A stretch of 64,000 nucleotides of DNA from Deferribacter autotrophicus (lineage in GTDB: Bacteria > Chrysiogenota > Deferribacteres > Deferribacterales > Deferribacteraceae), in contig NZ_VFJB01000009.1 of the NCBI RefSeq assembly GCF_008362905.1, positions 1-64,000 on the forward strand. Reading direction: 5' to 3'. Within the stretch, counting starts at the first letter, position 1, and each line of letters starts with the position of its first letter. Both the position numbers and the translations under genes were made by a program. A model generated the notes under the pieces. It saw only the letters and a program-made list of their open reading frames with translations. It was not told the DNA's origin and ran no database searches. Positions 1 through 64,000 of the stretch are shown one piece after another.

Positions 1-539
1 ATTCCTCCAAAATATTCAAATGCATTAATGTGGCATCTTAAAAATGTTTCTACGTCCTGACTCCTAACTATTTCATAATATTTATATCTGCTATGAGATA
101 GCACCATGCAAAATATCCAGCTCTTTACTTTTTTACCTTTTTCGCTATCATAAAGATAACCTATGTAACCGAAGTCCACTTGGGCTTCTTCGCCTGGTGG
201 GGAAATTAATGGGACATAAATTCCATCCGGGCCTTTTAATTTCCTAACATACTTTTTCACACAACTGTAGCTTACGGATAAACCATGATCACTTATTAGT
301 TTCTGATGGATTAATACTGCTGTTAAACCTTCTGAGAGGTATTCGATTATTTCTTCTTTGTAAGCCTCTAAAACACTTACTCTTGAAAATTTGGGTGTTT
401 CTACTTTACCGTCTTTCACTTTGTCCCTTATCTTTCTCACTGTCTTCCTGTCGATCCCTAATTCCCTGGCTATTTGGGAAATATTTTTGCCTTGCGACAA
501 CAATGTCTTTACTGTGTAATACATTTCTACCCCCAGCAT
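1..539 (-). CDS. istA: IS21-family transposase IstA, partial (runs off left edge)
   Basis: The first 179 codons of a transposase are open to the window edge, so the C-terminus is missing. ATG at 537-539 follows a good Shine-Dalgarno (GGAGG, 7 nt spacing). Residues about 20-37 form a helix-turn-helix (ISQIARELGIDRKTVRKI), as expected of the IstA DNA-binding domain. The stretch EEAQVDFGYIGYL (residues 118-129) carries the first catalytic Asp (D122) of the DDE/RNase H-like core in its usual IS21 context. Family knowledge: IstA cuts and joins the ends with the ATPase IstB, whose gene would lie beyond the left edge. No frameshift is visible in the part present. The element's right end appears to lie near 637. 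Confidence 0.9.
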   Translation of the reverse strand, partial: MLGVEMYYTVKTLLSQGKNISQIARELGIDRKTVRKIRDKVKDGKVETPKFSRVSVLEAYKEEIIEYLSEGLTAVLIHQKLISDHGLSVSYSCVKKYVRKLKGPDGIYVPLISPPGEEAQVDFGYIGYLYDSEKGKKVKSWIFCMVLSHSRYKYYEIVRSQDVETFLRCHINAFEYFGG

Positions 540-637
540 TTTATTTCCTCCAACCTGTGTATTTGTTGGAGGATGTTAACATACACAGGTGGGGATTTTT
601 AAGGGCCTTTTACTGGGGAATTATTGTACCTTTAACA
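540..637 (-). mobile_element. Right terminal region of the IS21-family element
   Basis: Between istA and the REP array lies a terminus-like segment. Inverted octamers CCTGTGTA (about 555-562) and TACACAGG face each other here. Read on the minus strand, the sequence from 637 begins TGTTAAAGGTACAATAATTC, the TGT-plus-AT-rich style usual for IS21 ends. The edge at 637 is inferred because the other end is outside the window, so no target duplication can be checked. The REP array starts four bases later. Confidence 0.6.
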
Positions 638-640
638 GCC

Positions 641-1391
641 GTCATTGCGAGCGCCAGCGAAGCAATCTCTTATACTAAAGGAAAAACATCAGCAAAAAAA
701 AATTACATCGGGCTTATAAGCTCCTCGCTGGTGACATAACTGAGAGAGATCACTTCGTCACTTCGTTCCTCGCGATGACACAGTGGTAAGATTGCTTCGT
801 CGCTTACGCTCCTCGCAATGACAAGGATTTGCCGTCATTGCGAGCGCCAGCGAAGCAATCTCTTGTGTGAAAGGGGGAAATGGTCGACGAATGAGATTGC
901 TTCGTCGCTCACGCTCCTCGCAATGACGCAAGTGGTGAGATCGCTTCGTCGCTACCGCTCCTCGCGATGACACAAATAATGTTGTCATTGCGAGCGTCAG
1001 CGAAGCAATCTCTTGTGCGAAGGGGGAAATGGTCGACGAATGAGATTGCTTCGTCGTTCACGCTCCTCGCAATGACACCTCCCTTCCGTCATTGCGAGCG
1101 CTAGCGAAGCAATCTCTTGTGTGAAGGGTAAAGTAGTCGACGAATGAGATTGCTTCGTCGCATCCGCTCCTCGCAATGACAAGGGCTTGCCGTCATTGCG
1201 AGCGTCAGCGAAGCAATCTATTGTGCGAAAGGGAGAAATGGTCGACGAATGAGATTGCTTCGTCGCTTACGCTCCTCGCAATGACGCAAATAATGTTGTC
1301 ACCCTGAGCGTCAGCGAAGCAATCTCTTGTGTGAAAGGGGGAAACATCAATAAAGAAAGATTGCTTCGGGCTTAAAAGCCCTCGCAATGAC
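641..1391. repeat. Array of palindromic REP/MITE-like repeats (GTCATTGCGAG family)
   Basis: At least six roughly 94-bp units begin GTCATTGCGAGCG, continue GCGAAGCAATCTC, and end with the inverted halves GAGATTGCTTCGTCGC and CTCCTCGCAATGAC. Units lie at 641-735, 834-927, 984-1076, 1088-1180, 1192-1285 and 1298-1391. Half units occupy about 741-822 and 928-975. Spacers are 10-12 bp where units are adjacent. Each unit could fold into a long hairpin. The open frames read through it are repeats of one another and are not genes. Further copies lie at 5940-6062, 7340-7426 and 7440-7538, with degenerate ones near 23766-23956. Confidence 0.93.
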
Positions 1392-1413
1392 ACAACGTGC
1401 ACCAATTGATATC

Positions 1414-1446
1414 AAAACAAAAAAAGGCCGGAAAACCCGGCCTTTA
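1414..1446 (-). terminator. Rho-independent terminator of the DUF3373 gene
   Basis: On the minus strand a GC-rich stem AAAGGCCGGG with a TTTT loop and CCGGCCTTT is followed by a run of T residues, 30 bp downstream of the stop codon of the outer-membrane protein gene. Confidence 0.88.
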
Positions 1447-1476
1447 TCTATTTTATTCTAACAACCTACAGGAGTA

Positions 1477-3270
1477 TTAAAATCTGTATGTAGCCTTGAG
1501 ATAGAACTGCTCTACTTTATCAACTACTGGCATCATAGTATTGAATGCAGTAGCCTCTGATATTTTAACAGGTTCACCTAAATAGTTACCACTGTTTGTA
1601 TACTCATAATCATAGTAAATGAAGCCAGTAGTTAAGAAAAATTTGTTACCTACGATTGGCTGATGATAGTATACTTCGTAAACATCACCACGGGTTGCAA
1701 GCTTTTGAGCATCCCAGGTATTCATAAATGGCTGCCAGTATTTGCTACCATGGTTGTATTCAAATCCAAGTTTACCACCGGTATATGGAAGCTCAGGAGT
1801 CATAACACCTACCCATATCATGTGGCCAGTACCATCCATCATTTCATCCATACCCATAAATTGGTACATAGGATTTTTACTACGCCCTGTTGGATCAGTC
1901 TTACTCATTGAGTATGATGCAAACCAGCTAAAGTCATATGTAATACCTTCAACCATGAGTGTATGAAGATCGATATTACCCACTTCACTCGTTGGCTCCA
2001 CACGTGATACAAAACCACCAAAATTTGGCTCAAAAGTATACTCATCATAAATACCATCTCTGTCTTTATCATATCCATGAATGTAAAATGGCATTACAGT
2101 CAAACCAATAAAGCCATCTGTTAAACCAAACCCATGAGCATAGTTATACACCACTTTGTATTCATCATTATCAAAGAGTTTAGCAATTACACCAAAGAAA
2201 TGAACATCATTAACATCTGCTTGAGAGTTTAAAGAGTTAAGCGTACCATATTGTCCTTCTACCCCTTCACCATAGCAGAATTTGATGTTAAAGCCAGGAA
2301 TACCTGTCACATCTTCAAGATTAAAACCAAGAGAACCACCGTCAAAGTTCATCTGAATAATAGAAGCTACAGGAGAACCACCAAGCACTGCATTTTCATG
2401 ATTTTCCATACCATAACCGTATGCTGCAGGTCTTCTACCAAAAGAGAAGTGCCAGTGAACATCACCAATACTGTTTTTATACACAAAGTAAGCTCTTTCT
2501 ACTCTTACGCTGTCATCTGTAGGATACTGAGCAGAATTACTATCCATAAACATACTGCTCATTGTGCCATTGAAGAAATGAATAGGTGTGGAATCTCCAA
2601 AAGTCTTGTACATTACAAGACGACCGGTAAAAGAAACATGCTCATTAATTTTTGATTTTAGACGAAGTCTTAGTCTCTCAGTTAACATATAGTCATTGTT
2701 TGCATCATATTTCTTAGGCTTTGAGTTTGCCAACATTCTTTCCATTAATTTAGCTTCATCAGCATTTAAAGTTCTGTCATTTGCAAAAAGACCCATAAAT
2801 GTTTGAAATTCTGTAGTATCTAATCCATCACTAGGATCTATACCTGCACCATATTCTGAATTATAATAAGCAACTACATTTGAAAAAGCCTTATACATTT
2901 CTGCATCATTCTGAGCCATTTCCAATAACAAATCGGGAGTAAAAACTGTTCTGTAAGTAGTCATAAAATAGCCATTACTATCAGTTAACTTCTCTTGTAA
3001 AAAATCACCCATCATTGCTTCCATCATATCAGGCATAGCTCTTACATCTTTGTACTGGATACTGTCTAATCTTGTCATGAATTCTGCACTGATGGAAAGC
3101 TTATCAGTGGCTGTGTGTCTGGTGTTTTGATTTACAAATTTGCTCATTTGATCAACTTGTGCTTGCAAATCAGCAATCTGTTTCTTAAGCTGCTCAAGGT
3201 CTACATCCTGAGCAAAAGCAAAAGATGCTACAAAGAACACTCCCAATAAAACTGCTAAAAACTTTTTCAT
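1477..3270 (-). CDS. DUF3373-family outer-membrane beta-barrel protein
   Basis: This 597-residue precursor has a signal peptide (MKKFLAVLLGVFFVASFAFA, cleavage expected before QDVD) and a short coiled coil at about residues 22-45 (DLEQLKKQIADLQAQVDQM). A long segment rich in alternating aromatic/polar strands follows, ending in Phe (KATYRF), the classical outer-membrane insertion signature. Family knowledge: DUF3373 proteins are porin-like barrels common in metal- and sulfur-respiring anaerobes; their substrate is unknown. ATG at 3270 is chosen because GGAGG lies 7 nt upstream; an upstream TTG overlaps that site. It is downstream of, and possibly co-expressed with, the small cytochrome gene, although a terminator-like hairpin separates them. 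Function beyond 'outer-membrane channel' is inference. Confidence 0.85.
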   Translation of the reverse strand: MKKFLAVLLGVFFVASFAFAQDVDLEQLKKQIADLQAQVDQMSKFVNQNTRHTATDKLSISAEFMTRLDSIQYKDVRAMPDMMEAMMGDFLQEKLTDSNGYFMTTYRTVFTPDLLLEMAQNDAEMYKAFSNVVAYYNSEYGAGIDPSDGLDTTEFQTFMGLFANDRTLNADEAKLMERMLANSKPKKYDANNDYMLTERLRLRLKSKINEHVSFTGRLVMYKTFGDSTPIHFFNGTMSSMFMDSNSAQYPTDDSVRVERAYFVYKNSIGDVHWHFSFGRRPAAYGYGMENHENAVLGGSPVASIIQMNFDGGSLGFNLEDVTGIPGFNIKFCYGEGVEGQYGTLNSLNSQADVNDVHFFGVIAKLFDNDEYKVVYNYAHGFGLTDGFIGLTVMPFYIHGYDKDRDGIYDEYTFEPNFGGFVSRVEPTSEVGNIDLHTLMVEGITYDFSWFASYSMSKTDPTGRSKNPMYQFMGMDEMMDGTGHMIWVGVMTPELPYTGGKLGFEYNHGSKYWQPFMNTWDAQKLATRGDVYEVYYHQPIVGNKFFLTTGFIYYDYEYTNSGNYLGEPVKISEATAFNTMMPVVDKVEQFYLKATYRF

Positions 3271-3323
3271 AATCAACCTCCTTTTAATAAACTACCCTTC
3301 TAGTAGGATTCTAAATATTACTA

Positions 3324-3354
3324 AAGAGGCAAGGTTTAACCCTGCCTCTTTTTA
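3324..3354 (-). terminator. Terminator-like hairpin after the cytochrome gene
   Basis: The minus strand carries GAGGCAGGG, a TTAAA loop and CCTTGCCTC followed by a short T run. It begins 5 bp after the cytochrome stop and lies ahead of the DUF3373 gene. The short T tract suggests partial read-through. Confidence 0.65.
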
Positions 3355-3358
3355 GATC

Positions 3359-3688
3359 TTAACCACAAGTTTCTGGCTGGTCTGAATCAAGAGCATGATC
3401 ATAAAGATACTGGAACATGTTCTCAATATCTTTGTCACTAAGCTTTTTTGCAGATCTGTTTGCAGCACACTCTTTGATTTTTGGAAGTAATGCCTTCCAC
3501 TGAGCCTGAGTTTTGCTCACTGGGCTAAGAGCTGGTGCATCAGCTTTTGAACCATCATGGCATGCAAGACGGCAGTTTTTCTTCCAAACTCTTTTCCCCT
3601 TTCTTGCATTAGCTTTTGCAAAAACAGCAGTAGTTGCAAACATAGCAATTAAAGCAACTACCAAAATAGAAACAAATGTTTTTTTCAT
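3359..3688 (-). CDS. Small periplasmic c-type cytochrome with CX3CH haem motif
   Basis: The 109-residue precursor has a signal peptide (residues 1-24, ending VFAKA). The haem site reads C39-R-L-A-C43-H44, three residues between the cysteines instead of the usual two; the codons TGC CGT CTT GCA TGC CAT are unambiguous. The C-terminal half (KLSDKDIENMFQYLYDH) resembles the last helix of class I monohaem cytochromes. Two further cysteines, C73 approximately and C108, have no assigned role. AAGGAGGT precedes the ATG. It sits just upstream of a DUF3373 outer-membrane protein, so a role in periplasmic electron transfer near the outer membrane is plausible but inferred. Haem attachment through CX3CH may need a dedicated lyase. 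Confidence 0.82.
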   Translation of the reverse strand: MKKTFVSILVVALIAMFATTAVFAKANARKGKRVWKKNCRLACHDGSKADAPALSPVSKTQAQWKALLPKIKECAANRSAKKLSDKDIENMFQYLYDHALDSDQPETCG

Positions 3689-3758
3689 GGCAACCTCCTT
3701 ATTTTACGGCTTTTAAAAAGCCATTTTTTGCCTTTTATTACAATCAAAAAACTCTTTA

Positions 3759-4454
3759 TTATAAATCAAATATTTCAGCTAAAACCTCATCTAACTCTAG
3801 AAACAATCCCTTTAAAGCAGCCGAAACATCTTTATAAAAAGCCAAATTGGACCCTTCGATTACTTTATCTGAGAAATCAACTACATACTTACCAATATAA
3901 TTGTACAAGACGGTAAAAAGCGTAGCAAGAGTATTTATAAAATTTTCATTCTTTTTTTTCATATCAATAATTTTATTTATAAGACCAGAACAAAATTCCA
4001 ATATAATATATACGTGATCCACTACCTCTTTTATATCTTCTTTTAAAGCAAAACCTTCATTGTTCATCATATCTCTTAATGCAACTGTAGTTTCGCCCAT
4101 TAATAGCTTTTCCTCTTCCAGATAATATGAAGCGTAAGGCACAGCGACAACACCACCATAATTTGATACAAAAAGTCTTACATATTCAGCTTCCATATCC
4201 ACCTGACCAGGCAACTCAGGTAAATGCCCTACATAATCTTCAAAAAAATCTTGAAAAACAGGTAAAGCCTCTTTTATCCTCTCATATATTTCTTTATCTG
4301 GATATCGATAACAAAGAGATAAAAAGAAAAAAACAGACGATAAACTTTCAAGTCCTAACTGATCAGGATTTAACCTTTCATATGGAATACTTTCAAAATT
4401 ACCTTTAAGTAAATTTGTTTTCAACACAGTAAAATCAATCAAAATGCACCTCAT
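3759..4454 (-). CDS. TorD/DmsD-like molybdoenzyme maturation chaperone
   Basis: A 231-residue all-helical soluble protein. The pair EYVRLFV (residues 90-96) and PYASYYLEE (106-114) matches the hallmark segments of the TorD/NarJ-like family, which bind twin-arginine signal peptides and help insert molybdopterin cofactor into exported reductases. No molybdoenzyme gene is adjacent here, so its client is unknown. A promoter (TTTACA-17-TAATAT, 4473-4501) lies directly upstream. The start is uncertain: ATG at 4454 has no good Shine-Dalgarno, while TTG at 4442 has GAGGTG just before it. The cytochrome gene follows after 70 bp. Confidence 0.75.
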   Translation of the reverse strand: MRCILIDFTVLKTNLLKGNFESIPYERLNPDQLGLESLSSVFFFLSLCYRYPDKEIYERIKEALPVFQDFFEDYVGHLPELPGQVDMEAEYVRLFVSNYGGVVAVPYASYYLEEEKLLMGETTVALRDMMNNEGFALKEDIKEVVDHVYIILEFCSGLINKIIDMKKKNENFINTLATLFTVLYNYIGKYVVDFSDKVIEGSNLAFYKDVSAALKGLFLELDEVLAEIFDL

Positions 4455-4472
4455 TCATTTATACTTTTTAAT

Positions 4473-4501
4473 ATATTAATAATTTGATTTTTGTTTGTAA
4501 A
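4473..4501 (-). promoter_or_regulatory. Sigma70-type promoter for the TorD-like gene
   Basis: On the minus strand TTTACA (4496-4501) and TAATAT (4473-4478) are separated by exactly 17 bp. Transcription would start near 4466, some 12-24 nt before the candidate start codons. Confidence 0.6.
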
Positions 4502-4533
4502 GACTTTTTTTGTATACAATATGCAATTTTTTA

Positions 4534-5664
4534 TTAACATCGTTTTATGAAAAATTTTGCTAATAGTATCAAGCATCCCAATGTTATTAAAAAAACGTAC
4601 CATCCATAATGTCTATAAATTAAAATTGGTAAAAACGATCCAATACTTCCACCTAAATAATAGAATGATACATACAATCCATTTACAACACCTTTGTGCT
4701 TATCAGCCAACTTGTTTAAAAAACCTGAAACAAGAGAGTGAATGGTAAACATTCCACCGCAGAAAAAAAACATACCTATGAAAAATATTAAGCTACTTTC
4801 TATCGACAATATAAGCAATGAAACAAGATAAAGTGTAGCACCTGCAAGGGCTGCATTTCTAACTGAACCTTTAAATATTTTAACAATTTTGGTAGAGTTT
4901 AATGAAGCTACAATTCCAAGCATATAACCACTATACATCACACCTGTTTTAAACTCCCCAATATTTGTTGATATCTCCTTCATGCGAAAAGGTAAAGCAT
5001 TTAAGAGTGCTGCAAATACAAAAAATACACAGAAAATTGAAAAATAATAGTACAAAAAAACTTTCTTTGACAAAACATCTTTAAAGACAGACAAATTGAT
5101 TTTGTTTACCTTGACTTTTTCATCTTTTTTTAACTTAAAAATCAAAACAGATGAAAAAATTAGGCTCATACTTAAAAATAAAAACACATAACGCCATCCA
5201 AAAATACTCGATATCAATCCCGCAATAAATCTGCCAAAAAAACCTCCCATAATAGTACTTGCAATATAGTAAGACATTATCCTCTGAACAGAATCAAGAC
5301 TTGATATTAAAGAAATATAAGTCATTAGCGCTGTAAGTATTGCTGGTATAAATAGCCCTTGAAATAATCTAGCCAAAAGTATTAATGAAAAGTCAGATGC
5401 AAAATAAATTATCAACTCACTAAAGGCCAACAAGCCAGTTGCAACTAACAGTAATTTCTTCGCAGAAAATTTCTCAAGGATATAGCCATAAAATAGAGGC
5501 GCAATGGCAAGAGGAATTAAAGTTATTGTTATTAAAAGAGATGATTTATCTTCTGTAACTGAAAATTCATTTGAAAAAATTGGAAGTAGTGGCTGAGGAG
5601 CATACAGAGCCGAAAAAGTCATAATTGTAACAAAGGAAACAATAAAAATATATCTTTTATTCAT
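4534..5664 (-). CDS. MFS transporter (YnfM/Bcr-like efflux type)
   Basis: This 376-residue very hydrophobic protein has about 12 predicted membrane segments. The N-terminus (SALYAPQPLLPIFSNEF) is typical of the drug/sugar efflux branch that includes YnfM. The loop after TM2 (YGYILEKFSAKKLLL, about residues 59-73) is a degenerate MFS motif A. Length fits the family. The substrate cannot be read from the sequence. The ATG at 5664 has no Shine-Dalgarno, but a strong promoter -10 box lies only 6 nt upstream, so the mRNA is probably leaderless. It is transcribed alone. Confidence 0.8.
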   Translation of the reverse strand: MNKRYIFIVSFVTIMTFSALYAPQPLLPIFSNEFSVTEDKSSLLITITLIPLAIAPLFYGYILEKFSAKKLLLVATGLLAFSELIIYFASDFSLILLARLFQGLFIPAILTALMTYISLISSLDSVQRIMSYYIASTIMGGFFGRFIAGLISSIFGWRYVFLFLSMSLIFSSVLIFKLKKDEKVKVNKINLSVFKDVLSKKVFLYYYFSIFCVFFVFAALLNALPFRMKEISTNIGEFKTGVMYSGYMLGIVASLNSTKIVKIFKGSVRNAALAGATLYLVSLLILSIESSLIFFIGMFFFCGGMFTIHSLVSGFLNKLADKHKGVVNGLYVSFYYLGGSIGSFLPILIYRHYGWYVFLITLGCLILLAKFFIKRC

Positions 5665-5670
5665 AAACGT

Positions 5671-5699
5671 ACTATAAATTCATTTACAGGATTTATCAA
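5671..5699 (-). promoter_or_regulatory. Promoter of the MFS gene, abutting its start codon
   Basis: TTGATA (5694-5699), a 17-bp spacer and TATAGT (5671-5676) on the minus strand. Six bases separate the -10 box from ATG at 5664, placing the expected +1 at or next to the A of the start codon. Confidence 0.7.
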
Positions 5700-5716
5700 C
5701 ATTTTATCACTTATAT

Positions 5717-5760
5717 GTTCAATGTTCAATGTTCAAAGTTCAATGTTCAATGTTCAACGT
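5717..5760. repeat. Heptanucleotide repeat tract (GTTCAAN)n, copy A
   Basis: About six tandem seven-base units of the form GTTCAAT/GTTCAAA/GTTCAAC. The same heptamer, in either orientation, recurs at 42739-42773, 42911-42944, 43013-43039 and 45654-45747. Confidence 0.85.
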
Positions 5761-5828
5761 TGGTACATTAAAACGGTTCAACTATTCACTAGCTATTCTT
5801 TACCACTACAATCCTTACTACTCGAGGA

Positions 5829-5890
5829 CATTGCACAGGCACTACAAATATATAGAGGCCATTGCACAGGCACTACAATATATATTATTT
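5829..5890. repeat. Two tandem 31-bp direct repeats
   Basis: CATTGCACAGGCACTACAA begins at 5829 and again at 5860, each followed by an ATATAT-rich tail. There is no coding potential, and no relation to the REP family is evident. Confidence 0.75.
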
Positions 5891-5939
5891 GTTACTACCA
5901 AACGTTAGCAAAGCAATCTCTCATTCAATTTCTTTCTTT

Positions 5940-6062
5940 GTCATTGCGAGGGTCGTAAGACCCGAAGCAATCTCTTTGTGAACATTACTCAAAATTGGAG
6001 ATTATTTTTATAATACGTCAGTGAATTGAGATTGCTTCGTCGCTTTGCTCCTCGCTGGTGAC
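5940..6062. repeat. REP/MITE-like repeat copy with enlarged centre
   Basis: It begins GTCATTGCGAGGGTCGTAAG, reads GACCCGAAGCAATCTC, and closes with GAGATTGCTTCGTCGC and CTCCTCGCTGGTGAC. The centre is unrelated to that of the 641-1391 units, so the conserved parts are the two arms. Confidence 0.85.
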
Positions 6063-6141
6063 ACCACACTTTCGTCATCGTATATTGCAAATTATTAAAA
6101 GATATTAACGAGCAGTAAAAATTAATTTAATATTATAGAGA

Positions 6142-6290
6142 GTACCTAATGTGGAGAAGGATATGATTGTCATTGGTCTAAAAAGACCGTTCGCAATGTT
6201 ATCCCCACATTAGGCTCCCTTTACTCAGAACAGAACATTAGGCATAAAGCCTGTATTTACGATGATAGAGTAAAAAGGGAGCAAGCTCAA
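6142..6290 (+). ncRNA. IS110 bridge RNA (target- and donor-binding loops)
   Basis: Two adjacent stem-loops lie between the left end and the transposase. Stem 1 pairs CCTAATGTGG (6145-6154) with 6205-6214, then GGATA (6159-6163) with TATCC (6200-6204). Its internal loop is 6164-6174 / 6189-6199, under an apical hairpin at 6175-6188. Stem 2 pairs GCTCCC (6214-6219) with 6277-6282 and ACTC (6223-6226) with GAGT (6268-6271). Its loop is 6227-6239 / 6253-6267, under a hairpin at 6240-6252. Loop 1 contains GTCAT (6169-6173) and TCGCAATG (6191-6198), matching the two halves of the occupied REP target. Loop 2 contains ACAGAACAT (6230-6238), identical to the element's right end, and TACGATG (6258-6264), the complement of its left end. 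A TATTAT -10-like box lies at 6131-6136. Confidence 0.9.
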
Positions 6291-6311
6291 TAAAAAATTT
6301 GAGGTGAGTAA

Positions 6312-7322
6312 ATGTATAAGTATCAAAAGGTGGTAGGTATTGATGTATCGAAGTTGAATTTATCCATAAGCGTATATGATGGTAAGAAGTATAGTTTTTA
6401 CGAAGTTTCTAATAATACTAACTTATTTAAAAAAGATTTTTTTGACAAAGAGAGATTAGATTTATCAACCACACTTTTCATAATGGAAAACACAGGAGTA
6501 TATCACTTAAAGTTAGCAACCTATTTAGTAAAAGAATTAGGATGTATAGTATCAGTAGTAAATCCGCTTGCAATAAAAAACTTTATAGGTATTGATTTAA
6601 ACAGATTAAAAACAGATAAGGCAGACTCTAAAAAGATAGCAGAGTTTGGTTATATTTATGGTGATAAATACTTATTTAGTCCTACAGATGAACTCTCAGA
6701 AAAGATAGAATTAACGTTAAACATGATAGATGATTTTTATAATCAAATAAACACGCTAAGTAATCAATTGGAAAGTTTAATGCAAAGATACTATAAATTT
6801 CCTGAAATAATAAAAAGTTACAAAAGCATGATAAAAACATATCAAAGAAAGATTAGAGAAGCGGAGAAGGAACTAGAGAGATTAATAAAGAAAAATTTTA
6901 AAGTGGAATATGAGCTTTTACGTAGTATTCCAGGTGCTGGATTAAAGTTTTGTTCACTTGTAATAGGTAAACTTAAATGTTTTAAAAATTTCGATAAGGC
7001 TAAGCAAGTAAGTTCATATATTGGGATTTGTCCTAGTCCTTATGAGTCAGGGAGTTCAATTAAAGGCAGAGGTAAAATATCCAAGAGGGGTAACACGTAT
7101 ATGAGAAAAATATTATTTATGTGTTCATTAAGTGCTTGTAAGCATAACAGGAGCTGTAGGACTTTGTATTATAGGTTGATTGCATCTGGGAAACCTAAAA
7201 AGCTAGCGTTAATTGCTGTTGCAAATAAATTAATAAGACAAGCTTTTGGGATATTGAAAAGTGGAAAACCTTATGATCCTGATTATCATGCAGGATTAAC
7301 ACATAGTGCAAAAAATGCTTGA
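6312..7322 (+). CDS. IS110-family DEDD transposase/recombinase
   Basis: A full-length, apparently intact 336-residue recombinase. The RuvC-like N-terminal domain shows the four acidic residues in family context: D11 (GIDVSK), E59 (MENTG), D102 and D105 (KTDKADSKKIA). A coiled coil spans about residues 140-195. The C-terminal Transposase_20 domain contains SIPGAG (205-210) and PSPYESGSSIKGRGKISKRG (241-260), including the conserved Ser (S246 in the SG pair) that acts as nucleophile in this family. TGAGGTGAGTAA supplies the Shine-Dalgarno. Family knowledge: the protein works with the bridge RNA to pair donor and target DNA. The intact gene, RNA and ends suggest a recently active element. Confidence 0.95.
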   Translation: MYKYQKVVGIDVSKLNLSISVYDGKKYSFYEVSNNTNLFKKDFFDKERLDLSTTLFIMENTGVYHLKLATYLVKELGCIVSVVNPLAIKNFIGIDLNRLKTDKADSKKIAEFGYIYGDKYLFSPTDELSEKIELTLNMIDDFYNQINTLSNQLESLMQRYYKFPEIIKSYKSMIKTYQRKIREAEKELERLIKKNFKVEYELLRSIPGAGLKFCSLVIGKLKCFKNFDKAKQVSSYIGICPSPYESGSSIKGRGKISKRGNTYMRKILFMCSLSACKHNRSCRTLYYRLIASGKPKKLALIAVANKLIRQAFGILKSGKPYDPDYHAGLTHSAKNA

Positions 7323-7339
7323 CTTTTAACACAGAACAT

Positions 7340-7426
7340 TGCGAGGGTCGTAAGACCCGAAGCAATCTCTTTTACAAAAGGTAAATGATCGGCAAATAAG
7401 ATTGCTTCGCTGACGCTCGCAATGAC
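7340..7426. repeat. Right part of the REP copy split by the IS110 element
   Basis: The sequence resumes TGCGAGGGTCGTAAGACCCG directly after the IS110 right end and closes with GACGCTCGCAATGAC. The missing first bases (GTCAT) are at 6074-6078 on the other side of the element. Confidence 0.88.
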
Positions 7427-7439
7427 AACTTTCTCTTTC

Positions 7440-7538
7440 GTCATTGCGAGGGTCGTAAGACCCGAAGCAATCTCATGTGCGAAAAATGAGGGATGTGGAC
7501 GAAAAAGATTGCTTCGTCACTTCGCTCCTCGCAATGAC
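7440..7538. repeat. Intact REP/MITE-like repeat copy
   Basis: It runs from GTCATTGCGAGGGTCG to CTCCTCGCAATGAC with the conserved inner arms GAAGCAATCTC and AGATTGCTTCGTCAC. It contains an unoccupied copy of the IS110 target GTCATTGCGA. Confidence 0.9.
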
Positions 7539-7627
7539 AAAGAAAGAGCGTCTTTTTTTTTATAAAAATTTGAATTTTTTTAACCATTAATAATCATATA
7601 AATATAAAAAAGATGAAGGAGGTAAAA

Positions 7628-7759
7628 ATGAAAACTCATCAGCTCTTTTTGATTATCATGTTTTTATTAACAGCTATTATGCAATATAATTTATATTTAA
7701 AAGATAAAAAATATAGTAAAATTAAAAACAAACACCACAGAAAACAAAAACAAAATTAA
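7628..7759 (+). CDS. Small single-pass membrane protein, 43 residues
   Basis: A short frame with a strong Shine-Dalgarno (AAGGAGGT, 5 nt before ATG). The product starts MKTHQ, has one hydrophobic stretch (LFLIIMFLLTAIM, residues 6-18) and ends in a very basic tail rich in Lys, Arg, His and Gln. This layout (one membrane helix, cationic cytoplasmic tail) is typical of small bacterial membrane proteins, but no family is recognised. It stands alone on the plus strand and faces the end of the TRAP operon. The expression case rests on the Shine-Dalgarno only. Confidence 0.55.
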   Translation: MKTHQLFLIIMFLLTAIMQYNLYLKDKKYSKIKNKHHRKQKQN

Positions 7760-7783
7760 CAAATATCCTTTTTAATATTTATT

Positions 7784-9118
7784 TCATTCAATCATCTTTT
7801 GGGGAAGATAAAATACAATCTCTGGAAACATAGTAATTAAAACAACCATGATTATCATTATAAGAAAAAATGGAAATGTAGCCTTTAATATTTTAGATAT
7901 ATCCTCACCAGATATCCCCTGAATTACAAAAAGACTAAACCCCACAGGTGGTGTAATCTGAGCCAACTCCACCATGAACACTAAAAATATACCAAACCAT
8001 AATGGCTTAAACCCGGCCAAAGTAACAATGGGCAATACAATGGGTAGAGTCATAACTACCATGGAAATTCCGTCCAAAATCATCCCTAAAAAGATATACA
8101 TCAATCCCACAACAAAAATCAGAACATAAGGTGACAAATTTAAACTTGCAATATATTCACTTAACGCCCTGGCTATTCCTACAAAACCAACTACCTGTGA
8201 TAAAAACGCAGCACCCATTATTATAAATGAAATCATACAGGTTGTCTTAACAGCACTTAATAGAGAAGTCTTAAAGTTTTCCCATGTAAGGTTTTTAAAC
8301 AATATAGCAAGCAAATAAGCACCTATTACACCTATGGCAGCTGCTTCAGTAGGTGTTGTAAAACCAAGATAAATACCACCTAACACTATAAAAACAAGAA
8401 ATAAAACTGGAAATATTTCTTTTGATCGTTTAATTTTTTCTTTAAAAGAAAATTCTTCATCGTCCTTAGGAACTACATTTGGTTTTATAAGAGTAACAAT
8501 AATTATATATGTAGAATACATACCAGCAAGCATTAAGCCAGGTATAACACCACCTACAAAAAGCTTACCGATAGATGTGTCAGAAAGCACACCATAAATA
8601 ATCATAATTAAACTTGGTGGAATAAGAAAACCGAGAGTCCCAGCTCCGGCAAGAGAACCCAATGCAAGATTTTTATCATACCCTCTTTTTGAAAGTTCAT
8701 CCAACGTAATCTTTCCCACTGTGGCTGTAGTGGCTGCACTTGAGCCTGAAACTGCTGCAAACAGCGAACATGCTACAACATTTATATGAAGTAATTTCCC
8801 TGGAACCTTTGTAAGCCATGGTAATAATCCGTTTAACAGCTTTGTGGAAATAGCTGTCCTGTATAACACTTCACCCATCAAAATAAACAACGGCAACGCA
8901 GTCAAAGACCAAGAATCCAAACTGTTCCATACAGAATTTGCAATCAACGCTCCAATTTTGTGCCAAACAGAGATAGTGGGTGGCAAATTAAACTTGTAAA
9001 GCAACATCCCTGCAATAGCAGCAGCAAAAAGGGAAAAACCTATCCACAAACCACTAAGTAAAAACAAAAACATTATACCAAACATAACAAAGGAAAGTAT
9101 TAGTGGATCAGAGATCAT
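7784..9118 (-). CDS. TRAP transporter large permease, DctM type (system 1)
   Basis: This 444-residue integral membrane protein belongs to the DctM/IT superfamily. It has about 12 membrane segments, with typical motifs such as SGSSAATTATVG (about 124-135), GTLGFLIPPSLIMIIYG (about 159-175) and TPTEAAAIGV. DctM forms the ion-coupled channel of a tripartite (TRAP) importer. It is the last gene of a dctP-dctQ-dctM set and overlaps dctQ by 4 bp (ATGA). GAGGA precedes the ATG. Family knowledge: substrates are usually carboxylates; neighbouring hydantoinase-type genes suggest a cyclic amide or related acid. Confidence 0.93.
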   Translation of the reverse strand: MISDPLILSFVMFGIMFLFLLSGLWIGFSLFAAAIAGMLLYKFNLPPTISVWHKIGALIANSVWNSLDSWSLTALPLFILMGEVLYRTAISTKLLNGLLPWLTKVPGKLLHINVVACSLFAAVSGSSAATTATVGKITLDELSKRGYDKNLALGSLAGAGTLGFLIPPSLIMIIYGVLSDTSIGKLFVGGVIPGLMLAGMYSTYIIIVTLIKPNVVPKDDEEFSFKEKIKRSKEIFPVLFLVFIVLGGIYLGFTTPTEAAAIGVIGAYLLAILFKNLTWENFKTSLLSAVKTTCMISFIIMGAAFLSQVVGFVGIARALSEYIASLNLSPYVLIFVVGLMYIFLGMILDGISMVVMTLPIVLPIVTLAGFKPLWFGIFLVFMVELAQITPPVGFSLFVIQGISGEDISKILKATFPFFLIMIIMVVLITMFPEIVFYLPQKMIE

Positions 9119-9606
9119 TTACCATCCTCTTTAATAAATTTTTTCAAAATTTCGCCCAAAATCTGCAAAGCAAAAATTGTATATCCGATAGGTAATGCTA
9201 TTTGAGGTATATACAGTGGCGTTTCCGCTATCGTATCCGCCCGCATATCCAAAGAATATGTGTCATAAACCATCATTGCAGAATGATATATGGAAAAAAC
9301 AAGTATTGCCAAAACAACAAAAAGAACTACTGTCTCAAGATAGTTTCGAGCTTTTTCTCCCAATCTCGATGTAATAATAGTAATTCTTATATGACCTTTT
9401 TCCTTAAAAGTGTAAGACAAGCCGAGCATTACAACAAAAACAAACATATAAGCGCTGTATTCATCTGCTATCAACGTGGACGTATTGAACAAAGCCCTAA
9501 GAAAAATTTCTACTGCTATCAAACATACAATTAAAATCATAAAAATTGCTGAAAAAACGGCACCGATATTCGATGCCGTCTCAATGATTCTTAATATTCT
9601 TTTCAT
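9115..9606 (-). CDS. TRAP transporter small permease, DctQ type (system 1)
   Basis: A 163-residue protein with four membrane helices. The central DEYSAYMFVFVVMLGLSYTF (about 43-62) is the characteristic DctQ signature, and GHIRI follows it as usual. DctQ couples to the large DctM subunit. Its ATG overlaps the dctP stop (ATGA) and its stop overlaps dctM, so translational coupling is likely. Confidence 0.9.
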   Translation of the reverse strand: MKRILRIIETASNIGAVFSAIFMILIVCLIAVEIFLRALFNTSTLIADEYSAYMFVFVVMLGLSYTFKEKGHIRITIITSRLGEKARNYLETVVLFVVLAILVFSIYHSAMMVYDTYSLDMRADTIAETPLYIPQIALPIGYTIFALQILGEILKKFIKEDGK

Positions 9607-10580
9607 TTTACATATTTTTCCAAAACTTTTCTTTCTTTACCTTTTGCTTTTTTCATAAACTCTTCAATAATCTTTTTAGCAGCCTTATCCATAGCCTTAA
9701 CTAACTCTGGAGTTGGATCATTTATAACCATTCCATGCTTTTTCAGTATTTCTGCAGCTGAAAAATACCTTTCTTCAGAATTTTTCCACTGCTTTTCTTC
9801 AATCTCTTTGGCTGCTTTCAAAATTGCTTTTTGCTGATCTTTTGACAATGATTTCCAGTAGTCGAGATTTATAGTCACCATATTGAGAGGAAACGCATAG
9901 TAAATATTTGTAAAATACTTCAATACTTCCCAGAATTTACCATTTTTCGCAGATTCAGTGGAAGTTAACACAGAATCAATTACTCCGGTCCTGAGAGATG
10001 AGTAAACCTCTCCCCATGGCATTGATACAGGAGATCCACCAAGCTCTCTCAAAAACTTTGCACCATTCTTATCGTAAGTCCTTGTTTTAAGCCCTTTTAA
10101 ATCAGCAACACTTTTTATTTCCTTTTTGGTAACCAAACCACTTGGTGGCCATGGAGCAGCATATAAAAACTTTTGATTCCATTTCAATGCAGCTTTCTCA
10201 TAAAGCGGCTTACAATCTTCATATAAAGCTCTTGCTTCTTTAAAGTTTGAAACAAGTCTTGGTAATGAACTGATTCCAAAAACATGTTCACTACCTGCAA
10301 CAACACCCATCAGAATATCAGACATAGGAACTTGAGCATCTTTTACAGCTTTTAGAAGCTCTGGACCTTTAAACCCCAAACTTCCACCAGGATGAACAAT
10401 TATTTTCACGCTACCATTAGAGTATTTTTCCACCAACTTAGCAAATTCCATCGCTCCCTGAGTATGAAAACTGGTAGCACCATAAATAGCGTTTAAATCA
10501 AGCTTAACATTTCCAGCAAACACGGTTAAAGAAAACATTAGCATTAGCATAAAACTTAAAATATTCTTTACATGCTTCAT
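9603..10580 (-). CDS. TRAP transporter substrate-binding protein, DctP type (system 1)
   Basis: A 325-residue periplasmic binding protein with a signal peptide (first 22 residues, ending TVFAG). SLRTGVIDSVLTS (about residues 194-206) corresponds to the conserved DctP hinge segment, and the Arg that usually clamps a substrate carboxylate falls in TRTYDKNGAKFLRELGG (about 164-180). AAAGGAGGA precedes the ATG. It is the first gene of a complete dctPQM set. A 235-bp AT-rich gap separates it from the DUF2848 gene upstream. Confidence 0.92.
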   Translation of the reverse strand: MKHVKNILSFMLMLMFSLTVFAGNVKLDLNAIYGATSFHTQGAMEFAKLVEKYSNGSVKIIVHPGGSLGFKGPELLKAVKDAQVPMSDILMGVVAGSEHVFGISSLPRLVSNFKEARALYEDCKPLYEKAALKWNQKFLYAAPWPPSGLVTKKEIKSVADLKGLKTRTYDKNGAKFLRELGGSPVSMPWGEVYSSLRTGVIDSVLTSTESAKNGKFWEVLKYFTNIYYAFPLNMVTINLDYWKSLSKDQQKAILKAAKEIEEKQWKNSEERYFSAAEILKKHGMVINDPTPELVKAMDKAAKKIIEEFMKKAKGKERKVLEKYVK

Positions 10581-10815
10581 GACATCCTCCTTTTTTTGTT
10601 CGTAATTTTTTAAGTTTAGCGTATTAATTATAAATAAATAATCTCCTTATTCAATCTTAATTTTATCCTAGTTATCATAATATTACAAATTAAAGTACTT
10701 TTAATTCTCTTTAAGATATTATATTATATTTACTAACTTGCCTCTAAATCATTTTTTTATGCTTAATATAAAAAATTTTTTTATAACAAACTCCTAATAA
10801 GCTATAATGTTTACA

Positions 10816-11514
10816 TCATAAACGATCAGGCAACGCTATAACTTTGTATGTATGGGTAATTTCTCTTTTTAGGACAGGATCAATCATTAGAAGTTTATAT
10901 TTCTTTGCAAACAAAGTCTCACTACTTAAGATTGGAATAGTACCACTAAAAAAACAAAATTTCTCATTATTATAAAAATAGTCTGATTTTATGTATTTGA
11001 TTAATTCATTTATCTGTAAAATATTATTGAGCTTTCCTTCTTGGTATAGAATATATTCTTCACTATCCTCAAATTTTACAAAACATTGAAGTATTATTTC
11101 ATCAAAATGATTTTTTATATCATCATAGCGCCAAAAAATATTTGAAATAATTTTAGTGCAAATCTGTTTTGATTTTGAAACTGAAATTGATTCTAATTCC
11201 CTGTCTGTATGATCACTTGCTACTGTTATAAACAGTTCATCACTGGCATTAAATGCAGCAAAAAATTCAATTTCTCCTGAAGTTTTATCACCTATTACAT
11301 AAAGTGTATCTGTGGTAGAGATGCGTTCAGGATCAAACCAATAAACCGCAGGTATTGACTGAGGTATTGGAACGTTTAACTTTTTTAATTCTTCAATATG
11401 TCTATTAACAGATTCTTGATCTCTCCCAGTATAACCTAAAGCAACAGCAAATTCCCAATCTAAATTAATTTCTGCTGTCACATTATCTCTATTCACTACT
11501 TTAGCTTTTAACAT
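10816..11514 (-). CDS. DUF2848-family protein (FAH-like fold)
   Basis: A 232-residue soluble protein. The N-terminal half is diagnostic: DWEFAVALGYTGRDQESVNRHIEEL (about residues 19-43), then VPIPQSIPAVYWFDPERIST and SGEIEFFAAF. Proteins of this family accompany amide-hydrolysing and uptake genes and are thought to resemble fumarylacetoacetate hydrolases; no reaction is established that I can name. AAGGAG lies before the ATG. It sits between the two TRAP operons, on the same strand as the HyuA/HyuB pair, so a role in processing the imported compound is likely but inferred. Confidence 0.75.
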   Translation of the reverse strand: MLKAKVVNRDNVTAEINLDWEFAVALGYTGRDQESVNRHIEELKKLNVPIPQSIPAVYWFDPERISTTDTLYVIGDKTSGEIEFFAAFNASDELFITVASDHTDRELESISVSKSKQICTKIISNIFWRYDDIKNHFDEIILQCFVKFEDSEEYILYQEGKLNNILQINELIKYIKSDYFYNNEKFCFFSGTIPILSSETLFAKKYKLLMIDPVLKREITHTYKVIALPDRL

Positions 11515-11588
11515 TTAAAACTCCTTTTTGTTAAACAACAATTCATAACTATAATAGTTAACTTGTTAAAAAAATATTTTATAATTTA

Positions 11589-12878
11589 CTAATTAAACTT
11601 TGCTGGTAAATACAATACTATCTCAGGAAACATTATCAATACAGCAATCATTATTATCATCATAATTACAAATGGTACACTACCAATAATAATTTCTTTT
11701 ATAGAACCTTTTCCTCTAACACCCTGCACAACATATAGATTTAAACCAACAGGGGGAGTAATGAGAGCCATCTCTATTAACAAAATAAGCAATATGCCAA
11801 ACCAAATTGGATCAAACCCCAAATTTAAAATAACAGGATAAACAATCGGTATTGTTAATACCATCATCGATAATGTTTCGATAAAAAAACCTAACACGAT
11901 GTACATTGCAATAATAATAAGTAATGTATTTAAAGGTGAAAAACCTAAATTTCTAATAAAATCTTGTAGAATATCAGTTAATCCTAATGAAACCAGAATA
12001 AAATTTAAGTATGTGGCAGCAAGTAAAATTAACATTATCATCCCTGTAGATCTCATTGTACCTTCAATAGATTCTTTCAATAGATTTAAACTCAAATTAC
12101 CTCTAATTGCCGTAATTATTAAAGACGCTATAACTCCCATTGCTGCTGATTCTGTAGGTGTTGCAAACCCAGCATAAATTGAACCAACTACAACTAAAAA
12201 AATAATTAAAATTGGTAATAAATTTGTAATCGTTTTAATTCTCTCTTGCCAACTTATACCCTTTTTAACTTTACCTAACTTAGGATATATTATGCATAAA
12301 ATCAAAATCATAAACATAAATAAAAACGCTAACATAACCCCGGGAATAATACCTGCAACAAACAATCTTGGAATAGATGTATTTGTTAAAAATCCATATA
12401 CAATTAAGTTTATTGATGGAGGAATTAATATACCTAACGTCCCTCCTGCTGCTATCGATCCTGCAAACAAACTTTCGTTATAACCATATTTTTCAGCTTG
12501 GGGTAAAGCTAATGTTCCAATTGTTGCAGCAGTAGCTACACTTGAACCAGAAGTTGCTGCAAAAAGAGCAGAAGTCATTATGTTAGCATGCATTAGACCA
12601 CCAGGTAACCATGATAACCATTTATCAATAGCCTTGTATGTATCTCCAGCAATACCAGATTTTAACAAAATTTGTCCTAACAAAATAAAAAGAGGAATCG
12701 CAAATAATACAAAACTTGCATTTTCTGACCATGCCACATCACCTATGGCCCTTATAAGAGGAAATGGTGAATATAATTTTTCTAAAATTATCCCTAAAAC
12801 TCCCATTGTAGCTGCAACAGGTATGCTTAACAACAATAACGTTAACAAAATAATTAAAGAAACTATTGCAATATTCAT
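11589..12878 (-). CDS. TRAP transporter large permease, DctM type (system 2)
   Basis: This 429-residue, about 12-helix protein shows the same family landmarks as system 1: SGSSVATAATIGTLALP, GTLGILIPPSINLIVYG and TPTESAAMGV. It is clearly a diverged paralogue rather than a recent duplicate. AGGGG precedes the ATG. The gene ends the second dctPQM set, followed by the DUF2848 gene after 74 bp. Confidence 0.93.
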   Translation of the reverse strand: MNIAIVSLIILLTLLLLSIPVAATMGVLGIILEKLYSPFPLIRAIGDVAWSENASFVLFAIPLFILLGQILLKSGIAGDTYKAIDKWLSWLPGGLMHANIMTSALFAATSGSSVATAATIGTLALPQAEKYGYNESLFAGSIAAGGTLGILIPPSINLIVYGFLTNTSIPRLFVAGIIPGVMLAFLFMFMILILCIIYPKLGKVKKGISWQERIKTITNLLPILIIFLVVVGSIYAGFATPTESAAMGVIASLIITAIRGNLSLNLLKESIEGTMRSTGMIMLILLAATYLNFILVSLGLTDILQDFIRNLGFSPLNTLLIIIAMYIVLGFFIETLSMMVLTIPIVYPVILNLGFDPIWFGILLILLIEMALITPPVGLNLYVVQGVRGKGSIKEIIIGSVPFVIMMIIMIAVLIMFPEIVLYLPAKFN

Positions 12879-12888
12879 ACTTTTACCC

Positions 12889-13476
12889 CTAAGCTGCTTT
12901 TTCCTTTTCTATTTCCTCTTCTAAAGTAGAAGCTCCTCCTACATTATAAGCTTCTAAATAATCCTTCTTAACTATTAATATTAAAATCCTTAATAACATT
13001 ATAAATACAACCACTACAAAGAAAATGAGACTAATAATCCATAAACCCTGAGGAATCCAAAGAGGCGTGTGCAATGGTGTATTAGCTACAGATTTTTTCT
13101 CCCATGACGTATAAAAAAAGTGATAAGAATAATAAGTCAAAGGTACAAAAAATATTAACAACGACAAATAAGAAAGCACATCTAAAATAAGTCTTAGTTT
13201 TAAAGAAAATTTGTTGTATAAAATATCAATACGAACATGTGCTTTTGTTAAAAGGGCATAAGCAAAAATCCATCCACTCATAACAGCAAGAGTATAACTT
13301 GAAAGTTCAATTGATCCCCTTATAGAATAAGAAAACAGTTTCCTCATTAAAACATCTGCGCATATAAAAAATGACATAAAAAATAGAAGTAGACCCTGTA
13401 TTATAATTCCATAAAAACAAATTTTTTTTACAATAAATAATCCTTTTTCACTGACAGTGTCTAAGAACTGTAACAT
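12889..13476 (-). CDS. TRAP transporter small permease, DctQ type (system 2)
   Basis: A 195-residue, four-helix protein. The ATG at 13476 is preferred because GGAG lies 5 nt upstream; two GTG codons just upstream overlap that site. RGSIELSSYTLAVMSGWIFA (about residues 56-75) and AHVRIDILY are the DctQ landmarks. It carries an acidic/basic C-terminal tail (EEEIEKEKAA) longer than in system 1. The dctM gene follows after 10 bp. Confidence 0.88.
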   Translation of the reverse strand: MLQFLDTVSEKGLFIVKKICFYGIIIQGLLLFFMSFFICADVLMRKLFSYSIRGSIELSSYTLAVMSGWIFAYALLTKAHVRIDILYNKFSLKLRLILDVLSYLSLLIFFVPLTYYSYHFFYTSWEKKSVANTPLHTPLWIPQGLWIISLIFFVVVVFIMLLRILILIVKKDYLEAYNVGGASTLEEEIEKEKAA

Positions 13477-13528
13477 CACCACTCCTCATAAAAAAACATG
13501 AGGTGTGAAAAACACACCTCATGACTGT

Positions 13529-14581
13529 TTATTTGTTTGCTTTTAACCCTACTACTTTTCCAATAGTATCATTCCATTTTTCTACAATATCAGGAGTCAC
13601 TTGTTTTGCCCAAGCTGGTAACACGTCATTTACCAATATTTTTTTCGACAACTGCATATCTTCTTTTTTAATATCAACTAGTTTTAACTTATTAGGTTTT
13701 CCATAATCGCATTTTCCTATGCCTGTTAAACAATTAATTCCCTGTACAGTTTCCTCATCAGCATCTTCCCAAGCAGGAATCTCTAATTTTTCTTTAATTA
13801 ATTTACTCAGAAGTTCTTGCTCTGATTTGCTAAGACTGTTCCATACATCCATGTTCATTACTGTGATAACATAATCCCAGCCTCCAATAGGCAATGGATA
13901 TAAATAATTAGTAACATCACCCCATCCTGCAGAATATCCTGACAAAGATCCAGTAACTGCACAATCAACTACTCCCCTTTGTAAAGATGTAGCCACTTCA
14001 CTAAAGCTAATTGTCACTCCTGTTGCACCCAAAGCATCAATAAATTTTGAAGTAGTCCAACCACTTGCTCTAATTTTTTTACCTTTAAGATCTTTTAAAC
14101 CATCAATTTCTACTCTACAAAATAATACCTGAGCTGGATATGGAACAACAGCTAATAATTTTGCATTAAACCTTTTTTCAATAATATCTTCCATAACAGG
14201 TCTGTAAGCTTCTACTACTTTTTTAGCTAATTCAAGATCAGGTGCTAATGCAGGCAAATCCAACCCAGCTAATCCTGGAGCATCTGAAACAACATAATCA
14301 GCTACAGTTGATACAACATCAAATACTCCATTATTCATAGCTCTTAATACAGAAGCTCCTTTAAGCTTCACTTGGCCTAAAGAACTCATAATTGTTTTTG
14401 TTTTTCCGCCAAAAGCATCAGGCAATACTTCTGTCCAAAATGGTTTTTCAAATTGCTTATAAAGAGCCAAACTGCTCCAGCTACCAACAACTCTTAAATT
14501 TTTTGGAGCTGCATAAAGTAGAACAGAAATACTTAGAAAACATAAAGCTAGCACAATTACTTTTAAGGATTTTACTTTCAT
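13529..14581 (-). CDS. TRAP transporter substrate-binding protein, DctP-like (system 2)
   Basis: A 350-residue periplasmic binding protein with a signal peptide ending near LLYAAP. SFSEVATSLQRGVVDCAVTG corresponds to the conserved substrate-pocket segment, and KKIRASGWTTSKFIDALGATG holds the usual carboxylate-binding Arg. ATG at 14581 has GGGAGG upstream. It follows the DUF1445 gene by 39 bp and precedes dctQ, so import and catabolic genes appear to be in one transcript. It differs enough from system 1 that a different ligand is possible. Confidence 0.9.
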   Translation of the reverse strand: MKVKSLKVIVLALCFLSISVLLYAAPKNLRVVGSWSSLALYKQFEKPFWTEVLPDAFGGKTKTIMSSLGQVKLKGASVLRAMNNGVFDVVSTVADYVVSDAPGLAGLDLPALAPDLELAKKVVEAYRPVMEDIIEKRFNAKLLAVVPYPAQVLFCRVEIDGLKDLKGKKIRASGWTTSKFIDALGATGVTISFSEVATSLQRGVVDCAVTGSLSGYSAGWGDVTNYLYPLPIGGWDYVITVMNMDVWNSLSKSEQELLSKLIKEKLEIPAWEDADEETVQGINCLTGIGKCDYGKPNKLKLVDIKKEDMQLSKKILVNDVLPAWAKQVTPDIVEKWNDTIGKVVGLKANK

Positions 14582-14620
14582 GGACAACCTCCCTTTTTTT
14601 TATAACTGCTTTACTGCATT

Positions 14621-15397
14621 TTAAAACAATGCAAAATCTTGATTCTTCAGATCTGTTACAAACATATGCCCCGGAGAATGAGTAATCATAAAATCGATCT
14701 TTGAATTTACAGCAACAGCTTGAGGCGTAACTCCACATGCCCAAAAAACAGGTATATCATTTTCTTTTATTATTGGAGGATCACCATAATCTGGTTTATT
14801 CAAATTATATATACCTATCAACTCTGGATAACCTATATGTACTGGCGCTCCATGAACAGATGGAAATCGAGCTGTAATATTTGTAGCTTTAACTACCAAA
14901 TCATATGGAATTGAACGCATACTTACAACTAAGGGGCCATGAAAAACACCTGCAGGATTTGTCTGAATATTAGTTATATACATAGGAACATTTCTATTTG
15001 CCTCAATATGTCTCACAGGTATACCAGCTTCCAATAATGCCCACTCAAAACTAAAACTACACCCTAATAGAAAAGCAACTAAATCATCATTCCAGTATGA
15101 TGTTATATCAATAGGTTCATCTACAAGTTTTCCCTTTTCATACACTCTGTATTTTGGAATATCAGTTCTTAAATCAGCATTATCCGCAACTTGTTTTGTA
15201 TATGGTGAGCCAACATCTGTCACTTCTAATAACGGACAAGGTTTTGGATTTCGTTGTATGAACAACAAAAAGTCAAATGCATATTTCTTTGGAAGCACAA
15301 CTAAATTAGCTTGGGCATATCCTGGTGCAACACCAGACGTCTGTCCTACAAATTCACCGTCTCTAATTTTTCTTCTTATTTTTTCAGACTCCTTCAT
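14621..15397 (-). CDS. DUF1445 putative hydro-lyase / D-glutamate cyclase family protein
   Basis: A 258-residue soluble protein. Conserved blocks of the DUF1445 (YcsI/hydro-lyase) family are visible: FVGQTSGVAPGYAQANLVVLP (near residues 13-33), PCPLLEVTDVGSP, LLGCSFSFEWALLEAGIPVRHIE (near 103-125) and VFWACGVTPQAV with THSPGHMFVTD at the end. Family knowledge: the related domain of the vertebrate protein DGLUCY has D-glutamate cyclase activity, giving 5-oxo-D-proline; bacterial members are mostly uncharacterised. Start at 15397 uses GAGGTG just upstream and overlaps the hyuB stop region. Placement next to HyuAB (5-oxoprolinase-like) fits chemistry around a five-membered lactam. This is inference. 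Confidence 0.82.
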   Translation of the reverse strand: MKESEKIRRKIRDGEFVGQTSGVAPGYAQANLVVLPKKYAFDFLLFIQRNPKPCPLLEVTDVGSPYTKQVADNADLRTDIPKYRVYEKGKLVDEPIDITSYWNDDLVAFLLGCSFSFEWALLEAGIPVRHIEANRNVPMYITNIQTNPAGVFHGPLVVSMRSIPYDLVVKATNITARFPSVHGAPVHIGYPELIGIYNLNKPDYGDPPIIKENDIPVFWACGVTPQAVAVNSKIDFMITHSPGHMFVTDLKNQDFALF

Positions 15398-15398
15398 G

Positions 15399-16967
15399 TT
15401 ACACCTCGCTTTTTCCAAAACCACCACCACCCGGTGTCTCTATCCTAATAATATCGCCTTTTTTAAGATTTATATTAAACTTACCAGGCATTTTCTTCTT
15501 TTCACCATTTGAAATAATTATATTTTCTCCAGATTTCCCAGGTTCACCCCCATTCAAGCCATAAGGACTGAACCTTCTCCTCTCTGTAAGCATTGTCACT
15601 TCTGCATCATTTAACAATCTTATTTGTCTTACAATTCCATCACCACCTTTAAACCTACCCTTTCCTCCAGAATCTTTCCTGATACTGTATTCTTCCACCA
15701 TCATAGGATAGGTAAATTCAAGAGCTTCAACCGGTGTATTAAGAGTGTTTGTCATATGAGAATGCACTGCTGATTCACCATTTGCAAAACTGCATCCCCC
15801 CATGCCACCACCAATAGTTTCGTAATAGGTAAAAGGCTGATCATTTCTCTCATCAATACCGCCTATTGTTATATTATTCATAGTCCCCTGACTTGCTGCA
15901 GGTATCTCATTTGGTAGAGCCTTGGAAAGAGCACCTAGCAATACATCAACTATTCTCTGCGATGTTTCTACATTCCCTCCCGCTACACTGGCTGGGAATT
16001 TCGCATCCACTATACTCCCTTTACGAGTTTTCAGAATAATTGGTCTTAACAATCCAGCATTTGTTGGAATTTCATCTTTAACAAGCGATCTGAATACATA
16101 AAGAACTGCCGAAAGTGTAATAGAATAAACAGCGTTTACACTACCTTTTACCTGATCATCAGTTTCGCTAAAATCCACAACTACATTATCATCATCTACA
16201 GTTATTTGAACAGCAATCTTTATCTTTTCTCTATCAATTCCATCATCATCCATGTAATCTTCAAATTTATATGTTCCATTAGGAATATCTTTCAGTCTGC
16301 TTTTCAAAATTTTCTCAGAATAATCCATTATAGCTGTTGCATAATTTTTCACCATATCAAGTCCATAACCAGCAACTAACTCCTCGATTCTTTTAATACC
16401 TGTCATATTAGCCATAATTTGGGCAGTAAAATCCCCTTCCCTCTCATATGGTGTTCTCACATTGTTAAGCAAAAATTTCATCAGAGGTTCGACTATTTCT
16501 CCTTTCTCCACAATTTTTAAAGGAGGAATAATCAACCCTTCCTGGAAAATTGAAGTGGATAGAGGCATTGATCCTGCAGTCATACCTCCTATATCTGCAT
16601 GATGAGCTCTGTTTGCTACAAAAAACTGTGGTTTTTCCTGCCCTAAAAACACTGGTGCAACAATAGTTACGTCTGGAAGGTGTGTCCCCCCTTTATAAGG
16701 ATCATTAAGAATTACCATATCACCATCTTTCAAATCCACATTTTCAATTGCAGACTTTACACTCATTGGCATTGAGCCAAGATGCACAGGGATATGAGCT
16801 GCTTGTGCAATCATATCTCCATTCTCATCAAAAATCGCACAGGAAAAATCCCTTCTCTCTTTAATATTTGGTGAAAAGGCTGTCCTATTTAGTGTAACCC
16901 CCATTTCTTCTGATATGGATACAAATCTATTTTTGAAAACTTCCAATAGAATAGGATTTATTTTCAT
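15399..16967 (-). CDS. hyuB: HyuB: N-methylhydantoinase / 5-oxoprolinase subunit B
   Basis: A 522-residue subunit of the ATP-dependent HyuA/HyuB amidohydrolase class. Landmarks are NRTAFSPNIKERRDFSCAIFD (about 27-47), HIPVHLGSMP, NDPYKGGTHLPDVTIVAPVF (about 86-105), ANRAHHADIGG and the C-terminal TPGGGGFGK. Family knowledge: with HyuA it opens hydantoins, 5-oxoproline or, in the related acetophenone carboxylases, acts on ketones. GAGGTG precedes the ATG. It is 9 bp after hyuA and joined to the DUF1445 gene. The true substrate is not determined by sequence. Confidence 0.92.
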   Translation of the reverse strand: MKINPILLEVFKNRFVSISEEMGVTLNRTAFSPNIKERRDFSCAIFDENGDMIAQAAHIPVHLGSMPMSVKSAIENVDLKDGDMVILNDPYKGGTHLPDVTIVAPVFLGQEKPQFFVANRAHHADIGGMTAGSMPLSTSIFQEGLIIPPLKIVEKGEIVEPLMKFLLNNVRTPYEREGDFTAQIMANMTGIKRIEELVAGYGLDMVKNYATAIMDYSEKILKSRLKDIPNGTYKFEDYMDDDGIDREKIKIAVQITVDDDNVVVDFSETDDQVKGSVNAVYSITLSAVLYVFRSLVKDEIPTNAGLLRPIILKTRKGSIVDAKFPASVAGGNVETSQRIVDVLLGALSKALPNEIPAASQGTMNNITIGGIDERNDQPFTYYETIGGGMGGCSFANGESAVHSHMTNTLNTPVEALEFTYPMMVEEYSIRKDSGGKGRFKGGDGIVRQIRLLNDAEVTMLTERRRFSPYGLNGGEPGKSGENIIISNGEKKKMPGKFNINLKKGDIIRIETPGGGGFGKSEV

Positions 16968-16976
16968 TACAGCACC

Positions 16977-18944
16977 TCACACATTGATTATTAAATTTTC
17001 AAAAGGATCCACCTCTACCAATGAATTTGGTGGAATAACTATTGTTGATGAGTATTCTATTACTATCGCTGGGCCTTCAAATTTGTTCCCATATTGTAGA
17101 AAATCTCTATTAATTACTTTTGCAGTGGCCTCTTTTCCATCGAAAATTACTTTTGTATCGCCAAGCAATGCTTGTTCTGATATTTTTTCAACTCTTTTTG
17201 TTTTCCTCTCAAATTCAGGCTTTTCCATTTTCCCTCTTGCTCTCAACCTCAAGTTTACAATCTCAACCCGCTTATCATAATTTGCATAACCGTACAGTCT
17301 CTTGTGATATTCATGAAATGTATTCACATAATCTTCAGTAAATGGTACTATAATTTCATAGGATTGCCCAAAATATCTCATATCAAGATATAATTCTAAC
17401 GTAATATTTTCTTTTTCAATTCCTTCATTCAACAAGTCTTCAACACCCTGTTTTTCCAATTCAGCAAAATAACTTTTCAACTCATCAAAATTTAATGCTT
17501 CTTTCAGCATAATTGTCTTTGAATAATCCTTAATAATATCTGATAGTATCATTCCAATGGCAGATAATATCCCAGGATTCTTGGGCACAAACACTCTTGG
17601 AATACCCAGAAGTTTTGCAAGAAAAGCTGCGTGCATACCACCTGCTCCGCCAAATGAAAACAGGGTAAATTCTGAAGGATTGTATCCTCTTTCCACCGAA
17701 ATTACTCTAATTGCGCGCTCCATATTGGTATTAGCTACTTCCAAAACCCCTTCAGCAAGCTCAACTTTTGAAAGCCCAAACTCTTTAGCTAAACTATCAA
17801 AGTATTTTTCAAGTCTATCTCTATCAAGCTTCATACGCCCGCCTAAAAAATGATCAGGAATAAGTCTTCCAAGGTAAAGGTTTGCATCTGTAACAGTAAT
17901 CTGTTCACCTTTTCCATAACATATAGGTCCAGGATCAGCCCCGGCACTGATGGGCCCAACTCTCAGAGCACCACCTTCATCCTTGTATGCTATTGAGCCT
18001 CCACCCGCACCTACAGTATGTATATCAATCATAGGAACTTTTACTGGGAATCCATCTATTTCTGATTCTACTGTTAATGGAAGACCACCATCTATTAATG
18101 CAACATCAGAGGAAGTACCTCCCATATCAAAAGTAATAAGTTTTTCAAAACCTGCCATTTTCCCTATTTCAAAAGCACCAACAGCTCCGCCTGCTGGCCC
18201 CGACAAGATGGTTCTTACAGACTCAGTCATTGCAACTTCTGCAGAAATAATACCGCCATTTGACTGCATTATTCTCAATTTGCTTCCTTCCGTTAAATTA
18301 TCCTTTATATGGCTTATATATCTATCCATCTTTGGTGAAACATATGCATTAATTACTGTGGTTGAAAGCCTCTCGTATTCTCTAAACTCAGGCAATATTT
18401 CACTGGAAAGACAATAATGAAAACCATGTTTTCTTAAATACTCACCAACAATCTTTTCATGCTCACTATTTAAAAAGGAAAATAAAAAACAAACTGCCAC
18501 AGACTCTGCTTCAAAAGCTTTTAACTTATCAATTACCTTTTCAATATCCTCAATTTTAATATCTTTTACCACCTCCCCATTTGCATTTACTCTGCAATCA
18601 ATTCCAAATTTCATCGATGAAGGTACAAGTGGCTTGTTTTTTTGATAATACAAATCATATAAATTTTTTCGATTTTGTCTCCCTATCTCAATAACATCTT
18701 CAAAACCTTTATTGGTAATAAGAGCAGTATTTGCTCCCTTCTTTTCTAAAATTGCATTTGTCGCAACAGTAGAACCATGGGTAATATTTCCAGGTTTTCC
18801 CTCAAGAATATATTCAAGTCCTTTCAGTACAGCTTCCGCAGGATTGTGAGGTGTTGATAAAATCTTGTAGACTCCCCATTTTCCGTCTTTCCTATAAATA
18901 AAATCTGTAAATGTTCCACCGGTATCTACACCAACGATTATCAT
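16977..18944 (-). CDS. hyuA: HyuA: N-methylhydantoinase / 5-oxoprolinase subunit A (ATP-binding)
   Basis: A 655-residue actin/HSP70-like ATPase subunit. The N-terminus VGVDTGGTFTDFIYR (4-18) is the phosphate-binding loop of the family. HGSTVATNAILEKKGA (about 57-72), SGPAGGAVGAFEIGK and FDMGGTSSDVALI (about 274-286) follow, and SFGGAGGMHAAFLAKLLGI is near residue 430. Length and domain order (Hydant_A_N, Hydantoinase_A, C-terminal domain) are normal. Its ATG shares a base with the regulator stop (TAATG), with AGGAGGAG upstream. It probably phosphorylates and thereby activates the substrate amide. Confidence 0.94.
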   Translation of the reverse strand: MIIVGVDTGGTFTDFIYRKDGKWGVYKILSTPHNPAEAVLKGLEYILEGKPGNITHGSTVATNAILEKKGANTALITNKGFEDVIEIGRQNRKNLYDLYYQKNKPLVPSSMKFGIDCRVNANGEVVKDIKIEDIEKVIDKLKAFEAESVAVCFLFSFLNSEHEKIVGEYLRKHGFHYCLSSEILPEFREYERLSTTVINAYVSPKMDRYISHIKDNLTEGSKLRIMQSNGGIISAEVAMTESVRTILSGPAGGAVGAFEIGKMAGFEKLITFDMGGTSSDVALIDGGLPLTVESEIDGFPVKVPMIDIHTVGAGGGSIAYKDEGGALRVGPISAGADPGPICYGKGEQITVTDANLYLGRLIPDHFLGGRMKLDRDRLEKYFDSLAKEFGLSKVELAEGVLEVANTNMERAIRVISVERGYNPSEFTLFSFGGAGGMHAAFLAKLLGIPRVFVPKNPGILSAIGMILSDIIKDYSKTIMLKEALNFDELKSYFAELEKQGVEDLLNEGIEKENITLELYLDMRYFGQSYEIIVPFTEDYVNTFHEYHKRLYGYANYDKRVEIVNLRLRARGKMEKPEFERKTKRVEKISEQALLGDTKVIFDGKEATAKVINRDFLQYGNKFEGPAIVIEYSSTIVIPPNSLVEVDPFENLIINV

Positions 18945-19852
18945 TAACTCCTCCTATTATCTTTTACAATATCGATAAGCATATTTATTCCATCATCATC
19001 ATGAAACCTTGAATATACGATCAGGTTTTTTACTTTGCTAAACAATTTCTGATTTGATTCATAAAGATGTTTTAAAGTTAATACATATTTTGCTTTATTA
19101 ATAAGCTCTTTTTTTTCGCTAATATCATCTAGAGTAACAAAAATTAAATTTTTATACTTTCTTTTCAAAGCATGATAAGAATTTTCAAATCTTTTTTTCA
19201 TTTCCTCATTTATTGTAATAACTAGGATTGTATCTGACAAACTCACCTTTGAAAAATTAATCAAAGAATCGATAGGCGGAGTAATTTTTAGCGGAAATAT
19301 CTTAATTACACTATTAGCATAATTTTCAAGACGTTTTAGACAGTAATAAGTAGTAATAAGCAAACCTTCTTCAAGATACCCTTCCTCTAGCCTTTTTAAC
19401 GCTTCAGAAATCAAAATAGGTTGTATTTCAACACCAAGATATTCTTCAAGCTCTCTTCTTCCTACATATAAATTTAAATAATCTTCATCTACATAATATA
19501 TATCGGTCTCAACATCTCGATTTATAGCGTTATAAAAGGCAAAAAGAAGTTCATCATTAAAAAATCCGCCCCCTTTCATTTTGCTAACAATTTTAGAGAT
19601 TTCATTCAAGAATATATGAAAATTATTCTTTTTATTAAACATTTCTTTATTAATCTTAAAACCTTTACCTCTTAATGAAACAAAATACCCCATTTTTTTC
19701 ATTTCAGAGAAAACCTGCTTAACAGTGTTAATATTAACACTTAATTCCTCTGCAACATCATTTAATTTGTAAAAATGATTTTCGTCGCCAAAGAAAAATA
19801 GCTCTAAAAGTCTCATTTTTACAATTGTTGTTTTTGTCAGAATGTTATCCAT
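18944..19852 (-). CDS. Winged-helix (GntR-like) regulator of the hyu/TRAP locus
   Basis: A 302-residue protein. Residues about 25-68 (KLNDVAEELSVNINTVKQVF, then GYFVSLRGKGFKI) form a winged helix like that of GntR proteins, where the first helix pair and the RGKGF wing are typical. The remaining 230 residues form an unrecognised domain containing DTILVITINEEMKKRFE and a Rossmann-like alternation, perhaps a ligand-sensing domain. It is the first gene of the minus-strand run and overlaps hyuA by one base, which suggests that it senses the pathway substrate and controls its own operon. No clear operator is identified. Confidence 0.7.
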   Translation of the reverse strand: MDNILTKTTIVKMRLLELFFFGDENHFYKLNDVAEELSVNINTVKQVFSEMKKMGYFVSLRGKGFKINKEMFNKKNNFHIFLNEISKIVSKMKGGGFFNDELLFAFYNAINRDVETDIYYVDEDYLNLYVGRRELEEYLGVEIQPILISEALKRLEEGYLEEGLLITTYYCLKRLENYANSVIKIFPLKITPPIDSLINFSKVSLSDTILVITINEEMKKRFENSYHALKRKYKNLIFVTLDDISEKKELINKAKYVLTLKHLYESNQKLFSKVKNLIVYSRFHDDDGINMLIDIVKDNRRS

Positions 19853-19989
19853 GGCCCAAAAATAAAATACTGTTTATAAAATTTCAATAATTAAATCTAT
19901 TTTAATAACTTTTTGGTATTTTTTTCAAAAGTTAAGAAACAAAATAATCTATAAAATTATCAATCAAAGATAATTCATTATACTTTTTC

Positions 19990-20625
19990 TTATACTTTCC
20001 AGGGGTGGTAAATTTCAAACCCTTTAGATTCAAGATGTTTTTCTACTTTATGTTTAAATAATCCATCAAATCTGATTGAAACTATCCTTTTATTATCACC
20101 GGTATTTGAAACTATCACAGAAATAATGTTTATCCCAAGCTCTTTAAATTCTCTTGCAAGATGCTCCAGCATACCTGGCTTGTCTTCTAGCACTACATCC
20201 ACTCTACTACCTGGCTCTTCAAGCCCCATAATCGAAACCATTGCTTTAAGGATATCGTATCTTGAAATTATTCCTACAACTCTCTCTTCATCATCTATCA
20301 CAGGCAATGCACCAATTCTACCCTGATAAATATAAAGAAGAGCATCCTCCAATGTATCATTTTCATTGATAGAAACCACCTCTGTTGACATAATCTCTTT
20401 AACAAACTCAGGTTTTTTGCCAAAATTTTCTCTTTCATCAACCTTAGAAGTTGGTAATACTTCTCTAATATCGCTTTTAACAACTATTCCAATCAGTCTC
20501 TTTTCATCATCTATAACAGGTAGATGCTTCACATTTTTTATATTCATAATGTATGCTGCAGTCTCTATTTTTGTATCAGGAAAAACAGAAATCACATTTT
20601 TTGTCATCCAATCTTTAACAAACAT
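19990..20625 (-). CDS. CBS-pair and ACT domain protein (AcuB-like)
   Basis: A 211-residue protein with two CBS domains (about 1-58, starting MFVKDWMTKNVISVFPDT, and 73-130, starting VKEIMSTEVVSINENDT) followed by an ACT domain (about 138-205, RVDVVLEDKPGMLEHLAREF). This order is that of the AcuB family. CBS pairs bind adenine nucleotides and ACT domains bind amino acids, so it is probably a small-molecule sensor. In other bacteria acuB lies beside acuC, and here the AcuC-like deacetylase gene lies 14 bp upstream in the same direction. AGGGG precedes the ATG. Confidence 0.85.
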   Translation of the reverse strand: MFVKDWMTKNVISVFPDTKIETAAYIMNIKNVKHLPVIDDEKRLIGIVVKSDIREVLPTSKVDERENFGKKPEFVKEIMSTEVVSINENDTLEDALLYIYQGRIGALPVIDDEERVVGIISRYDILKAMVSIMGLEEPGSRVDVVLEDKPGMLEHLAREFKELGINIISVIVSNTGDNKRIVSIRFDGLFKHKVEKHLESKGFEIYHPWKV

Positions 20626-20639
20626 AGCAACCCCTTTTA

Positions 20640-21638
20640 TTAAAAAATACCAAATATTTCATCCGTAATAAACAAATCATATACATCTATCATTTTGTCA
20701 TCACTCAAAGCATCAAGAAAGTTTAAAACACATTTTGATAATATATCAGGTTCATATCCACCTTCAAGGGTAACAAGTAAATGCCCTTCACAAAATTTGT
20801 CACTTAAGTATTTTAACGCATAACCAATTTTTCTGTATAAGGAAGTACTATATCTTAAATCACCAATAATATCATCTTTATGTCCATCAAATCCTGCAGA
20901 AACAAGTAAAATTTCAGGTTTAAATTCATAAAACGCAGGAACAACTTTTTCAAGAAATACCTTACCAAAATCATTATCATCTGCTTCAGGTTTTAATGGA
21001 ATATTGCGTGTAAACCCAGAGCCAGCCCCTTTACCTTTTTCAAAGAAACGACCAGTACCTGGGAATAAAAATGTCGGATGCTCATGAATACTTAGATAAA
21101 ACACCGAATCATCTTCATAAAAAATATTTTGCGTACCATTGCCATGATGAACATCAAAATCAAATATAAGTATTTTACCAACACCATGTATCTTTTGTAA
21201 ATACTTTGCAACTAGAGCAATATTATTGAAAAAGCAAAACCCAAGAGCCTTGTTTGTATCTGCATGATGTCCTGGTGGTCTTCCTGCCACAAATATCTTT
21301 TTCGGTTCATTTGACACAATATAATCAGCTGCAAAAAAATGCGCAAAAACATTTCTAACTGCCACATCAAAAGAATAACTGCAAATAGAATTATCTTTAT
21401 GCATAAAATATTCGTTTTTTTTGCAAGCTGTTCTAAATTCATCAATATAAGGCTTCGTATGAACTAATGAAAGCAATTCCAAATCATAATCATAATCTGG
21501 TATTAAAAAATTTATGAAATCTAAAATTTCTGAATTCTTAAGAGTAGCTATAAGTTTTTTAAGGCGCTCAGGACTTTCAGGGTGACCTTCAAATGTTTTA
21601 TGCTCCAGAAAAACTTCATCAAAAACCAGATTTACCAA
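20640..21638 (-). CDS. Class II-like histone deacetylase family protein (AcuC-like)
   Basis: A 332-residue zinc hydrolase. Catalytic signatures are complete: HPESPERL (about 19-26), GRPPGHHAD (about 118-126) with the His-His pair, FDFDVHHGNGTQ (about 155-166) with zinc ligands Asp and His, and SAGFDGHKDD (about 247-256) with the third zinc ligand, then LEGGY. The family removes acetyl groups from lysines or polyamines; AcuC deacetylates acetyl-CoA synthetase in Bacillus. The start is TTG at 21638, with AGGAGA about 9 nt upstream and no nearby ATG. It is co-directional with the CBS-ACT gene. Confidence 0.87.
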   Translation of the reverse strand: MVNLVFDEVFLEHKTFEGHPESPERLKKLIATLKNSEILDFINFLIPDYDYDLELLSLVHTKPYIDEFRTACKKNEYFMHKDNSICSYSFDVAVRNVFAHFFAADYIVSNEPKKIFVAGRPPGHHADTNKALGFCFFNNIALVAKYLQKIHGVGKILIFDFDVHHGNGTQNIFYEDDSVFYLSIHEHPTFLFPGTGRFFEKGKGAGSGFTRNIPLKPEADDNDFGKVFLEKVVPAFYEFKPEILLVSAGFDGHKDDIIGDLRYSTSLYRKIGYALKYLSDKFCEGHLLVTLEGGYEPDILSKCVLNFLDALSDDKMIDVYDLFITDEIFGIF

Positions 21639-21663
21639 TTAAATAATTCTCCTAATTCCACTT

Positions 21664-21972
21664 TTATTGTAGAGATGTTTTGCTATACACCCCTACATTG
21701 TTGTCAATTATATGGATAGTTTCGTGAATATGGTTTGGCGCTATAACAAATCCATCTATTTCAATGTTGTCCCTAATTTCAGATGTTTTTAACCACTCAT
21801 TTCCAACATTTTCACAGAATCTATTTAAGAATACTTTTTCGTTTTTAATATTCCCCAAAAATAATAAATAATTATATGTACAAATGGTAGGGTATAACCC
21901 GGGGTATGTATAATCGTATCCCCCTAATCTGATTGAACGCCGCTTAAAAATATTCAAATTGTATTTCGCCAT
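21664..21972 (-). pseudogene. Truncated REP-associated tyrosine transposase (RAYT)
   Basis: The 102 residues match the N-terminal part of TnpA_REP/Y1 transposases: RRSIRLGGYDYTYPGLYPTICT, then NEWLKTSEIRDNIEIDGFVIAPN and the metal-binding HIH (H81-I-H83). The catalytic Tyr helix and the rest of the domain (usually about 60 or more further residues) are absent. The frame runs straight into a REP element and stops at TAA 21664-21666, so this is a remnant rather than an active enzyme. REP palindromes beginning GTAG lie on both sides, as is usual for RAYT loci. Confidence 0.8.
21667..21698 (-). repeat. GTAG-type REP at the 3' side of the RAYT remnant
   Basis: On the minus strand it begins GTAGGGGTGTATAGC and ends CATCTCTAC, an imperfect inverted repeat with the GTAG head that marks RAYT-associated REPs. 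It supplies the last codons of the truncated transposase frame. Confidence 0.65.
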
Positions 21973-21992
21973 AATATTTCTGTATAGACAAC

Positions 21993-22022
21993 TGTAGGGG
22001 TACGGTGCACCCTGCCCCTACA
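21993..22022 (+). repeat. GTAG-type REP at the 5' side of the RAYT remnant
   Basis: Arms TGTAGGGG and CCCCTACA enclose a nested palindrome GGTGCACC. It lies between the RAYT remnant and rnfB and has the same head as the palindrome at 23641-23672. Confidence 0.75.
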
Positions 22023-22034
22023 AACATATTGACT

Positions 22035-22817
22035 TCAAAGCTTTACAATTGCCTTTGTAGGGCAAACCTCTTCACATTTTCCACAATTTGTACATTTTTC
22101 TGGTTGTATGTATGCTACATTGTTTTCCACTATTATAGCATCAACTGGGCAATTTTTTGCACACAATCTGCATGCAATACACCCTACAGAACACACTTTT
22201 TTAGTTTCTACCCCTTTATCCTTTGACGAACAGGTAACAAGATACCTTTTTTCAACATCAATAAGTTCAATTAAATTTCTCGGACATGCTTTTACACATA
22301 ATCCGCAGGCTGTACATTTATCTTCGTCTACAACCGGTATTCCGTTTTCTCCCATTTTCAGAGCATCAAAATTGCAGGCTTTTACACAACTACCTCCCCC
22401 CACACATCCATAAATACAACCTTTATTACCACCACCTAATAACACAATGGCATGACAATCTAACGGACCGTAATAATCATACTTGGAAGGACACTCGTTA
22501 TGGCCGCCCCTACACTTTATTTTTGCTACTTTTCTAACAGAAGCACCAACCTCCAGTCCTAGAAGTTTTCCAATTTTTTCAGCCAACTCAGCTCCACCTA
22601 CCGGACAGGCAGTTGGTGGAGTGTCTCCAGTTACGATAGCTTCAGCTAGAGCTGAACAACCGGGATATCCACACCCTCCACAATTTGCTCCAGGCAAAAG
22701 TTTATTGACATCTTCAATTCTCGGATCCTTTTCTACGCTAAACTTTTTTGATGCCAAAAGCAGCCCAAAGCCTGCTGCAAAACCAGAAGCACCAACAACA
22801 ATTATAGCTTCAATCAT
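22035..22817 (-). CDS. rnfB: RnfB: ferredoxin-like iron-sulfur subunit of the Rnf complex
   Basis: A 260-residue protein with a membrane-anchoring N-terminus (IEAIIVVGASGFAAGFGLLLAS). The Fes domain follows (LPGANCGGCGYPGCSALAEAI, about residues 41-61, with a further Cys in ACPVGG). Further Cys clusters follow, among them the paired 4Fe-4S motifs CTACGLCVKACP, CIACRLCAKNCP and CTNCGKCEEVCP. Rnf oxidises reduced ferredoxin, reduces NAD+ and pumps Na+ or H+. AGAGGT precedes the ATG. It is the last gene of the rnf set, 17 bp after rnfA. Confidence 0.95.
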   Translation of the reverse strand: MIEAIIVVGASGFAAGFGLLLASKKFSVEKDPRIEDVNKLLPGANCGGCGYPGCSALAEAIVTGDTPPTACPVGGAELAEKIGKLLGLEVGASVRKVAKIKCRGGHNECPSKYDYYGPLDCHAIVLLGGGNKGCIYGCVGGGSCVKACNFDALKMGENGIPVVDEDKCTACGLCVKACPRNLIELIDVEKRYLVTCSSKDKGVETKKVCSVGCIACRLCAKNCPVDAIIVENNVAYIQPEKCTNCGKCEEVCPTKAIVKL

Positions 22818-22834
22818 CTATTTACCTCTTACTA

Positions 22835-23416
22835 TTATATTTTTACCAATCCAGAAAAACCCATAAAAGCAAGTGCAAGAATACCTGCAGTAATAAATGC
22901 TATTGGCAAACCTCTAAAGTAAAAAGGGATATCTGATAATTCAATACGCTCCCTAATCCCTGCAAAAAGCACAAGAGCAAGTCCAAAACCCAAAGATGAA
23001 CCTATAGTAAATACAAGCATCTGAAGAAAATTAAACTTAAATTGTATATTGAGTAATGCAGCCCCGAGTATTGCACAGTTGGTAGTTATCAACGGCAAAA
23101 ATATACCAAGGCTCTTGTAAAGAGCTGGTGAAGTTTTCTCAATTACCATCTCCACAAACTGTACTAAAGATGCAATCACGAGAATAAACACAATAGTTTG
23201 TAAATAACCGAGATTTAGTGGATTAAGAACGGTATACTGTATTATCCACGTAATAACACCAGCCATAGTCATTACAAATGTCACGGCAAAGGACATCCCT
23301 ATGGCAGTATCAAGCTTTTTGGAGACCCCGAAAAAAGGACATATTCCTAAAAATCTACTTAAAACAAAGTTGTTTACAAGAACAGCACTTATAAAAATAA
23401 GTATTAACTCTTTCAT
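22835..23416 (-). CDS. rnfA: RnfA: integral membrane subunit of the Rnf complex
   Basis: A 193-residue, six-helix protein. [20 protein letters not shown] (about 15-34) and [12 protein letters not shown] (about 111-122) are the conserved half-sites containing the membrane-embedded cysteines thought to hold a [2Fe-2S] cluster with RnfE. AAGGGTG lies before the ATG. It is separated from rnfE by an 885-bp repeat-filled gap, unlike the tight packing elsewhere in the operon, so it may depend on read-through or a separate promoter. Confidence 0.94.
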
Positions 23417-23435
23417 ATCACACCCTTATCTCACT

Positions 23436-23468
23436 AATTAGTTGCCACTTTTTAAGTGGCAACTAATT
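23436..23468. repeat. Inverted repeat IR1 just upstream of rnfA
   Basis: Perfect 15-bp arms AATTAGTTGCCACTT and AAGTGGCAACTAATT with a 3-nt loop, 19 bp upstream of the rnfA start. Confidence 0.85.
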
Positions 23469-23640
23469 TATAGTAAGTGATTTATTTCAATTTTGCAATA
23501 AAAATTCCCCTGAAGTCACCCCAAAATTTGCAAAACATCAATTCATTAAGATAGAGGAAAAACATTTTTCTCATTCTCTTGGGAACATCACGTTTTGCTC
23601 AAAGATATGTTCCTCTAAACCACCGCCGTTATGGTTCTAA

Positions 23641-23672
23641 ATGTAGGGGCAGTTCATGAACTGCCCCTACAT
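23641..23672. repeat. Perfect 32-bp palindrome, GTAG-type REP
   Basis: The left half is ATGTAGGGGCAGTTCA and the right half is its exact reverse complement, with no loop. It shares the GTAGGGGC head with the REPs beside the RAYT remnant. Confidence 0.88.
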
Positions 23673-23765
23673 CAGAAAAATATTTTTCTACGAACCAATA
23701 AAACTAAAATTTGTAAATAAATGGGGTGACTCTAGAAATGTTCGTTTTTGTTTGTTATTGATGCA

Positions 23766-23956
23766 CTATGAGATTGCTTCCCGAGCACCTAATTTGAAAA
23801 ATGATGATGTTTGAGCTGGTTTTGTTTGGAAATGGGATATGGTATTTGCGAAATGAGTCCTCATGTTAGGTGCTCGGTCGCTGGTGACGACATTACCGTC
23901 ATCGCGAGGACCAAGCACCTAACATCTTAAGTGCTCGGGACGAAGCGTTCTCTTTT
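23766..23956. repeat. Rearranged, chimeric REP-like region
   Basis: It contains pieces of the GTCATTGCGAG family (GAGATTGCTTCCCGAGC, CGCTGGTGACGAC, CGTCATCGCGAGGACC, GACGAAGCGTTCTC). These are interspersed with an unrelated inverted word, GAGCACCTAA and TTAGGTGCTCGG, which occurs three to four times. It looks like one repeat family inserted into or recombined with another. Confidence 0.65.
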
Positions 23957-24195
23957 AATTAGTTCCTGCTTTTTAGTAAATTAGTTTTCATGCAAAAACT
24001 AATTTGGGGTTAGCACCCCCTTTAAACCCCCCTAATAAGGATAAAACTTAGTTTTCTATAAAAAACTAGTTTTCATAATAACTAGTTTGGAGATGAAAGT
24101 TTTTAGTTTACCACGTTTTATGGTTTAGAAGTAAAGTATTTTTATATAACTTTTTAATATAAAATTAATTTAAAAACATAAATCTATTATTTTTA

Positions 24196-24226
24196 CTTAG
24201 TTCTCACTTTTTCAGTGAGAACTAAG
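24196..24226. repeat. Inverted repeat IR2 inside the rnf gap
   Basis: Perfect 13-bp arms CTTAGTTCTCACT and AGTGAGAACTAAG with a 5-nt loop. It is related to IR1 and IR3, with both arms changed in step. Confidence 0.8.
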
Positions 24227-24270
24227 TATGGGATAAAAACTAACAAAACCATAAAAAAATATTATTTATT

Positions 24271-24303
24271 AATTAGTTGCCACTTTTCCAGTGGCAACTA
24301 ATT
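24271..24303. repeat. Inverted repeat IR3 overlapping the rnfE stop codon
   Basis: Arms AATTAGTTGCCACT and AGTGGCAACTAATT (14 bp) enclose a 5-nt loop. It is nearly identical to IR1, and its right arm runs into the rnfE TAA. Confidence 0.85.
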
Positions 24304-24907
24304 AAGTTACAGACTTTTTATTTCTCTTATCATCCAAATAATTTATAATAAAAAGTAAAAATCCTAATGCCAAAAACGCCCCTGGAGGTAAAATCATAAC
24401 GATTGCTGGACTAAAACTCTCTCCCAATAAATTTACGCCAAGAATAGAGCCGTTACCGAGAAGCTCCCTAACACATCCCAGAACAAAAAGAGCAAATGTA
24501 AAACCTAAACCTATACCAAAACCATCTATTAAAGAATCCATCACATTATTTTTAGAAGCAAAGCTTTCAGCCCTACCGAGTATTACACAGTTTACAACGA
24601 TCAAAGGGATAAATAACCCCAAGCTCTTGTGTAAACTGTGAGCATATGCATTCATAAGTAAATCTATCATTGTAACAAAACTTGCAATCACCACAATATA
24701 AGCAGGAATCCTCACTTTCGAAGGAATAAAATCTTTTATCAAAGAAACTACAATATTGGAGCATACAAGCACTGCAGTGGTAGCAAGCCCCATCCCTATA
24801 CCGTTTTTTGCTGAAGTGGTCACAGCAAGGGTAGGACACATCCCCAATACTTGCTTAAAAACTGCATTGTTTTTCCAAAACCCTTCTGTAAAAATCCTCA
24901 TTTTCAT
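24302..24907 (-). CDS. rnfE: RnfE: integral membrane subunit of the Rnf complex
   Basis: A 201-residue, six-helix paralogue of RnfA. NAVFKQVLGMCPTLAVTTSAK (about 14-34) and VVNCVILGRAESFASKNN (about 103-120) are the matching cysteine half-sites. GAGGG precedes the ATG, which overlaps the rnfG stop by 4 bp. The stop codon lies within inverted repeat IR3, so an mRNA hairpin would form exactly at its end and could act as an RNA-stability or partial termination signal. Confidence 0.94.
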   Translation of the reverse strand: MKMRIFTEGFWKNNAVFKQVLGMCPTLAVTTSAKNGIGMGLATTAVLVCSNIVVSLIKDFIPSKVRIPAYIVVIASFVTMIDLLMNAYAHSLHKSLGLFIPLIVVNCVILGRAESFASKNNVMDSLIDGFGIGLGFTFALFVLGCVRELLGNGSILGVNLLGESFSPAIVMILPPGAFLALGFLLFIINYLDDKRNKKSVT

Positions 24908-25461
24908 TTTGAGCCCTCCAGGACATTCTTCACTATAAACTCTAGCCCATTCTTTGCAGCTTCACTAACAGCACGAGGACTAATTGTAGCACCACTGAAT
25001 TGATCAATCACACCACCATCCTTTTTCACTGCAATTTTATCTTTCAGAGTAAGCCCCTTAAATTCATCCTTAAACCACTCCTCTTCAATCTTCGAGCCAA
25101 GCCCAGGTGTTTCAGCATGCTTTAAAATTTCGATACCGGAAATTTTTCCGCTAGTATTCACACCCACAAGCACTACAATACTACCGCCATACCCTTTTTC
25201 AGAAACAGACTTCACCGCATACCCAACAACCTTTCCACCCTTTTTAGCTACAAATACTGTCTTATCTCTTATCTTTTTTATATCTTTATCGGGAGAATTA
25301 TCATATTCAGGTAATACTACTTTTAATGCTTTCAGCAACTCCAATCTGTATTGATACTCAATCTTCTCTTTGGTCATAGAATTGACAATTGCAAGAGCAG
25401 TGGCAGCAATTACACCAATCACAGTCAAAACAAATACCATTTTAAATCCGTTATCACGCAC
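24904..25461 (-). CDS. rnfG: RnfG: covalent-FMN subunit of the Rnf complex
   Basis: A 185-residue protein with one N-terminal membrane helix (MVFVLTVIGVIAATALAIV) and a periplasmic FMN-binding domain. DQFSGATISPRAVSEA near the C-terminus holds the Thr of the S-G-A-T motif to which FMN is attached by a phosphodiester. ETPGLGSKI is the other family landmark. The GTG at 25461 is chosen because GAGGT lies a few bases upstream; a TTG 15 bp further upstream is possible. It overlaps the end of rnfD by 8 bp. Confidence 0.9.
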   Translation of the reverse strand: MRDNGFKMVFVLTVIGVIAATALAIVNSMTKEKIEYQYRLELLKALKVVLPEYDNSPDKDIKKIRDKTVFVAKKGGKVVGYAVKSVSEKGYGGSIVVLVGVNTSGKISGIEILKHAETPGLGSKIEEEWFKDEFKGLTLKDKIAVKKDGGVIDQFSGATISPRAVSEAAKNGLEFIVKNVLEGSK

Positions 25462-26449
25462 TGGTAACCTCACCAAAACTTTTTGGTCTTAGATAATAAT
25501 CTATCAAAGGAACGAAAGCATTCATAATAAGGATAGCAAAGGAAACCCCTTCGGGATATCCGCCAAACAATCTAATCACTGCAGTTAATATACCGCAACC
25601 GATACCAAAAATAATCTGCCCTTTCTTTGTAACAGGACTTGTAACCATATCAGTAGCCATAAAAAAAGCACCAAGCATCAAACCACCTGAAAAAAGATGA
25701 ATTACAGGATTCAATGTTTTTTCAGGAGTAAACAACCAGTAAGGAACAACAATAACTAAAAATGCAACAATAAAACTAACCGGTATATGCCAGGAGATTA
25801 TCCTTTTATAAAGTAAGAACAAACCACCCAAAATTATTGCAATGGCAGAAATTTCACCCAGTGAACCACCCACATTACCTAAGAACAGATTACTTACATT
25901 GGCAATTTCACTTGATACAATTTTTCCATAGGTAAGCACTTCTGTTTTTGACTGCCCAAGTGGTGTTGCTACACTAACCGCATCAATCATAAATTTTTGC
26001 GTAATAGGTACAGGTTTTATCCAATTTGTCATCTGAGCTGGCCAAGAAATGAGTAAAAACACTCTTGCCACCAACGCAGGATTAAAAGGGTTTTGTCCAA
26101 GACCACCAAAAACCTGTTTCCCCACAATAATAGCAATAAAACTACCCACAAGTATTAACCACCATGGACTTGAAGGAGGCAAATTCATGGCAAGCAAAAT
26201 GGCTGTCACTAGTGCCGAATTATCGTGTAAGGTTATCTTTCTTTTGCTGATTTTTTGAAATGCAGCCTCAAAAAAGAGAGTAAAAATTATCGTTAAAAGA
26301 TACGTTCTTATAGCATAAAAACCGAAATAGTAAATGGATACACCCATGGCGGGGATTAAGGCATAAACTACATAGAGCATTATTTTGTCTGTTTTTAAAT
26401 CATCCCTCTCATGAGGGGAAAAGGTAACGAATAACTTATTTTGCTGCAT
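25454..26449 (-). CDS. rnfD: RnfD: membrane subunit with covalent FMN
   Basis: A 331-residue, roughly ten-helix protein of the RnfD/NqrB family. GGLGQNPFNPALVARVFLLISWP (about residues 115-137) is a family signature. DAVSVATPLGQSK (about 156-168) contains the Thr in S-x-A-T-P-L that carries FMN. FMATDMVTSPVT and RLFGGYPEGVSFAILIMNAFVPLID follow as expected. It overlaps rnfC by 14 bp, with AGAAGAAAG before the ATG inside the rnfC tail. Confidence 0.94.
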   Translation of the reverse strand: MQQNKLFVTFSPHERDDLKTDKIMLYVVYALIPAMGVSIYYFGFYAIRTYLLTIIFTLFFEAAFQKISKRKITLHDNSALVTAILLAMNLPPSSPWWLILVGSFIAIIVGKQVFGGLGQNPFNPALVARVFLLISWPAQMTNWIKPVPITQKFMIDAVSVATPLGQSKTEVLTYGKIVSSEIANVSNLFLGNVGGSLGEISAIAIILGGLFLLYKRIISWHIPVSFIVAFLVIVVPYWLFTPEKTLNPVIHLFSGGLMLGAFFMATDMVTSPVTKKGQIIFGIGCGILTAVIRLFGGYPEGVSFAILIMNAFVPLIDYYLRPKSFGEVTSA

Positions 26450-27743
26450 CTTTCTTCTGCCTCATCATATTCATTATTTCTCTTTTTGCCGTTTTAAAAT
26501 ATCCTACAAGGGGTCTTCTTGAAGGACATACATAACTGCAACAACCACATTCAATACAATTTAAAACATGCCATTCACTCAATCTTTCATACATCTCGTT
26601 TACAGAAAATTGTTCCATTATGGCAGGTACAAGTCCCATAGGGCATGCTTCCACACATCTACCGCATCTAATACAGTTATTCATTGATAAATCAGGCAAA
26701 TCCGTATCTCTATACACAATAATACCGCTTGTCCCCTTCATTACAGGAGTATCAAGATTAAAAAGGGCAAACCCCATCATCGGCCCACCCATTACAATCT
26801 TCTTAATATTTCCAAGGGGACCACCGCAAGCTTCTATTAACTTTCCCACAGGCACACCGATAGGCACAAGAAGATTTTTTGGCTCTTTCACTGCCCCGGT
26901 AATGGTAACCACCCTCTCCAGAAGCGGCTTTCTCATCTCACAAGCTTCATATACCGCAAGACACGTTCCTACGTTGTGAACAATAACACCCACTTCCAGA
27001 GGCAATTTCCCTTCAGGAACAACCCTATTTACTGTCGCTTTTATGAGCTGTTTTTCACCACCTTGAGGATATTTTACTTCTAAAGGGATTAACTCAAAAT
27101 CGTATTCACCTTTTAAACTTTCAAAAGCGCTAATAGCATCAGGTTTATTTTTTTCAATACCGATAATCAACTTCTCAATTTCAAGTTCACTCTGTATTAG
27201 TTTTGCACCCTTCAAAATTTCAGCAGTCTTTTCCACCATTAACCTATGGTCACAAGTAAGATAAGGCTCACATTCAGCACCGTTAATTATCAGATAATCT
27301 ATCTTTTTAGGCGGAGATAATTTCACATGAGATGGAAAAGTAGCCCCACCAAGACCTACAATTCCTGCAGCAAGAACCTTATCCTGGAACTTACTAACCT
27401 CATCAATGGGAACAAAATCATCATCAATCTCGGTAACTTTAATCCTTACAGAAGGAACACTACCCATTATTGGATGAGGGGCATTTTCAATATTTACCAC
27501 TTCCCCTGTTACAGAAGAATGGATATTAGAACTGACAAACCCTTTCGATTTACCTATAAGCTGTCCTCTCTTCACAGTCTCTTTCTTCTTTACCACAGCT
27601 TCAGCAGGCGCACCTATATGCTGAATGAGAGGGATAACGACTTCATCACCCACATTTAGATTAAATTTTTCAATCTGTTTACCGGAAGTTTTCTCTTTGT
27701 TGTACTTTGGATGAATACCACCTTTAAAACCAAAATACGGCAT
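26436..27743 (-). CDS. rnfC: RnfC: NADH/FMN- and iron-sulfur-containing subunit
   Basis: A 435-residue peripheral subunit. FKGGIHP at the start and GLGGATFPSHVKL (about 131-143) are typical. The Complex I 51-kDa-like region includes LIINGAECEPYLTCDHRLM, and the SLBB-like part includes IVMGGPMMGFAL. Two 4Fe-4S motifs close the protein: CIRCGRCVEACP (about 356-367) and CIECGCCSYVCP (about 395-406). It starts 8 bp after the dCMP deaminase gene, with AAGGTGA as Shine-Dalgarno, so it is probably part of a transcript starting at rpiB. Confidence 0.95.
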   Translation of the reverse strand: MPYFGFKGGIHPKYNKEKTSGKQIEKFNLNVGDEVVIPLIQHIGAPAEAVVKKKETVKRGQLIGKSKGFVSSNIHSSVTGEVVNIENAPHPIMGSVPSVRIKVTEIDDDFVPIDEVSKFQDKVLAAGIVGLGGATFPSHVKLSPPKKIDYLIINGAECEPYLTCDHRLMVEKTAEILKGAKLIQSELEIEKLIIGIEKNKPDAISAFESLKGEYDFELIPLEVKYPQGGEKQLIKATVNRVVPEGKLPLEVGVIVHNVGTCLAVYEACEMRKPLLERVVTITGAVKEPKNLLVPIGVPVGKLIEACGGPLGNIKKIVMGGPMMGFALFNLDTPVMKGTSGIIVYRDTDLPDLSMNNCIRCGRCVEACPMGLVPAIMEQFSVNEMYERLSEWHVLNCIECGCCSYVCPSRRPLVGYFKTAKREIMNMMRQKKDAAK

Positions 27744-27751
27744 ATTTCACC

Positions 27752-28201
27752 TTATTTTTTGTATTTTTTATGTTCCACAATGATATCTGTTTTAGCCAAA
27801 AGCTCATCTGCAAGGGGATCGTTGTAATCTTCTTCGTAAACAATTCTTTTTATCCCCGCATTAATAATCATCTTCGTACAAATGGAACACGGTTTTGTAT
27901 TTGTATATATCGTGCTCCCTTTTATGGATACGCCGTGATATGCCGCTTGTATTATGGCATTCTGCTCGGCATGTAGCCCTCTGCATAACTCATGCCTTTG
28001 ACCTGATGGTACATTCAACTTTACCCTCAAACACCCTACCGCTTCACAATGAGTAATATTCCTTGGTACTCCATTGTATCCTGTGGCAAGAATTTGCCTA
28101 TCTTTTACAATAACAGCTCCTACCTGCCTTCTCAAACAGGTGGAGCGCTTTTTGACAACATTTACAATTTCTAAAAAGTATTCATCCCAATCAGGTCTCA
28201 A
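27752..28201 (-). CDS. Deoxycytidylate (dCMP) deaminase, ComEB family
   Basis: A 149-residue zinc deaminase. [11 protein letters not shown] (about residues 75-85) contains the zinc His and catalytic Glu, and [14 protein letters not shown] (about 98-111) the two zinc Cys. An additional N-terminal Cys/His set ([22 protein letters not shown]) is normal for this branch, which converts dCMP to dUMP for thymidylate synthesis. The start is TTG at 28201, with AAAGGTG upstream, overlapping the glyA stop. Pairing with glyA makes sense through one-carbon supply for dTMP. Confidence 0.88.
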
Positions 28202-29454
28202 TACAGTACACCTTTATACAATGGATATTTCTCACAAAGAGCCAAAACCTCTTTTTGTGTATTTTTAATAACTTCTTCATCATTAATATTTAAAAGCACA
28301 TCGGCAATTAAATTGCCAATTGTTTCCATAGCATCCTCTTTCATACCTCTGGTTGTTACTGCAGGTGTTCCTATTCTAATACCACTGGTGATAAATGGAC
28401 TTCTTGTTTCAAATGGGATTGTATTTTTATTTACTGTAATATTCGCTTTACCGAGAGCTTCTTCAGCATCTTTACCTGTAATATCTTTATCCGTCAAATC
28501 CATAAGTATTAAATGATTGTCAGTACCACCAGAAACGAGCCTAAAGCCTCTATTTTTCAATGTTTCTGCAAGGGCTTTTGCATTTTTAACAATTTGTCGC
28601 TGATACTCTTTAAACTCTTCATTCATCGCCTCTTTCAATGCTACTGCCTTAGCTGCAATAACATGCATAAGGGGACCACCTTGAATACCTGGAAAAATTT
28701 GAGAATTTATTTTCTTTGCATGTTCTTCCTTACAGAGAATAAGGCCACCCCTTGGCCCTCTTAATGTTTTATGTGTAGTTGTAGTAACAAAATCAGCATA
28801 AGGAACAGGAGATGGATGGACACCGGCAGCCACAAGCCCTGCAATATGCGCCATATCTACCATAACATAAGCGCCAACTTTATCAGCAATTTTTCTAAAT
28901 GCTTCAAAGTCTATAATTCTAGGATACGCACTTGCACCTACTACGATCATTTTAGGTTTGTGTTCCAATGCAAGGCGCTCTACTTCTTCGTAATCAATGG
29001 TCTCGGTTTCTTTATCCACACCATATGAGATTACATTAAAAAATCTTCCAGAAAAGTTCACCGGACTACCATGAGTGAGATGACCACCATGAGTTAAATT
29101 CATCCCTAAAATAGTATCACCTGGCTGCAATACAGAGAAATACACTGCCATATTCGCTTGACTACCTGAATGAGGCTGTACATTTGCATGCTCTGCACCA
29201 AATAGCTCTTTAGCTCTATCTATGGCAAGTTGCTCTGCAATATCTACAAATTCACAACCACCGTAATATCTCTTACCAGGATATCCTTCGGCATATTTAT
29301 TTGTCATTATTGAGCCTTGAGCCTCTAACACTGCAGAAGAAACAAAGTTTTCACTCGCAATCAACTCTATATGAGTTTCCTGCCTTTCAATCTCTTTTAT
29401 CAAAGCATTATAAACTTCTATATCAATTTTTTTTACATTTTCGTATAAATTCAT
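28198..29454 (-). CDS. glyA: Serine hydroxymethyltransferase
   Basis: A 418-residue PLP enzyme interconverting serine and glycine with tetrahydrofolate. [21 protein letters not shown] (about 27-47), [15 protein letters not shown] and [18 protein letters not shown] (about 199-216) are present. [14 protein letters not shown] (about 224-237) contains the PLP-binding Lys. Length is normal. GAGGG lies before the ATG, which overlaps the rpiB stop by 4 bp. Confidence 0.97.
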
Positions 29455-29930
29455 TTATTTCCCTCCAAATATTCTTTCCAAAATTTTGCTGCCAATTCAT
29501 CTATTTTGTTGATTCTTCTTAAATGCCTTCCCCCTTCAAATTCCGTATTTAACCATGTATTTAAAATATCTTTTGCAAGCTCTACCCCTATAATCCTTCC
29601 ACCAAGAGCCAGTAAATTAGCATTATTGTGAAGCCTACTCATCTTTGCTGTAAAAGAATCCCAGCAAAGTGCAGCCCTTACACCTGGAAATCTATTTGCA
29701 GTAATCGATATACCAATCCCTGTACCACAAAGTATCACTCCTCTCTCCACTTCCCCTTTCGAGATAGCAACAGCCACTTTATATGCATACTCTGGATAAT
29801 CCACAGATTCTTCGCTATATGTACCATAATCTTTTACAGTGTATCCCAAGCTTTCCAGGTATTTTGAGATTTCAGATTTGAGATGAAAACCGCCGTGATC
29901 TGAGCCTAAAGCTATAACTTTTTCACTCAT
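29451..29930 (-). CDS. rpiB: Ribose-5-phosphate isomerase B
   Basis: A 159-residue RpiB/LacAB-family isomerase. [12 protein letters not shown] (about 7-18) contains the phosphate/substrate-binding DHGG, and [26 protein letters not shown] (about 64-89) contains the catalytic Cys loop and the anion-binding Arg region. It converts ribulose 5-phosphate to ribose 5-phosphate. GTAGGGA precedes the ATG. It is the first gene of the run rpiB-glyA-dCMP deaminase-rnfC and has its own promoter. Confidence 0.96.
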
Positions 29931-29966
29931 AGCAATCCCTACGTTTTATTTTTAATGAGTCATTGT

Positions 29967-29995
29967 TCTATAATCTAAAACCTTTACTATGTCAA
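29967..29995 (-). promoter_or_regulatory. Promoter of the rpiB-glyA-rnf operon
   Basis: TTGACA (29990-29995) and TATAGA (29967-29972) on the minus strand are separated by 17 bp. Expected transcription start is near 29960, leaving a leader of about 30 nt with a normal Shine-Dalgarno. Confidence 0.72.
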
Positions 29996-30108
29996 CATAA
30001 ACAAATTTATGTTTCAAGTGCTAAGCGTTAAGTGAAAAGTTTTGAATGTAATAGTTCAATAACACTTAGCACCAAAAACTCAAATTCTTCACTTACACTT
30101 ACGCTTTA

Positions 30109-31017
30109 TCAATAATTTCTTGGTATATCTAACATTCTTTGAATAGATTTTAAAGCTTTTTTCCTGATTTCCTCATCAACAGTTATAACATACCGTTCTT
30201 TTATAAGAGCATCGTAAACTTTACGCAAAGTTGTCTTTTTCATATTTTGACAAACAAAGTTTTCATAAGCAAAGATAAATTCTTTATCTGGATTTTCTTT
30301 CCTCAATCTATATCCCACACCTTGCTCGGTACCAATGATAAAACGCTTTTTGTTACTCTCTTTAACGTATTTATAAACACCTGATGTGGAACAAACATGA
30401 TCTGCTATATCTATGACATCGGGTGGACATTCAGGATGCGCCACAAAAACAGCATCAGGATACTGCTCTTTAAGCTTTAGCACCTGTTCTTTCCTTACTT
30501 TATGATGGATTGGACAAAAACCCTCCCAAAGAATTACTTCTTTATCAACAAATCGAGATACATAATGGCCAAGATTCTTATCTGGAACAAAAATAATTTT
30601 ATCTGAATCAAGGGAATTTACTACATTAATTGCATTTGCGGATGTACAGCATATATCACTTTCTGCCTTTACTTCTGCTGATGTATTTACATAACAGACA
30701 ACCGGTACGCCAGGATGTTTCTTTTTTAACTCTCTGAGCCCTTCAGCTGTCACCATATCAGCCATTGGACATCCAGCATCAATTTCTGGTAACAATACCT
30801 TTTTATCAGGAGAAAGGATATACGCTGTTTCCGCCATAAAATGGACACCACAGAATACAATTGTTTTTTGCTTTACTTTTGATGCCTCAATACTCAAACC
30901 TAAAGAATCACCTGTAAAGTCCGCTATTTCTTGAATATCATCAATTTGGTAGTTATGGGCCAACAATACAGCATCTTTCTCTTTCAGTAATCTTCTAATT
31001 TCTTTTTTAATGTCCAT
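30109..31017 (-). CDS. nadA: Quinolinate synthase A
   Basis: A 302-residue [4Fe-4S] enzyme that condenses iminoaspartate with dihydroxyacetone phosphate in NAD synthesis. Visible landmarks are [33 protein letters not shown] (first cluster Cys), DICCTSANA (second) and HPECPPDV with ICSTSG-like [11 protein letters not shown] near the end. The ATG at 31017 is chosen because GAGGGG lies just upstream; a longer TTG start overlaps ymdB. It follows the ymdB stop by 4 bp. No nadB or nadC is nearby. Confidence 0.94.
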
Positions 31018-31021
31018 AAAA

Positions 31022-31801
31022 TTACCCCTCAATTACTTTAAAAATTTTTTTAAAATCTCTTACCTTCTTTGTATCTTTGTCGATATAAAAAACTACGGCA
31101 TTAAATACCATTTTTCCTTTCTTTTCAACCTCAAATTTTGAAGGTATTCCAGTTAAAAAACGATTAATCGGGGCATTCTTCTCCATCCCTATCACAGAAT
31201 CAAGTGCTCCACACATTCCAACATCTGAAATATAAAATGTTCCCTTTGGAAGTAATCTGTCATCATTGGTTTGAACATGTGTATGAGTACCGATTACTGC
31301 TGCAGCCCTGCCATCCACATACAGACCAAAAGCATTCTTTTCGCTGGTTGCCTCAGCATGAAAATCCACCAATACCACAGTTTTTGATACTTTATCATAT
31401 ATTTCGTCAAAAACTCTGAAAGGGCAGTCGGATAACGGCATAAAAACTCTGCCCATTAGATTAATAACGGTTATTTCCATATCTCCCACTGTCACTGTAA
31501 TAAAGCCAGCCCCCGGCACTCCTTCAGGATAATTGGCTGGTCTTATGAGATATTCCATTTCATCAAGTTGATTTGCCGTTTCTTTTTTATCCCAGATATG
31601 ATTACCGGTAGTGATTATATCAATCCCTTTATTTCTCAACTCCTTATAAATTTTCTCATTTATACCGAATCCACCTGCAGAATTCTCACCGTTGGCTATT
31701 ACCAAATCGATACCATATTCATATTTTATAGAATCAAGAAGAGCAGATACAACTTTTCTACCTGCTCTTCCTATAAGATCACCTATAAAAAGTATATTCA
31801 T
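31022..31801 (-). CDS. ymdB: YmdB-family metallophosphoesterase
   Basis: A 259-residue calcineurin-like phosphodiesterase. Metal-binding motifs are complete: GDLIGRAGR (about 7-15), [11 protein letters not shown] (about 38-48), [11 protein letters not shown] (about 63-73), [13 protein letters not shown] (about 147-159) and GTHTHVQT (about 173-180). The Bacillus homologue hydrolyses 2',3'-cyclic nucleotides and affects RNase Y-dependent RNA levels. Here it lies directly downstream of rny, the same pairing known from Firmicutes, so a link to RNA turnover is plausible. Confidence 0.9.
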
Positions 31802-31889
31802 TTCAGTAACACCCTATTTTTTCTAACAGACTTATAACAAAGTCTAAATATTTTCTTACACTTAACCATTGGACAATACTGTTATTCAT

Positions 31890-33449
31890 TTATTTTGCAT
31901 ACTCCACAGCTCTTGATTCTCTAATAACGACAACTTTTATCTGTCCGGGATATGTAAGCTCTTCCTCAATTCTTTTGGAAATATCCCTTGAAAGTGTAAT
32001 AATTTCATCATCTCCAATTTTATCAGGTTCTACAATGATTCTAACCTCACGACCCGCCTGAATGGCAAAACTTTTATTAACCCCTTCAAAAGAACCTGCA
32101 ATTTCTTCTAACTTCTCTAATCGCTTGATATAAGATTCAAGCACTTCTCTTCTAGCTCCTGGCCTTGAAGCTGAAATTGCATCAGCAGCTTGAATTAATA
32201 CAGATTCCACAAATTTAAATTCTTCTTCACCGTGGTGAGACAAAATAGCGTTTATCACCATTGGATGTTCATTATATTTTTTAGCTATTTCCACACCTAT
32301 CTCTGTATGTGAACCTTCACTTTCCTGGTCAATTGCTTTACCGATATCATGTAAAAGTCCTGCTCTTTTGGCAAGTTTTTCATCCAAGCCAAGCTCAGCA
32401 GCCATAATTCCAGCAATTTTTGCCACCTCAATTGAGTGAGCAAGAACATTTTGACCATAACTTGTTCTATATTTTAATCTACCTATCAACTTTAACAGCT
32501 CAGGATGAATATTATGTAGTCCAAGATTAAATGCTGTTTCTTCACCAACTTCAAGTATGTATTTTTCTAATTCAGCTTTACTTTTTTCATAAACTTCTTC
32601 AATCCTAGCTGGATGTATCCTTCCATCGGCAATCAATTTTTCCAGAGTCAATTTAGCTATTTCCCTTCTAAATGGGTCATAAGATGACAATATAACTGCT
32701 TCAGGTGTATCATCAACAATGATATCAACACCGGTAATACTCTCAAATGTTCTAATATTTCTACCTTCACGACCAATAATTCTTCCTTTCATCTCATCAT
32801 TTGGCAAACTTACAACTGAAACAACAACTTCCCCAACATACTCAGGAGCACATCTTTGAATAGCTGTGGCAATTATACTTTGAGCCTTCTTCTCAGCCAT
32901 CAATTTTGTTTCTTCTTCTATCTCTTTCAAAGTCCTTGCGGCTTCTTTTTTAGCCTCAGCCACCATCTCATTAATAAGCATTTCTTTTGCTTCATCGCGG
33001 GTCATTCCAGCTACTTTTTCAATTTCATTTAATAGCTGACTTCTTAAATTTTCAGCCTCATCCATTTTTTCTTTAACTTGCTGAAGTTTGTTTTCTAATT
33101 CTTGCTCTCTCTTTGATATTAATTCTTCTTTTTTATCAACAAGTTCTAGCTTTTTATCAATTGTTTCTTCTTTTGAAATAAGTCTTTTTTCCTGCAGTTG
33201 AAGTTCTTTCCTTTTCTCTTTAACCTCTTTTTCAAGCTCTTGTTTACCTTTAAATATTATCTCTTTTGCTTCAAGTTTTGCTTCTTTAACAATCTCATCC
33301 GCTTCTCTTTTTGCTCTGTTAATAATTTCTTCTGCTGTTTTATTCAGCCTAATGTTTTCATTTTCATTCTTTTTCTTCTGAATAATTATTCCAAGCAAAA
33401 ATCCAATAATTAAACCAGCGACAGCTAGTAACACATACAACCAAATCAT
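31890..33449 (-). CDS. rny: Ribonuclease Y
   Basis: A 519-residue membrane-bound endoribonuclease. An N-terminal membrane helix ([21 protein letters not shown]) is followed by a coiled coil of about 170 residues (very rich in E/K), a KH domain ([18 protein letters not shown], about 218-235) and an HD domain ([11 protein letters not shown], then [12 protein letters not shown], about 335-373). This domain order and length are exactly those of RNase Y. Of two adjacent ATGs, 33449 is better placed relative to GGAGG. It overlaps the fau stop, so the two are probably coupled. Confidence 0.96.
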
Positions 33450-33991
33450 CATTCGCCTCCTAATATTCTTTTTTCAGTAATAATCAAGTCTAGTTTCTCA
33501 TCATGATTATCCACAGGCAGTTTCTTAACCACCTGAAAGTCGTAGGCAAAACCCACACATATTTTTCTTTTCACAGACTTTAAAAATCTGTCGTAGTACC
33601 CTTTACCAAACCCAAGTCGATAACACTCTTCATCAAAAGCTAAACCTGGTACCACAACCACATCAAATTCACACACATTTAATTTTTCTGTCGGTTCAAA
33701 AATTCCATAAACATTTTCATTCATTTCACTAAAATCAGTAAATTCACCAACATAAAACTCATCATCATGTAAAATTGGCAAATAAATCTTCTTTTTTTCC
33801 TTTCTTAGATGACTGATTAATTCAATAGTTCTTACTTCATTGTTAAAACTATAATAAAGAAGATATTTCTCATAATTTCCATGCATAGATAAGAACTTAT
33901 CTACAATTACTTTACTCTTTTTCCTAACCTCCAAATCACTCATATTACTTCTTAAATCTTTAAACCTTTTACGTAATTCATTCTTGTTCAT
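33449..33991 (-). CDS. fau: 5-formyltetrahydrofolate cyclo-ligase
   Basis: A 180-residue member of the MTHFS/YgfA family, which converts 5-formyl-THF to methenyl-THF with [21 protein letters not shown] is the usual N-terminus, and [26 protein letters not shown] (about 114-139) contains the ATP-binding GxGKGYYD motif. ATG at 33991 is chosen over an upstream ATG because it follows GAGAAG and gives the family length. It overlaps rarA by 14 bp. In E. coli the homologue ygfA follows ssrS; here rarA separates them. Confidence 0.9.
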
Positions 33992-35198
33992 ACTTCTCAG
34001 TTCCCCAAAGTCGTTTAAGCCTTTCCAAAAATTTTGATTCAAACCCCACTTTTAAAGGTTTATAAAACAGAATGTTCTCATCACAGTATGCCTGTTTTAC
34101 AAAACCGCCGTAATCAAAAGGATACTTATACTTTTTACTATCTGATCTTAAATGATCAGGTGGTATAGGATTATTTTTTTCTAAAAATTTTTCACACTCT
34201 TTTACAGCAATATAAGAACGGTTACTTTTTGGACATGACGCCAAATACGTAACAAGTTGGGACATAATAATTTTACCTTCAGGTAAACCTACTTTTTCAA
34301 ATGCTTCATAGGCTGCATTTGCAACAACAAGAGCATCAGGCATTGCATTTCCAATATCTTCTGAGGCAGAAATAAGAAGCCTCCTAAAAATCACCCTTGG
34401 ATCCACACCACTTTTTAAAAGTTTCAAACACCAAAGTAATGCAGCGTCAGGATCGCTTCCTCTAATACTTTTAATCATTGCTGATAATGCATGATAATGC
34501 TCATCCTTTGAATACCTGAAATTATAAGGAAGCCTATCAAGCACTTTCCTATCAAATATCAAAACACCATCAACCCTTTCAGCTATCAGCGCTGAATTTT
34601 CAACAAAAATCAGTAACCTTCTGATATCACCATCAGCAGTCTCAAGCAAAGATTCAACAAATTCATCTTCAACTTTTACATCTTTGACAGCAAATTCTTT
34701 TTTAACCCATGAAACCCCTTTTTGAAAAATTTTCTCAAGGGTTCCTCTGTCAGGTTTGTTTAAATTGAATAAAAGGCTTCGAGACCTTAATGGTGGAATC
34801 AAGTTATAATAAGGGTTTTCAGTAGATGCCCCAATTAGTTTTATATACTGCTCATCAATTATGTTTAAAAGTAAATTTTGCTGAGACTTACTGTAATGGT
34901 GAATCTCATCAATAAATACAATTGACTGTCGGCCAAACCCCTTTGTTTCTTCTACAATTCTTCTAATATCAGCCGCACTACTGTTTGCCGCATGCAATCT
35001 GTAAAAATTCAATGAGTGGTATTTACCAATAATAGAGGCAATGCTCGTTTTTCCACTACCAGGGGGGCCAATTAATATTAAAGATGCAAAATCACCTCTT
35101 TCCACCACTCTTCTAAATAGAGTGTTTTCACCTGTAAGGTGATCCTGACCTATAATATCCTCAAATTTTTCAGGTTTTAAAGCTTCTAATATTTTCAT
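33978..35198 (-). CDS. rarA: Replication-associated recombination protein A (MgsA/RarA)
   Basis: A 406-residue AAA+ ATPase related to clamp loaders. MKILEALKPEKFEDIIGQDHL starts the protein, with Walker A LIGPPGSGKTSIA (about 41-53) and Walker B SIVFIDEIHHYSKSQQ (about 91-106). Sensor 1 is GASTENPYYNLIPPLRSR, and the C-terminal tetramerisation domain includes LPEGKIIMSQLVTYLASCPKSN. RarA acts at stalled forks. The ATG at 35198 is chosen because a longer frame would translate the 6S RNA region. Its ribosome site is weak and it starts right after the 6S terminator stem, so expression may rely on read-through. Confidence 0.93.
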   Translation of the reverse strand: MKILEALKPEKFEDIIGQDHLTGENTLFRRVVERGDFASLILIGPPGSGKTSIASIIGKYHSLNFYRLHAANSSAADIRRIVEETKGFGRQSIVFIDEIHHYSKSQQNLLLNIIDEQYIKLIGASTENPYYNLIPPLRSRSLLFNLNKPDRGTLEKIFQKGVSWVKKEFAVKDVKVEDEFVESLLETADGDIRRLLIFVENSALIAERVDGVLIFDRKVLDRLPYNFRYSKDEHYHALSAMIKSIRGSDPDAALLWCLKLLKSGVDPRVIFRRLLISASEDIGNAMPDALVVANAAYEAFEKVGLPEGKIIMSQLVTYLASCPKSNRSYIAVKECEKFLEKNNPIPPDHLRSDSKKYKYPFDYGGFVKQAYCDENILFYKPLKVGFESKFLERLKRLWGTEKYEQE

Positions 35199-35212
35199 AG
35201 CCACATATAAAA

Positions 35213-35395
35213 AAAAGCCCCCGCGTGTGCCGACCGTGTAGTCCATTTGCAGCCCTGGCTAACCAGGTTGAGGGAATCACGGCTGCTTTAGGCTTCCCAC
35301 TACAAGGTGGGCCTGCACACCACAGCCAGTATCATCCCTCATCTAAGAGGTGTTGGCTCCAAATTTCCTACACTGAATCGAACACCGCAGGGGCT
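35213..35395 (-). ncRNA. ssrS: 6S RNA (ssrS)
   Basis: On the minus strand about 183 nt begin GCCCCTGCGGTGTTCG and end with CACACGCGGGGGC followed by eight T residues, so 5' and 3' ends form a closing stem that doubles as terminator. GGAAGCCTAAAGCAGCCG and the hairpin AACCTGGTTAGCCAGGG with CTGC mirror the 3' half of E. coli 6S RNA (GCCUUAAAACUGC and the following GAACCAAGGGUUC hairpin). Length and double-hairpin shape fit. Location between zapA and rarA/fau copies the zapA-ssrS-ygfA linkage of other bacteria. 6S RNA binds housekeeping RNA polymerase in stationary phase. Confidence 0.88.
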
Positions 35396-35399
35396 TTTC

Positions 35400-35666
35400 T
35401 TAACCCTCTGCAAAACTAATTTTTTTCTCTATCTCATCAAGTTTCGTTTCTAAAAAAACTACTTCTTTTTTTAATTTTAAATACTCAGCAGCCAAATTAA
35501 ACGCTGCCATTATGGCAATCTTCGAAGTTGTCAAAATTTTATAATTCTTCTCTATATCTCTCATTCCATCTTCAACCAGCTTTGCAGCTTCTTTCAAAAA
35601 ACCTTCATCCAGCTCTGACCTTATTCTATATTTATTGCCATATATCGATACTTCTGAAACCTTCAA
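35400..35666 (-). CDS. zapA: Cell division protein ZapA family
   Basis: An 88-residue protein starting at TTG 35666, 11 bp after the upstream stop, with AAGAGGTG about 8 nt before it. The globular head (VSIYGNKYRIRSELDEGFLKEAAKLVEDGMRDI) and the following helix (TSKIAIMAAFNLAAEYLKLKKE) match ZapA, which binds and bundles FtsZ filaments at mid-cell. A longer frame upstream overlaps the zapB-like gene and is unlikely. The 6S RNA gene follows within a few bases on the same strand. Confidence 0.82.
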   Translation of the reverse strand: MKVSEVSIYGNKYRIRSELDEGFLKEAAKLVEDGMRDIEKNYKILTTSKIAIMAAFNLAAEYLKLKKEVVFLETKLDEIEKKISFAEG

Positions 35667-35679
35667 ACCGCCACACCTC

Positions 35680-35874
35680 TTAAATCCTATTAACCAGGCT
35701 CTCAATTTTTTCAACTACTAGCGCTCTTTCCTTCTCATACTCCTCAATTTTTAATTCTAAATCTTGAACTTTCTCTTTTAATTCAGTATTTTCAAGTTGT
35801 AACTCTTTGTAATTCTTTAAAAGTTTATCAATTTTATTTTCTAAAGCTTCAAGTTTTTCTCTTAACTCATCCAT
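35680..35874 (-). CDS. Small coiled-coil protein (ZapB-like)
   Basis: A 64-residue protein, almost entirely one heptad-repeat coiled coil (LREKLEALENKIDKLLKNYK and onward) with no membrane segment. Small coiled-coil proteins directly upstream of zapA are common and resemble ZapB of E. coli, which links ZapA to MatP. Sequence alone cannot prove that role. A strong promoter -10 box ends 6 nt before the ATG and there is no Shine-Dalgarno, so it is probably translated from a leaderless mRNA. Confidence 0.7.
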   Translation of the reverse strand: MDELREKLEALENKIDKLLKNYKELQLENTELKEKVQDLELKIEEYEKERALVVEKIESLVNRI

Positions 35875-35880
35875 ACTAAA

Positions 35881-35909
35881 AATTTACTATAAACTTGTTA
35901 TCCTGTCAA
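35881..35909 (-). promoter_or_regulatory. Promoter of zapB-like/zapA, abutting the start codon
   Basis: TTGACA (35904-35909), 17 bp, TAAATT (35881-35886) on the minus strand. The ATG at 35874 begins 6 nt after the -10 box. Confidence 0.7.
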
Positions 35910-35951
35910 CGACTACTTACCAACTCAGAATAAAAGAAATAAAAATAAGTA

Positions 35952-35975
35952 ATGGGGTTATTTAAATAACCCCAT
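35952..35975 (-). terminator. Hairpin terminator after pheT
   Basis: A perfect inverted repeat ATGGGGTTATTT/AAATAACCCCAT lies 16 bp downstream of the pheT stop and is followed on the minus strand by TACTTATTTTT. Confidence 0.65.
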
Positions 35976-35991
35976 AATAGCTCAATATTTT

Positions 35992-38376
35992 TTATCTCAA
36001 CTCAGCACCAAACTTCTCTTTCAAATCGTCAATTATTTTTTCAAGCAAATTGTTTGTTTCTTCGTCAGTCAATGTTCTTTCGATTGAGCTGAAATAAATT
36101 CTAAAAGTAAGACTTATTTTGTCAACACCAATTTTATCACCCTGATATACATCATAAAGAACTACAGAATCAATAAGATTACTCATCTTTTCAATAGATT
36201 CAATCATGTCATCAACATAAACATTTTTACCAACAACAACTGATAAGTCCTTTGTAACTGAAGGAAATACCGAAAACTTTTTATATTGTATTTTGTTTGA
36301 CTCAATCAATTTTACAACTTTTTCAAAAAAGATTTCTGCAATAAAAATATTTTTATCAATATCAAGATATTCAATAATATCAGGATGAAGCTCGCCCATA
36401 AATCCAACAGTTTCACCATCACAAACTAGGTATGCACTTTTACCAGGATGTAAAAATACTTTATCACATTTTTCAAATCGAGGTTTCAGCTTATAATTTA
36501 GAAAAATATTTTCCACTATACCTTTTAAATAATAAAATGGCTCAATTTTGTCTTTAGCCGACCAGGATAAAGGCCAAAATTCATCGGTAATCGAAAGAGC
36601 TAAATGCAATTTCTGCTCAGGTAATTTATCTTCAGAAGTTTTCACAAAAACATTTGCAAGCTCAAAAAATCTACCCTGACCAAAACCCTGTCTTATATTC
36701 CCTACGGTATTTGCTACGAGTCCTGGAAACACATAAGTTCTAAGAGCGTTCATATCTTCACTGAGAGGATTTTTCAAATATACAAACTTTTCTTTATCAT
36801 CAAATTTAGCAAGAAAATCGTCATTCATAAAAGAAAAATTAATAGCTTCATAAAAACCAAGGGTTTTCAAACTTTCTCTAACTTCTCTTTGAACTTTTAA
36901 AAATAAAGGTGCCTGTCTGCTATCAGCTTTAATTTCAGGAATTGTGGTCTCAATCTTTTCATATCCATAAATTCTTGCAATCTCTTCTGCAATATCCACC
37001 CATCTTTCTACATCAACTCTGTGTGTAGGCACTTCCACTTCATAGTCATTATCATTTTGAGAATGAACCTTGAACTGCAATCTTTCAAGAATATTCTTAG
37101 CTTCTTCAGCTTTAATATCAGTACCAAGTAATTTATTTACTTTTGATAAATTAAAACTCACTTTGACAGGTTTTACTTCATCATAATCGTTTGATAATAC
37201 ACCTTTTAATACTTTACCATCAGCATATTCTTGTAACAAGAATGCCGCATAATCAACCATATTAAAAACATTACCCTTATCTATCCCTCTTTCAAACCTG
37301 TATGATGAATCTGTTTGCATACCCAATCTTCTTGCTGTTACCCTGATACTTTCTGGTTTAAAATATGCACACTCCAAAAAAACATCTTTTGTTTCATCAC
37401 ATATTCCAGAATGCTCACCACCCATAATCCCAGCAACAGCCACAACTTTCTCTTCATCAGCAATTACTAACATATAATCCTTCAATTCCCTTTCTTTACC
37501 ATCCAGGGTTATAATTTTCTCTCCAGGTTTTGCAGTCCTAATAATCACATTCCCTTGCAGTTTTGACATATCAAAAGTATGTAAAGGTTGCCCATATTCG
37601 AAAAGGACATAATTTGTTATGTCAACAACGTTATTTATAGGTCTTACACCCACCGAACGCAGTCTATTCTGCATCCAAATTGGTGACTCTTTTATTCTTA
37701 CATCTTTGATAATCCTACCCAGATAAATAGGGCATTTATCTTTATCTTTCACCTCTACTTTTTTGTATTCAGCCGCATTTTCTTCCACTTCAGTAAGATT
37801 ATAAGTTTTATTCTTCAGCGGTAAATTGTATAATGCAGAAATTTCTCTTGCCACTCCATAAATACTGAGACAATCAGCCCTGTTCGGTGTAATGGAAATA
37901 TCAAGAATAACATCTTCCAATCCAAGATAATCACTTACATTCTCTCCTAATTTATCCTCAGACACATTCAAAACCATAATTCCATCACTTTTCTCTTCCA
38001 AACCAAGCTCTGCTGCAGAACAGATCATACCATAGGATTCAACACCTCTAATTTTAGCCTTTTTAATCTTCAATCCTATCGGTAACTTAGCACCTATCTT
38101 TGCAAAAGGAACAATTTGCCCAGCCTCAACATTAGCAGCGCCGCAAATTACCTGATATGTCTCCAATCCATCATACACTTTACATATGGATAGTTTATCA
38201 GCATCGGGATGTTTAACTTTTTCCAGTACCTTACCGAATACAACATTTTCAACTTTTTCTTTTATTATCAACTCTTCAACTTCAAGCCCACTCATGGTAA
38301 GCTTGTCAACCAAGTCTTTTGGGTCAATACTTTTTATATCAATAAAATCGGATAGCCAGCTATAAGATACCTTCAT
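35992..38376 (-). CDS. pheT: Phenylalanyl-tRNA synthetase beta subunit
   Basis: The 794 residues fit the family. Domains in order: N-terminal B1, the EMAP-like tRNA-binding OB fold (about 40-150, KHPDADKLSICKV and CGAANVEAGQIVPFA), B3/B4 editing domain (about 205-375), B5 (about 400-470), catalytic-like core, and the C-terminal anticodon-binding FDX-ACB domain (about 700-794, FSVFPSVTKDLSVVV). It pairs with PheS as an alpha2-beta2 enzyme. AAGGAGA precedes the ATG, 12 bp after pheS. Confidence 0.97.
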   Translation of the reverse strand: MKVSYSWLSDFIDIKSIDPKDLVDKLTMSGLEVEELIIKEKVENVVFGKVLEKVKHPDADKLSICKVYDGLETYQVICGAANVEAGQIVPFAKIGAKLPIGLKIKKAKIRGVESYGMICSAAELGLEEKSDGIMVLNVSEDKLGENVSDYLGLEDVILDISITPNRADCLSIYGVAREISALYNLPLKNKTYNLTEVEENAAEYKKVEVKDKDKCPIYLGRIIKDVRIKESPIWMQNRLRSVGVRPINNVVDITNYVLFEYGQPLHTFDMSKLQGNVIIRTAKPGEKIITLDGKERELKDYMLVIADEEKVVAVAGIMGGEHSGICDETKDVFLECAYFKPESIRVTARRLGMQTDSSYRFERGIDKGNVFNMVDYAAFLLQEYADGKVLKGVLSNDYDEVKPVKVSFNLSKVNKLLGTDIKAEEAKNILERLQFKVHSQNDNDYEVEVPTHRVDVERWVDIAEEIARIYGYEKIETTIPEIKADSRQAPLFLKVQREVRESLKTLGFYEAINFSFMNDDFLAKFDDKEKFVYLKNPLSEDMNALRTYVFPGLVANTVGNIRQGFGQGRFFELANVFVKTSEDKLPEQKLHLALSITDEFWPLSWSAKDKIEPFYYLKGIVENIFLNYKLKPRFEKCDKVFLHPGKSAYLVCDGETVGFMGELHPDIIEYLDIDKNIFIAEIFFEKVVKLIESNKIQYKKFSVFPSVTKDLSVVVGKNVYVDDMIESIEKMSNLIDSVVLYDVYQGDKIGVDKISLTFRIYFSSIERTLTDEETNNLLEKIIDDLKEKFGAELR

Positions 38377-38388
38377 AACTCATTCTCC

Positions 38389-39402
38389 TTAAAATTGTTT
38401 CAAAAATCTCAATTTATTATCATAGAACAATCTCAAATCATCTATGCCATATTTTAACATAGCAATACGTTCAATCCCCATCCCAAAAGCATACCCCTGA
38501 TACTTCTCAGTATCATATTTTACAGATTTGAAAACCTCGGGATCTACCATCCCGCACCCTAAAATCTCAAGCCACCCTGTATGACCACAAACTCTACACC
38601 CTTTACCACCACAAATTACGCACCCCATATCCACTTCAGCACTTGGCTCTGTAAAAGGGAAGAAGCTTGGCCTGAATCTTACAGGGATATCTTCACCAAA
38701 CATCCTTTTGATAAAGAGTGTCAAAGTCCCTTTCAAATCAGCAAAAGTCACCTTTTCAGCCACCAACAACCCTTCTACCTGATGAAACATTGGTGAATGC
38801 GTAACATCATGGTCACATCTATAAACTTTACCTGGTGCAATTATTTTAATGGGAGGAGTATTTGCTTCCATAACTCTAATTTGCACAGGAGAAGTATGCG
38901 TTCTTAGCAAAATTTCATCAGTGATATAAAAAGTATCCTGCATATCTCTCGCAGGATGCTCTTTTGGAATATTTAACGCCTCAAAATTGTAATAATCATA
39001 TTCTACCTCTGGGCCAGTGGCCACTTCAAAGCCCATAGCAGTAAAAATATCCACAATTTCATAATAAACTCTTGTAATAGGATGCAATGCCCCAGGTGTA
39101 AAAGGGAACCCAGGCATTGTTACATCGATGGATTCTTGCTCTAATCTCTTTTTCTTCTCTTCTTCCTTCAACCTGTTGTATCTAGCATTGTATAATTCTT
39201 CAAATCTTGTTCTGAGCTCATTTATCTTTTTACCAATTTCTGGTCTCTGCTCAGGTGGAAAATTTTTCATTTGTTTATTTAACAGAGAAATACTACCTTT
39301 TTTACCAAGATATTTAACCTTCACCTGATACAGTTCATCAATGGTAATACTTGCTTCTATCTCTTCTTCAAACCCTTTTACATTACTTAAATCAAGCTCC
39401 AT
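38389..39402 (-). CDS. pheS: Phenylalanyl-tRNA synthetase alpha subunit
   Basis: This 337-residue class II synthetase subunit carries the catalytic site. [21 protein letters not shown] is motif 1, [21 protein letters not shown] motif 2, and [21 protein letters not shown] motif 3. A Cys cluster [20 protein letters not shown] (about 256-275) is common in this branch and may bind zinc. ATG at 39402 is chosen because GGGGTG lies 4 nt upstream. A 25-bp inverted repeat lies in its leader. Confidence 0.97.
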
Positions 39403-39431
39403 AAAACACCCCACAATAGTCTACTAAATTT

Positions 39432-39510
39432 TATCAAACATCTCGGTTGATTTATCATAATCTAAACAATACGCAATTTTTAAGGGATAAATCAACCGAA
39501 GTGTTTGATA
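39432..39510. promoter_or_regulatory. 25-bp imperfect inverted repeat in the pheS leader
   Basis: The arm at 39486-39510 starts GATAAATCAACCGAAG. The arm at 39432-39456 is its reverse complement with two mismatches, and 29 bp separate them. It lies between the rplT terminator and pheS. It could be an RNA hairpin controlling pheST or a bipartite protein site. No phenylalanine-rich leader peptide is visible. Confidence 0.7.
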
Positions 39511-39520
39511 AAAAAATATA

Positions 39521-39548
39521 AAAAAAACCGGGGAAAACCCCGGTTTAT
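39521..39548 (-). terminator. Rho-independent terminator after rplT
   Basis: On the minus strand ACCGGGG-TTTT-CCCCGGT is followed by a run of seven T residues, about 10 bp after the rplT stop. Confidence 0.9.
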
Positions 39549-39556
39549 AAAAAAGC

Positions 39557-39904
39557 TTATCCTGTAACTTTTTTGACCAGTTTCTCAAACTCTTCGGGAT
39601 TGTGAATTGCCATTTCAGAAAGTACCTTACGGTTAATCTCAACATTATTTTTTTTCAACAATCCCATAAACTTACTGTAACTCAAACCATACTGTCTAAC
39701 TGCTGCATTAATACGAATAATCCAAAGCTTTCTAAACTCTCTCTTTCTCTGCTTTCTGTCCCTATAAGCATATACGAGGGCACGTTCTGCAGCTTCACGG
39801 CTTTTTCTGTAAACGTTGTTAGCAGCACCGCGAAAACCCTTAGTAAGTTTTAGCCATTTTTTCCTACGCCTTCTTGTCTTAAATCCACCTTTAGCTCTTG
39901 GCAC
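39557..39904 (-). CDS. rplT: 50S ribosomal protein L20
   Basis: The 115-residue protein starts with PRAKGGFKTRRRRKKWLKL and continues KGFRGAANNVYRKSREAAERAL, the conserved basic N-terminal extension of L20. The C-terminal part (LLKKNNVEINRKVLSEMA) is also typical. The start codon is GTG with AGGAGG upstream. It follows rpmI by 15 bp in the classical infC-rpmI-rplT order; in other bacteria L20 represses this operon. Confidence 0.97.
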   Translation of the reverse strand: MPRAKGGFKTRRRRKKWLKLTKGFRGAANNVYRKSREAAERALVYAYRDRKQRKREFRKLWIIRINAAVRQYGLSYSKFMGLLKKNNVEINRKVLSEMAIHNPEEFEKLVKKVTG

Positions 39905-39919
39905 TTTTTCCTCCTTTTC

Positions 39920-40117
39920 TTAAAGATACGGTACTAATTTTTTGACATTCTGGGCATCTGCTCCTTCCAGGATGCCAGGGTGGCGCAATGCGCGCTTTCT
40001 CTTTGCGGCTTTTGAGGAAAGGAGGTGCCTCAAGCCACTCTTTTTGTACTTGATTTTTCCGCTGCCGGTTACCTTAAACCTTTTGGCAGCCCCTCTGTGG
40101 GTCTTTACCTTTGGCAT
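39920..40117 (-). CDS. rpmI: 50S ribosomal protein L35
   Basis: The 65-residue protein PKVKTHRGAAKRFKVTGSGK followed by HLLSSKAAKRKRALRHPG is unmistakable L35. AGGAGGT precedes the ATG. It lies between infC and rplT. Confidence 0.97.
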   Translation of the reverse strand: MPKVKTHRGAAKRFKVTGSGKIKYKKSGLRHLLSSKAAKRKRALRHPGILEGADAQNVKKLVPYL

Positions 40118-40133
40118 TCATACCTCCTAAAAG

Positions 40134-40658
40134 TTAATTGTGTTTCGGTGCAAGCACCATTATCTGTTGACGACCCTGCATCTCTGGGCGTTTTTCAACA
40201 ACACAGAGATCTTCCAAATCTTTTACAACTCTATTTAAAATTTCCAGGCCTTGTTCCTGGAACATCATTTCCCTACCACGATATCTCATCACAATCTTAA
40301 CTTTATCACCATCTTCCAAGAATCTTCTCACATGCTTCAATTTTACCTGATAATCATGCTCCTCGATTTTCGGCCTAAACTTCATCTCTTTTACTTCAAT
40401 CTGATGTTGACGAAGTTTTTTACGGGCTTCCCGTTCTTTCTTATTCTTTTCAAACTTATACTTACCATAATCCATTATCTTACAAACAGGGGGTTTCGCA
40501 TTAGGAGCAACCTCTACAAGATCAAGCCCTCGATCTTCTGCAACCTTCAATGCCTCATCAATACTAACAATCCCATATTGAGTGCCATCTTCCAGGATTA
40601 ACCTTACCTCGGGAGCAGTTATCTCCTCGTTTACCCTTTCTTTATCTTCCTTTTTTAT
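40134..40658 (-). CDS. infC: Translation initiation factor IF-3, with AUA start codon
   Basis: The recognisable product begins [20 protein letters not shown] and continues with [20 protein letters not shown] and the C-terminal domain ([20 protein letters not shown] to MVLAPKHN), 174 residues in all. The only in-frame start compatible with IF-3 homology is ATA at 40656-40658, three bases after a very strong GGAGGTGA; a TGA stop lies just upstream in frame. A start at TTG 40550 would delete the N-terminal domain. Non-AUG starts (AUU, AUC, AUA) at infC are a known autoregulatory device, since IF-3 discriminates against them. Confidence 0.93.
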
Positions 40659-40661
40659 AAA

Positions 40662-42587
40662 TCACCTCCATAAATTTTTACTACGAGAGCTATCTAGCTC
40701 CTTTATTACACTAATATATTCAAAAAAATCAAGATTATTTTTATTTTCTCCTGTTCTTAACCTCACAGAAACTTTCTCAGCCTCAACTTCATTGTTTCCA
40801 ATAATAATCATATGCGGGATTTTTTGAAGCTGTGCTTCCCTAATTTTATATCCAATCTTTTCATTTCTGCTATCAAATTCTACCCTAAAACCTTCTTTCC
40901 TCAATCTATTTTCTATATCTTTACAATAATCGTATTGTGCATCAGAAACATTGATTATTCTTATCTGAATAGGAGCAAGCCAAAATGGAAAAGCACCGGC
41001 ATAATGTTCTATCAGCACACCAAAAAACCTTTCCAGAGAGCCAAGCAACGCCCTGTGCACCATGAATGGCCTTTTCTCTTTACCATCTTTATCCACATAA
41101 GTCATATCAAAACGCTCAGGAAGATTAAAATCGAACTGAATAGTGGTCATCTGCCACTCTCTTCCAATAGCATCTTTAATCTTAAGATCTATTTTAGGAC
41201 CGTAAAAAGCACCACCACCTTCATCCAATTCAAATTCTATGCCAGAATCTTTAATAGCGTTCTCAAGAGAATGAGTGGCCTTTTCCCACATTTCATCATC
41301 ACCCACACTCTTTTCAGGACGTGTGGCAATATAACCTTTTATCTGATCAAATCCAAAATTTTCCCACATTTTCAAAGAAAATCTTAAAACTTCCTTTATC
41401 TCATCAACAATCTGCTCCTGTGTACAAATTATATGGGCATCATCCTGCGTAAAACCTCTCACCCTTAACAAACCATGTAATACCCCAGATCGTTCATACC
41501 TGTAAACAGTACCAAGCTCAGCCCAACGTAGAGGCAAATCTCTGTACGAGCGAACCTTTGACTTGTATACCATAATATGGAATGGACAGTTCATCGGTTT
41601 TATATAATAGTTATTGCCCTCAATATCCATAGGTGAATACATATTCTCTTGATAAAAGGCAAGATGTCCGGAAGTCTCCCAAAGTGTAGATTTCCCTATA
41701 TGGGGTGTATAGAGCATTTCATAACCGTTTTTATAATGCTCCTCTTTCCAAAAAGACTCAATAACTGATCTAATCCTTGCACCCTTTGGAAACCAGCAAA
41801 TAAGTCCGGCACCAATCTCATCAAAGGTTGAAAACAGCTCCAGCTCTTTACCTAACTTTCTATGATCCCTTTTCTTTGCTTCTTCAAGTCTGTGAAGATA
41901 CTCATCAAGCTCACTCTTTTTAAACCAGGCGGTACCGTAAATCCTTTGAAGCATTTTATTGTTTTCATCGCCTCTCCAGTATGCTCCTGCAACACTGAGA
42001 AGCTTAAAATATTTTATTTTTCCGGTTGATTCAAGATGAGGTCCTCGACAAAGATCTACAAACTCTCCCTGCTCATAAACAGATACAATATCTTCATCCA
42101 ACTCATTTATTATCTCAACTTTATAATCTTCACCTAATTTTTTAAACAACTCAATGGCTTCTTCCTTGGTAAGCTCTTTCCTTCTAATAGGTAAATTCTC
42201 TTTGGCAATTTTTGCCATTTCCGCTTCAATTTTTTCAAGATCATCCTCTGTAAAAGGGGTATCTATATCAAAATCATAATAAAACCCGTCTTCAATAGTA
42301 GGACCAATGGTAACCTTCACATTTTTAAAAAGTCTCTTTACGGCTTGAGCCATCAAATGAGCTGTAGAATGCCTCAGTATTTCAAGACCTTCTTTATCTC
42401 TTTCGGTAATAATCTTAACTTCATCTCTATCATTAACGGTATAGTAAATATCCACCATCTTTCCATTTATAACACCAGCCACAGCCTGCTTTGCAAGCCC
42501 TCTACCTATTGCCTCTGCAACCTCCTTCACTGTGGCATTATCTCTAACTTCTATCTCAGATTTATCTGGCAAAACAACCTTCATCAT
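40662..42587 (-). CDS. thrS: Threonyl-tRNA synthetase
   Basis: This 641-residue enzyme has a TGS domain (about 1-60), the editing domain with HSTAHLMAQAV, and a class II core with MNCPFHIMVYKSKVRSYRDLP (zinc Cys and His), RYERSGVLHGLLRVRGFTQDDAH and a C-terminal anticodon domain. ATG at 42587 has GTGGAG a few bases upstream; an adjacent ATG at 42584 is also possible. Its last codons contain the infC Shine-Dalgarno, so translation of the two is tightly linked. Confidence 0.96.
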   Translation of the reverse strand: MMKVVLPDKSEIEVRDNATVKEVAEAIGRGLAKQAVAGVINGKMVDIYYTVNDRDEVKIITERDKEGLEILRHSTAHLMAQAVKRLFKNVKVTIGPTIEDGFYYDFDIDTPFTEDDLEKIEAEMAKIAKENLPIRRKELTKEEAIELFKKLGEDYKVEIINELDEDIVSVYEQGEFVDLCRGPHLESTGKIKYFKLLSVAGAYWRGDENNKMLQRIYGTAWFKKSELDEYLHRLEEAKKRDHRKLGKELELFSTFDEIGAGLICWFPKGARIRSVIESFWKEEHYKNGYEMLYTPHIGKSTLWETSGHLAFYQENMYSPMDIEGNNYYIKPMNCPFHIMVYKSKVRSYRDLPLRWAELGTVYRYERSGVLHGLLRVRGFTQDDAHIICTQEQIVDEIKEVLRFSLKMWENFGFDQIKGYIATRPEKSVGDDEMWEKATHSLENAIKDSGIEFELDEGGGAFYGPKIDLKIKDAIGREWQMTTIQFDFNLPERFDMTYVDKDGKEKRPFMVHRALLGSLERFFGVLIEHYAGAFPFWLAPIQIRIINVSDAQYDYCKDIENRLRKEGFRVEFDSRNEKIGYKIREAQLQKIPHMIIIGNNEVEAEKVSVRLRTGENKNNLDFFEYISVIKELDSSRSKNLWR

Positions 42588-42616
42588 ACTACTCCACTTA
42601 GCATTTTTGGGATTTG

Positions 42617-42645
42617 AATATGTCACAATGTCAGTAAATAATCAA
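42617..42645 (-). promoter_or_regulatory. Candidate promoter of thrS-infC-rpmI-rplT
   Basis: TTGATT (42640-42645), 17 bp, CATATT (42617-42622) on the minus strand, giving a leader of roughly 22 nt. This is too short for a T-box, and none is seen. Confidence 0.45.
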
Positions 42646-43044
42646 GTATTTTATCATAGGCATCACACCATTTTTTTCAAATAATTTATTCATATAGATT
42701 GAAAAAATAGGAAAATGGAAAAAATAAGGAAGTATAAAGTTCAAGGTTCAACGTTCAATGTTCAAAGTTCAACCCGTGGAATACGGCACTTTAAAATTTT
42801 ACTTATCAAGCATGAAATTTGTATCTGTTCTACCTGCATATGTAAGTATATGCCTTATTCCACGAATTCAAGGTTTAAATGGGTTTAGGTTGAGGAGATA
42901 GGGGGATGGTGAATGTTGAATTTTGAATGTTGAATGTTGAATTGAATAGTTTTTAGTGGTTATTGGTAGTAATTTATAGTTAGTTATGGTTTAGTGGAAG
43001 AGAACATCTAAGTGAACCTTGAACATTGAACTTTGAACTTTTAT
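42646..43044. other. Non-coding gap with heptamer repeats
   Basis: No gene is visible. It contains three heptamer tracts: 42739-42773 (GTTCAAN units), 42911-42944 (looser TTGAATG units) and 43013-43039 (GAACNTT units). Low-complexity TAGTTATGGTTTAGTGG-type sequence lies between them. Confidence 0.75.
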
Positions 43045-43404
43045 TTAACCAAATGTCAAAACCTTATCACTTGTAATTACCCATTCTGCAAGATCATTCA
43101 TTGTAGCTTTAATCATTTCATCAAAATAAGGAGCATTTTTATTTACGCCACATCTGGCCTGGCAAGTTCCACACACTTTTAGCTCAACACCACTGTGATA
43201 AAGCTCTTTTAACATCTGAACAAGATCCTGATCATAAAAATCAGGCTTTTTTGTAATATCTCTGGCAAGATCCACTGCATCATTCATCAAAAATATTCGT
43301 ACTTCTTCACCTTTTTCATGTAATTTTTTAGCAAGACGCAACGCATTCCAAGTATTATCTCGTCCATCATAAGGCTGATTATTCAAAATGATCAAAATTT
43401 TCAC
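43045..43404 (-). CDS. DsrE-family small protein
   Basis: This 119-residue protein starts at GTG 43404 (KILIILNNQPYDGRDNTWNA), with GAGGT about 7 nt upstream; the ATG two codons earlier sits too close to that site. The fold signature is the DsrE/TusD type: NALRLAKKLHEKGEEVRIFLMNDAV and a Cys-containing loop VELKVCGTCQARCGV (about 76-90) with three cysteines, which in relatives carry persulfides. It is the last gene of the hut run, 34 bp after hutI. A sulfur role inside a histidine operon is unexpected, so it may be a passenger. Confidence 0.8.
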   Translation of the reverse strand: MKILIILNNQPYDGRDNTWNALRLAKKLHEKGEEVRIFLMNDAVDLARDITKKPDFYDQDLVQMLKELYHSGVELKVCGTCQARCGVNKNAPYFDEMIKATMNDLAEWVITSDKVLTFG

Positions 43405-43438
43405 TGCCATTACCTCAATATTTTCTGAATATTTGTTA

Positions 43439-44668
43439 TTAAAAGCAATTGTAGATTCCAACTCCATTTTTAAGCACTTTTTCAACTCGATTAACACCAA
43501 AATTATACACAATATATCTGTAATCAGGAGCATTTAATACTATTAAATCAGCTTGCTTACCCACATGAATAGATCCTGTTTTATTTGAAAGCTCCAAAGA
43601 ATACGCTCCATTTATTGTCACTGCATTTATCACTTCTTCCATTGTCATCCCCATATTTAAACAAGCAATGGCCATAATAAGTGGTAGCGAATGAGTGTAT
43701 GAACTACCGGGATTCAAATCCGTGGAAAGAGCTACTATCCCACCTTTTTCAAGGATTTTTCTTGCAGGTGCATAATCATCAGACATAAGAAAAAATGTCG
43801 TCCCTGGCAATAAATTAAACACAACACCCTTGTCTATCATTTTTTCAATATTTTCATCACTAATTTTTACAAGATGTTCGGCACTAACAGCTTCAAATTC
43901 AGCAGCAAGCCCAGCACCTCCAAGAGGATAAATCTCATCGGCATGAATCCTTATTTTAAATCCTAACTCTTTAGCAGCAGAAAGTATCTTCCTCGTATCA
44001 TCAAGCTCAAAAACATCTTTTTCACAAAAAATGTCCACATATTCAGCCAACCCTTCTTCCTTTACAATAGGTAACATCTCATCAATAATTATCTTAACAT
44101 ATTTTTCTTTATCTCCTCTGTATTCAGGTGGTATTTCATGGGCACCAAGAAAAGTAGCTTTTATATCAAGAGGATACTCTTCTTGCAATTTTTTGATGAC
44201 ACGTAATTGCTTTAACTCATTCTCCAAATCAAGACCGTAGCCACTTTTCATCTCTATGGTAGCCACACCATGCTTAATCATTAATTCCAAATCCTTTTTA
44301 GCCGCCTTGTAAAGCTCATCAAAAGTAGCATTTCTCACCGCTCTAACCGTTGAATTTATACCACCCCCCTCTTTTGCAATTTCCATATAGGTTTTTCCCA
44401 TAATCCTTTTATTAAATTCATCCTCCCTTGAGCCAATAAAAGGGATATGTGTATGAGGATCCACAAATGCCGGCAACACACATTTACCACTTGCATCAAT
44501 TACATCATTGCAATCCACATCTTTTTTCGTAATATCCGTAATAACACCATCCTCTATAACAATATTCACATCCTCATAAATCTGCAGCTTTTTAACATTA
44601 TCTCCGGCAGCAAAATCATGACTTATTGGTGTCACAAGCTGTTTTATATTTTTAATAACCTTTCTCAT
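43439..44668 (-). CDS. hutI: Imidazolonepropionase
   Basis: A 409-residue amidohydrolase-superfamily enzyme that opens the imidazolone ring (third step of histidine breakdown). FVDPHTHIPFIGSREDEF (about 68-85) holds two metal His. HADEIYPLGGAGLAAEF and ALSTDLNPGSSYTHSLPLIM (with the metal Asp) are also present. Start at ATG 44668 overlaps the hutG stop (ATGA), with GGGGTT upstream. Length is normal. Confidence 0.96.
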   Translation of the reverse strand: MRKVIKNIKQLVTPISHDFAAGDNVKKLQIYEDVNIVIEDGVITDITKKDVDCNDVIDASGKCVLPAFVDPHTHIPFIGSREDEFNKRIMGKTYMEIAKEGGGINSTVRAVRNATFDELYKAAKKDLELMIKHGVATIEMKSGYGLDLENELKQLRVIKKLQEEYPLDIKATFLGAHEIPPEYRGDKEKYVKIIIDEMLPIVKEEGLAEYVDIFCEKDVFELDDTRKILSAAKELGFKIRIHADEIYPLGGAGLAAEFEAVSAEHLVKISDENIEKMIDKGVVFNLLPGTTFFLMSDDYAPARKILEKGGIVALSTDLNPGSSYTHSLPLIMAIACLNMGMTMEEVINAVTINGAYSLELSNKTGSIHVGKQADLIVLNAPDYRYIVYNFGVNRVEKVLKNGVGIYNCF

Positions 44669-45615
44669 TGATAACCCCATTTTGCAATATTATCCACCAC
44701 ATGAAAAATTATATGTGCAGCTAATCTTGCCGTTCTATCATCTACATCAAAAGAGGGGTTTACCTCTGCAATATCAAAGGCAATTAATTTCCCTGTTTTT
44801 GCGATTTTCTCAAAACAGAAAAGAAAATGATTTGGCAAAATACCAAACGGAACAGGCGCACTCACGCCGCAAGCAACAGATGAAGAAAAGACATCCATAC
44901 AAACGGTTGTATAAATTGCAGAAGCAGTTTCAAGAAATTTTTTAATCCCATTAATCACATTTTGCAAGTTGTTAAATACTTCTTCAGCAGTAAAACACTC
45001 CCCACCGAATTCTTTATTTCTTTCAAAAAGAAGCTTTGTATTGCCGCTTTTTTGTATCCCTATACACAAATACTTATAAGATTCTTTTATTTCATCGGCA
45101 ATTTGAGCAAACATAGTCCCTGAAGATGCACCATTTTCATAAGGTCTATTATCAAAATGTGCATCAAAATTTATTATTGCAGGTTTTATTTTCTTTACTC
45201 CGCCGAATGTACCGTAAGCCACCTCATGGCCACCACCTAATACTATAGGAAAAGCTCCAACAGACTTTATTTTTTTCACCTTTTCTGAAAACATCTGTTG
45301 TCCATCTTCAAGCCGTCCATCATCCACAAAAATATCACCGGCATCAAACAGATTCAAATCTTCCCAATGCCATGGAAGAGATGCAAGATATTTTCTGATA
45401 ACAGCAGGGGCATCCTTTGCCCCTACTCTGCCCTTATTTCTTTTTACTCCTTCATCACAGCAAAATCCCAATAAAATTATGGATGGTTTTTGAATTTTAT
45501 CGATTTTATCAAGATTTATCTGCTTAATAACCTGATGCCATCTAAAAGCTGTAAAATCACTTGTAGAATCAACCCTTCCCGACCATTTAAAACTATCGTA
45601 TTTATATTCACACAT
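44665..45615 (-). CDS. hutG: Formimidoylglutamase (ureohydrolase family)
   Basis: A 316-residue arginase-fold enzyme that yields formamide and glutamate from formiminoglutamate. GGGHEVAYGTF (about 126-136), NFDAHFDNRPY (about 148-158) and CMDVFSSSVACGVSAPVPFG (about 236-255) supply the two-manganese site and the GVSAP loop typical of HutG rather than agmatinase. It closes the four-enzyme hut pathway. An Asp usually found two residues after the MD pair in arginases is Phe here, as in many HutG sequences. Confidence 0.88.
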   Translation of the reverse strand: MCEYKYDSFKWSGRVDSTSDFTAFRWHQVIKQINLDKIDKIQKPSIILLGFCCDEGVKRNKGRVGAKDAPAVIRKYLASLPWHWEDLNLFDAGDIFVDDGRLEDGQQMFSEKVKKIKSVGAFPIVLGGGHEVAYGTFGGVKKIKPAIINFDAHFDNRPYENGASSGTMFAQIADEIKESYKYLCIGIQKSGNTKLLFERNKEFGGECFTAEEVFNNLQNVINGIKKFLETASAIYTTVCMDVFSSSVACGVSAPVPFGILPNHFLFCFEKIAKTGKLIAFDIAEVNPSFDVDDRTARLAAHIIFHVVDNIAKWGYQ

Positions 45616-45653
45616 ATCCTCTTCACCTCAAACTTAACCTTATCCTATTCCAA

Positions 45654-45747
45654 ACCTTGAACATTGAACCTTGAACCTTGAACATTGAACCTTGAACCTT
45701 GAACATTGAACCTTGAACCTTGAACATTGAACTTTGAACATCGAACT
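45654..45747. repeat. Heptanucleotide repeat tract (NTTGAAC)n, copy E
   Basis: The longest copy in the window, with about 13 tandem seven-base units CTTGAAC/ATTGAAC/TTTGAAC. They lie within the hut operon between hutU and hutG. Confidence 0.9.
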
Positions 45748-45770
45748 TCCCTATCTCCCCATTACCCTAT

Positions 45771-47453
45771 TTACTCTAAAATATCTTTTAAAATTCCAAA
45801 TCTATTTCCCACTCCAATCGCCTCTTCATAACCAGCATCAGCATGCCTATAAATTCCCATCGCAGGATCATTGAATAAAACTCTTTTTATGCAGCGCTCC
45901 GCTCTCTCCGTACCATCCACAAGGATTACCATCCCAGCATGTTGTGAGTATCCTATACCTACGCCGCCACCATGATGAAAAGATACCCATGTAGCTCCAC
46001 CTGCCGTATTCGACATTAAATTCAACAAAGGCCAATCAGAAATAGCATCGCTACCATCCTTCATCCCCTCAGTTTCTCTGTTTGGAGATGCCACAGAACC
46101 ACAATCAAGATGATCTCTACCTATCACTATTGGTGCTTTTACTTTACCGCTTTTCACTAGCTCATTAAATATTAATCCAGCTTTTTCACGCTCTCCAAGC
46201 CCCAGCCAACATATCCTGCTGGGTAACCCCTGAAAAGCCACTTTTTTCTGAGCCTCTTGCAACCAACGAACCATATGTTTGTTTTCAGGGAAAGCCTCCA
46301 TTAATGCCCTATCTGTTTCAAAAATATCCTCAGGATCCCCAGACAAAGCAACCCATCTGAAAGGCCCTTTACCTTCACAGAAAAGTGGCCTAATAAATTC
46401 AGGAACAAATCCATTGAAATCAAAAGAATTTTCAACGCCACCCTCTTTTGCAAACTCTCTTATGTTATTCCCGTAATCAAATACAATACTGCCACGTTTT
46501 TGCATCTCAAGCATCGCTCTCACGTGTCTTGCAATGGTTTTTATAGCAAGTTCTCTGTATTTTTTTGGATCACTTTTTCTCAAATCAATTGCTTCCTCTA
46601 GGCTCATACCAGATGGTACATATCCATTTACAGGATCATGTGCTGATGTCTGATCGGTGACAATATCGGGAATAATGCCATCAGCAAGAAGCTTTTCAAG
46701 TACATCAGCAGCATTGCCCACAAGCCCTACAGAAATAGCCTTTTTCTCTTCCTTAGCTTTCATCACAATATTAACAGCCTCTTCATAAGACTCTGTCATG
46801 ATATCTAAATATTTTGTATCGAGTCTTTTCTTGATGCGCTCAGGATCTACGTCTATACCCAAGAAAGTTGCACCTGCAAGAGTAGCAGCAAGGGGTTGAG
46901 CCCCACCCATACCACCAAGACCGCCTGTAACAAGAAGCTTACCGCTTAAATCTCCATCAAAGTATTTCTTACCACAAGCCACAAACGTCTCATAAGTCCC
47001 CTGCAAAATCCCTTGTGAGCCGATATAAATCCAGCTACCTGCAGTCATTTGGCCATACATAATCAGACCACGCTCTTTGAGCCTGTTAAAATATTCCCAA
47101 TCAGCCCATTTAGGCACTAAATTGCTGTTTGCAATCAAAACCCTTGGAGCCTCTTCATGAGTTCTTACTATCCCAACAGGTTTTCCTGATTGCACTAAAA
47201 GGCTGTGATTATTGTCAAGTTCAAGCAGTATTTTGATTATTTTTTTCACAGCCTCTGGATCCCTTGCAGCTTGTCCTGTACCACCATATACAATTAGATT
47301 TGCGGGATCTTCAGCTACTTCCTTATCAAGATTATTTAAAAGCATTCTTAAAGGAGCTTCTGTTTGCCAAGATCTGGCATGTAACTTATTCCCTCTTGGT
47401 GCTTTATAATTAGGATGATTAGCATATTGTCTAATAAAGTCCAAATAGTTCAT
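45771..47453 (-). CDS. hutU: Urocanate hydratase
   Basis: This 560-residue NAD+-dependent hydratase performs the second step of histidine degradation. [26 protein letters not shown] near the start, [21 protein letters not shown] (NAD-binding loop, about 175-195) and [18 protein letters not shown] are present, with [21 protein letters not shown] near the C-terminus. ATG at 47453 has GGAGG 5 nt upstream. It overlaps the end of hutH by 23 bp. Confidence 0.97.
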
Positions 47454-48996
47454 CATAACCTCCATTCAAATCTATTCCACTTTTCACTGCCACATCTTCT
47501 GATGCAGTCACCATCTCTCCGGATTTGATTATTTCAGCTGCTACTTTCAAATCTTTTGCAAACACCCTATCCTCATCCGCATGATCTATCTTTTCTCTCA
47601 CCACCTGATAGCACGCTTCTAAAATAACACTTGATTTTAAAGGTCTCCTAAAATCAAAGGCTTGCGCAGCACAAACCAATTCCACTGCTAAAATATTTTC
47701 TAAGTTATCAAGAATTTTATCCAATTTACGACAACTTACTGAACCCATACTTACATGATCCTCCTGCCCTAAAGATGTGGGAACACTATCAGCACTGGCA
47801 GGAAAACAGAGTGTCTTATTTTCTGTCACAAGGGCAGCCGAAGTATACTGCGGAATCATAAATCCGGAGTTAATCCCTGTATCCTTCATCAAAAACTTCG
47901 GTAAGCCCACTCGTCCTTCTAAAAGAAGATAGGTCCTTCTGTCAGAGATATTCCCAATTTCACTCACAGCAAAAGCTGCATAATCCATAGGAAGAGCTAT
48001 AGGCTGTCCATGAAAATTACCACCACTGATTATATCGTCATGACTAAAAATTATCGGATTGTCTGTCACAGAATTAATCTCTGTCATAAGAATTTCTTTT
48101 AGATGCAAAAATGCATTTCTACTTGCACCGTGTACCTGTGGAATACATCTAAGTGAATAAGGATCCTGTACTCTATCGCAATTTTCATGAGCTCTTAAAA
48201 TCTCAGATCCTTTCAACAATTCCCTAAATCTATGGGCAACAAAAAGACATCCTTTGTATTCCCTCAACCTGTGCAATCTTTCATCAAAAGGCTTAACAGA
48301 ACCCATTAATGATTCAAGAGTCATGGCACCAATAATATCTGCATTATCCAAAATATTTTTCATCCTAATGAGTGATTTCACACCAAAAGCAGCCATAAAT
48401 TGAGTGCCATTTATCAGGGCAAGCCCCTCTTTTGGACCCAACTTTATCGGATCTATTCCAAACTTTTGGTAAATTTCTGCAGTTTCAAAAACTTTACCAT
48501 TATACCTCACCTGACCATAACCTATCAAAGGAAGAAAGAGATGAGCAAGTGGAGCAAGATCTCCGGACGCCCCCACAGATCCCTGACTCGGTACGACAGG
48601 CATAACATCATTTTCAACAAACCATAATATCCTTTTAATGGTTTCTATATTCACTCCAGAATAACCAAAAGAAAGGGAATGTGCTTTTAAAATGAGCATT
48701 ATTTTTACAATATCATCCGGTAAATTTTCTCCCACACCTGCGCTATGACTTTTTAAAAGATTGTATTGAAGCAGTGTGGTATCTTTGGTCGAAATCTTTG
48801 TTGAACAAAGGGAACCAAAACCTGTATTTACACCATAGATCGGTAAATCACTTTCTGCTGCTTTTTTCGTTGCTAAATAAGATGCCTTAATTTTTTCTGC
48901 TGAATCTTCATCAATAATGCATTCTCTTTCTTTATTTAAAATTTCAATTATCAATTTTGGACTAATTTTATCTTTGCCCAATAAAAATTTTTTCAT
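47431..48996 (-). CDS. hutH: Histidine ammonia-lyase
   Basis: The 521-residue enzyme has the Ala-Ser-Gly triad at residues 143-145 ([14 protein letters not shown]). The triad cyclises to the MIO cofactor that removes ammonia from histidine to give urocanate. [10 protein letters not shown] near residue 55 and [20 protein letters not shown] are conserved active-site segments. ATG at 48996 follows GGGGGC. It overlaps the hutC end by 29 bp, so regulator and first enzyme are translated together. Confidence 0.97.
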
Positions 48997-49744
48997 AAGC
49001 CCCCACATTTACTGTATCCCTAATAGCTACACCTTCTTTGCTGTATTTAAATCTTGTACCTATTCTGTACTTATTGCCAGGAGAGACAAATTTTACATAA
49101 GTAACAACCTCATTGCCCAGCCACGTCCTTCTTCTCAACTGAAGGCAGGGAGTATTTTTCTCAATTTTCAAAAGTGAACTTACAAAATCATCAGGCAAAA
49201 TAGCCTCCACAATATGCTCTGCTTCGGTAAAAGGGATTGTTCTCATCAGGTACTGATGAGCAGTTTCATTTTCAAAGTTTACATCTAGATATTCAGGTAC
49301 AACTTTTTTATTTACATACCTATCCTCTATCTGAAACGGTTCATTATCGGCATAATGAACAAAAATTGTATGATAAACTGTCTCATCATCATTTAACCCC
49401 ATCCATTTCATAGCCTCACTACCAACTAGTGTTTCCTCAATCAGCACTGTTTCCAATCTGTGTTTTTTTCCAAGTCGTTCAATCTCATCAGCAATATTTT
49501 TTATTTCAAGCATTTCAGAGACATTGCTTTCCTCTGCCACAAAAGTACCTTTCCCCTGTACACGAACCAGAACACCCTCAGATGTTAACTCCCTCAACGC
49601 CCTATTTACAGTCATTCTGCTAACAGCAAACAACTTGGACAATTCATTTTCGGAAGGGATTTTAAAGCCTGGCTTCCACTCCCCCTTGTGAATCATATTA
49701 ATAATAAACTTTTTAATCTTTATATAAGCTGGTGATATCTCCAT
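48968..49744 (-). CDS. hutC: HutC-like GntR/UTRA transcriptional repressor
   Basis: The 258-residue protein has a GntR winged helix (about 10-73; KIPSENELSKLFAVSRMTVNRALREL then GVLVRVQGKGTFVA) and a UTRA ligand-binding domain (about 90-235). HutC proteins respond to urocanate and bind TTGTATATACAA-type sites. Such a site overlaps the promoter just upstream of this gene, so autoregulation of the whole hut operon is likely. The ATG at 49744 follows GGGGGC by 8 nt. Confidence 0.9.
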   Translation of the reverse strand: MEISPAYIKIKKFIINMIHKGEWKPGFKIPSENELSKLFAVSRMTVNRALRELTSEGVLVRVQGKGTFVAEESNVSEMLEIKNIADEIERLGKKHRLETVLIEETLVGSEAMKWMGLNDDETVYHTIFVHYADNEPFQIEDRYVNKKVVPEYLDVNFENETAHQYLMRTIPFTEAEHIVEAILPDDFVSSLLKIEKNTPCLQLRRRTWLGNEVVTYVKFVSPGNKYRIGTRFKYSKEGVAIRDTVNVGAYEKIFIGQR

Positions 49745-49764
49745 ATATAATGCCCCCATTTTGA

Positions 49765-49783
49765 TTATACATGTATATACAAG
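49765..49783 (-). promoter_or_regulatory. HutC-type operator
   Basis: On the minus strand CTTGTATATACATGTATAA resembles the HutC consensus with a TTGTATATACAA core (10 of 12 core positions). It covers the -10 box of the hut promoter, the position expected for repression. Confidence 0.72.
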
Positions 49784-49800
49784 TTAAAATTAATTGTCAA
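49772..49800 (-). promoter_or_regulatory. Promoter of the hut operon
   Basis: Perfect -35 TTGACA (49795-49800), 17 bp, -10 TATACA (49772-49777) on the minus strand. Expected +1 is near 49765, giving a leader of about 20 nt to the hutC ATG. Confidence 0.8.
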
Positions 49801-50045
49801 TAAATAACACTGTTTAATTAGGTCGTAAGGGTAATAAAAGTTGTAAGGGTAGTATGGGTAATAAAGGTCGTAGGTGAGATGAAGAGATAGAAAAAGTTCA
49901 AGGTTTGAAATAGGTTGAGGTTAAGGTTAAGGAAATAAAATGCAAGTACAACTCCTACACCCCTTATTATCTTTATAATCTTTACACCCCCTAAAACCTT
50001 TACGACCCATAACTAAAAAGTTGGATGATGTCAGCTTTTATTATA
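49801..50045. other. Low-complexity gap between hutC and recC
   Basis: No gene is seen. Repeated words such as GGGTAATAAA and GTAAGGGTA on the left are partly complementary to CCCCTTATTATC and CTTTACACCCCC on the right (about 49960-50005), so an imperfect long hairpin is possible. Confidence 0.6.
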
Positions 50046-50073
50046 TTGAAAATGTTAATAATAATGTTAAAAT
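50046..50073 (+). promoter_or_regulatory. Promoter of recCBD, abutting the recC start codon
   Basis: TTGAAA (50046-50051), 16 bp, TAAAAT (50068-50073). The ATG at 50081 begins 7 nt after the -10 box and there is no Shine-Dalgarno. Confidence 0.65.
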
Positions 50074-50080
50074 ACTTCTC

Positions 50081-53000
50081 ATGAGTAATTCTTATTTTAA
50101 ACTGTACCTTTCAAATGATCTGGAAATTATGCTTCAAGAGCTGTTAAATAACATCAAAAGTCATCAAATAAAAAATCCACTCACTGAAAAACAAACAATT
50201 GTAGTACAAACCGATGGGATGGTAAAATGGATCTCTCTGAACATTGCTGAAAAATTCGGAATTTGTTGCAACTTTGAATTTCTTTTTCCGAGAAATTTCA
50301 TACTCAATACTTTAAAACAACTAAATTTGCTCACGGACGAGGACATAAATTATTTTGATAAAAAAAATCTCACACTGGAAATTATCAAGATTTTACAACA
50401 TCATCGCTATAAAGAATTAGAGAGTTATCTTAGTGATGATGACGGGAAAAAACTCGGACAATTTGCCATCCGTATGGCTGATATTTTTGATCAGTATCTC
50501 ACCTACAGACCAGAATATATACTCTATCCAGAAAAAATCAGTACTTCTTGGCAACAAGATCTTTTCAGCAAAATCATAAATAACGGTTATAAATGTGTAG
50601 CAAAAGCTATTGAAGAATTTTTACTAGGCAATTTTGCCCACAATAAATTAGAAGAAATCCCAGATACAATAAATCTTTTTGCCATATCCATACTCCCACC
50701 TATTTACATCAATTTTATAAAAAAACTCTCAACATACAAAACCATAAACCTATACAGCATCAATCCTTCACAGGAATATTGGTTTGACGATTTAAGCGAA
50801 AAAGCAAAAATACGCTTTTTCAAAAAAGCTTTCTTCAGCGAAGATGAATTTTATTTCACCAGATCAAACCCATTGCTAATAAACAATGGAAAACTTGTAC
50901 AAGACTTTTTCTCAATTCTTTACGATACCGATCCTACACCGCATGAAATAGAAAATTATAACGATTTCAACAATGAAACAGCATTAAATACTTTAAAACA
51001 AAAAATCTTAAACAATGATCCAGCACCTTTTCAACTAAATGATGAAACCATACAGATTCATTCATTTCACAGCAGATTCAGAGAAATAGAAGGAATTTAC
51101 AATTATATTTTAAAAATTATTCAAGACAATCCAGATATATGTCTTGAAGATATTGTTGTAATGTGTCCTGATATTGACGAATATGCACCTTATATTGAAG
51201 GTGTTTTTGAAAATAAAAATATTCCATATAATATTTCAGACAGCAGAATTCTTAAACAGGATAACGGGATTAAAGCCCTTTTCTCCATACTTGATTGTCT
51301 GAAAAAAGATTTAACGGTAAAGGAGTTTGTTTCTCTTTTAGAATATGACGCAATAAAGGAAAAGTTTCAAATCAACCAAACAGAACAGGAGATTATCAGA
51401 GAATGGATCAACGAGCTTAATATCAGATGGGGGCTTACAGAAAATTTTGTAAAATCTTCTTATCCTCATACTGACATCTTCAACACCTTCGAATATAATG
51501 TCAAAAGAATTCTGCTTGGCTATCTCACTAATGAAAACAAAATTATATTCGACTCGCTACCCTACACAGAGCAAACTGTATCAAATGGTGAAACGGCTGG
51601 GAAGTTTTTATATATTATCGACAAAATAACACATTTTATAAACCTCTTAAAAGATAAACGGGACTTAAAATATTTTAAAAACCTATTAATAGATATCATT
51701 AATACTTTTATTGCCAAAAAATATACGGAAACAGCATCTTTTTTAAGTTTTTTAAAAGAATTGGAGCAGTTTAATGATGAAACAATAGAAATATATTTTC
51801 CTGCCTTTTTAGAACTGATAAAAAACATTACAACAAAATCTAAAAACAGCTTAAATTTTATGAGGGGAGGCATCACATTTTGCGAACTCGTACCACTTAG
51901 AAGTATCCCTTTCAAAGTAATATGTCTTATAGGGATGAATGACGAAAACTTTCCAAGAAAAACAAGTAAACTTCTTTTCAATGAAATGGAGCTGAAACCA
52001 AAAAGAGGTGACAGATCAAGCAAACTGAATGACAGACTCCTCTTTTTAGAGTCAATCCTCTCAGCAAAAGAATACCTATACATCAGCTTTATTGGAAAAG
52101 ATATGAAAAAAAATAAGCAGATAAATCCGAGTATTGTTGTTTCAGAGCTATTGGATTTCCTCTCTCTCAACCCCATTGAACACCCTTTACACTCATTCAG
52201 CCCTCTTTACTTTTCAGAGAATAGGGATGAGCTTGTAAACTACAATCCTGAAGATTTTGAAGCCGCAAAATCTTTGCTGGATATCAATGAAGCATCAAAT
52301 ATCATTTTACTGGACGATTCCCCTCTAATACAAAAGGAATTGCCAAAACAGCTACCATTGAAAAAATTGATTGATTTTATAAAAGATCCCCTCAAAACCT
52401 TCTTCAAAGAAAACGGAGTATATCTTGAAATAAAGCTAAACGAATTACAAACCAGGGAAGATTTATCATTGGACAACCTTCAGCAGTATAAATTGAGAAA
52501 CTCTTTAATAAATGAAAAACTTCACGTTGATACAATCCCTTACACCGGATTGCTACCTCACGCTAATATAGGAAAACTTTTTACTAACCTAATAACTAGT
52601 GAAGTGGAAATCATTAAAAAAGCATTAAAAAAAGTCCATAAAGACATTGAGTTATACACCCTTAACTCTTTAAATATCCAAAAAGAAATTAACAGCTACC
52701 TCATTGAAGGAAAAATAGAATATGTATATTCTAACTCGTTTATTATGATTGATTTCGGCAAGCAAGGGCTTGATAAAAGAGATTTTCTACTTCCTCAGAT
52801 TCTTATTTACACATTAATGGGAAATTTCAACGAAAGCTATTTTATCAATCTCAATGAAACAAAAAAAATCACATTTACCACGGATAATAATTATCTGAAA
52901 AAGATTTTGGAAATTTATGAAATAGGCCTGAAAATCCCACTATACTTTGATAAAAAATTGCTTAAAAATAAAAAAATAGATATTACCAATTTTAAAGAAC

Positions 53001-53158
53001 ATTTATCCAAAAAAGTGAAAAGCTTTGTCACTGGTGAAGAAAACAGATATCTAAAATTTTATCTCGAACATTTTACTTTTTCTGATGAATACATAGATAA
53101 ACTTTTCGAGATAAATAGAGAACTTTTTTCAGTAAATGAGGCAATAAATGAACTTTAA
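50081..53158 (+). CDS. recC: Exodeoxyribonuclease V gamma subunit (RecC)
   Basis: A 1025-residue protein. YFKLYLSNDLEIMLQELL at the start and VVQTDGMVKWISLNIAEKFG followed by CNFEFLFPRNFI (about residues 42-77) are RecC landmarks. FHSRFREIEGIYNYIL and the late LVPLRSIPFKVICLIGMNDENFPR are its helicase-like motifs, degenerate as in all RecC. In E. coli RecC holds RecB and RecD together and recognises Chi. ATG at 50081 is preferred over an upstream TTG because the longer frame has no homology and would start inside the promoter. It overlaps recB by 11 bp. Confidence 0.9.
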   Translation: MSNSYFKLYLSNDLEIMLQELLNNIKSHQIKNPLTEKQTIVVQTDGMVKWISLNIAEKFGICCNFEFLFPRNFILNTLKQLNLLTDEDINYFDKKNLTLEIIKILQHHRYKELESYLSDDDGKKLGQFAIRMADIFDQYLTYRPEYILYPEKISTSWQQDLFSKIINNGYKCVAKAIEEFLLGNFAHNKLEEIPDTINLFAISILPPIYINFIKKLSTYKTINLYSINPSQEYWFDDLSEKAKIRFFKKAFFSEDEFYFTRSNPLLINNGKLVQDFFSILYDTDPTPHEIENYNDFNNETALNTLKQKILNNDPAPFQLNDETIQIHSFHSRFREIEGIYNYILKIIQDNPDICLEDIVVMCPDIDEYAPYIEGVFENKNIPYNISDSRILKQDNGIKALFSILDCLKKDLTVKEFVSLLEYDAIKEKFQINQTEQEIIREWINELNIRWGLTENFVKSSYPHTDIFNTFEYNVKRILLGYLTNENKIIFDSLPYTEQTVSNGETAGKFLYIIDKITHFINLLKDKRDLKYFKNLLIDIINTFIAKKYTETASFLSFLKELEQFNDETIEIYFPAFLELIKNITTKSKNSLNFMRGGITFCELVPLRSIPFKVICLIGMNDENFPRKTSKLLFNEMELKPKRGDRSSKLNDRLLFLESILSAKEYLYISFIGKDMKKNKQINPSIVVSELLDFLSLNPIEHPLHSFSPLYFSENRDELVNYNPEDFEAAKSLLDINEASNIILLDDSPLIQKELPKQLPLKKLIDFIKDPLKTFFKENGVYLEIKLNELQTREDLSLDNLQQYKLRNSLINEKLHVDTIPYTGLLPHANIGKLFTNLITSEVEIIKKALKKVHKDIELYTLNSLNIQKEINSYLIEGKIEYVYSNSFIMIDFGKQGLDKRDFLLPQILIYTLMGNFNESYFINLNETKKITFTTDNNYLKKILEIYEIGLKIPLYFDKKLLKNKKIDITNFKEHLSKKVKSFVTGEENRYLKFYLEHFTFSDEYIDKLFEINRELFSVNEAINEL

Positions 53159-56100
53159 TCCTTTTACGGCGAAATTTGATTTTAATGGAAAAAACTTAAT
53201 AGAAGCTTCAGCTGGCACAGACAAAACATACAGTATAGCTGCCATCTATCTCAGGTTATTAATCGAAAAGAAATTAAATCCTGCAAATATTTTAGCCGTA
53301 ACTTTCACAATAGATGCTGCCGAAGAGCTAAAAGAGCGAATCAGAAAAATCATAATTACATCATATAAATTTCTCATGGGTGAAATTAATGAAACTGAAC
53401 TCACAGATAGCAGCCTTAAACAGTACCTAGAATCAATCCCAAGAAATGAATCACTGTTAAGATTAAAAGAAGCCATGCTTCTTTTCGACGAAGCTTCCAT
53501 TTACACAATTCACAAGTTTTGCAAACGAGTTTTATCTGAAAATCCTATTGACACAAACGCCACCTTTGAACAGGATTTCTCATCAGATGACAAAGATTTT
53601 CTCATCGATACCTTATATCACCTTTACAGACAATGGCTCTATAAGGAAGATTTCATAATTATCTCTTATTTCTTAAAAAAATATACAGACCAAAAATTGA
53701 TTAATCTCATTAACAGCTACTTTTTCTCCATTAATTCTATTATTATCCCTCCAAAAGATGTCATTATTGATGAAATTAAAGATCTACACTCTGAAGTTAT
53801 CGACTTTTTTTATCAATTAAAAAACAACTATAATAAACCGGCAAAATACAAAGATGAATTTTTTGCTCAAGAAAACACTCTTATCAACGATTTTGGAAAT
53901 TTCAAAGTAAGTAATAAAATAATGGAAGCTTATCCAGATTTTGCCGAAAAATATCAGCTTTTATGCAGCAAAATCGAGCAACACATAGAAAACAATATCT
54001 TCAACTCTCTTGAAGAATTAGAAAAGCAACTCAACATCCAAAAGGTGAAAAAAAATCTGCTCACATTCACTGATATGATAAGAAATGTTTACCTTGCAAT
54101 AAAAAACCATACTTTCAATCCTAAAAAATATGGTGAACTTCAGGCTCTTTTAATAGATGAGTTTCAGGATACAGATTTCTTGCAGGTTTTCATATTTGAA
54201 AAAATATTTGAAGACAAAACCGCCTTTTTTATAGGTGATCCCAAGCAATCCATTTACAGATTTAGAGGCGCTGATTTAAATGCATATTTTTACGCAACAG
54301 ATAAAGTAGAAAAGAAAAACAGATTCAGACTTACCACCTGTTACCGTTCCACTAAAAACTTAATAGACAACTTTAATAAAATTTTTTCTCAAAATAATTT
54401 TTTTCAAGATTCAAAAATCTCTTATGAAAAAATCAATGTTCCATCCCTTCAAAAACTACATATTGTAACGGGCGATAAGACAAAAGATCTTTGTATCTAT
54501 TTGAAAGATGTTACAAATAAATCTGGCATTCTGGATGATGTTATTTCGGAAATTAACTACCTGCTGAAAAACGCTCAAATAAAAGAGATTGTAAATGGCT
54601 GTGAAACCGTAAGAAAGATAACACCTTCGGACATTGCCATAATCGTCCCAAGCAATATGGATGCGGAAGATATCAGAGCACATTTCAGCAAATATGGCAT
54701 TAAGACTGTACTAAATTCTACAAAATCAGTATTTGAAACAGACGAAGCAAAAGAGCTATACTTATTATTCGATGCTCTTGAAAACTATTCAAGCAATGTA
54801 AAAGTTCAAACGGCTCTTCTCACAAAGATTTTTAATAAAAAAATCAACGAACTTTCTGAAGAGACAATCTCACATTACAAAGAAAAATTTAGCGAATATT
54901 CAAAACTGCTAACAAAAAAAGGGATTATCCCTCTTTTCCTGCATCTCTTTAAAGAAGAGAAGACAAAAATCAACATTTTAAAAGAAACAGGCGGCGAAAG
55001 AATTTTTACAAACTATATGCACATTTTGGAACTACTTCAAAACGCATCCAGATACGAAAATCTCACCATAGAAAATATCAAAAAATGGCTTTCTGCACGA
55101 ATGACCGGCAGTGTAAAAGAAAGTGAAGATTACGAATTGAGGCTTGAATCGGATCAGAATGCTGTAAAAATCACAACCATCCATAAAAGTAAAGGCCTTG
55201 AATACCCTGTGGTATTTTTACTCTTTTTCAACTATTCTTACAGCGAAAAATACGAAGACTTTTTCTTTACCGAATTTGATGCCACAAAAGGACAACATGT
55301 AATAACGTCTAAATCATTAGCGTCAACCTTTGCCGGCTTAGAAGAAGACATAGCAGAAAAAGCAAGGCTTTTTTATGTGTCATTAACAAGGGCTAAAGGG
55401 AGATGTTATCTATTTGACTACAAGACAAAAGGTTATAAATATTTAGACACATTTCTTTATGGTGCTGCTATCGGGGAAAAACTAAATTTTGAAACAAAAA
55501 TTTCAAACCTTACCAATTTGTTACAAGATACTGCGATAATAAAAGTTATCCAGGATGAAAGTAAAGAGATAGCTTTTCAAACTATCTATCAAGAAAGTTT
55601 GGATTTAAAATTTAATGAGTTTCAAGGTGAAATAAAAAGGGATTATCAGCTATCAAGTTATTCAGCCATTACGCACGGTAAATCTGATGAACTGACTGAT
55701 CTCTTTGATGATGAATATCTTGAAGAGGTGCTTTTCAATGAGCTTGATATAAAGTCAAAAACCGAATTACCTCCAGGTGCTAAAACAGGTAATATGATAC
55801 ATCAAATCCTTGAAACAATACCTTATGATATTTCTGATAAAGAATTAAAGTCTGTAATAGAAGAATTTATTCGAAATTATGGATTTGACAACAATGCATA
55901 TAACTATACTTTTAATATGGTTAAAAGCCTTTTAAATAAACCGATAATCATTGACGGAAAACAATTTTATTTAAAAAACCTGAGTACAATAAACAAAATA
56001 AACGAATTCGAGTTTTATATCCCAATTAAAAATCTGAACGATTTTCTATCATCTGTGCATAATTTATTCTTGTCAAAAGGTGAAAAGGATTTTGCAGAGC

Positions 56101-56459
56101 AAATTAAGACCCTAATAAACGGTAAATTTGATTTCAAGCACTATCTTAGAGGATTTATAGACCTTGTATTTGAATATAATGGTAAATTTTATATCATTGA
56201 CTGGAAAACCAACTATTTAGGGGATAATCTATCTGATTATTCTTTGGAAAATATAAAAGATGAAATTGCTAAAAATCATTATTATCTGCAAATTCTTCTC
56301 TATCAACTTGCTCTCTATAAGTATCTAAAACAATTAAATAACAAAAATTTTAAGCTAGGTGAAGTTTTTTACATATTTACAAGAGGTTTTGACCCCAGCA
56401 AAAATCTTGGAATATTTAGATACCGTTTTAGCGAGGAAGAATTAGATGCAATTGAATGA
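53148..56459 (+). CDS. recB: Exodeoxyribonuclease V beta subunit (RecB), altered Walker A
   Basis: The 1103-residue SF1 helicase-nuclease has motif II LLIDEFQDTD, motif III FFIGDPKQSIYRFRGAD, motif V TIHKSKGLEYPVVFLLFF and motif VI RLFYVSLTRAKGRCY, all intact. The C-terminal nuclease has GNMIHQILE, then LRGFIDLVF and YIIDWKTNYLG (active-site Asp, Asp, Lys). Walker A, however, reads ASAGTDKT: Asp25 replaces the Gly before the catalytic Lys26, and motif Ia reads TFTIDAAEELKERI instead of the usual TEAATAEL. GAGG precedes the ATG. Whether the motor still works is open. Confidence 0.92.
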   Translation: MNFNPFTAKFDFNGKNLIEASAGTDKTYSIAAIYLRLLIEKKLNPANILAVTFTIDAAEELKERIRKIIITSYKFLMGEINETELTDSSLKQYLESIPRNESLLRLKEAMLLFDEASIYTIHKFCKRVLSENPIDTNATFEQDFSSDDKDFLIDTLYHLYRQWLYKEDFIIISYFLKKYTDQKLINLINSYFFSINSIIIPPKDVIIDEIKDLHSEVIDFFYQLKNNYNKPAKYKDEFFAQENTLINDFGNFKVSNKIMEAYPDFAEKYQLLCSKIEQHIENNIFNSLEELEKQLNIQKVKKNLLTFTDMIRNVYLAIKNHTFNPKKYGELQALLIDEFQDTDFLQVFIFEKIFEDKTAFFIGDPKQSIYRFRGADLNAYFYATDKVEKKNRFRLTTCYRSTKNLIDNFNKIFSQNNFFQDSKISYEKINVPSLQKLHIVTGDKTKDLCIYLKDVTNKSGILDDVISEINYLLKNAQIKEIVNGCETVRKITPSDIAIIVPSNMDAEDIRAHFSKYGIKTVLNSTKSVFETDEAKELYLLFDALENYSSNVKVQTALLTKIFNKKINELSEETISHYKEKFSEYSKLLTKKGIIPLFLHLFKEEKTKINILKETGGERIFTNYMHILELLQNASRYENLTIENIKKWLSARMTGSVKESEDYELRLESDQNAVKITTIHKSKGLEYPVVFLLFFNYSYSEKYEDFFFTEFDATKGQHVITSKSLASTFAGLEEDIAEKARLFYVSLTRAKGRCYLFDYKTKGYKYLDTFLYGAAIGEKLNFETKISNLTNLLQDTAIIKVIQDESKEIAFQTIYQESLDLKFNEFQGEIKRDYQLSSYSAITHGKSDELTDLFDDEYLEEVLFNELDIKSKTELPPGAKTGNMIHQILETIPYDISDKELKSVIEEFIRNYGFDNNAYNYTFNMVKSLLNKPIIIDGKQFYLKNLSTINKINEFEFYIPIKNLNDFLSSVHNLFLSKGEKDFAEQIKTLINGKFDFKHYLRGFIDLVFEYNGKFYIIDWKTNYLGDNLSDYSLENIKDEIAKNHYYLQILLYQLALYKYLKQLNNKNFKLGEVFYIFTRGFDPSKNLGIFRYRFSEEELDAIE

Positions 56460-58191
56460 TAATTTTCTAGAAAAATTAATTGATGAAAACATTATAACCT
56501 TTGCCGATTATGAAATTTATAAATGGATTTACAAACTGTATTCTTCTAATATTACAGCTTTAATAGCATTGTTAGTAAACTATAAACTTCGCAATGGGGA
56601 TAGTTGTCTCTTAATTGATGAAATTGAAAAAAAAGATTTAGCCGAAATACTATTTTATGAATCATCTCTCGATTTAAAGTTGCCAGATAAACAAAAAATA
56701 GTTGATGAGCTTGCAAAATCAGGTTTGATAGGCAACGCAAATTCTCTTTGTCATCTTGACGAAAAAAATAGGCTTTTTTTTAAAAGAATATATAGCTATG
56801 AAAAAAATGTAGCAAATAAATTAAAACAATTAGCATCAATTAAAACTTTTTTTAATAATTCAAACACAAAGCAATCCCCGGGAAAAAATTGGCAAGATGT
56901 GGCCATACAGATGGCAAAAATTAATCAGCTTCTTGTCATCTCTGGTGGCCCGGGTACAGGGAAAACCACCACAGTAAAAAAAATTATTAAAAATCTTTTA
57001 ATGGAAAATGAAAAATTAAATATTATTCTCTCAGCTCCTACAGGAAAGGCTGTCTCAAGACTTCAGGAATCACTAAAAGATGATGAAATATCTGAAAAAA
57101 TCAATCCACCTGTAACCATCCACAAACTACTTGGTGCAAACTACACCCTCACTCGCTTTTATTACAACGATAAAAATAAACTGCCCTACGATGTAATAAT
57201 CGTGGATGAAGTATCAATGGTAAATCTTGAACTGATGCACCAGCTTTTAATATCAATAAAAGATGATGCAAAATTGATTTTATTGGGAGATAAAGACCAG
57301 CTCTCATCAGTGGAGGCCGGAGCAATTATGGGAGAAATCTGTAGTTTTCCTGAAATTTACCCTCAAATAAATACTATAAATTCTTTTTCCAAAGAATATG
57401 GTAAAAAACTATATATTCCTGATGAAAACCTTGTAAATATTGATAATCCGCTTATCGATTGCACTATAGAATTTACAAAAAATTATAGATTTAAAGAAGA
57501 TAGCGGTATCGGTCTCCTATCCAATGCTATAAAAAATAACAACTTTACTCTTATTGAAAATATAATAAGTAAAAAGATTTCTTTTGACGATCTCATCTTA
57601 ATCGAAAAACCGTCAAATACACTTTTTGATGAGATTGTCGATGATTATTACAACAATCTCAAGGATGATCTCTTATCCACATTAACTGCTGTAAAAATAT
57701 TGACACCATACAGAATCACACCCTTTGGAAGCGAAAAATTAAATGAAATTATAGATAAAAAACTCAGAAAAAAATTTCTTACATCCCAAACATGGTATAC
57801 AGGCAGGCAAGTTATCATAACCGTAAATGACTACCAGAACGAACTATTCAATGGAGATATAGGTATTTGTATGAAAAAAGATAATAAAGAGTATATAGCC
57901 TTTTTAAGAACAGGTGATGAAAATTATAAATATCTGCACCCATCCCTTTTACCTGCCTACGATCTTGCCTTTGCCATGACTGTGCACAAAAGTCAGGGTT
58001 CAGAGTTTGATAAAGTTTATTTTTTCATAGGTCAAAAAGAATCAGATCTTTTGAATAGGGAACTCATTTATACTGCCATCACAAGAGCCAGAAAAAAGAT
58101 TATTATCATAGGCAATAAAGACTTACTTTTTAACAGTCTAATGAAGAAAACCACCCGCAAATCCGCTCTATCCGACATGCTTTATAGGTAA
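56446..58191 (+). CDS. recD: Exodeoxyribonuclease V alpha subunit (RecD)
   Basis: The 581-residue SF1B helicase has motif I ISGGPGTGKTTTVKKI (about residues 165-180), Ia SAPTGKAVSRLQESL, II VIIVDEVSMVNLELM, III LILLGDKDQLSSVEAGAIMGE, IV NYRF, V AMTVHKSQGSEFDKVYFF and VI YTAITRARKKIIIIG. All are intact, so RecD should be an active 5'-3' motor. GAGGAAG precedes the ATG, which overlaps recB by 14 bp. Length matches the family. Confidence 0.95.
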   Translation: MQLNDNFLEKLIDENIITFADYEIYKWIYKLYSSNITALIALLVNYKLRNGDSCLLIDEIEKKDLAEILFYESSLDLKLPDKQKIVDELAKSGLIGNANSLCHLDEKNRLFFKRIYSYEKNVANKLKQLASIKTFFNNSNTKQSPGKNWQDVAIQMAKINQLLVISGGPGTGKTTTVKKIIKNLLMENEKLNIILSAPTGKAVSRLQESLKDDEISEKINPPVTIHKLLGANYTLTRFYYNDKNKLPYDVIIVDEVSMVNLELMHQLLISIKDDAKLILLGDKDQLSSVEAGAIMGEICSFPEIYPQINTINSFSKEYGKKLYIPDENLVNIDNPLIDCTIEFTKNYRFKEDSGIGLLSNAIKNNNFTLIENIISKKISFDDLILIEKPSNTLFDEIVDDYYNNLKDDLLSTLTAVKILTPYRITPFGSEKLNEIIDKKLRKKFLTSQTWYTGRQVIITVNDYQNELFNGDIGICMKKDNKEYIAFLRTGDENYKYLHPSLLPAYDLAFAMTVHKSQGSEFDKVYFFIGQKESDLLNRELIYTAITRARKKIIIIGNKDLLFNSLMKKTTRKSALSDMLYR

Positions 58192-58245
58192 TTTCTACTG
58201 AAGAATTTCTTTTGATATTAATAAGATTGGGAAATAACCCCTCTG

Positions 58246-58269
58246 AGTTCTTTTTGAAAGGACTTTTTC
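58246..58269 (+). terminator. Terminator-like hairpin after recD
   Basis: AGTTCTTT, a TTG loop and AAAGGACT are followed by TTTTT. It lies 55 bp after the recD stop in the convergent gap. One G-T pair is in the stem. Confidence 0.5.
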
Positions 58270-58281
58270 AGTGGACGCCAA

Positions 58282-59169
58282 TTATTTTAAATAATCGGAT
58301 AAAGTCTTTTCGATATCCTTCTGAATAATACCCATTATTTGAAAAATTTCATTATTCTCACATGTATTGCCCTCTCTGAGCATTTCAAACTGATCTCTTG
58401 CAATAGGAAACCAGGAAAATTTGCCAAAAAGTTTTATTGCAAAATCAATTATAAACTCAGGCACTGGAATTAAAACTCTCTTTCTACCCGTAATTTCCAT
58501 TATGAGCTTTAAAATCTCCTTATAGCTTAATATCTTATTCCCGCATACAGTAAATGTTTTGTTAAAAGTCTTTTCATTTTCTATCGATTTAACAAATATC
58601 TCTGCTACTTCATAGACACTCACCGGCTGCATAGGATATGAACCGTCACCAAAATAAGAAAAAACAGGCATTTTTTTCATGAAATCATTTAACATATTTA
58701 TAAAAGAATCATCAGGTCCATAAATTATAGAAGGTTTAAATATTGTATAAGTTAAGCCTGAATTTCTCACATATTCTTCAGCTCTAAATTTTGTCTTGTG
58801 ATAAGTAGTAACACCATCTTCTCTCGCACCATTTGCAGACATGTGGATAAAACGCTTTACATTAGCCTTTACAGTTTCATCAACCAATAACTTCGTTGCT
58901 TCATAATGCATTTTTTCAAAGGTAACTCCCTTTGATGGAAATTCCCTTATTATCCCTACAAGATGAATAACTGTATCAACATCTTTTAAAGCATCAGAGT
59001 AGCTTTCAGGTTTTAAAGCATCACCCACTACAATTTGAATCCTGTCATCCTTCACTTTCAATCTGACAGGATCTCTTACAAGAACAATGGGTTCATAACC
59101 GTATTTCAGCAGCGTTTTTAAAATTTCTGTTCCAACAAAACCCGTACCACCTGTTAAAAAAATTTTCAT
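58282..59169 (-). CDS. Atypical short-chain dehydrogenase (NDUFA9-like NAD(P)-binding protein)
   Basis: This 295-residue extended Rossmann-fold protein has an N-terminal nucleotide-binding loop MKIFLTGGTGFVGTEIL with the TGGTGFVG pattern of atypical SDRs. VDTVIHLVGIIREFP (about 69-83) and the YHKTKFRAEEYVRNSGLTYTIFKPSIIYGP region (about 122-151), with Tyr and Lys in a YxxxK setting, are typical of the complex I NDUFA9-like/UDP-sugar epimerase-like group. Substrate unknown. GAGGAG precedes the ATG, 8 bp after the DUF4139 gene. Confidence 0.8.
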   Translation of the reverse strand: MKIFLTGGTGFVGTEILKTLLKYGYEPIVLVRDPVRLKVKDDRIQIVVGDALKPESYSDALKDVDTVIHLVGIIREFPSKGVTFEKMHYEATKLLVDETVKANVKRFIHMSANGAREDGVTTYHKTKFRAEEYVRNSGLTYTIFKPSIIYGPDDSFINMLNDFMKKMPVFSYFGDGSYPMQPVSVYEVAEIFVKSIENEKTFNKTFTVCGNKILSYKEILKLIMEITGRKRVLIPVPEFIIDFAIKLFGKFSWFPIARDQFEMLREGNTCENNEIFQIMGIIQKDIEKTLSDYLK

Positions 59170-59177
59170 TCAACTCC

Positions 59178-60545
59178 TCAGTAAGTAATCTCTATATCCT
59201 TATCATACAATATAGTATAGCTCACATTTATTTCCACAGTATCATTTGGTAAGATTTCTACACTACAAGTAAGTTTCCCTTTTTCACCTACGCTGCATGA
59301 TGGATTATCAACTTTAACATCTTTGACTTCAATTTTCTCATCAGCAGAAACAGGCACCCTATCCACCACAATTACATTATAACTTTTACTCCCAACATTT
59401 GTTAATACTATCTTATATCCATCTGTAATCTTCTTTTTATTGCCAAAAAATCCTGATCTTTCTTGATAATCAATATTTCTTTTTCTTTCTACTTTAATAT
59501 CATACAATTTTCCGGCAACAACTCTGTACCTACCATCCTCAAGCTTACCGTAAACATTTGTAAACACCTCACCATCTATTTTTACTCTCCACCTGTTATT
59601 CTCTATATCAAAAGGGACATCAAAAGTTATCTCCTTATAAACCTCATTACTCAAATAAGGATATGTCATAAGGTTGAAATCGGCTATTTTTACTGCACTG
59701 TTAACAATGTACATCTTCCTCAATCCATTGGATGGTAAAAATAAATCATTCAGAGTATACACTCTGTTCCCCTTCTCTTTTGCTTTTGCAGGTTTTGCCA
59801 TATCCATTTTCTCCGTAGCGGGAGCAGCCTTAAAAAGCATTTTTGGCATTTCCCTCTGTCTGATCACAAGAGGTTCAAAAGTAAAACCTTTTTGATAACC
59901 ACCACTATTCTTGAAATAGAGATTTGCTATCTCCGCCCTAATATCGACACCACTTTTATTTTGAAGATTAATCTTTTTAAAAACTATTACCTTAGCCTTA
60001 TTGCCAGCAACCTGCCCCACTTCAAGTTCATTTTCTATATTAAAGGAGATACCAGAAAACTTTAAAACCAAATCTTTGCAACTAGTTGTATCAGTAAAAT
60101 ATGGAAGTTTACTTTTTGCCCCCAATTGAAAATCTGTATTTAATTTATCAATTTCTTGCTCTAATCTCTCTTTATTTATCTTAATCCTTGTAAATTCTTT
60201 TGAAATCTTATCCATTAACACAAAACTGTTATCATCTTTAATATTAAAATTTTTGGCCACATTATCTAATATGTTTTCTTTATAGTTTAGATAAATAATC
60301 TGTTCATCCAATGATTTTACCTTTTTAAAAATGTTACAAAGATAGCAACTATTTTCCACTTCACCTTTTGGATAAATATAATGCTCTTCTCCATCGCATA
60401 AAACTTTTATGTCTTTATTAAACCCTACAAAACCATCCGACAGTTTTGTATTATAAATCGTTATATCTCTATAAATTTCTACCGTTGATGCAAAACCAAA
60501 GTTTACAGTAAATAACATAAACAAACCTATCAGTAGTTTTTTCAT
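59178..60545 (-). CDS. DUF4139-domain exported protein
   Basis: A 455-residue protein with a signal peptide (MKKLLIGLFMLFTVNFGFAS). A central coiled coil lies about 108-150. The C-terminal half (from about residue 240) has the DUF4139 features: RVYTLNDLFLPSNGLRKMYIV, then TFDVPFDIENNRWRVKIDGEVF and GYKIVLTNVGSKSYNVIVVDRVPVS. Two cysteines, CYLCN, lie near 67-71. Family members are mostly uncharacterised surface or periplasmic proteins. AAGGAGG precedes the ATG. It overlaps the radC stop by 4 bp, an odd partnership with no obvious meaning. Confidence 0.8.
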   Translation of the reverse strand: MKKLLIGLFMLFTVNFGFASTVEIYRDITIYNTKLSDGFVGFNKDIKVLCDGEEHYIYPKGEVENSCYLCNIFKKVKSLDEQIIYLNYKENILDNVAKNFNIKDDNSFVLMDKISKEFTRIKINKERLEQEIDKLNTDFQLGAKSKLPYFTDTTSCKDLVLKFSGISFNIENELEVGQVAGNKAKVIVFKKINLQNKSGVDIRAEIANLYFKNSGGYQKGFTFEPLVIRQREMPKMLFKAAPATEKMDMAKPAKAKEKGNRVYTLNDLFLPSNGLRKMYIVNSAVKIADFNLMTYPYLSNEVYKEITFDVPFDIENNRWRVKIDGEVFTNVYGKLEDGRYRVVAGKLYDIKVERKRNIDYQERSGFFGNKKKITDGYKIVLTNVGSKSYNVIVVDRVPVSADEKIEVKDVKVDNPSCSVGEKGKLTCSVEILPNDTVEINVSYTILYDKDIEITY

Positions 60546-61207
60546 AAAATTCCCTCCTTTTTAAAAGATAGATATCCATTTTTATAAACAATTATATGAT
60601 CTAATAACCTTATACCAACAGTTGATAAAGCACTTTCCACTGTTTCTGTAAACACTTTATCCCCATTTGACGGTGTAAGATTGCCAGAGGGGTGATTATG
60701 GGCAAGAATTACAGATACAGCATTTTCCAGCAAAGCTTTCTTTACTATTTCTCTTGGCGGAATGTAAGATTCATTAACAGTCCCTGCACTTTCTATTTTG
60801 CAGGAAATCAGTCCATTTTTTGAGTCAAGATAAAGCACAGCGATCTTTTCCACATTTTCAAAGCCTATCTGATACTTCAAATACTTGAACACTTTCTCGG
60901 GATTATCAAAGACTTTCTCTTCTAAAACCTTTGCACTTTCCACCCTTCTATAAAACTCCTGCAATAATCTGAACATCAATACTGTCTCACCACCCACCCC
61001 TTCAATATCTTCATTAACATTGAAAATATTAGCAACTCCCTTTACTTCATCCAGAATCTTTTTGGCTAAAGGTTTTACATCCTTTCCTCTTATAACATAA
61101 CCCAAAATAAGCTCAATTATTTCATAATCTTGTAAAGATTCTGGATGCGCCTTAAATCTCTCTTTCAATCTCTTACGGTGTCCAAGATAATAAGGCTTTT
61201 CACTCAT
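60542..61207 (-). CDS. radC: RadC/JAB-domain protein
   Basis: The 221-residue protein has an N-terminal helix-hairpin-helix-like region (DYEIIELILGYVIRGKDVKPLAKKIL) and a C-terminal JAB/MPN domain. VILAHNHPSGNLTPSNGDKVFTE contains the metal-binding HxHPSG followed by the D of the JAMM motif, with the upstream acidic residue in the SCKIESAGTVNESYIPPRE stretch. The historical DNA-repair assignment is doubtful; biochemical function is unknown. No Shine-Dalgarno is present, and a TATAAT box ends 6 nt before the ATG, suggesting a leaderless mRNA. Confidence 0.9.
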   Translation of the reverse strand: MSEKPYYLGHRKRLKERFKAHPESLQDYEIIELILGYVIRGKDVKPLAKKILDEVKGVANIFNVNEDIEGVGGETVLMFRLLQEFYRRVESAKVLEEKVFDNPEKVFKYLKYQIGFENVEKIAVLYLDSKNGLISCKIESAGTVNESYIPPREIVKKALLENAVSVILAHNHPSGNLTPSNGDKVFTETVESALSTVGIRLLDHIIVYKNGYLSFKKEGIL

Positions 61208-61213
61208 GGATTG

Positions 61214-61242
61214 ATTATAACATAATTTTACTTCAAATCAAA
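61214..61242 (-). promoter_or_regulatory. Promoter of radC, abutting its start codon
   Basis: TATAAT (61214-61219) with TTTGAT (61237-61242) 17 bp upstream on the minus strand. The ATG at 61207 lies 6 nt from the -10 box. The -35 boxes of radC and lrgA lie back to back around a near-palindrome TTCAAAT/ATTTGAA (61232-61251). Confidence 0.65.
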
Positions 61243-61246
61243 ATAT

Positions 61247-61274
61247 TTGAAATTTTGAATACTTATGCTAAAAT
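61247..61274 (+). promoter_or_regulatory. Promoter of the lrgA-like gene, abutting its start codon
   Basis: TTGAAA (61247-61252), 16 bp, TAAAAT (61269-61274). The ATG at 61280 starts 5 nt downstream. This is the same box sequences and spacing as the recC promoter. Confidence 0.65.
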
Positions 61275-61279
61275 AGGTT

Positions 61280-61630
61280 ATGATTCAGGGCCTTACAATT
61301 ATTTTTCTATTTCTTTTCATTGGTGATACTATCTCAAACCTTTTTAAAATTCCTATCCCTGGAAATGTTATAGGTATGATTTTATTAACAGGGGCTTTGA
61401 AATTTGAAATAATAAAATTAAAAAATGTAAAACCTGCGGCAGATATCCTTGTAAAAAATATGGCATTTCTTTTTATCCCACCTGGTGTTGGTATTATGAT
61501 TTATTTTGATCTCATAAAAAAGGAGCTCATACCTATAATTGTGTCATACTTTTTTAGCACTTTAGCCGTACTATTTGTAGTGGGAAAAATACAACAAGCG
61601 TTGGATAAAAAAAATGAAAAGTCTAATTGA
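61280..61630 (+). CDS. LrgA/CidA-family membrane protein
   Basis: A 116-residue protein with four membrane segments. IPIPGNVIGMILLTGALKF (about 22-40) is the family signature region and FLFIPPGVGIMIYFDLI (about 71-87) the second. Holin-like or small-molecule transport roles have been proposed for the family, with recent work favouring export of by-products. It overlaps the LrgB-like gene by 17 bp, as usual for these pairs. The start codon is directly after a -10 box (leaderless candidate). Confidence 0.87.
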   Translation: MIQGLTIIFLFLFIGDTISNLFKIPIPGNVIGMILLTGALKFEIIKLKNVKPAADILVKNMAFLFIPPGVGIMIYFDLIKKELIPIIVSYFFSTLAVLFVVGKIQQALDKKNEKSN

Positions 61631-62315
61631 AACACCTGTTTTTGCCGTAATGATAACATTTATGGTATTTTATCTTGCAACCAAACTTTATACCAAATAT
61701 CGCTTCATCCTTTTTAATCCAGTGCTTGTCTCAATCACTTCGTTAATAGTTATTTTAAAAACAATAAACCTTGATTATCATACCTATTTTAAAGGAGCAA
61801 AAATAATCAGTTTTTTTCTTGGCCCATCTGTGGTAGCACTTGGAGTCCCACTATATTTACAGTTTGAAGAAATCAAAAAAAGAGGTATCCCTATTCTTAT
61901 TTCCATTACAATTGGTAGTATAGTTGGTATTTTATCGGCTGCTTTGACTGCAAAGCTGCTTGGCGCATCTAAAACTGTAGTGGCTTCCATAGCTCCAAAA
62001 TCTGTCACAACTCCAATAGCAATGGGAATCTCTGAAAAAATAGGTGGAATCCCTTCTCTTACTGCAGCCATTGTAATTGCTACAGGCGTTCTTGGAGCAG
62101 TCATCGGACCCGCATTTCTAAAACTTACAGGAATTAAAAATAAAATAGCTATCGGACTTGCTATCGGAAGTGCCTCCCATGGTATCGGCACAGCCAGAGC
62201 CTTTGAAGAAGGTGAATTGGAAGGAGCATCAAGCTCTCTTGCCATCTGCCTAAATGGAATTGCAACTGCTATCTTTACACCAATCATTTTTTACATTATT
62301 TATAAGTTGCTATGA
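61614..62315 (+). CDS. LrgB/CidB-family membrane protein
   Basis: The 233-residue protein has about seven membrane helices. FLGPSVVALGVPLYLQFEEIK (about 63-83), SIAPKSVTTPIAMGISEKIGG and GSASHGIGTARAFEEGE (about 186-202) are family signatures. It is the partner of the preceding LrgA-like protein and overlaps it. The pseudouridine synthase gene overlaps its stop by 4 bp (ATGA), so three genes form one transcript. Confidence 0.9.
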   Translation: MKSLIETPVFAVMITFMVFYLATKLYTKYRFILFNPVLVSITSLIVILKTINLDYHTYFKGAKIISFFLGPSVVALGVPLYLQFEEIKKRGIPILISITIGSIVGILSAALTAKLLGASKTVVASIAPKSVTTPIAMGISEKIGGIPSLTAAIVIATGVLGAVIGPAFLKLTGIKNKIAIGLAIGSASHGIGTARAFEEGELEGASSSLAICLNGIATAIFTPIIFYIIYKLL

Positions 62316-63067
62316 AAATTTCTGAATATTTGGTAGACAAATACAAAATCTCCAAAAGACTTGCAAAAAAATATATTAAAGAAGGACTTGTCTTTGTTGA
62401 TCAAAAAATTATCAAGAAAGACTTCGAAATTTCAAACAACTCAAAAATTGTACTCAATGTAAACCAAAAAACATTTGACTATAATATCAATGATTTTTTA
62501 ATAAAAAAATACGATGATATTCTTTTTTTGTATAAACCACCTTTCATGCACACAGAACGTTTGAGAATTGAAGATGACCTAACAATTTCTGATATAGTAA
62601 ACAAAGAATTTCCAGAGTACACCCTTATTTCAAGACTTGACTTTGAAACAGATGGAGTAATTGGAGCAATAAAAAAAGATTATATTATTGAAATAATGCA
62701 AAAAAAATATTATGCAGTTGTGGAAGGAAATTTCCAAAAAGAAGTAAAATTGAGCAAAAAAATCGATTATAAAAAACGTAAAAAAGTAAAAGTGTTAGAA
62801 GAAGATGATAAAAATGAAACGATTATAAGACCATTAAATTTTAATAACGGTTTTAGTCTCGTAGAAATAACTCTTGAAAAAGCCAAAAGACATCAGATTA
62901 GAGCATATCTCTCTTATCTTGGCCACCCTATTTTGGGAGATAAACTTTATGGTGGAATCCCTTATAACAGAATGATGCTTTCCTGCATCTACACAAAAAT
63001 CAATGAATTTGAAGCCTATTCACTAAATAAAAATAACTTTCTCAAAATCTTCAATCAACTAATTTAA
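62312..63067 (+). CDS. RluA-family pseudouridine synthase
   Basis: A 251-residue protein with an N-terminal S4 RNA-binding domain (about 1-55; SKRLAKKYIKEGLVFVDQK) and a catalytic domain. The catalytic Asp lies in SRLDFETDGV (about 109-118), a variant of HRLDxxTSG in which the initial His is Ser and TSG is TDG. KAKRHQIRAYLSYLGHPILGDKLYG (about 189-213) is the family's other motif. The exact target base in rRNA or tRNA is not predictable. It overlaps the convergent tonB gene by 17 bp. Confidence 0.87.
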   Translation: MKISEYLVDKYKISKRLAKKYIKEGLVFVDQKIIKKDFEISNNSKIVLNVNQKTFDYNINDFLIKKYDDILFLYKPPFMHTERLRIEDDLTISDIVNKEFPEYTLISRLDFETDGVIGAIKKDYIIEIMQKKYYAVVEGNFQKEVKLSKKIDYKKRKKVKVLEEDDKNETIIRPLNFNNGFSLVEITLEKAKRHQIRAYLSYLGHPILGDKLYGGIPYNRMMLSCIYTKINEFEAYSLNKNNFLKIFNQLI

Positions 63068-63857
63068 ACAAAACAGGAACTTTAATTTCAATTTTATCAT
63101 ATTCATGTGACGGATATCTTACTGCCTTAAGTGTTTTTATTGCAGCTTTCTTCAAAATTTCTTTTCCATCTTTCTTGAGAACTTCATATGATACCAAGTT
63201 TCCATCCCTATCAATTGATAACTGAAATAAGAAATATCCTTCATACCCCCTTTTCCTGGCAATATAAGGATATTCGATTTTATCCGAAATCAAACGAATA
63301 ACCCTTTCTCTATAAATTGAAATAATTTTTGGGTCTATAGTTTTGACATACTCAAACTGGGCAATCCTTTTAATTTGTTTTATTCCCTTTACTTTTCTTT
63401 CAACACCGTTTTTTACGTTAATATCGTTCTCATCTGAATCTTTTTTTACAATTTTTTGTTTTAAATCTATTACTTTTGTAACCTTTTTTTCTAAAATAGT
63501 ATTTTTATTAACTATTAAACCGTTATCACTTTTCTTTTTTATATTTTCAGTAAAATGTTCATGCTGTTTTGTAGATATTTTAGTTCTATTCCTAATATTT
63601 TTTTCTTTTTTTATCTTCAAATTGCGGTTTAGGTTATTATTAAACTCATTACTTTTTTTTGTGCTATTTTTATCGATTCTTTTTTTGAATTGTATAACAC
63701 ATTGTGTTTTTTTTATTGTTACGAACGACAGAGAAATATAATTGTTATTTAATCGTTTGAAATCATTTTCATACTTAAAAAAACTAAATAAAACTAAATG
63801 CACAAAAATAGATACGAGTAAAAAAGGGAGCAATGCTCCCCTAAACCTAAAACTCAT
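63051..63857 (-). CDS. tonB: TonB family energy transducer
   Basis: A 268-residue protein with a single N-terminal membrane helix (LLPFLLVSIFVHLVLFSFF). A long Lys/Asn/Glu-rich linker (about 30-165) replaces the Pro-rich one seen in enterobacteria, and a C-terminal TonB domain follows (about 185-268; YPYIARKRGYEGYFLFQLSI then AIKTLKAVRYPSHEYDKIEIKVPVLF). It transmits proton-motive force to outer-membrane receptors. Its ATG overlaps the end of the receptor gene upstream by 11 bp. ExbB/ExbD genes are not in the window. Confidence 0.9.
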   Translation of the reverse strand: MSFRFRGALLPFLLVSIFVHLVLFSFFKYENDFKRLNNNYISLSFVTIKKTQCVIQFKKRIDKNSTKKSNEFNNNLNRNLKIKKEKNIRNRTKISTKQHEHFTENIKKKSDNGLIVNKNTILEKKVTKVIDLKQKIVKKDSDENDINVKNGVERKVKGIKQIKRIAQFEYVKTIDPKIISIYRERVIRLISDKIEYPYIARKRGYEGYFLFQLSIDRDGNLVSYEVLKKDGKEILKKAAIKTLKAVRYPSHEYDKIEIKVPVLFKLVD

Positions 63858-64000
63858 AAATATATTTTAAAGTAACTTTATAATTTCTTTCTGGCATTGG
63901 GTAACCTTTAACATATTCATAATTTTCATTAAATAGATTATCAACTACTGCAGTACCCAACAGTTTCCCATAAAATTTATTCTCATAAATTTTCTGCTCA
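63847..64000 (-). CDS. TonB-dependent receptor, C-terminal end (partial)
   Basis: Fifty complete codons enter from the right edge and end at TAG 63847-63849. The product segment GTAVVDNLFNENYEYVKGYP then MPERNYKVTLKYIYEF has the NLFN(E)xYE...GYPMPGR pattern and terminal Phe of TonB-dependent receptors. It is immediately upstream of tonB and overlaps it, so receptor and transducer are co-expressed. Ligand unknown. Confidence 0.88.
   Translation of the reverse strand, partial: EQKIYENKFYGKLLGTAVVDNLFNENYEYVKGYPMPERNYKVTLKYIYEF

Follow-up and report, generated by a model that had tools for sequence, protein, structure and literature searches.

Aspartate in the Walker A motif of RecB

Deferribacter autotrophicus is a heat-loving deep-sea bacterium whose recB gene encodes an aspartate at a position of the ATP-binding loop where its relatives have glycine. 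This raises the question of whether RecB can still act as a motor and, if it cannot, how the cell tolerates the loss. In the window (the whole stretch of 64,000 nucleotides analysed here), recB lies on the forward strand at 53148..56459 and encodes 1103 aa. The protein matches the TIGR00609 model (E 2.1e-192; 642 bits, under the curated cut-off of 696), and Escherichia coli RecB (PDB 1w36_B) matches it at 2.6e-92. Residues 20-27, the Walker A motif (helicase motif I; 53205..53228, forward strand), read ASAGTDKT from the codons, where the aligned E. coli stretch reads ASAGTGKT. As the initial annotation had noticed, codon 25 is GAC (53220..53222, forward strand); relatives have a GGN glycine codon, and a single base change is enough to turn GGC into GAC. 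The residue replaced is the one directly before the Walker A lysine, a P-loop glycine that abuts the phosphates, so that the standard Walker A pattern (GxGK[ST]) is absent from this RecB.

The other motifs looked for were all found, in agreement with the earlier description of the remaining helicase motifs and nuclease site as intact. They are TFT.DAA at residue 52, DEFQDT at 337, GDPKQSIY at 363, CYRS at 398, TIHKSKGLE at 677 and YVSLTRAK at 743, together with the nuclease motif IIDWKTN at 1016, and the C-terminal PD-(D/E)XK nuclease domain is recognized by PF12705 (9e-7, over cut-off). Judged from its sequence, the protein is still a RecB by descent despite its non-standard Walker A.

The gene also has its usual partners, adjacent and with family-level matches, which gives a complete RecBCD gene set. 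Directly upstream, recC (exodeoxyribonuclease V gamma; 50021..53158, forward strand) overlaps recB by 11 bases and matches TIGR01450 (1.8e-169; 566 bits, slightly below the 583 cut-off), PF04257 (2.8e-59) and PF17946, the last two over cut-off. Directly downstream, recD (56446..58191, forward strand; 581 aa) overlaps recB by 14 bases and matches TIGR01447 (5.6e-135; 451 bits, over the curated cut-off of 310). RecD has a standard motor, with four further motifs besides its Walker A GGPGTGKT at 167, so that the RecD beside this RecB is indeed normal, as had been claimed. The location and neighbours of the operon differ between the window genome and its same-genus relative.

The aspartate is private to one of the genomes examined

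RecC was found in 16 of the 50 genomes of the phylum, and the RecB Walker A could be read in every one of them (L018, which is partial, G039 and G044 being verified as RecB by TIGR00609). The window has Asp and the other 15 have Gly, the same-genus relative (G001) with a GGT codon; the alignment of relatives at position 25, proposed by the initial annotation as a check, thus gave glycine throughout. When any codon was allowed at the site, the motif matched at 22 places spread over 21 of the 50 phylum genomes, 21 with Gly and one with Asp, several of these matches being AddA-like rather than RecB. The same search in the class of G050 matched 34 of 185 genomes: 33 Gly frames, counted by motif alone, and G050's own match, which is not a RecB.

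A wider scan of 84,980 species genomes was made with the pattern E-A-(S/T-like)-A-G-(S/T-like)-x-K-T-(F/Y-like), in which the site (x) could be Ala, Asp, Glu or Val. It returned two matches, in reading frames 169 and 254 aa long; neither frame matched an NCBIfam model, and neither is that of a RecB or AddA. RecBs with EANAGT, as in family f6, fall outside this pattern, and the window's own genome was possibly excluded from the collection; the pattern search of that genome found the window once. We found no same-species DNA in viral contigs. The RecB Walker A lesion is therefore shared by no other genome examined.

RecB otherwise looks constrained

The initial annotation had also pointed to motif Ia. 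The departure is real, the window RecB reading VTFTIDAAEELK, and the same-genus relative, with VTFTVDAAEELK, is largely alike; since most of the departure is common to both, we regard it as a trait of the genus and reject it as part of the lesion. In an alignment of 13 sequences, the window RecB also has two private changes flanking the motif, V50A on its N-terminal side and L69I on its C-terminal side.

A leave-one-out count over these 13 RecBs gave private departures at 6 of 118 otherwise invariant columns for the window and at 6 of 118 for the same-genus relative, with 11 of 123 for the RecB of the next genome (G005). The six changes of the window are G25D, V50A, L69I, L513F, P692L and A745S. 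A745S falls in motif VI, and G25D alone removes a key residue of the catalytic loop. Measured against the 11 other RecBs, the window and the same-genus relative each depart at 20 of 138 columns. Tajima relative-rate tests between these two, run with six outgroups and their consensus, were nonsignificant in 7/7 cases for RecB and 7/7 for RecD; for RecC, 6/7 were nonsignificant and the seventh (p 0.022) had the same-genus relative as the faster lineage. With equal private departures and nonsignificant RecB tests, a general decay of RecB is unsupported.

RecB is 43-44% identical between the window genome and the same-genus relative, and eight control proteins of one region are 67-82% identical. 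Comparison of RecB with UvrD gave 44/67% for this pair and 45/70% for G013-G031; as the values resemble those of other pairs, a foreign origin of RecB is unsupported, although the operon has different neighbours in the two genomes. RecB is a fast-evolving gene. It looks inherited within the genus and under constraint in the recent past, carrying one isolated severe change: because its remaining motifs are kept and its rate of evolution is no higher than that of RecB in the same-genus relative, the lesion looks recent. That no relaxed selection is seen agrees with a recent lesion but just as well with a mutation acquired in culture or a sequence error.

A second helicase-nuclease, AddAB, in the same genome

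Searching the genome with its own RecB revealed a RecB-like ORF on contig C8. It encodes an AddA of 1038 aa (C8:5548-8664), whose best NCBIfam match is the RecB-like helicase PRK13909 (NF010485, 1.9e-75; 255 bits against a cut-off of 650). The adjacent, overlapping gene encodes an AddB of 942 aa (C8:8654-11482), whose best NCBIfam match is the alphaproteobacterial-type AddB (TIGR02786, 7.8e-29; 100 bits against a cut-off of 486.5). AddB has a PD-(D/E)XK domain over cut-off (PF12705, 3.1e-32); AddA has the nuclease motif IIDFKTG, yet gives no PF12705 match at 1e-3. Both proteins share their motifs with five orthologues found in families f2 and f8, the window genome's second helicase-nuclease being of the type found in these Deferribacterales. 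We identified the pair as AddAB, an AddA helicase-nuclease adjacent to an AddB that carries a nuclease motif and a Cys cluster.

Several observations bear on its origin. The same-genus relative gave no AddB match, and its sole AddA match is its own RecB. The AddA of the window genome is 51% identical to that of f8 and 41% to that of G002 (f2), whereas the AddAs of G002 and f8 are 38-39% identical at a similar UvrD divergence; within f8, identities are 95-97% for AddA and 80-81% for UvrD. AddAB thus seems mobile, and it was probably gained by horizontal transfer. The GC content is low, with 27.7% in addA, 26.6% in addB and 26.7% in the 14 kb around them, compared with 34.1% in the window, 35.1% in a region of contig C4 and a reported 32.6% for the whole genome (PMC6896113). 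This is only mild evidence for a gain, as recBCD itself, with 30-31%, is 3-4 points below the window. It could also be that AddAB is old, vertically inherited and lost from the same-genus relative, which agrees with the presence of the same AddAB subtype in families f2 and f8.

Within 15 kb of AddAB we found genes for a WYL regulator, an AAA ATPase, a DUF2357/PDDEXK_7 protein, an ankyrin-repeat protein and a ResIII helicase; we saw none for an integrase or transposase among the tested ORFs. AddAB has possible defence genes nearby and might itself act in defence. A joint movement of AddAB with its neighbours was considered and rejected: the 14-19 kb around the AddAB of G008, G015, G002 and G006 gave matches to none of the remaining genes of C8:1-30000.

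RecC and AddB coexist in one of 39 genomes

The two systems are described as replacing one another among bacteria (PMC1193525, PMC4224334). We searched 39 genomes of the order for both RecC and AddB. RecC was present in 14 and AddB in 25; the window's genome is the only one with both, and the other 24 bearers of AddB are without RecC. Neither was found in G036, a draft with an AddA-like match. The mutual exclusion gives a Fisher p of 2.3e-8, a phylogeny-uncorrected value that overstates the evidence because the genomes are kin. Seven of the 39 genomes are below 90% completeness, and outside f2 and f8 a large part of the AddB matches is weak (to E 1e-4), though those listed adjoin AddA-like matches. 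Family f6 has RecC in genera g10 and g15 and AddB in genera g6 and g13; switches have thus taken place inside one family. The coexistence of RecC and AddB in the window's genome alone among those searched is new here.

RecB motor loss tolerated through AddAB as the favoured explanation

The closest known counterpart of the lesion is the E. coli RecB K29Q mutant (recB29), an ATPase and helicase mutant that is reported to be negative for double-strand nuclease activity and to fail in plasmid maintenance (PMC7641324, PMC10025158). Both complexes have three subunits and keep the RecD motor and nuclease motifs, and in both the RecB Walker A is hit, at neighbouring residues. The E. coli change is a laboratory one, whereas that of D. 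autotrophicus is natural or culture-derived, replaces Gly by Asp and occurs beside AddAB. Literature searches for a Gly to Asp change in the RecB Walker A, and for coexisting RecBCD and AddAB, Deferribacter RecBCD or natural RecB loss, brought up no paper that we recognized, for the most part from its listing, as describing the same lesion. A search for XPD G47R, which we take to be a lesion at the glycine equivalent to the Asp25 position, gave no paper matching all terms. In a viral helicase, Walker A glycines were tested at positions other than the equivalent of Asp25 (PMC6205958).

Since the Asp is unique at an otherwise invariant P-loop glycine of a protein free of other decay, the best inference is that the RecB 3'-5' motor is lost or weakened by recent damage, two possibilities that the initial annotation had raised as alternatives. 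Its further idea, that the enzyme relies on RecD, is unsupported in view of the K29Q phenotype (PMC7641324, PMC10025158), and AddAB elsewhere in the genome is a likelier back-up.

We therefore favour, with moderate confidence, a real and recent missense change that probably kills the RecB motor and is tolerated through AddAB, an early stage in the displacement of RecBCD. The replacement of Gly by Asp would disable ATP binding and hydrolysis by RecB, and RecBCD would thereby have no 3'-5' motor and, to judge from the E. coli mutants, no useful nuclease function. AddAB, with its motifs intact and probably acquired horizontally, would perform the equivalent end-resection, which is why the lesion could be tolerated. 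The presumed order of events is gain of AddAB first and loss of the RecB motor second. We infer the link from AddAB to the RecB lesion by reasoning from one genome, which is too few for a statistical link. A partly similar case is the recombination gene ruvA of Wolbachia, which weakened after a single amino-acid substitution, its redundant partner RecG remaining intact; there, many strains allowed a test of selection, whereas the RecB change is in one genome (PMC4224334).

Alternative explanations of the aspartate

The main rival is a mutation that appeared, or became fixed, while the bacterium was being isolated or cultured, independently of AddAB, with Gly kept in the wild species. We consider it unlikely. 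One base change from a GGC codon suffices, RecB shows no other decay, and in Thermus thermophilus deletion of a primase-polymerase gene was reported to lead to a loss-of-function addAB mutation (PMC9751324), so that laboratory thermophiles can acquire such lesions. A culture mutation leaves unexplained why the lesion is in the sole two-system genome of 39, though this may be coincidence.

The change could instead have been kept by selection. RecBCD might be a specialised one-motor enzyme, driven by RecD alone, with RecB acting as nuclease and scaffold, which we judge improbable. In the most novel form of this reading, to which we give just as little credence, selection would have switched off the RecB ATPase while keeping RecC, RecD and the nuclease domain, leaving a RecD-driven end-binding unwinder that works beside AddAB or passes ends to it. 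The motifs of RecD and of the RecB nuclease are kept, RecB is no faster-evolving, and E. coli complexes missing either helicase are reported still to unwind DNA (PMC10025158). Against a RecD-driven RecBCD stand the nuclease and plasmid-maintenance defects of the E. coli RecB ATPase mutant (PMC7641324, PMC10025158) and the occurrence of the Asp allele in one species only.

It is very unlikely that Asp25 is simply tolerated and that RecB still hydrolyses ATP. The lack of decay elsewhere in RecB would agree with it, but the glycine in question abuts the phosphates, and the collection scan, within its motif form, turned up Ala, Asp, Glu or Val at the site in neither RecB nor AddA frames.

Least probable of all is a sequencing or assembly error at this base: there is a single assembly, the difference is one base and no RecB relative shares the Asp, but the assembly of D. 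autotrophicus SL50, the presumed source strain, was built from MiSeq paired-end and mate-pair reads at a reported 199x coverage (PMC6896113), and the own-genome search with RecB gave one full-length match and no collapsed second copy. The window's genome comprises 10 contigs and 2,535,300 bases, with 99.9% completeness and zero contamination. The glycine of the relatives, which the initial annotation had named as one of two joint signs of an error, was found, and an error itself is unlikely at such coverage.

Meaning for the RecBCD to AddAB switch

The switch between RecBCD and AddAB is hard to study because genomes with both are rare, 16 of 5563 encoding both systems according to PMC6452273. 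D. autotrophicus carries both, one of them with what appears to be a first inactivating hit, and one repair machine, RecBCD, may here be in the course of replacement by another, AddAB. The proposed order, gain of AddAB and then loss of the RecB motor, can thus be put to the test in a single thermophile available in culture, together with species close to it.

Genomic setting of recBCD

The genes that flank recBCD differ between the two Deferribacter genomes compared (48968-59169 of the window and L038, the recBCD region of the sister genome). Neighbours in the window are a GntR-like regulator and an epimerase-like gene, and those in L038 are phosphomannomutase-like and GGDEF-EAL-like genes (gene names given by eye); therefore, either the operon or its surroundings relocated between these genomes.

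Elsewhere in the set, recB and recC of genome G039 are found on separate contigs (L110 and L111), apparently outside a common operon. In genome G033, the RecC match (C28:100955-101902) lies within an open frame of just 518 aa, so this recC may be split.

Genomic setting of AddAB

AddAB, the second end-resection enzyme of the window's genome, is encoded on another contig with its motifs kept (L037:5548-11482; G000:C8). The surrounding stretch has 26.7% GC and also encodes a WYL regulator, an AAA ATPase and a DUF2357 nuclease-like protein. Further along, an ankyrin protein is encoded, as is a ResIII helicase, both within 15 kb of AddAB. This setting is island-like and possibly defence-related.

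Within f8, a Deferribacterales family with AddAB, AddA (L087, L091 and L076) shares 95-97% identity between genomes, whereas the UvrD of these genomes shares 80-81%, suggesting that AddAB passed between species.
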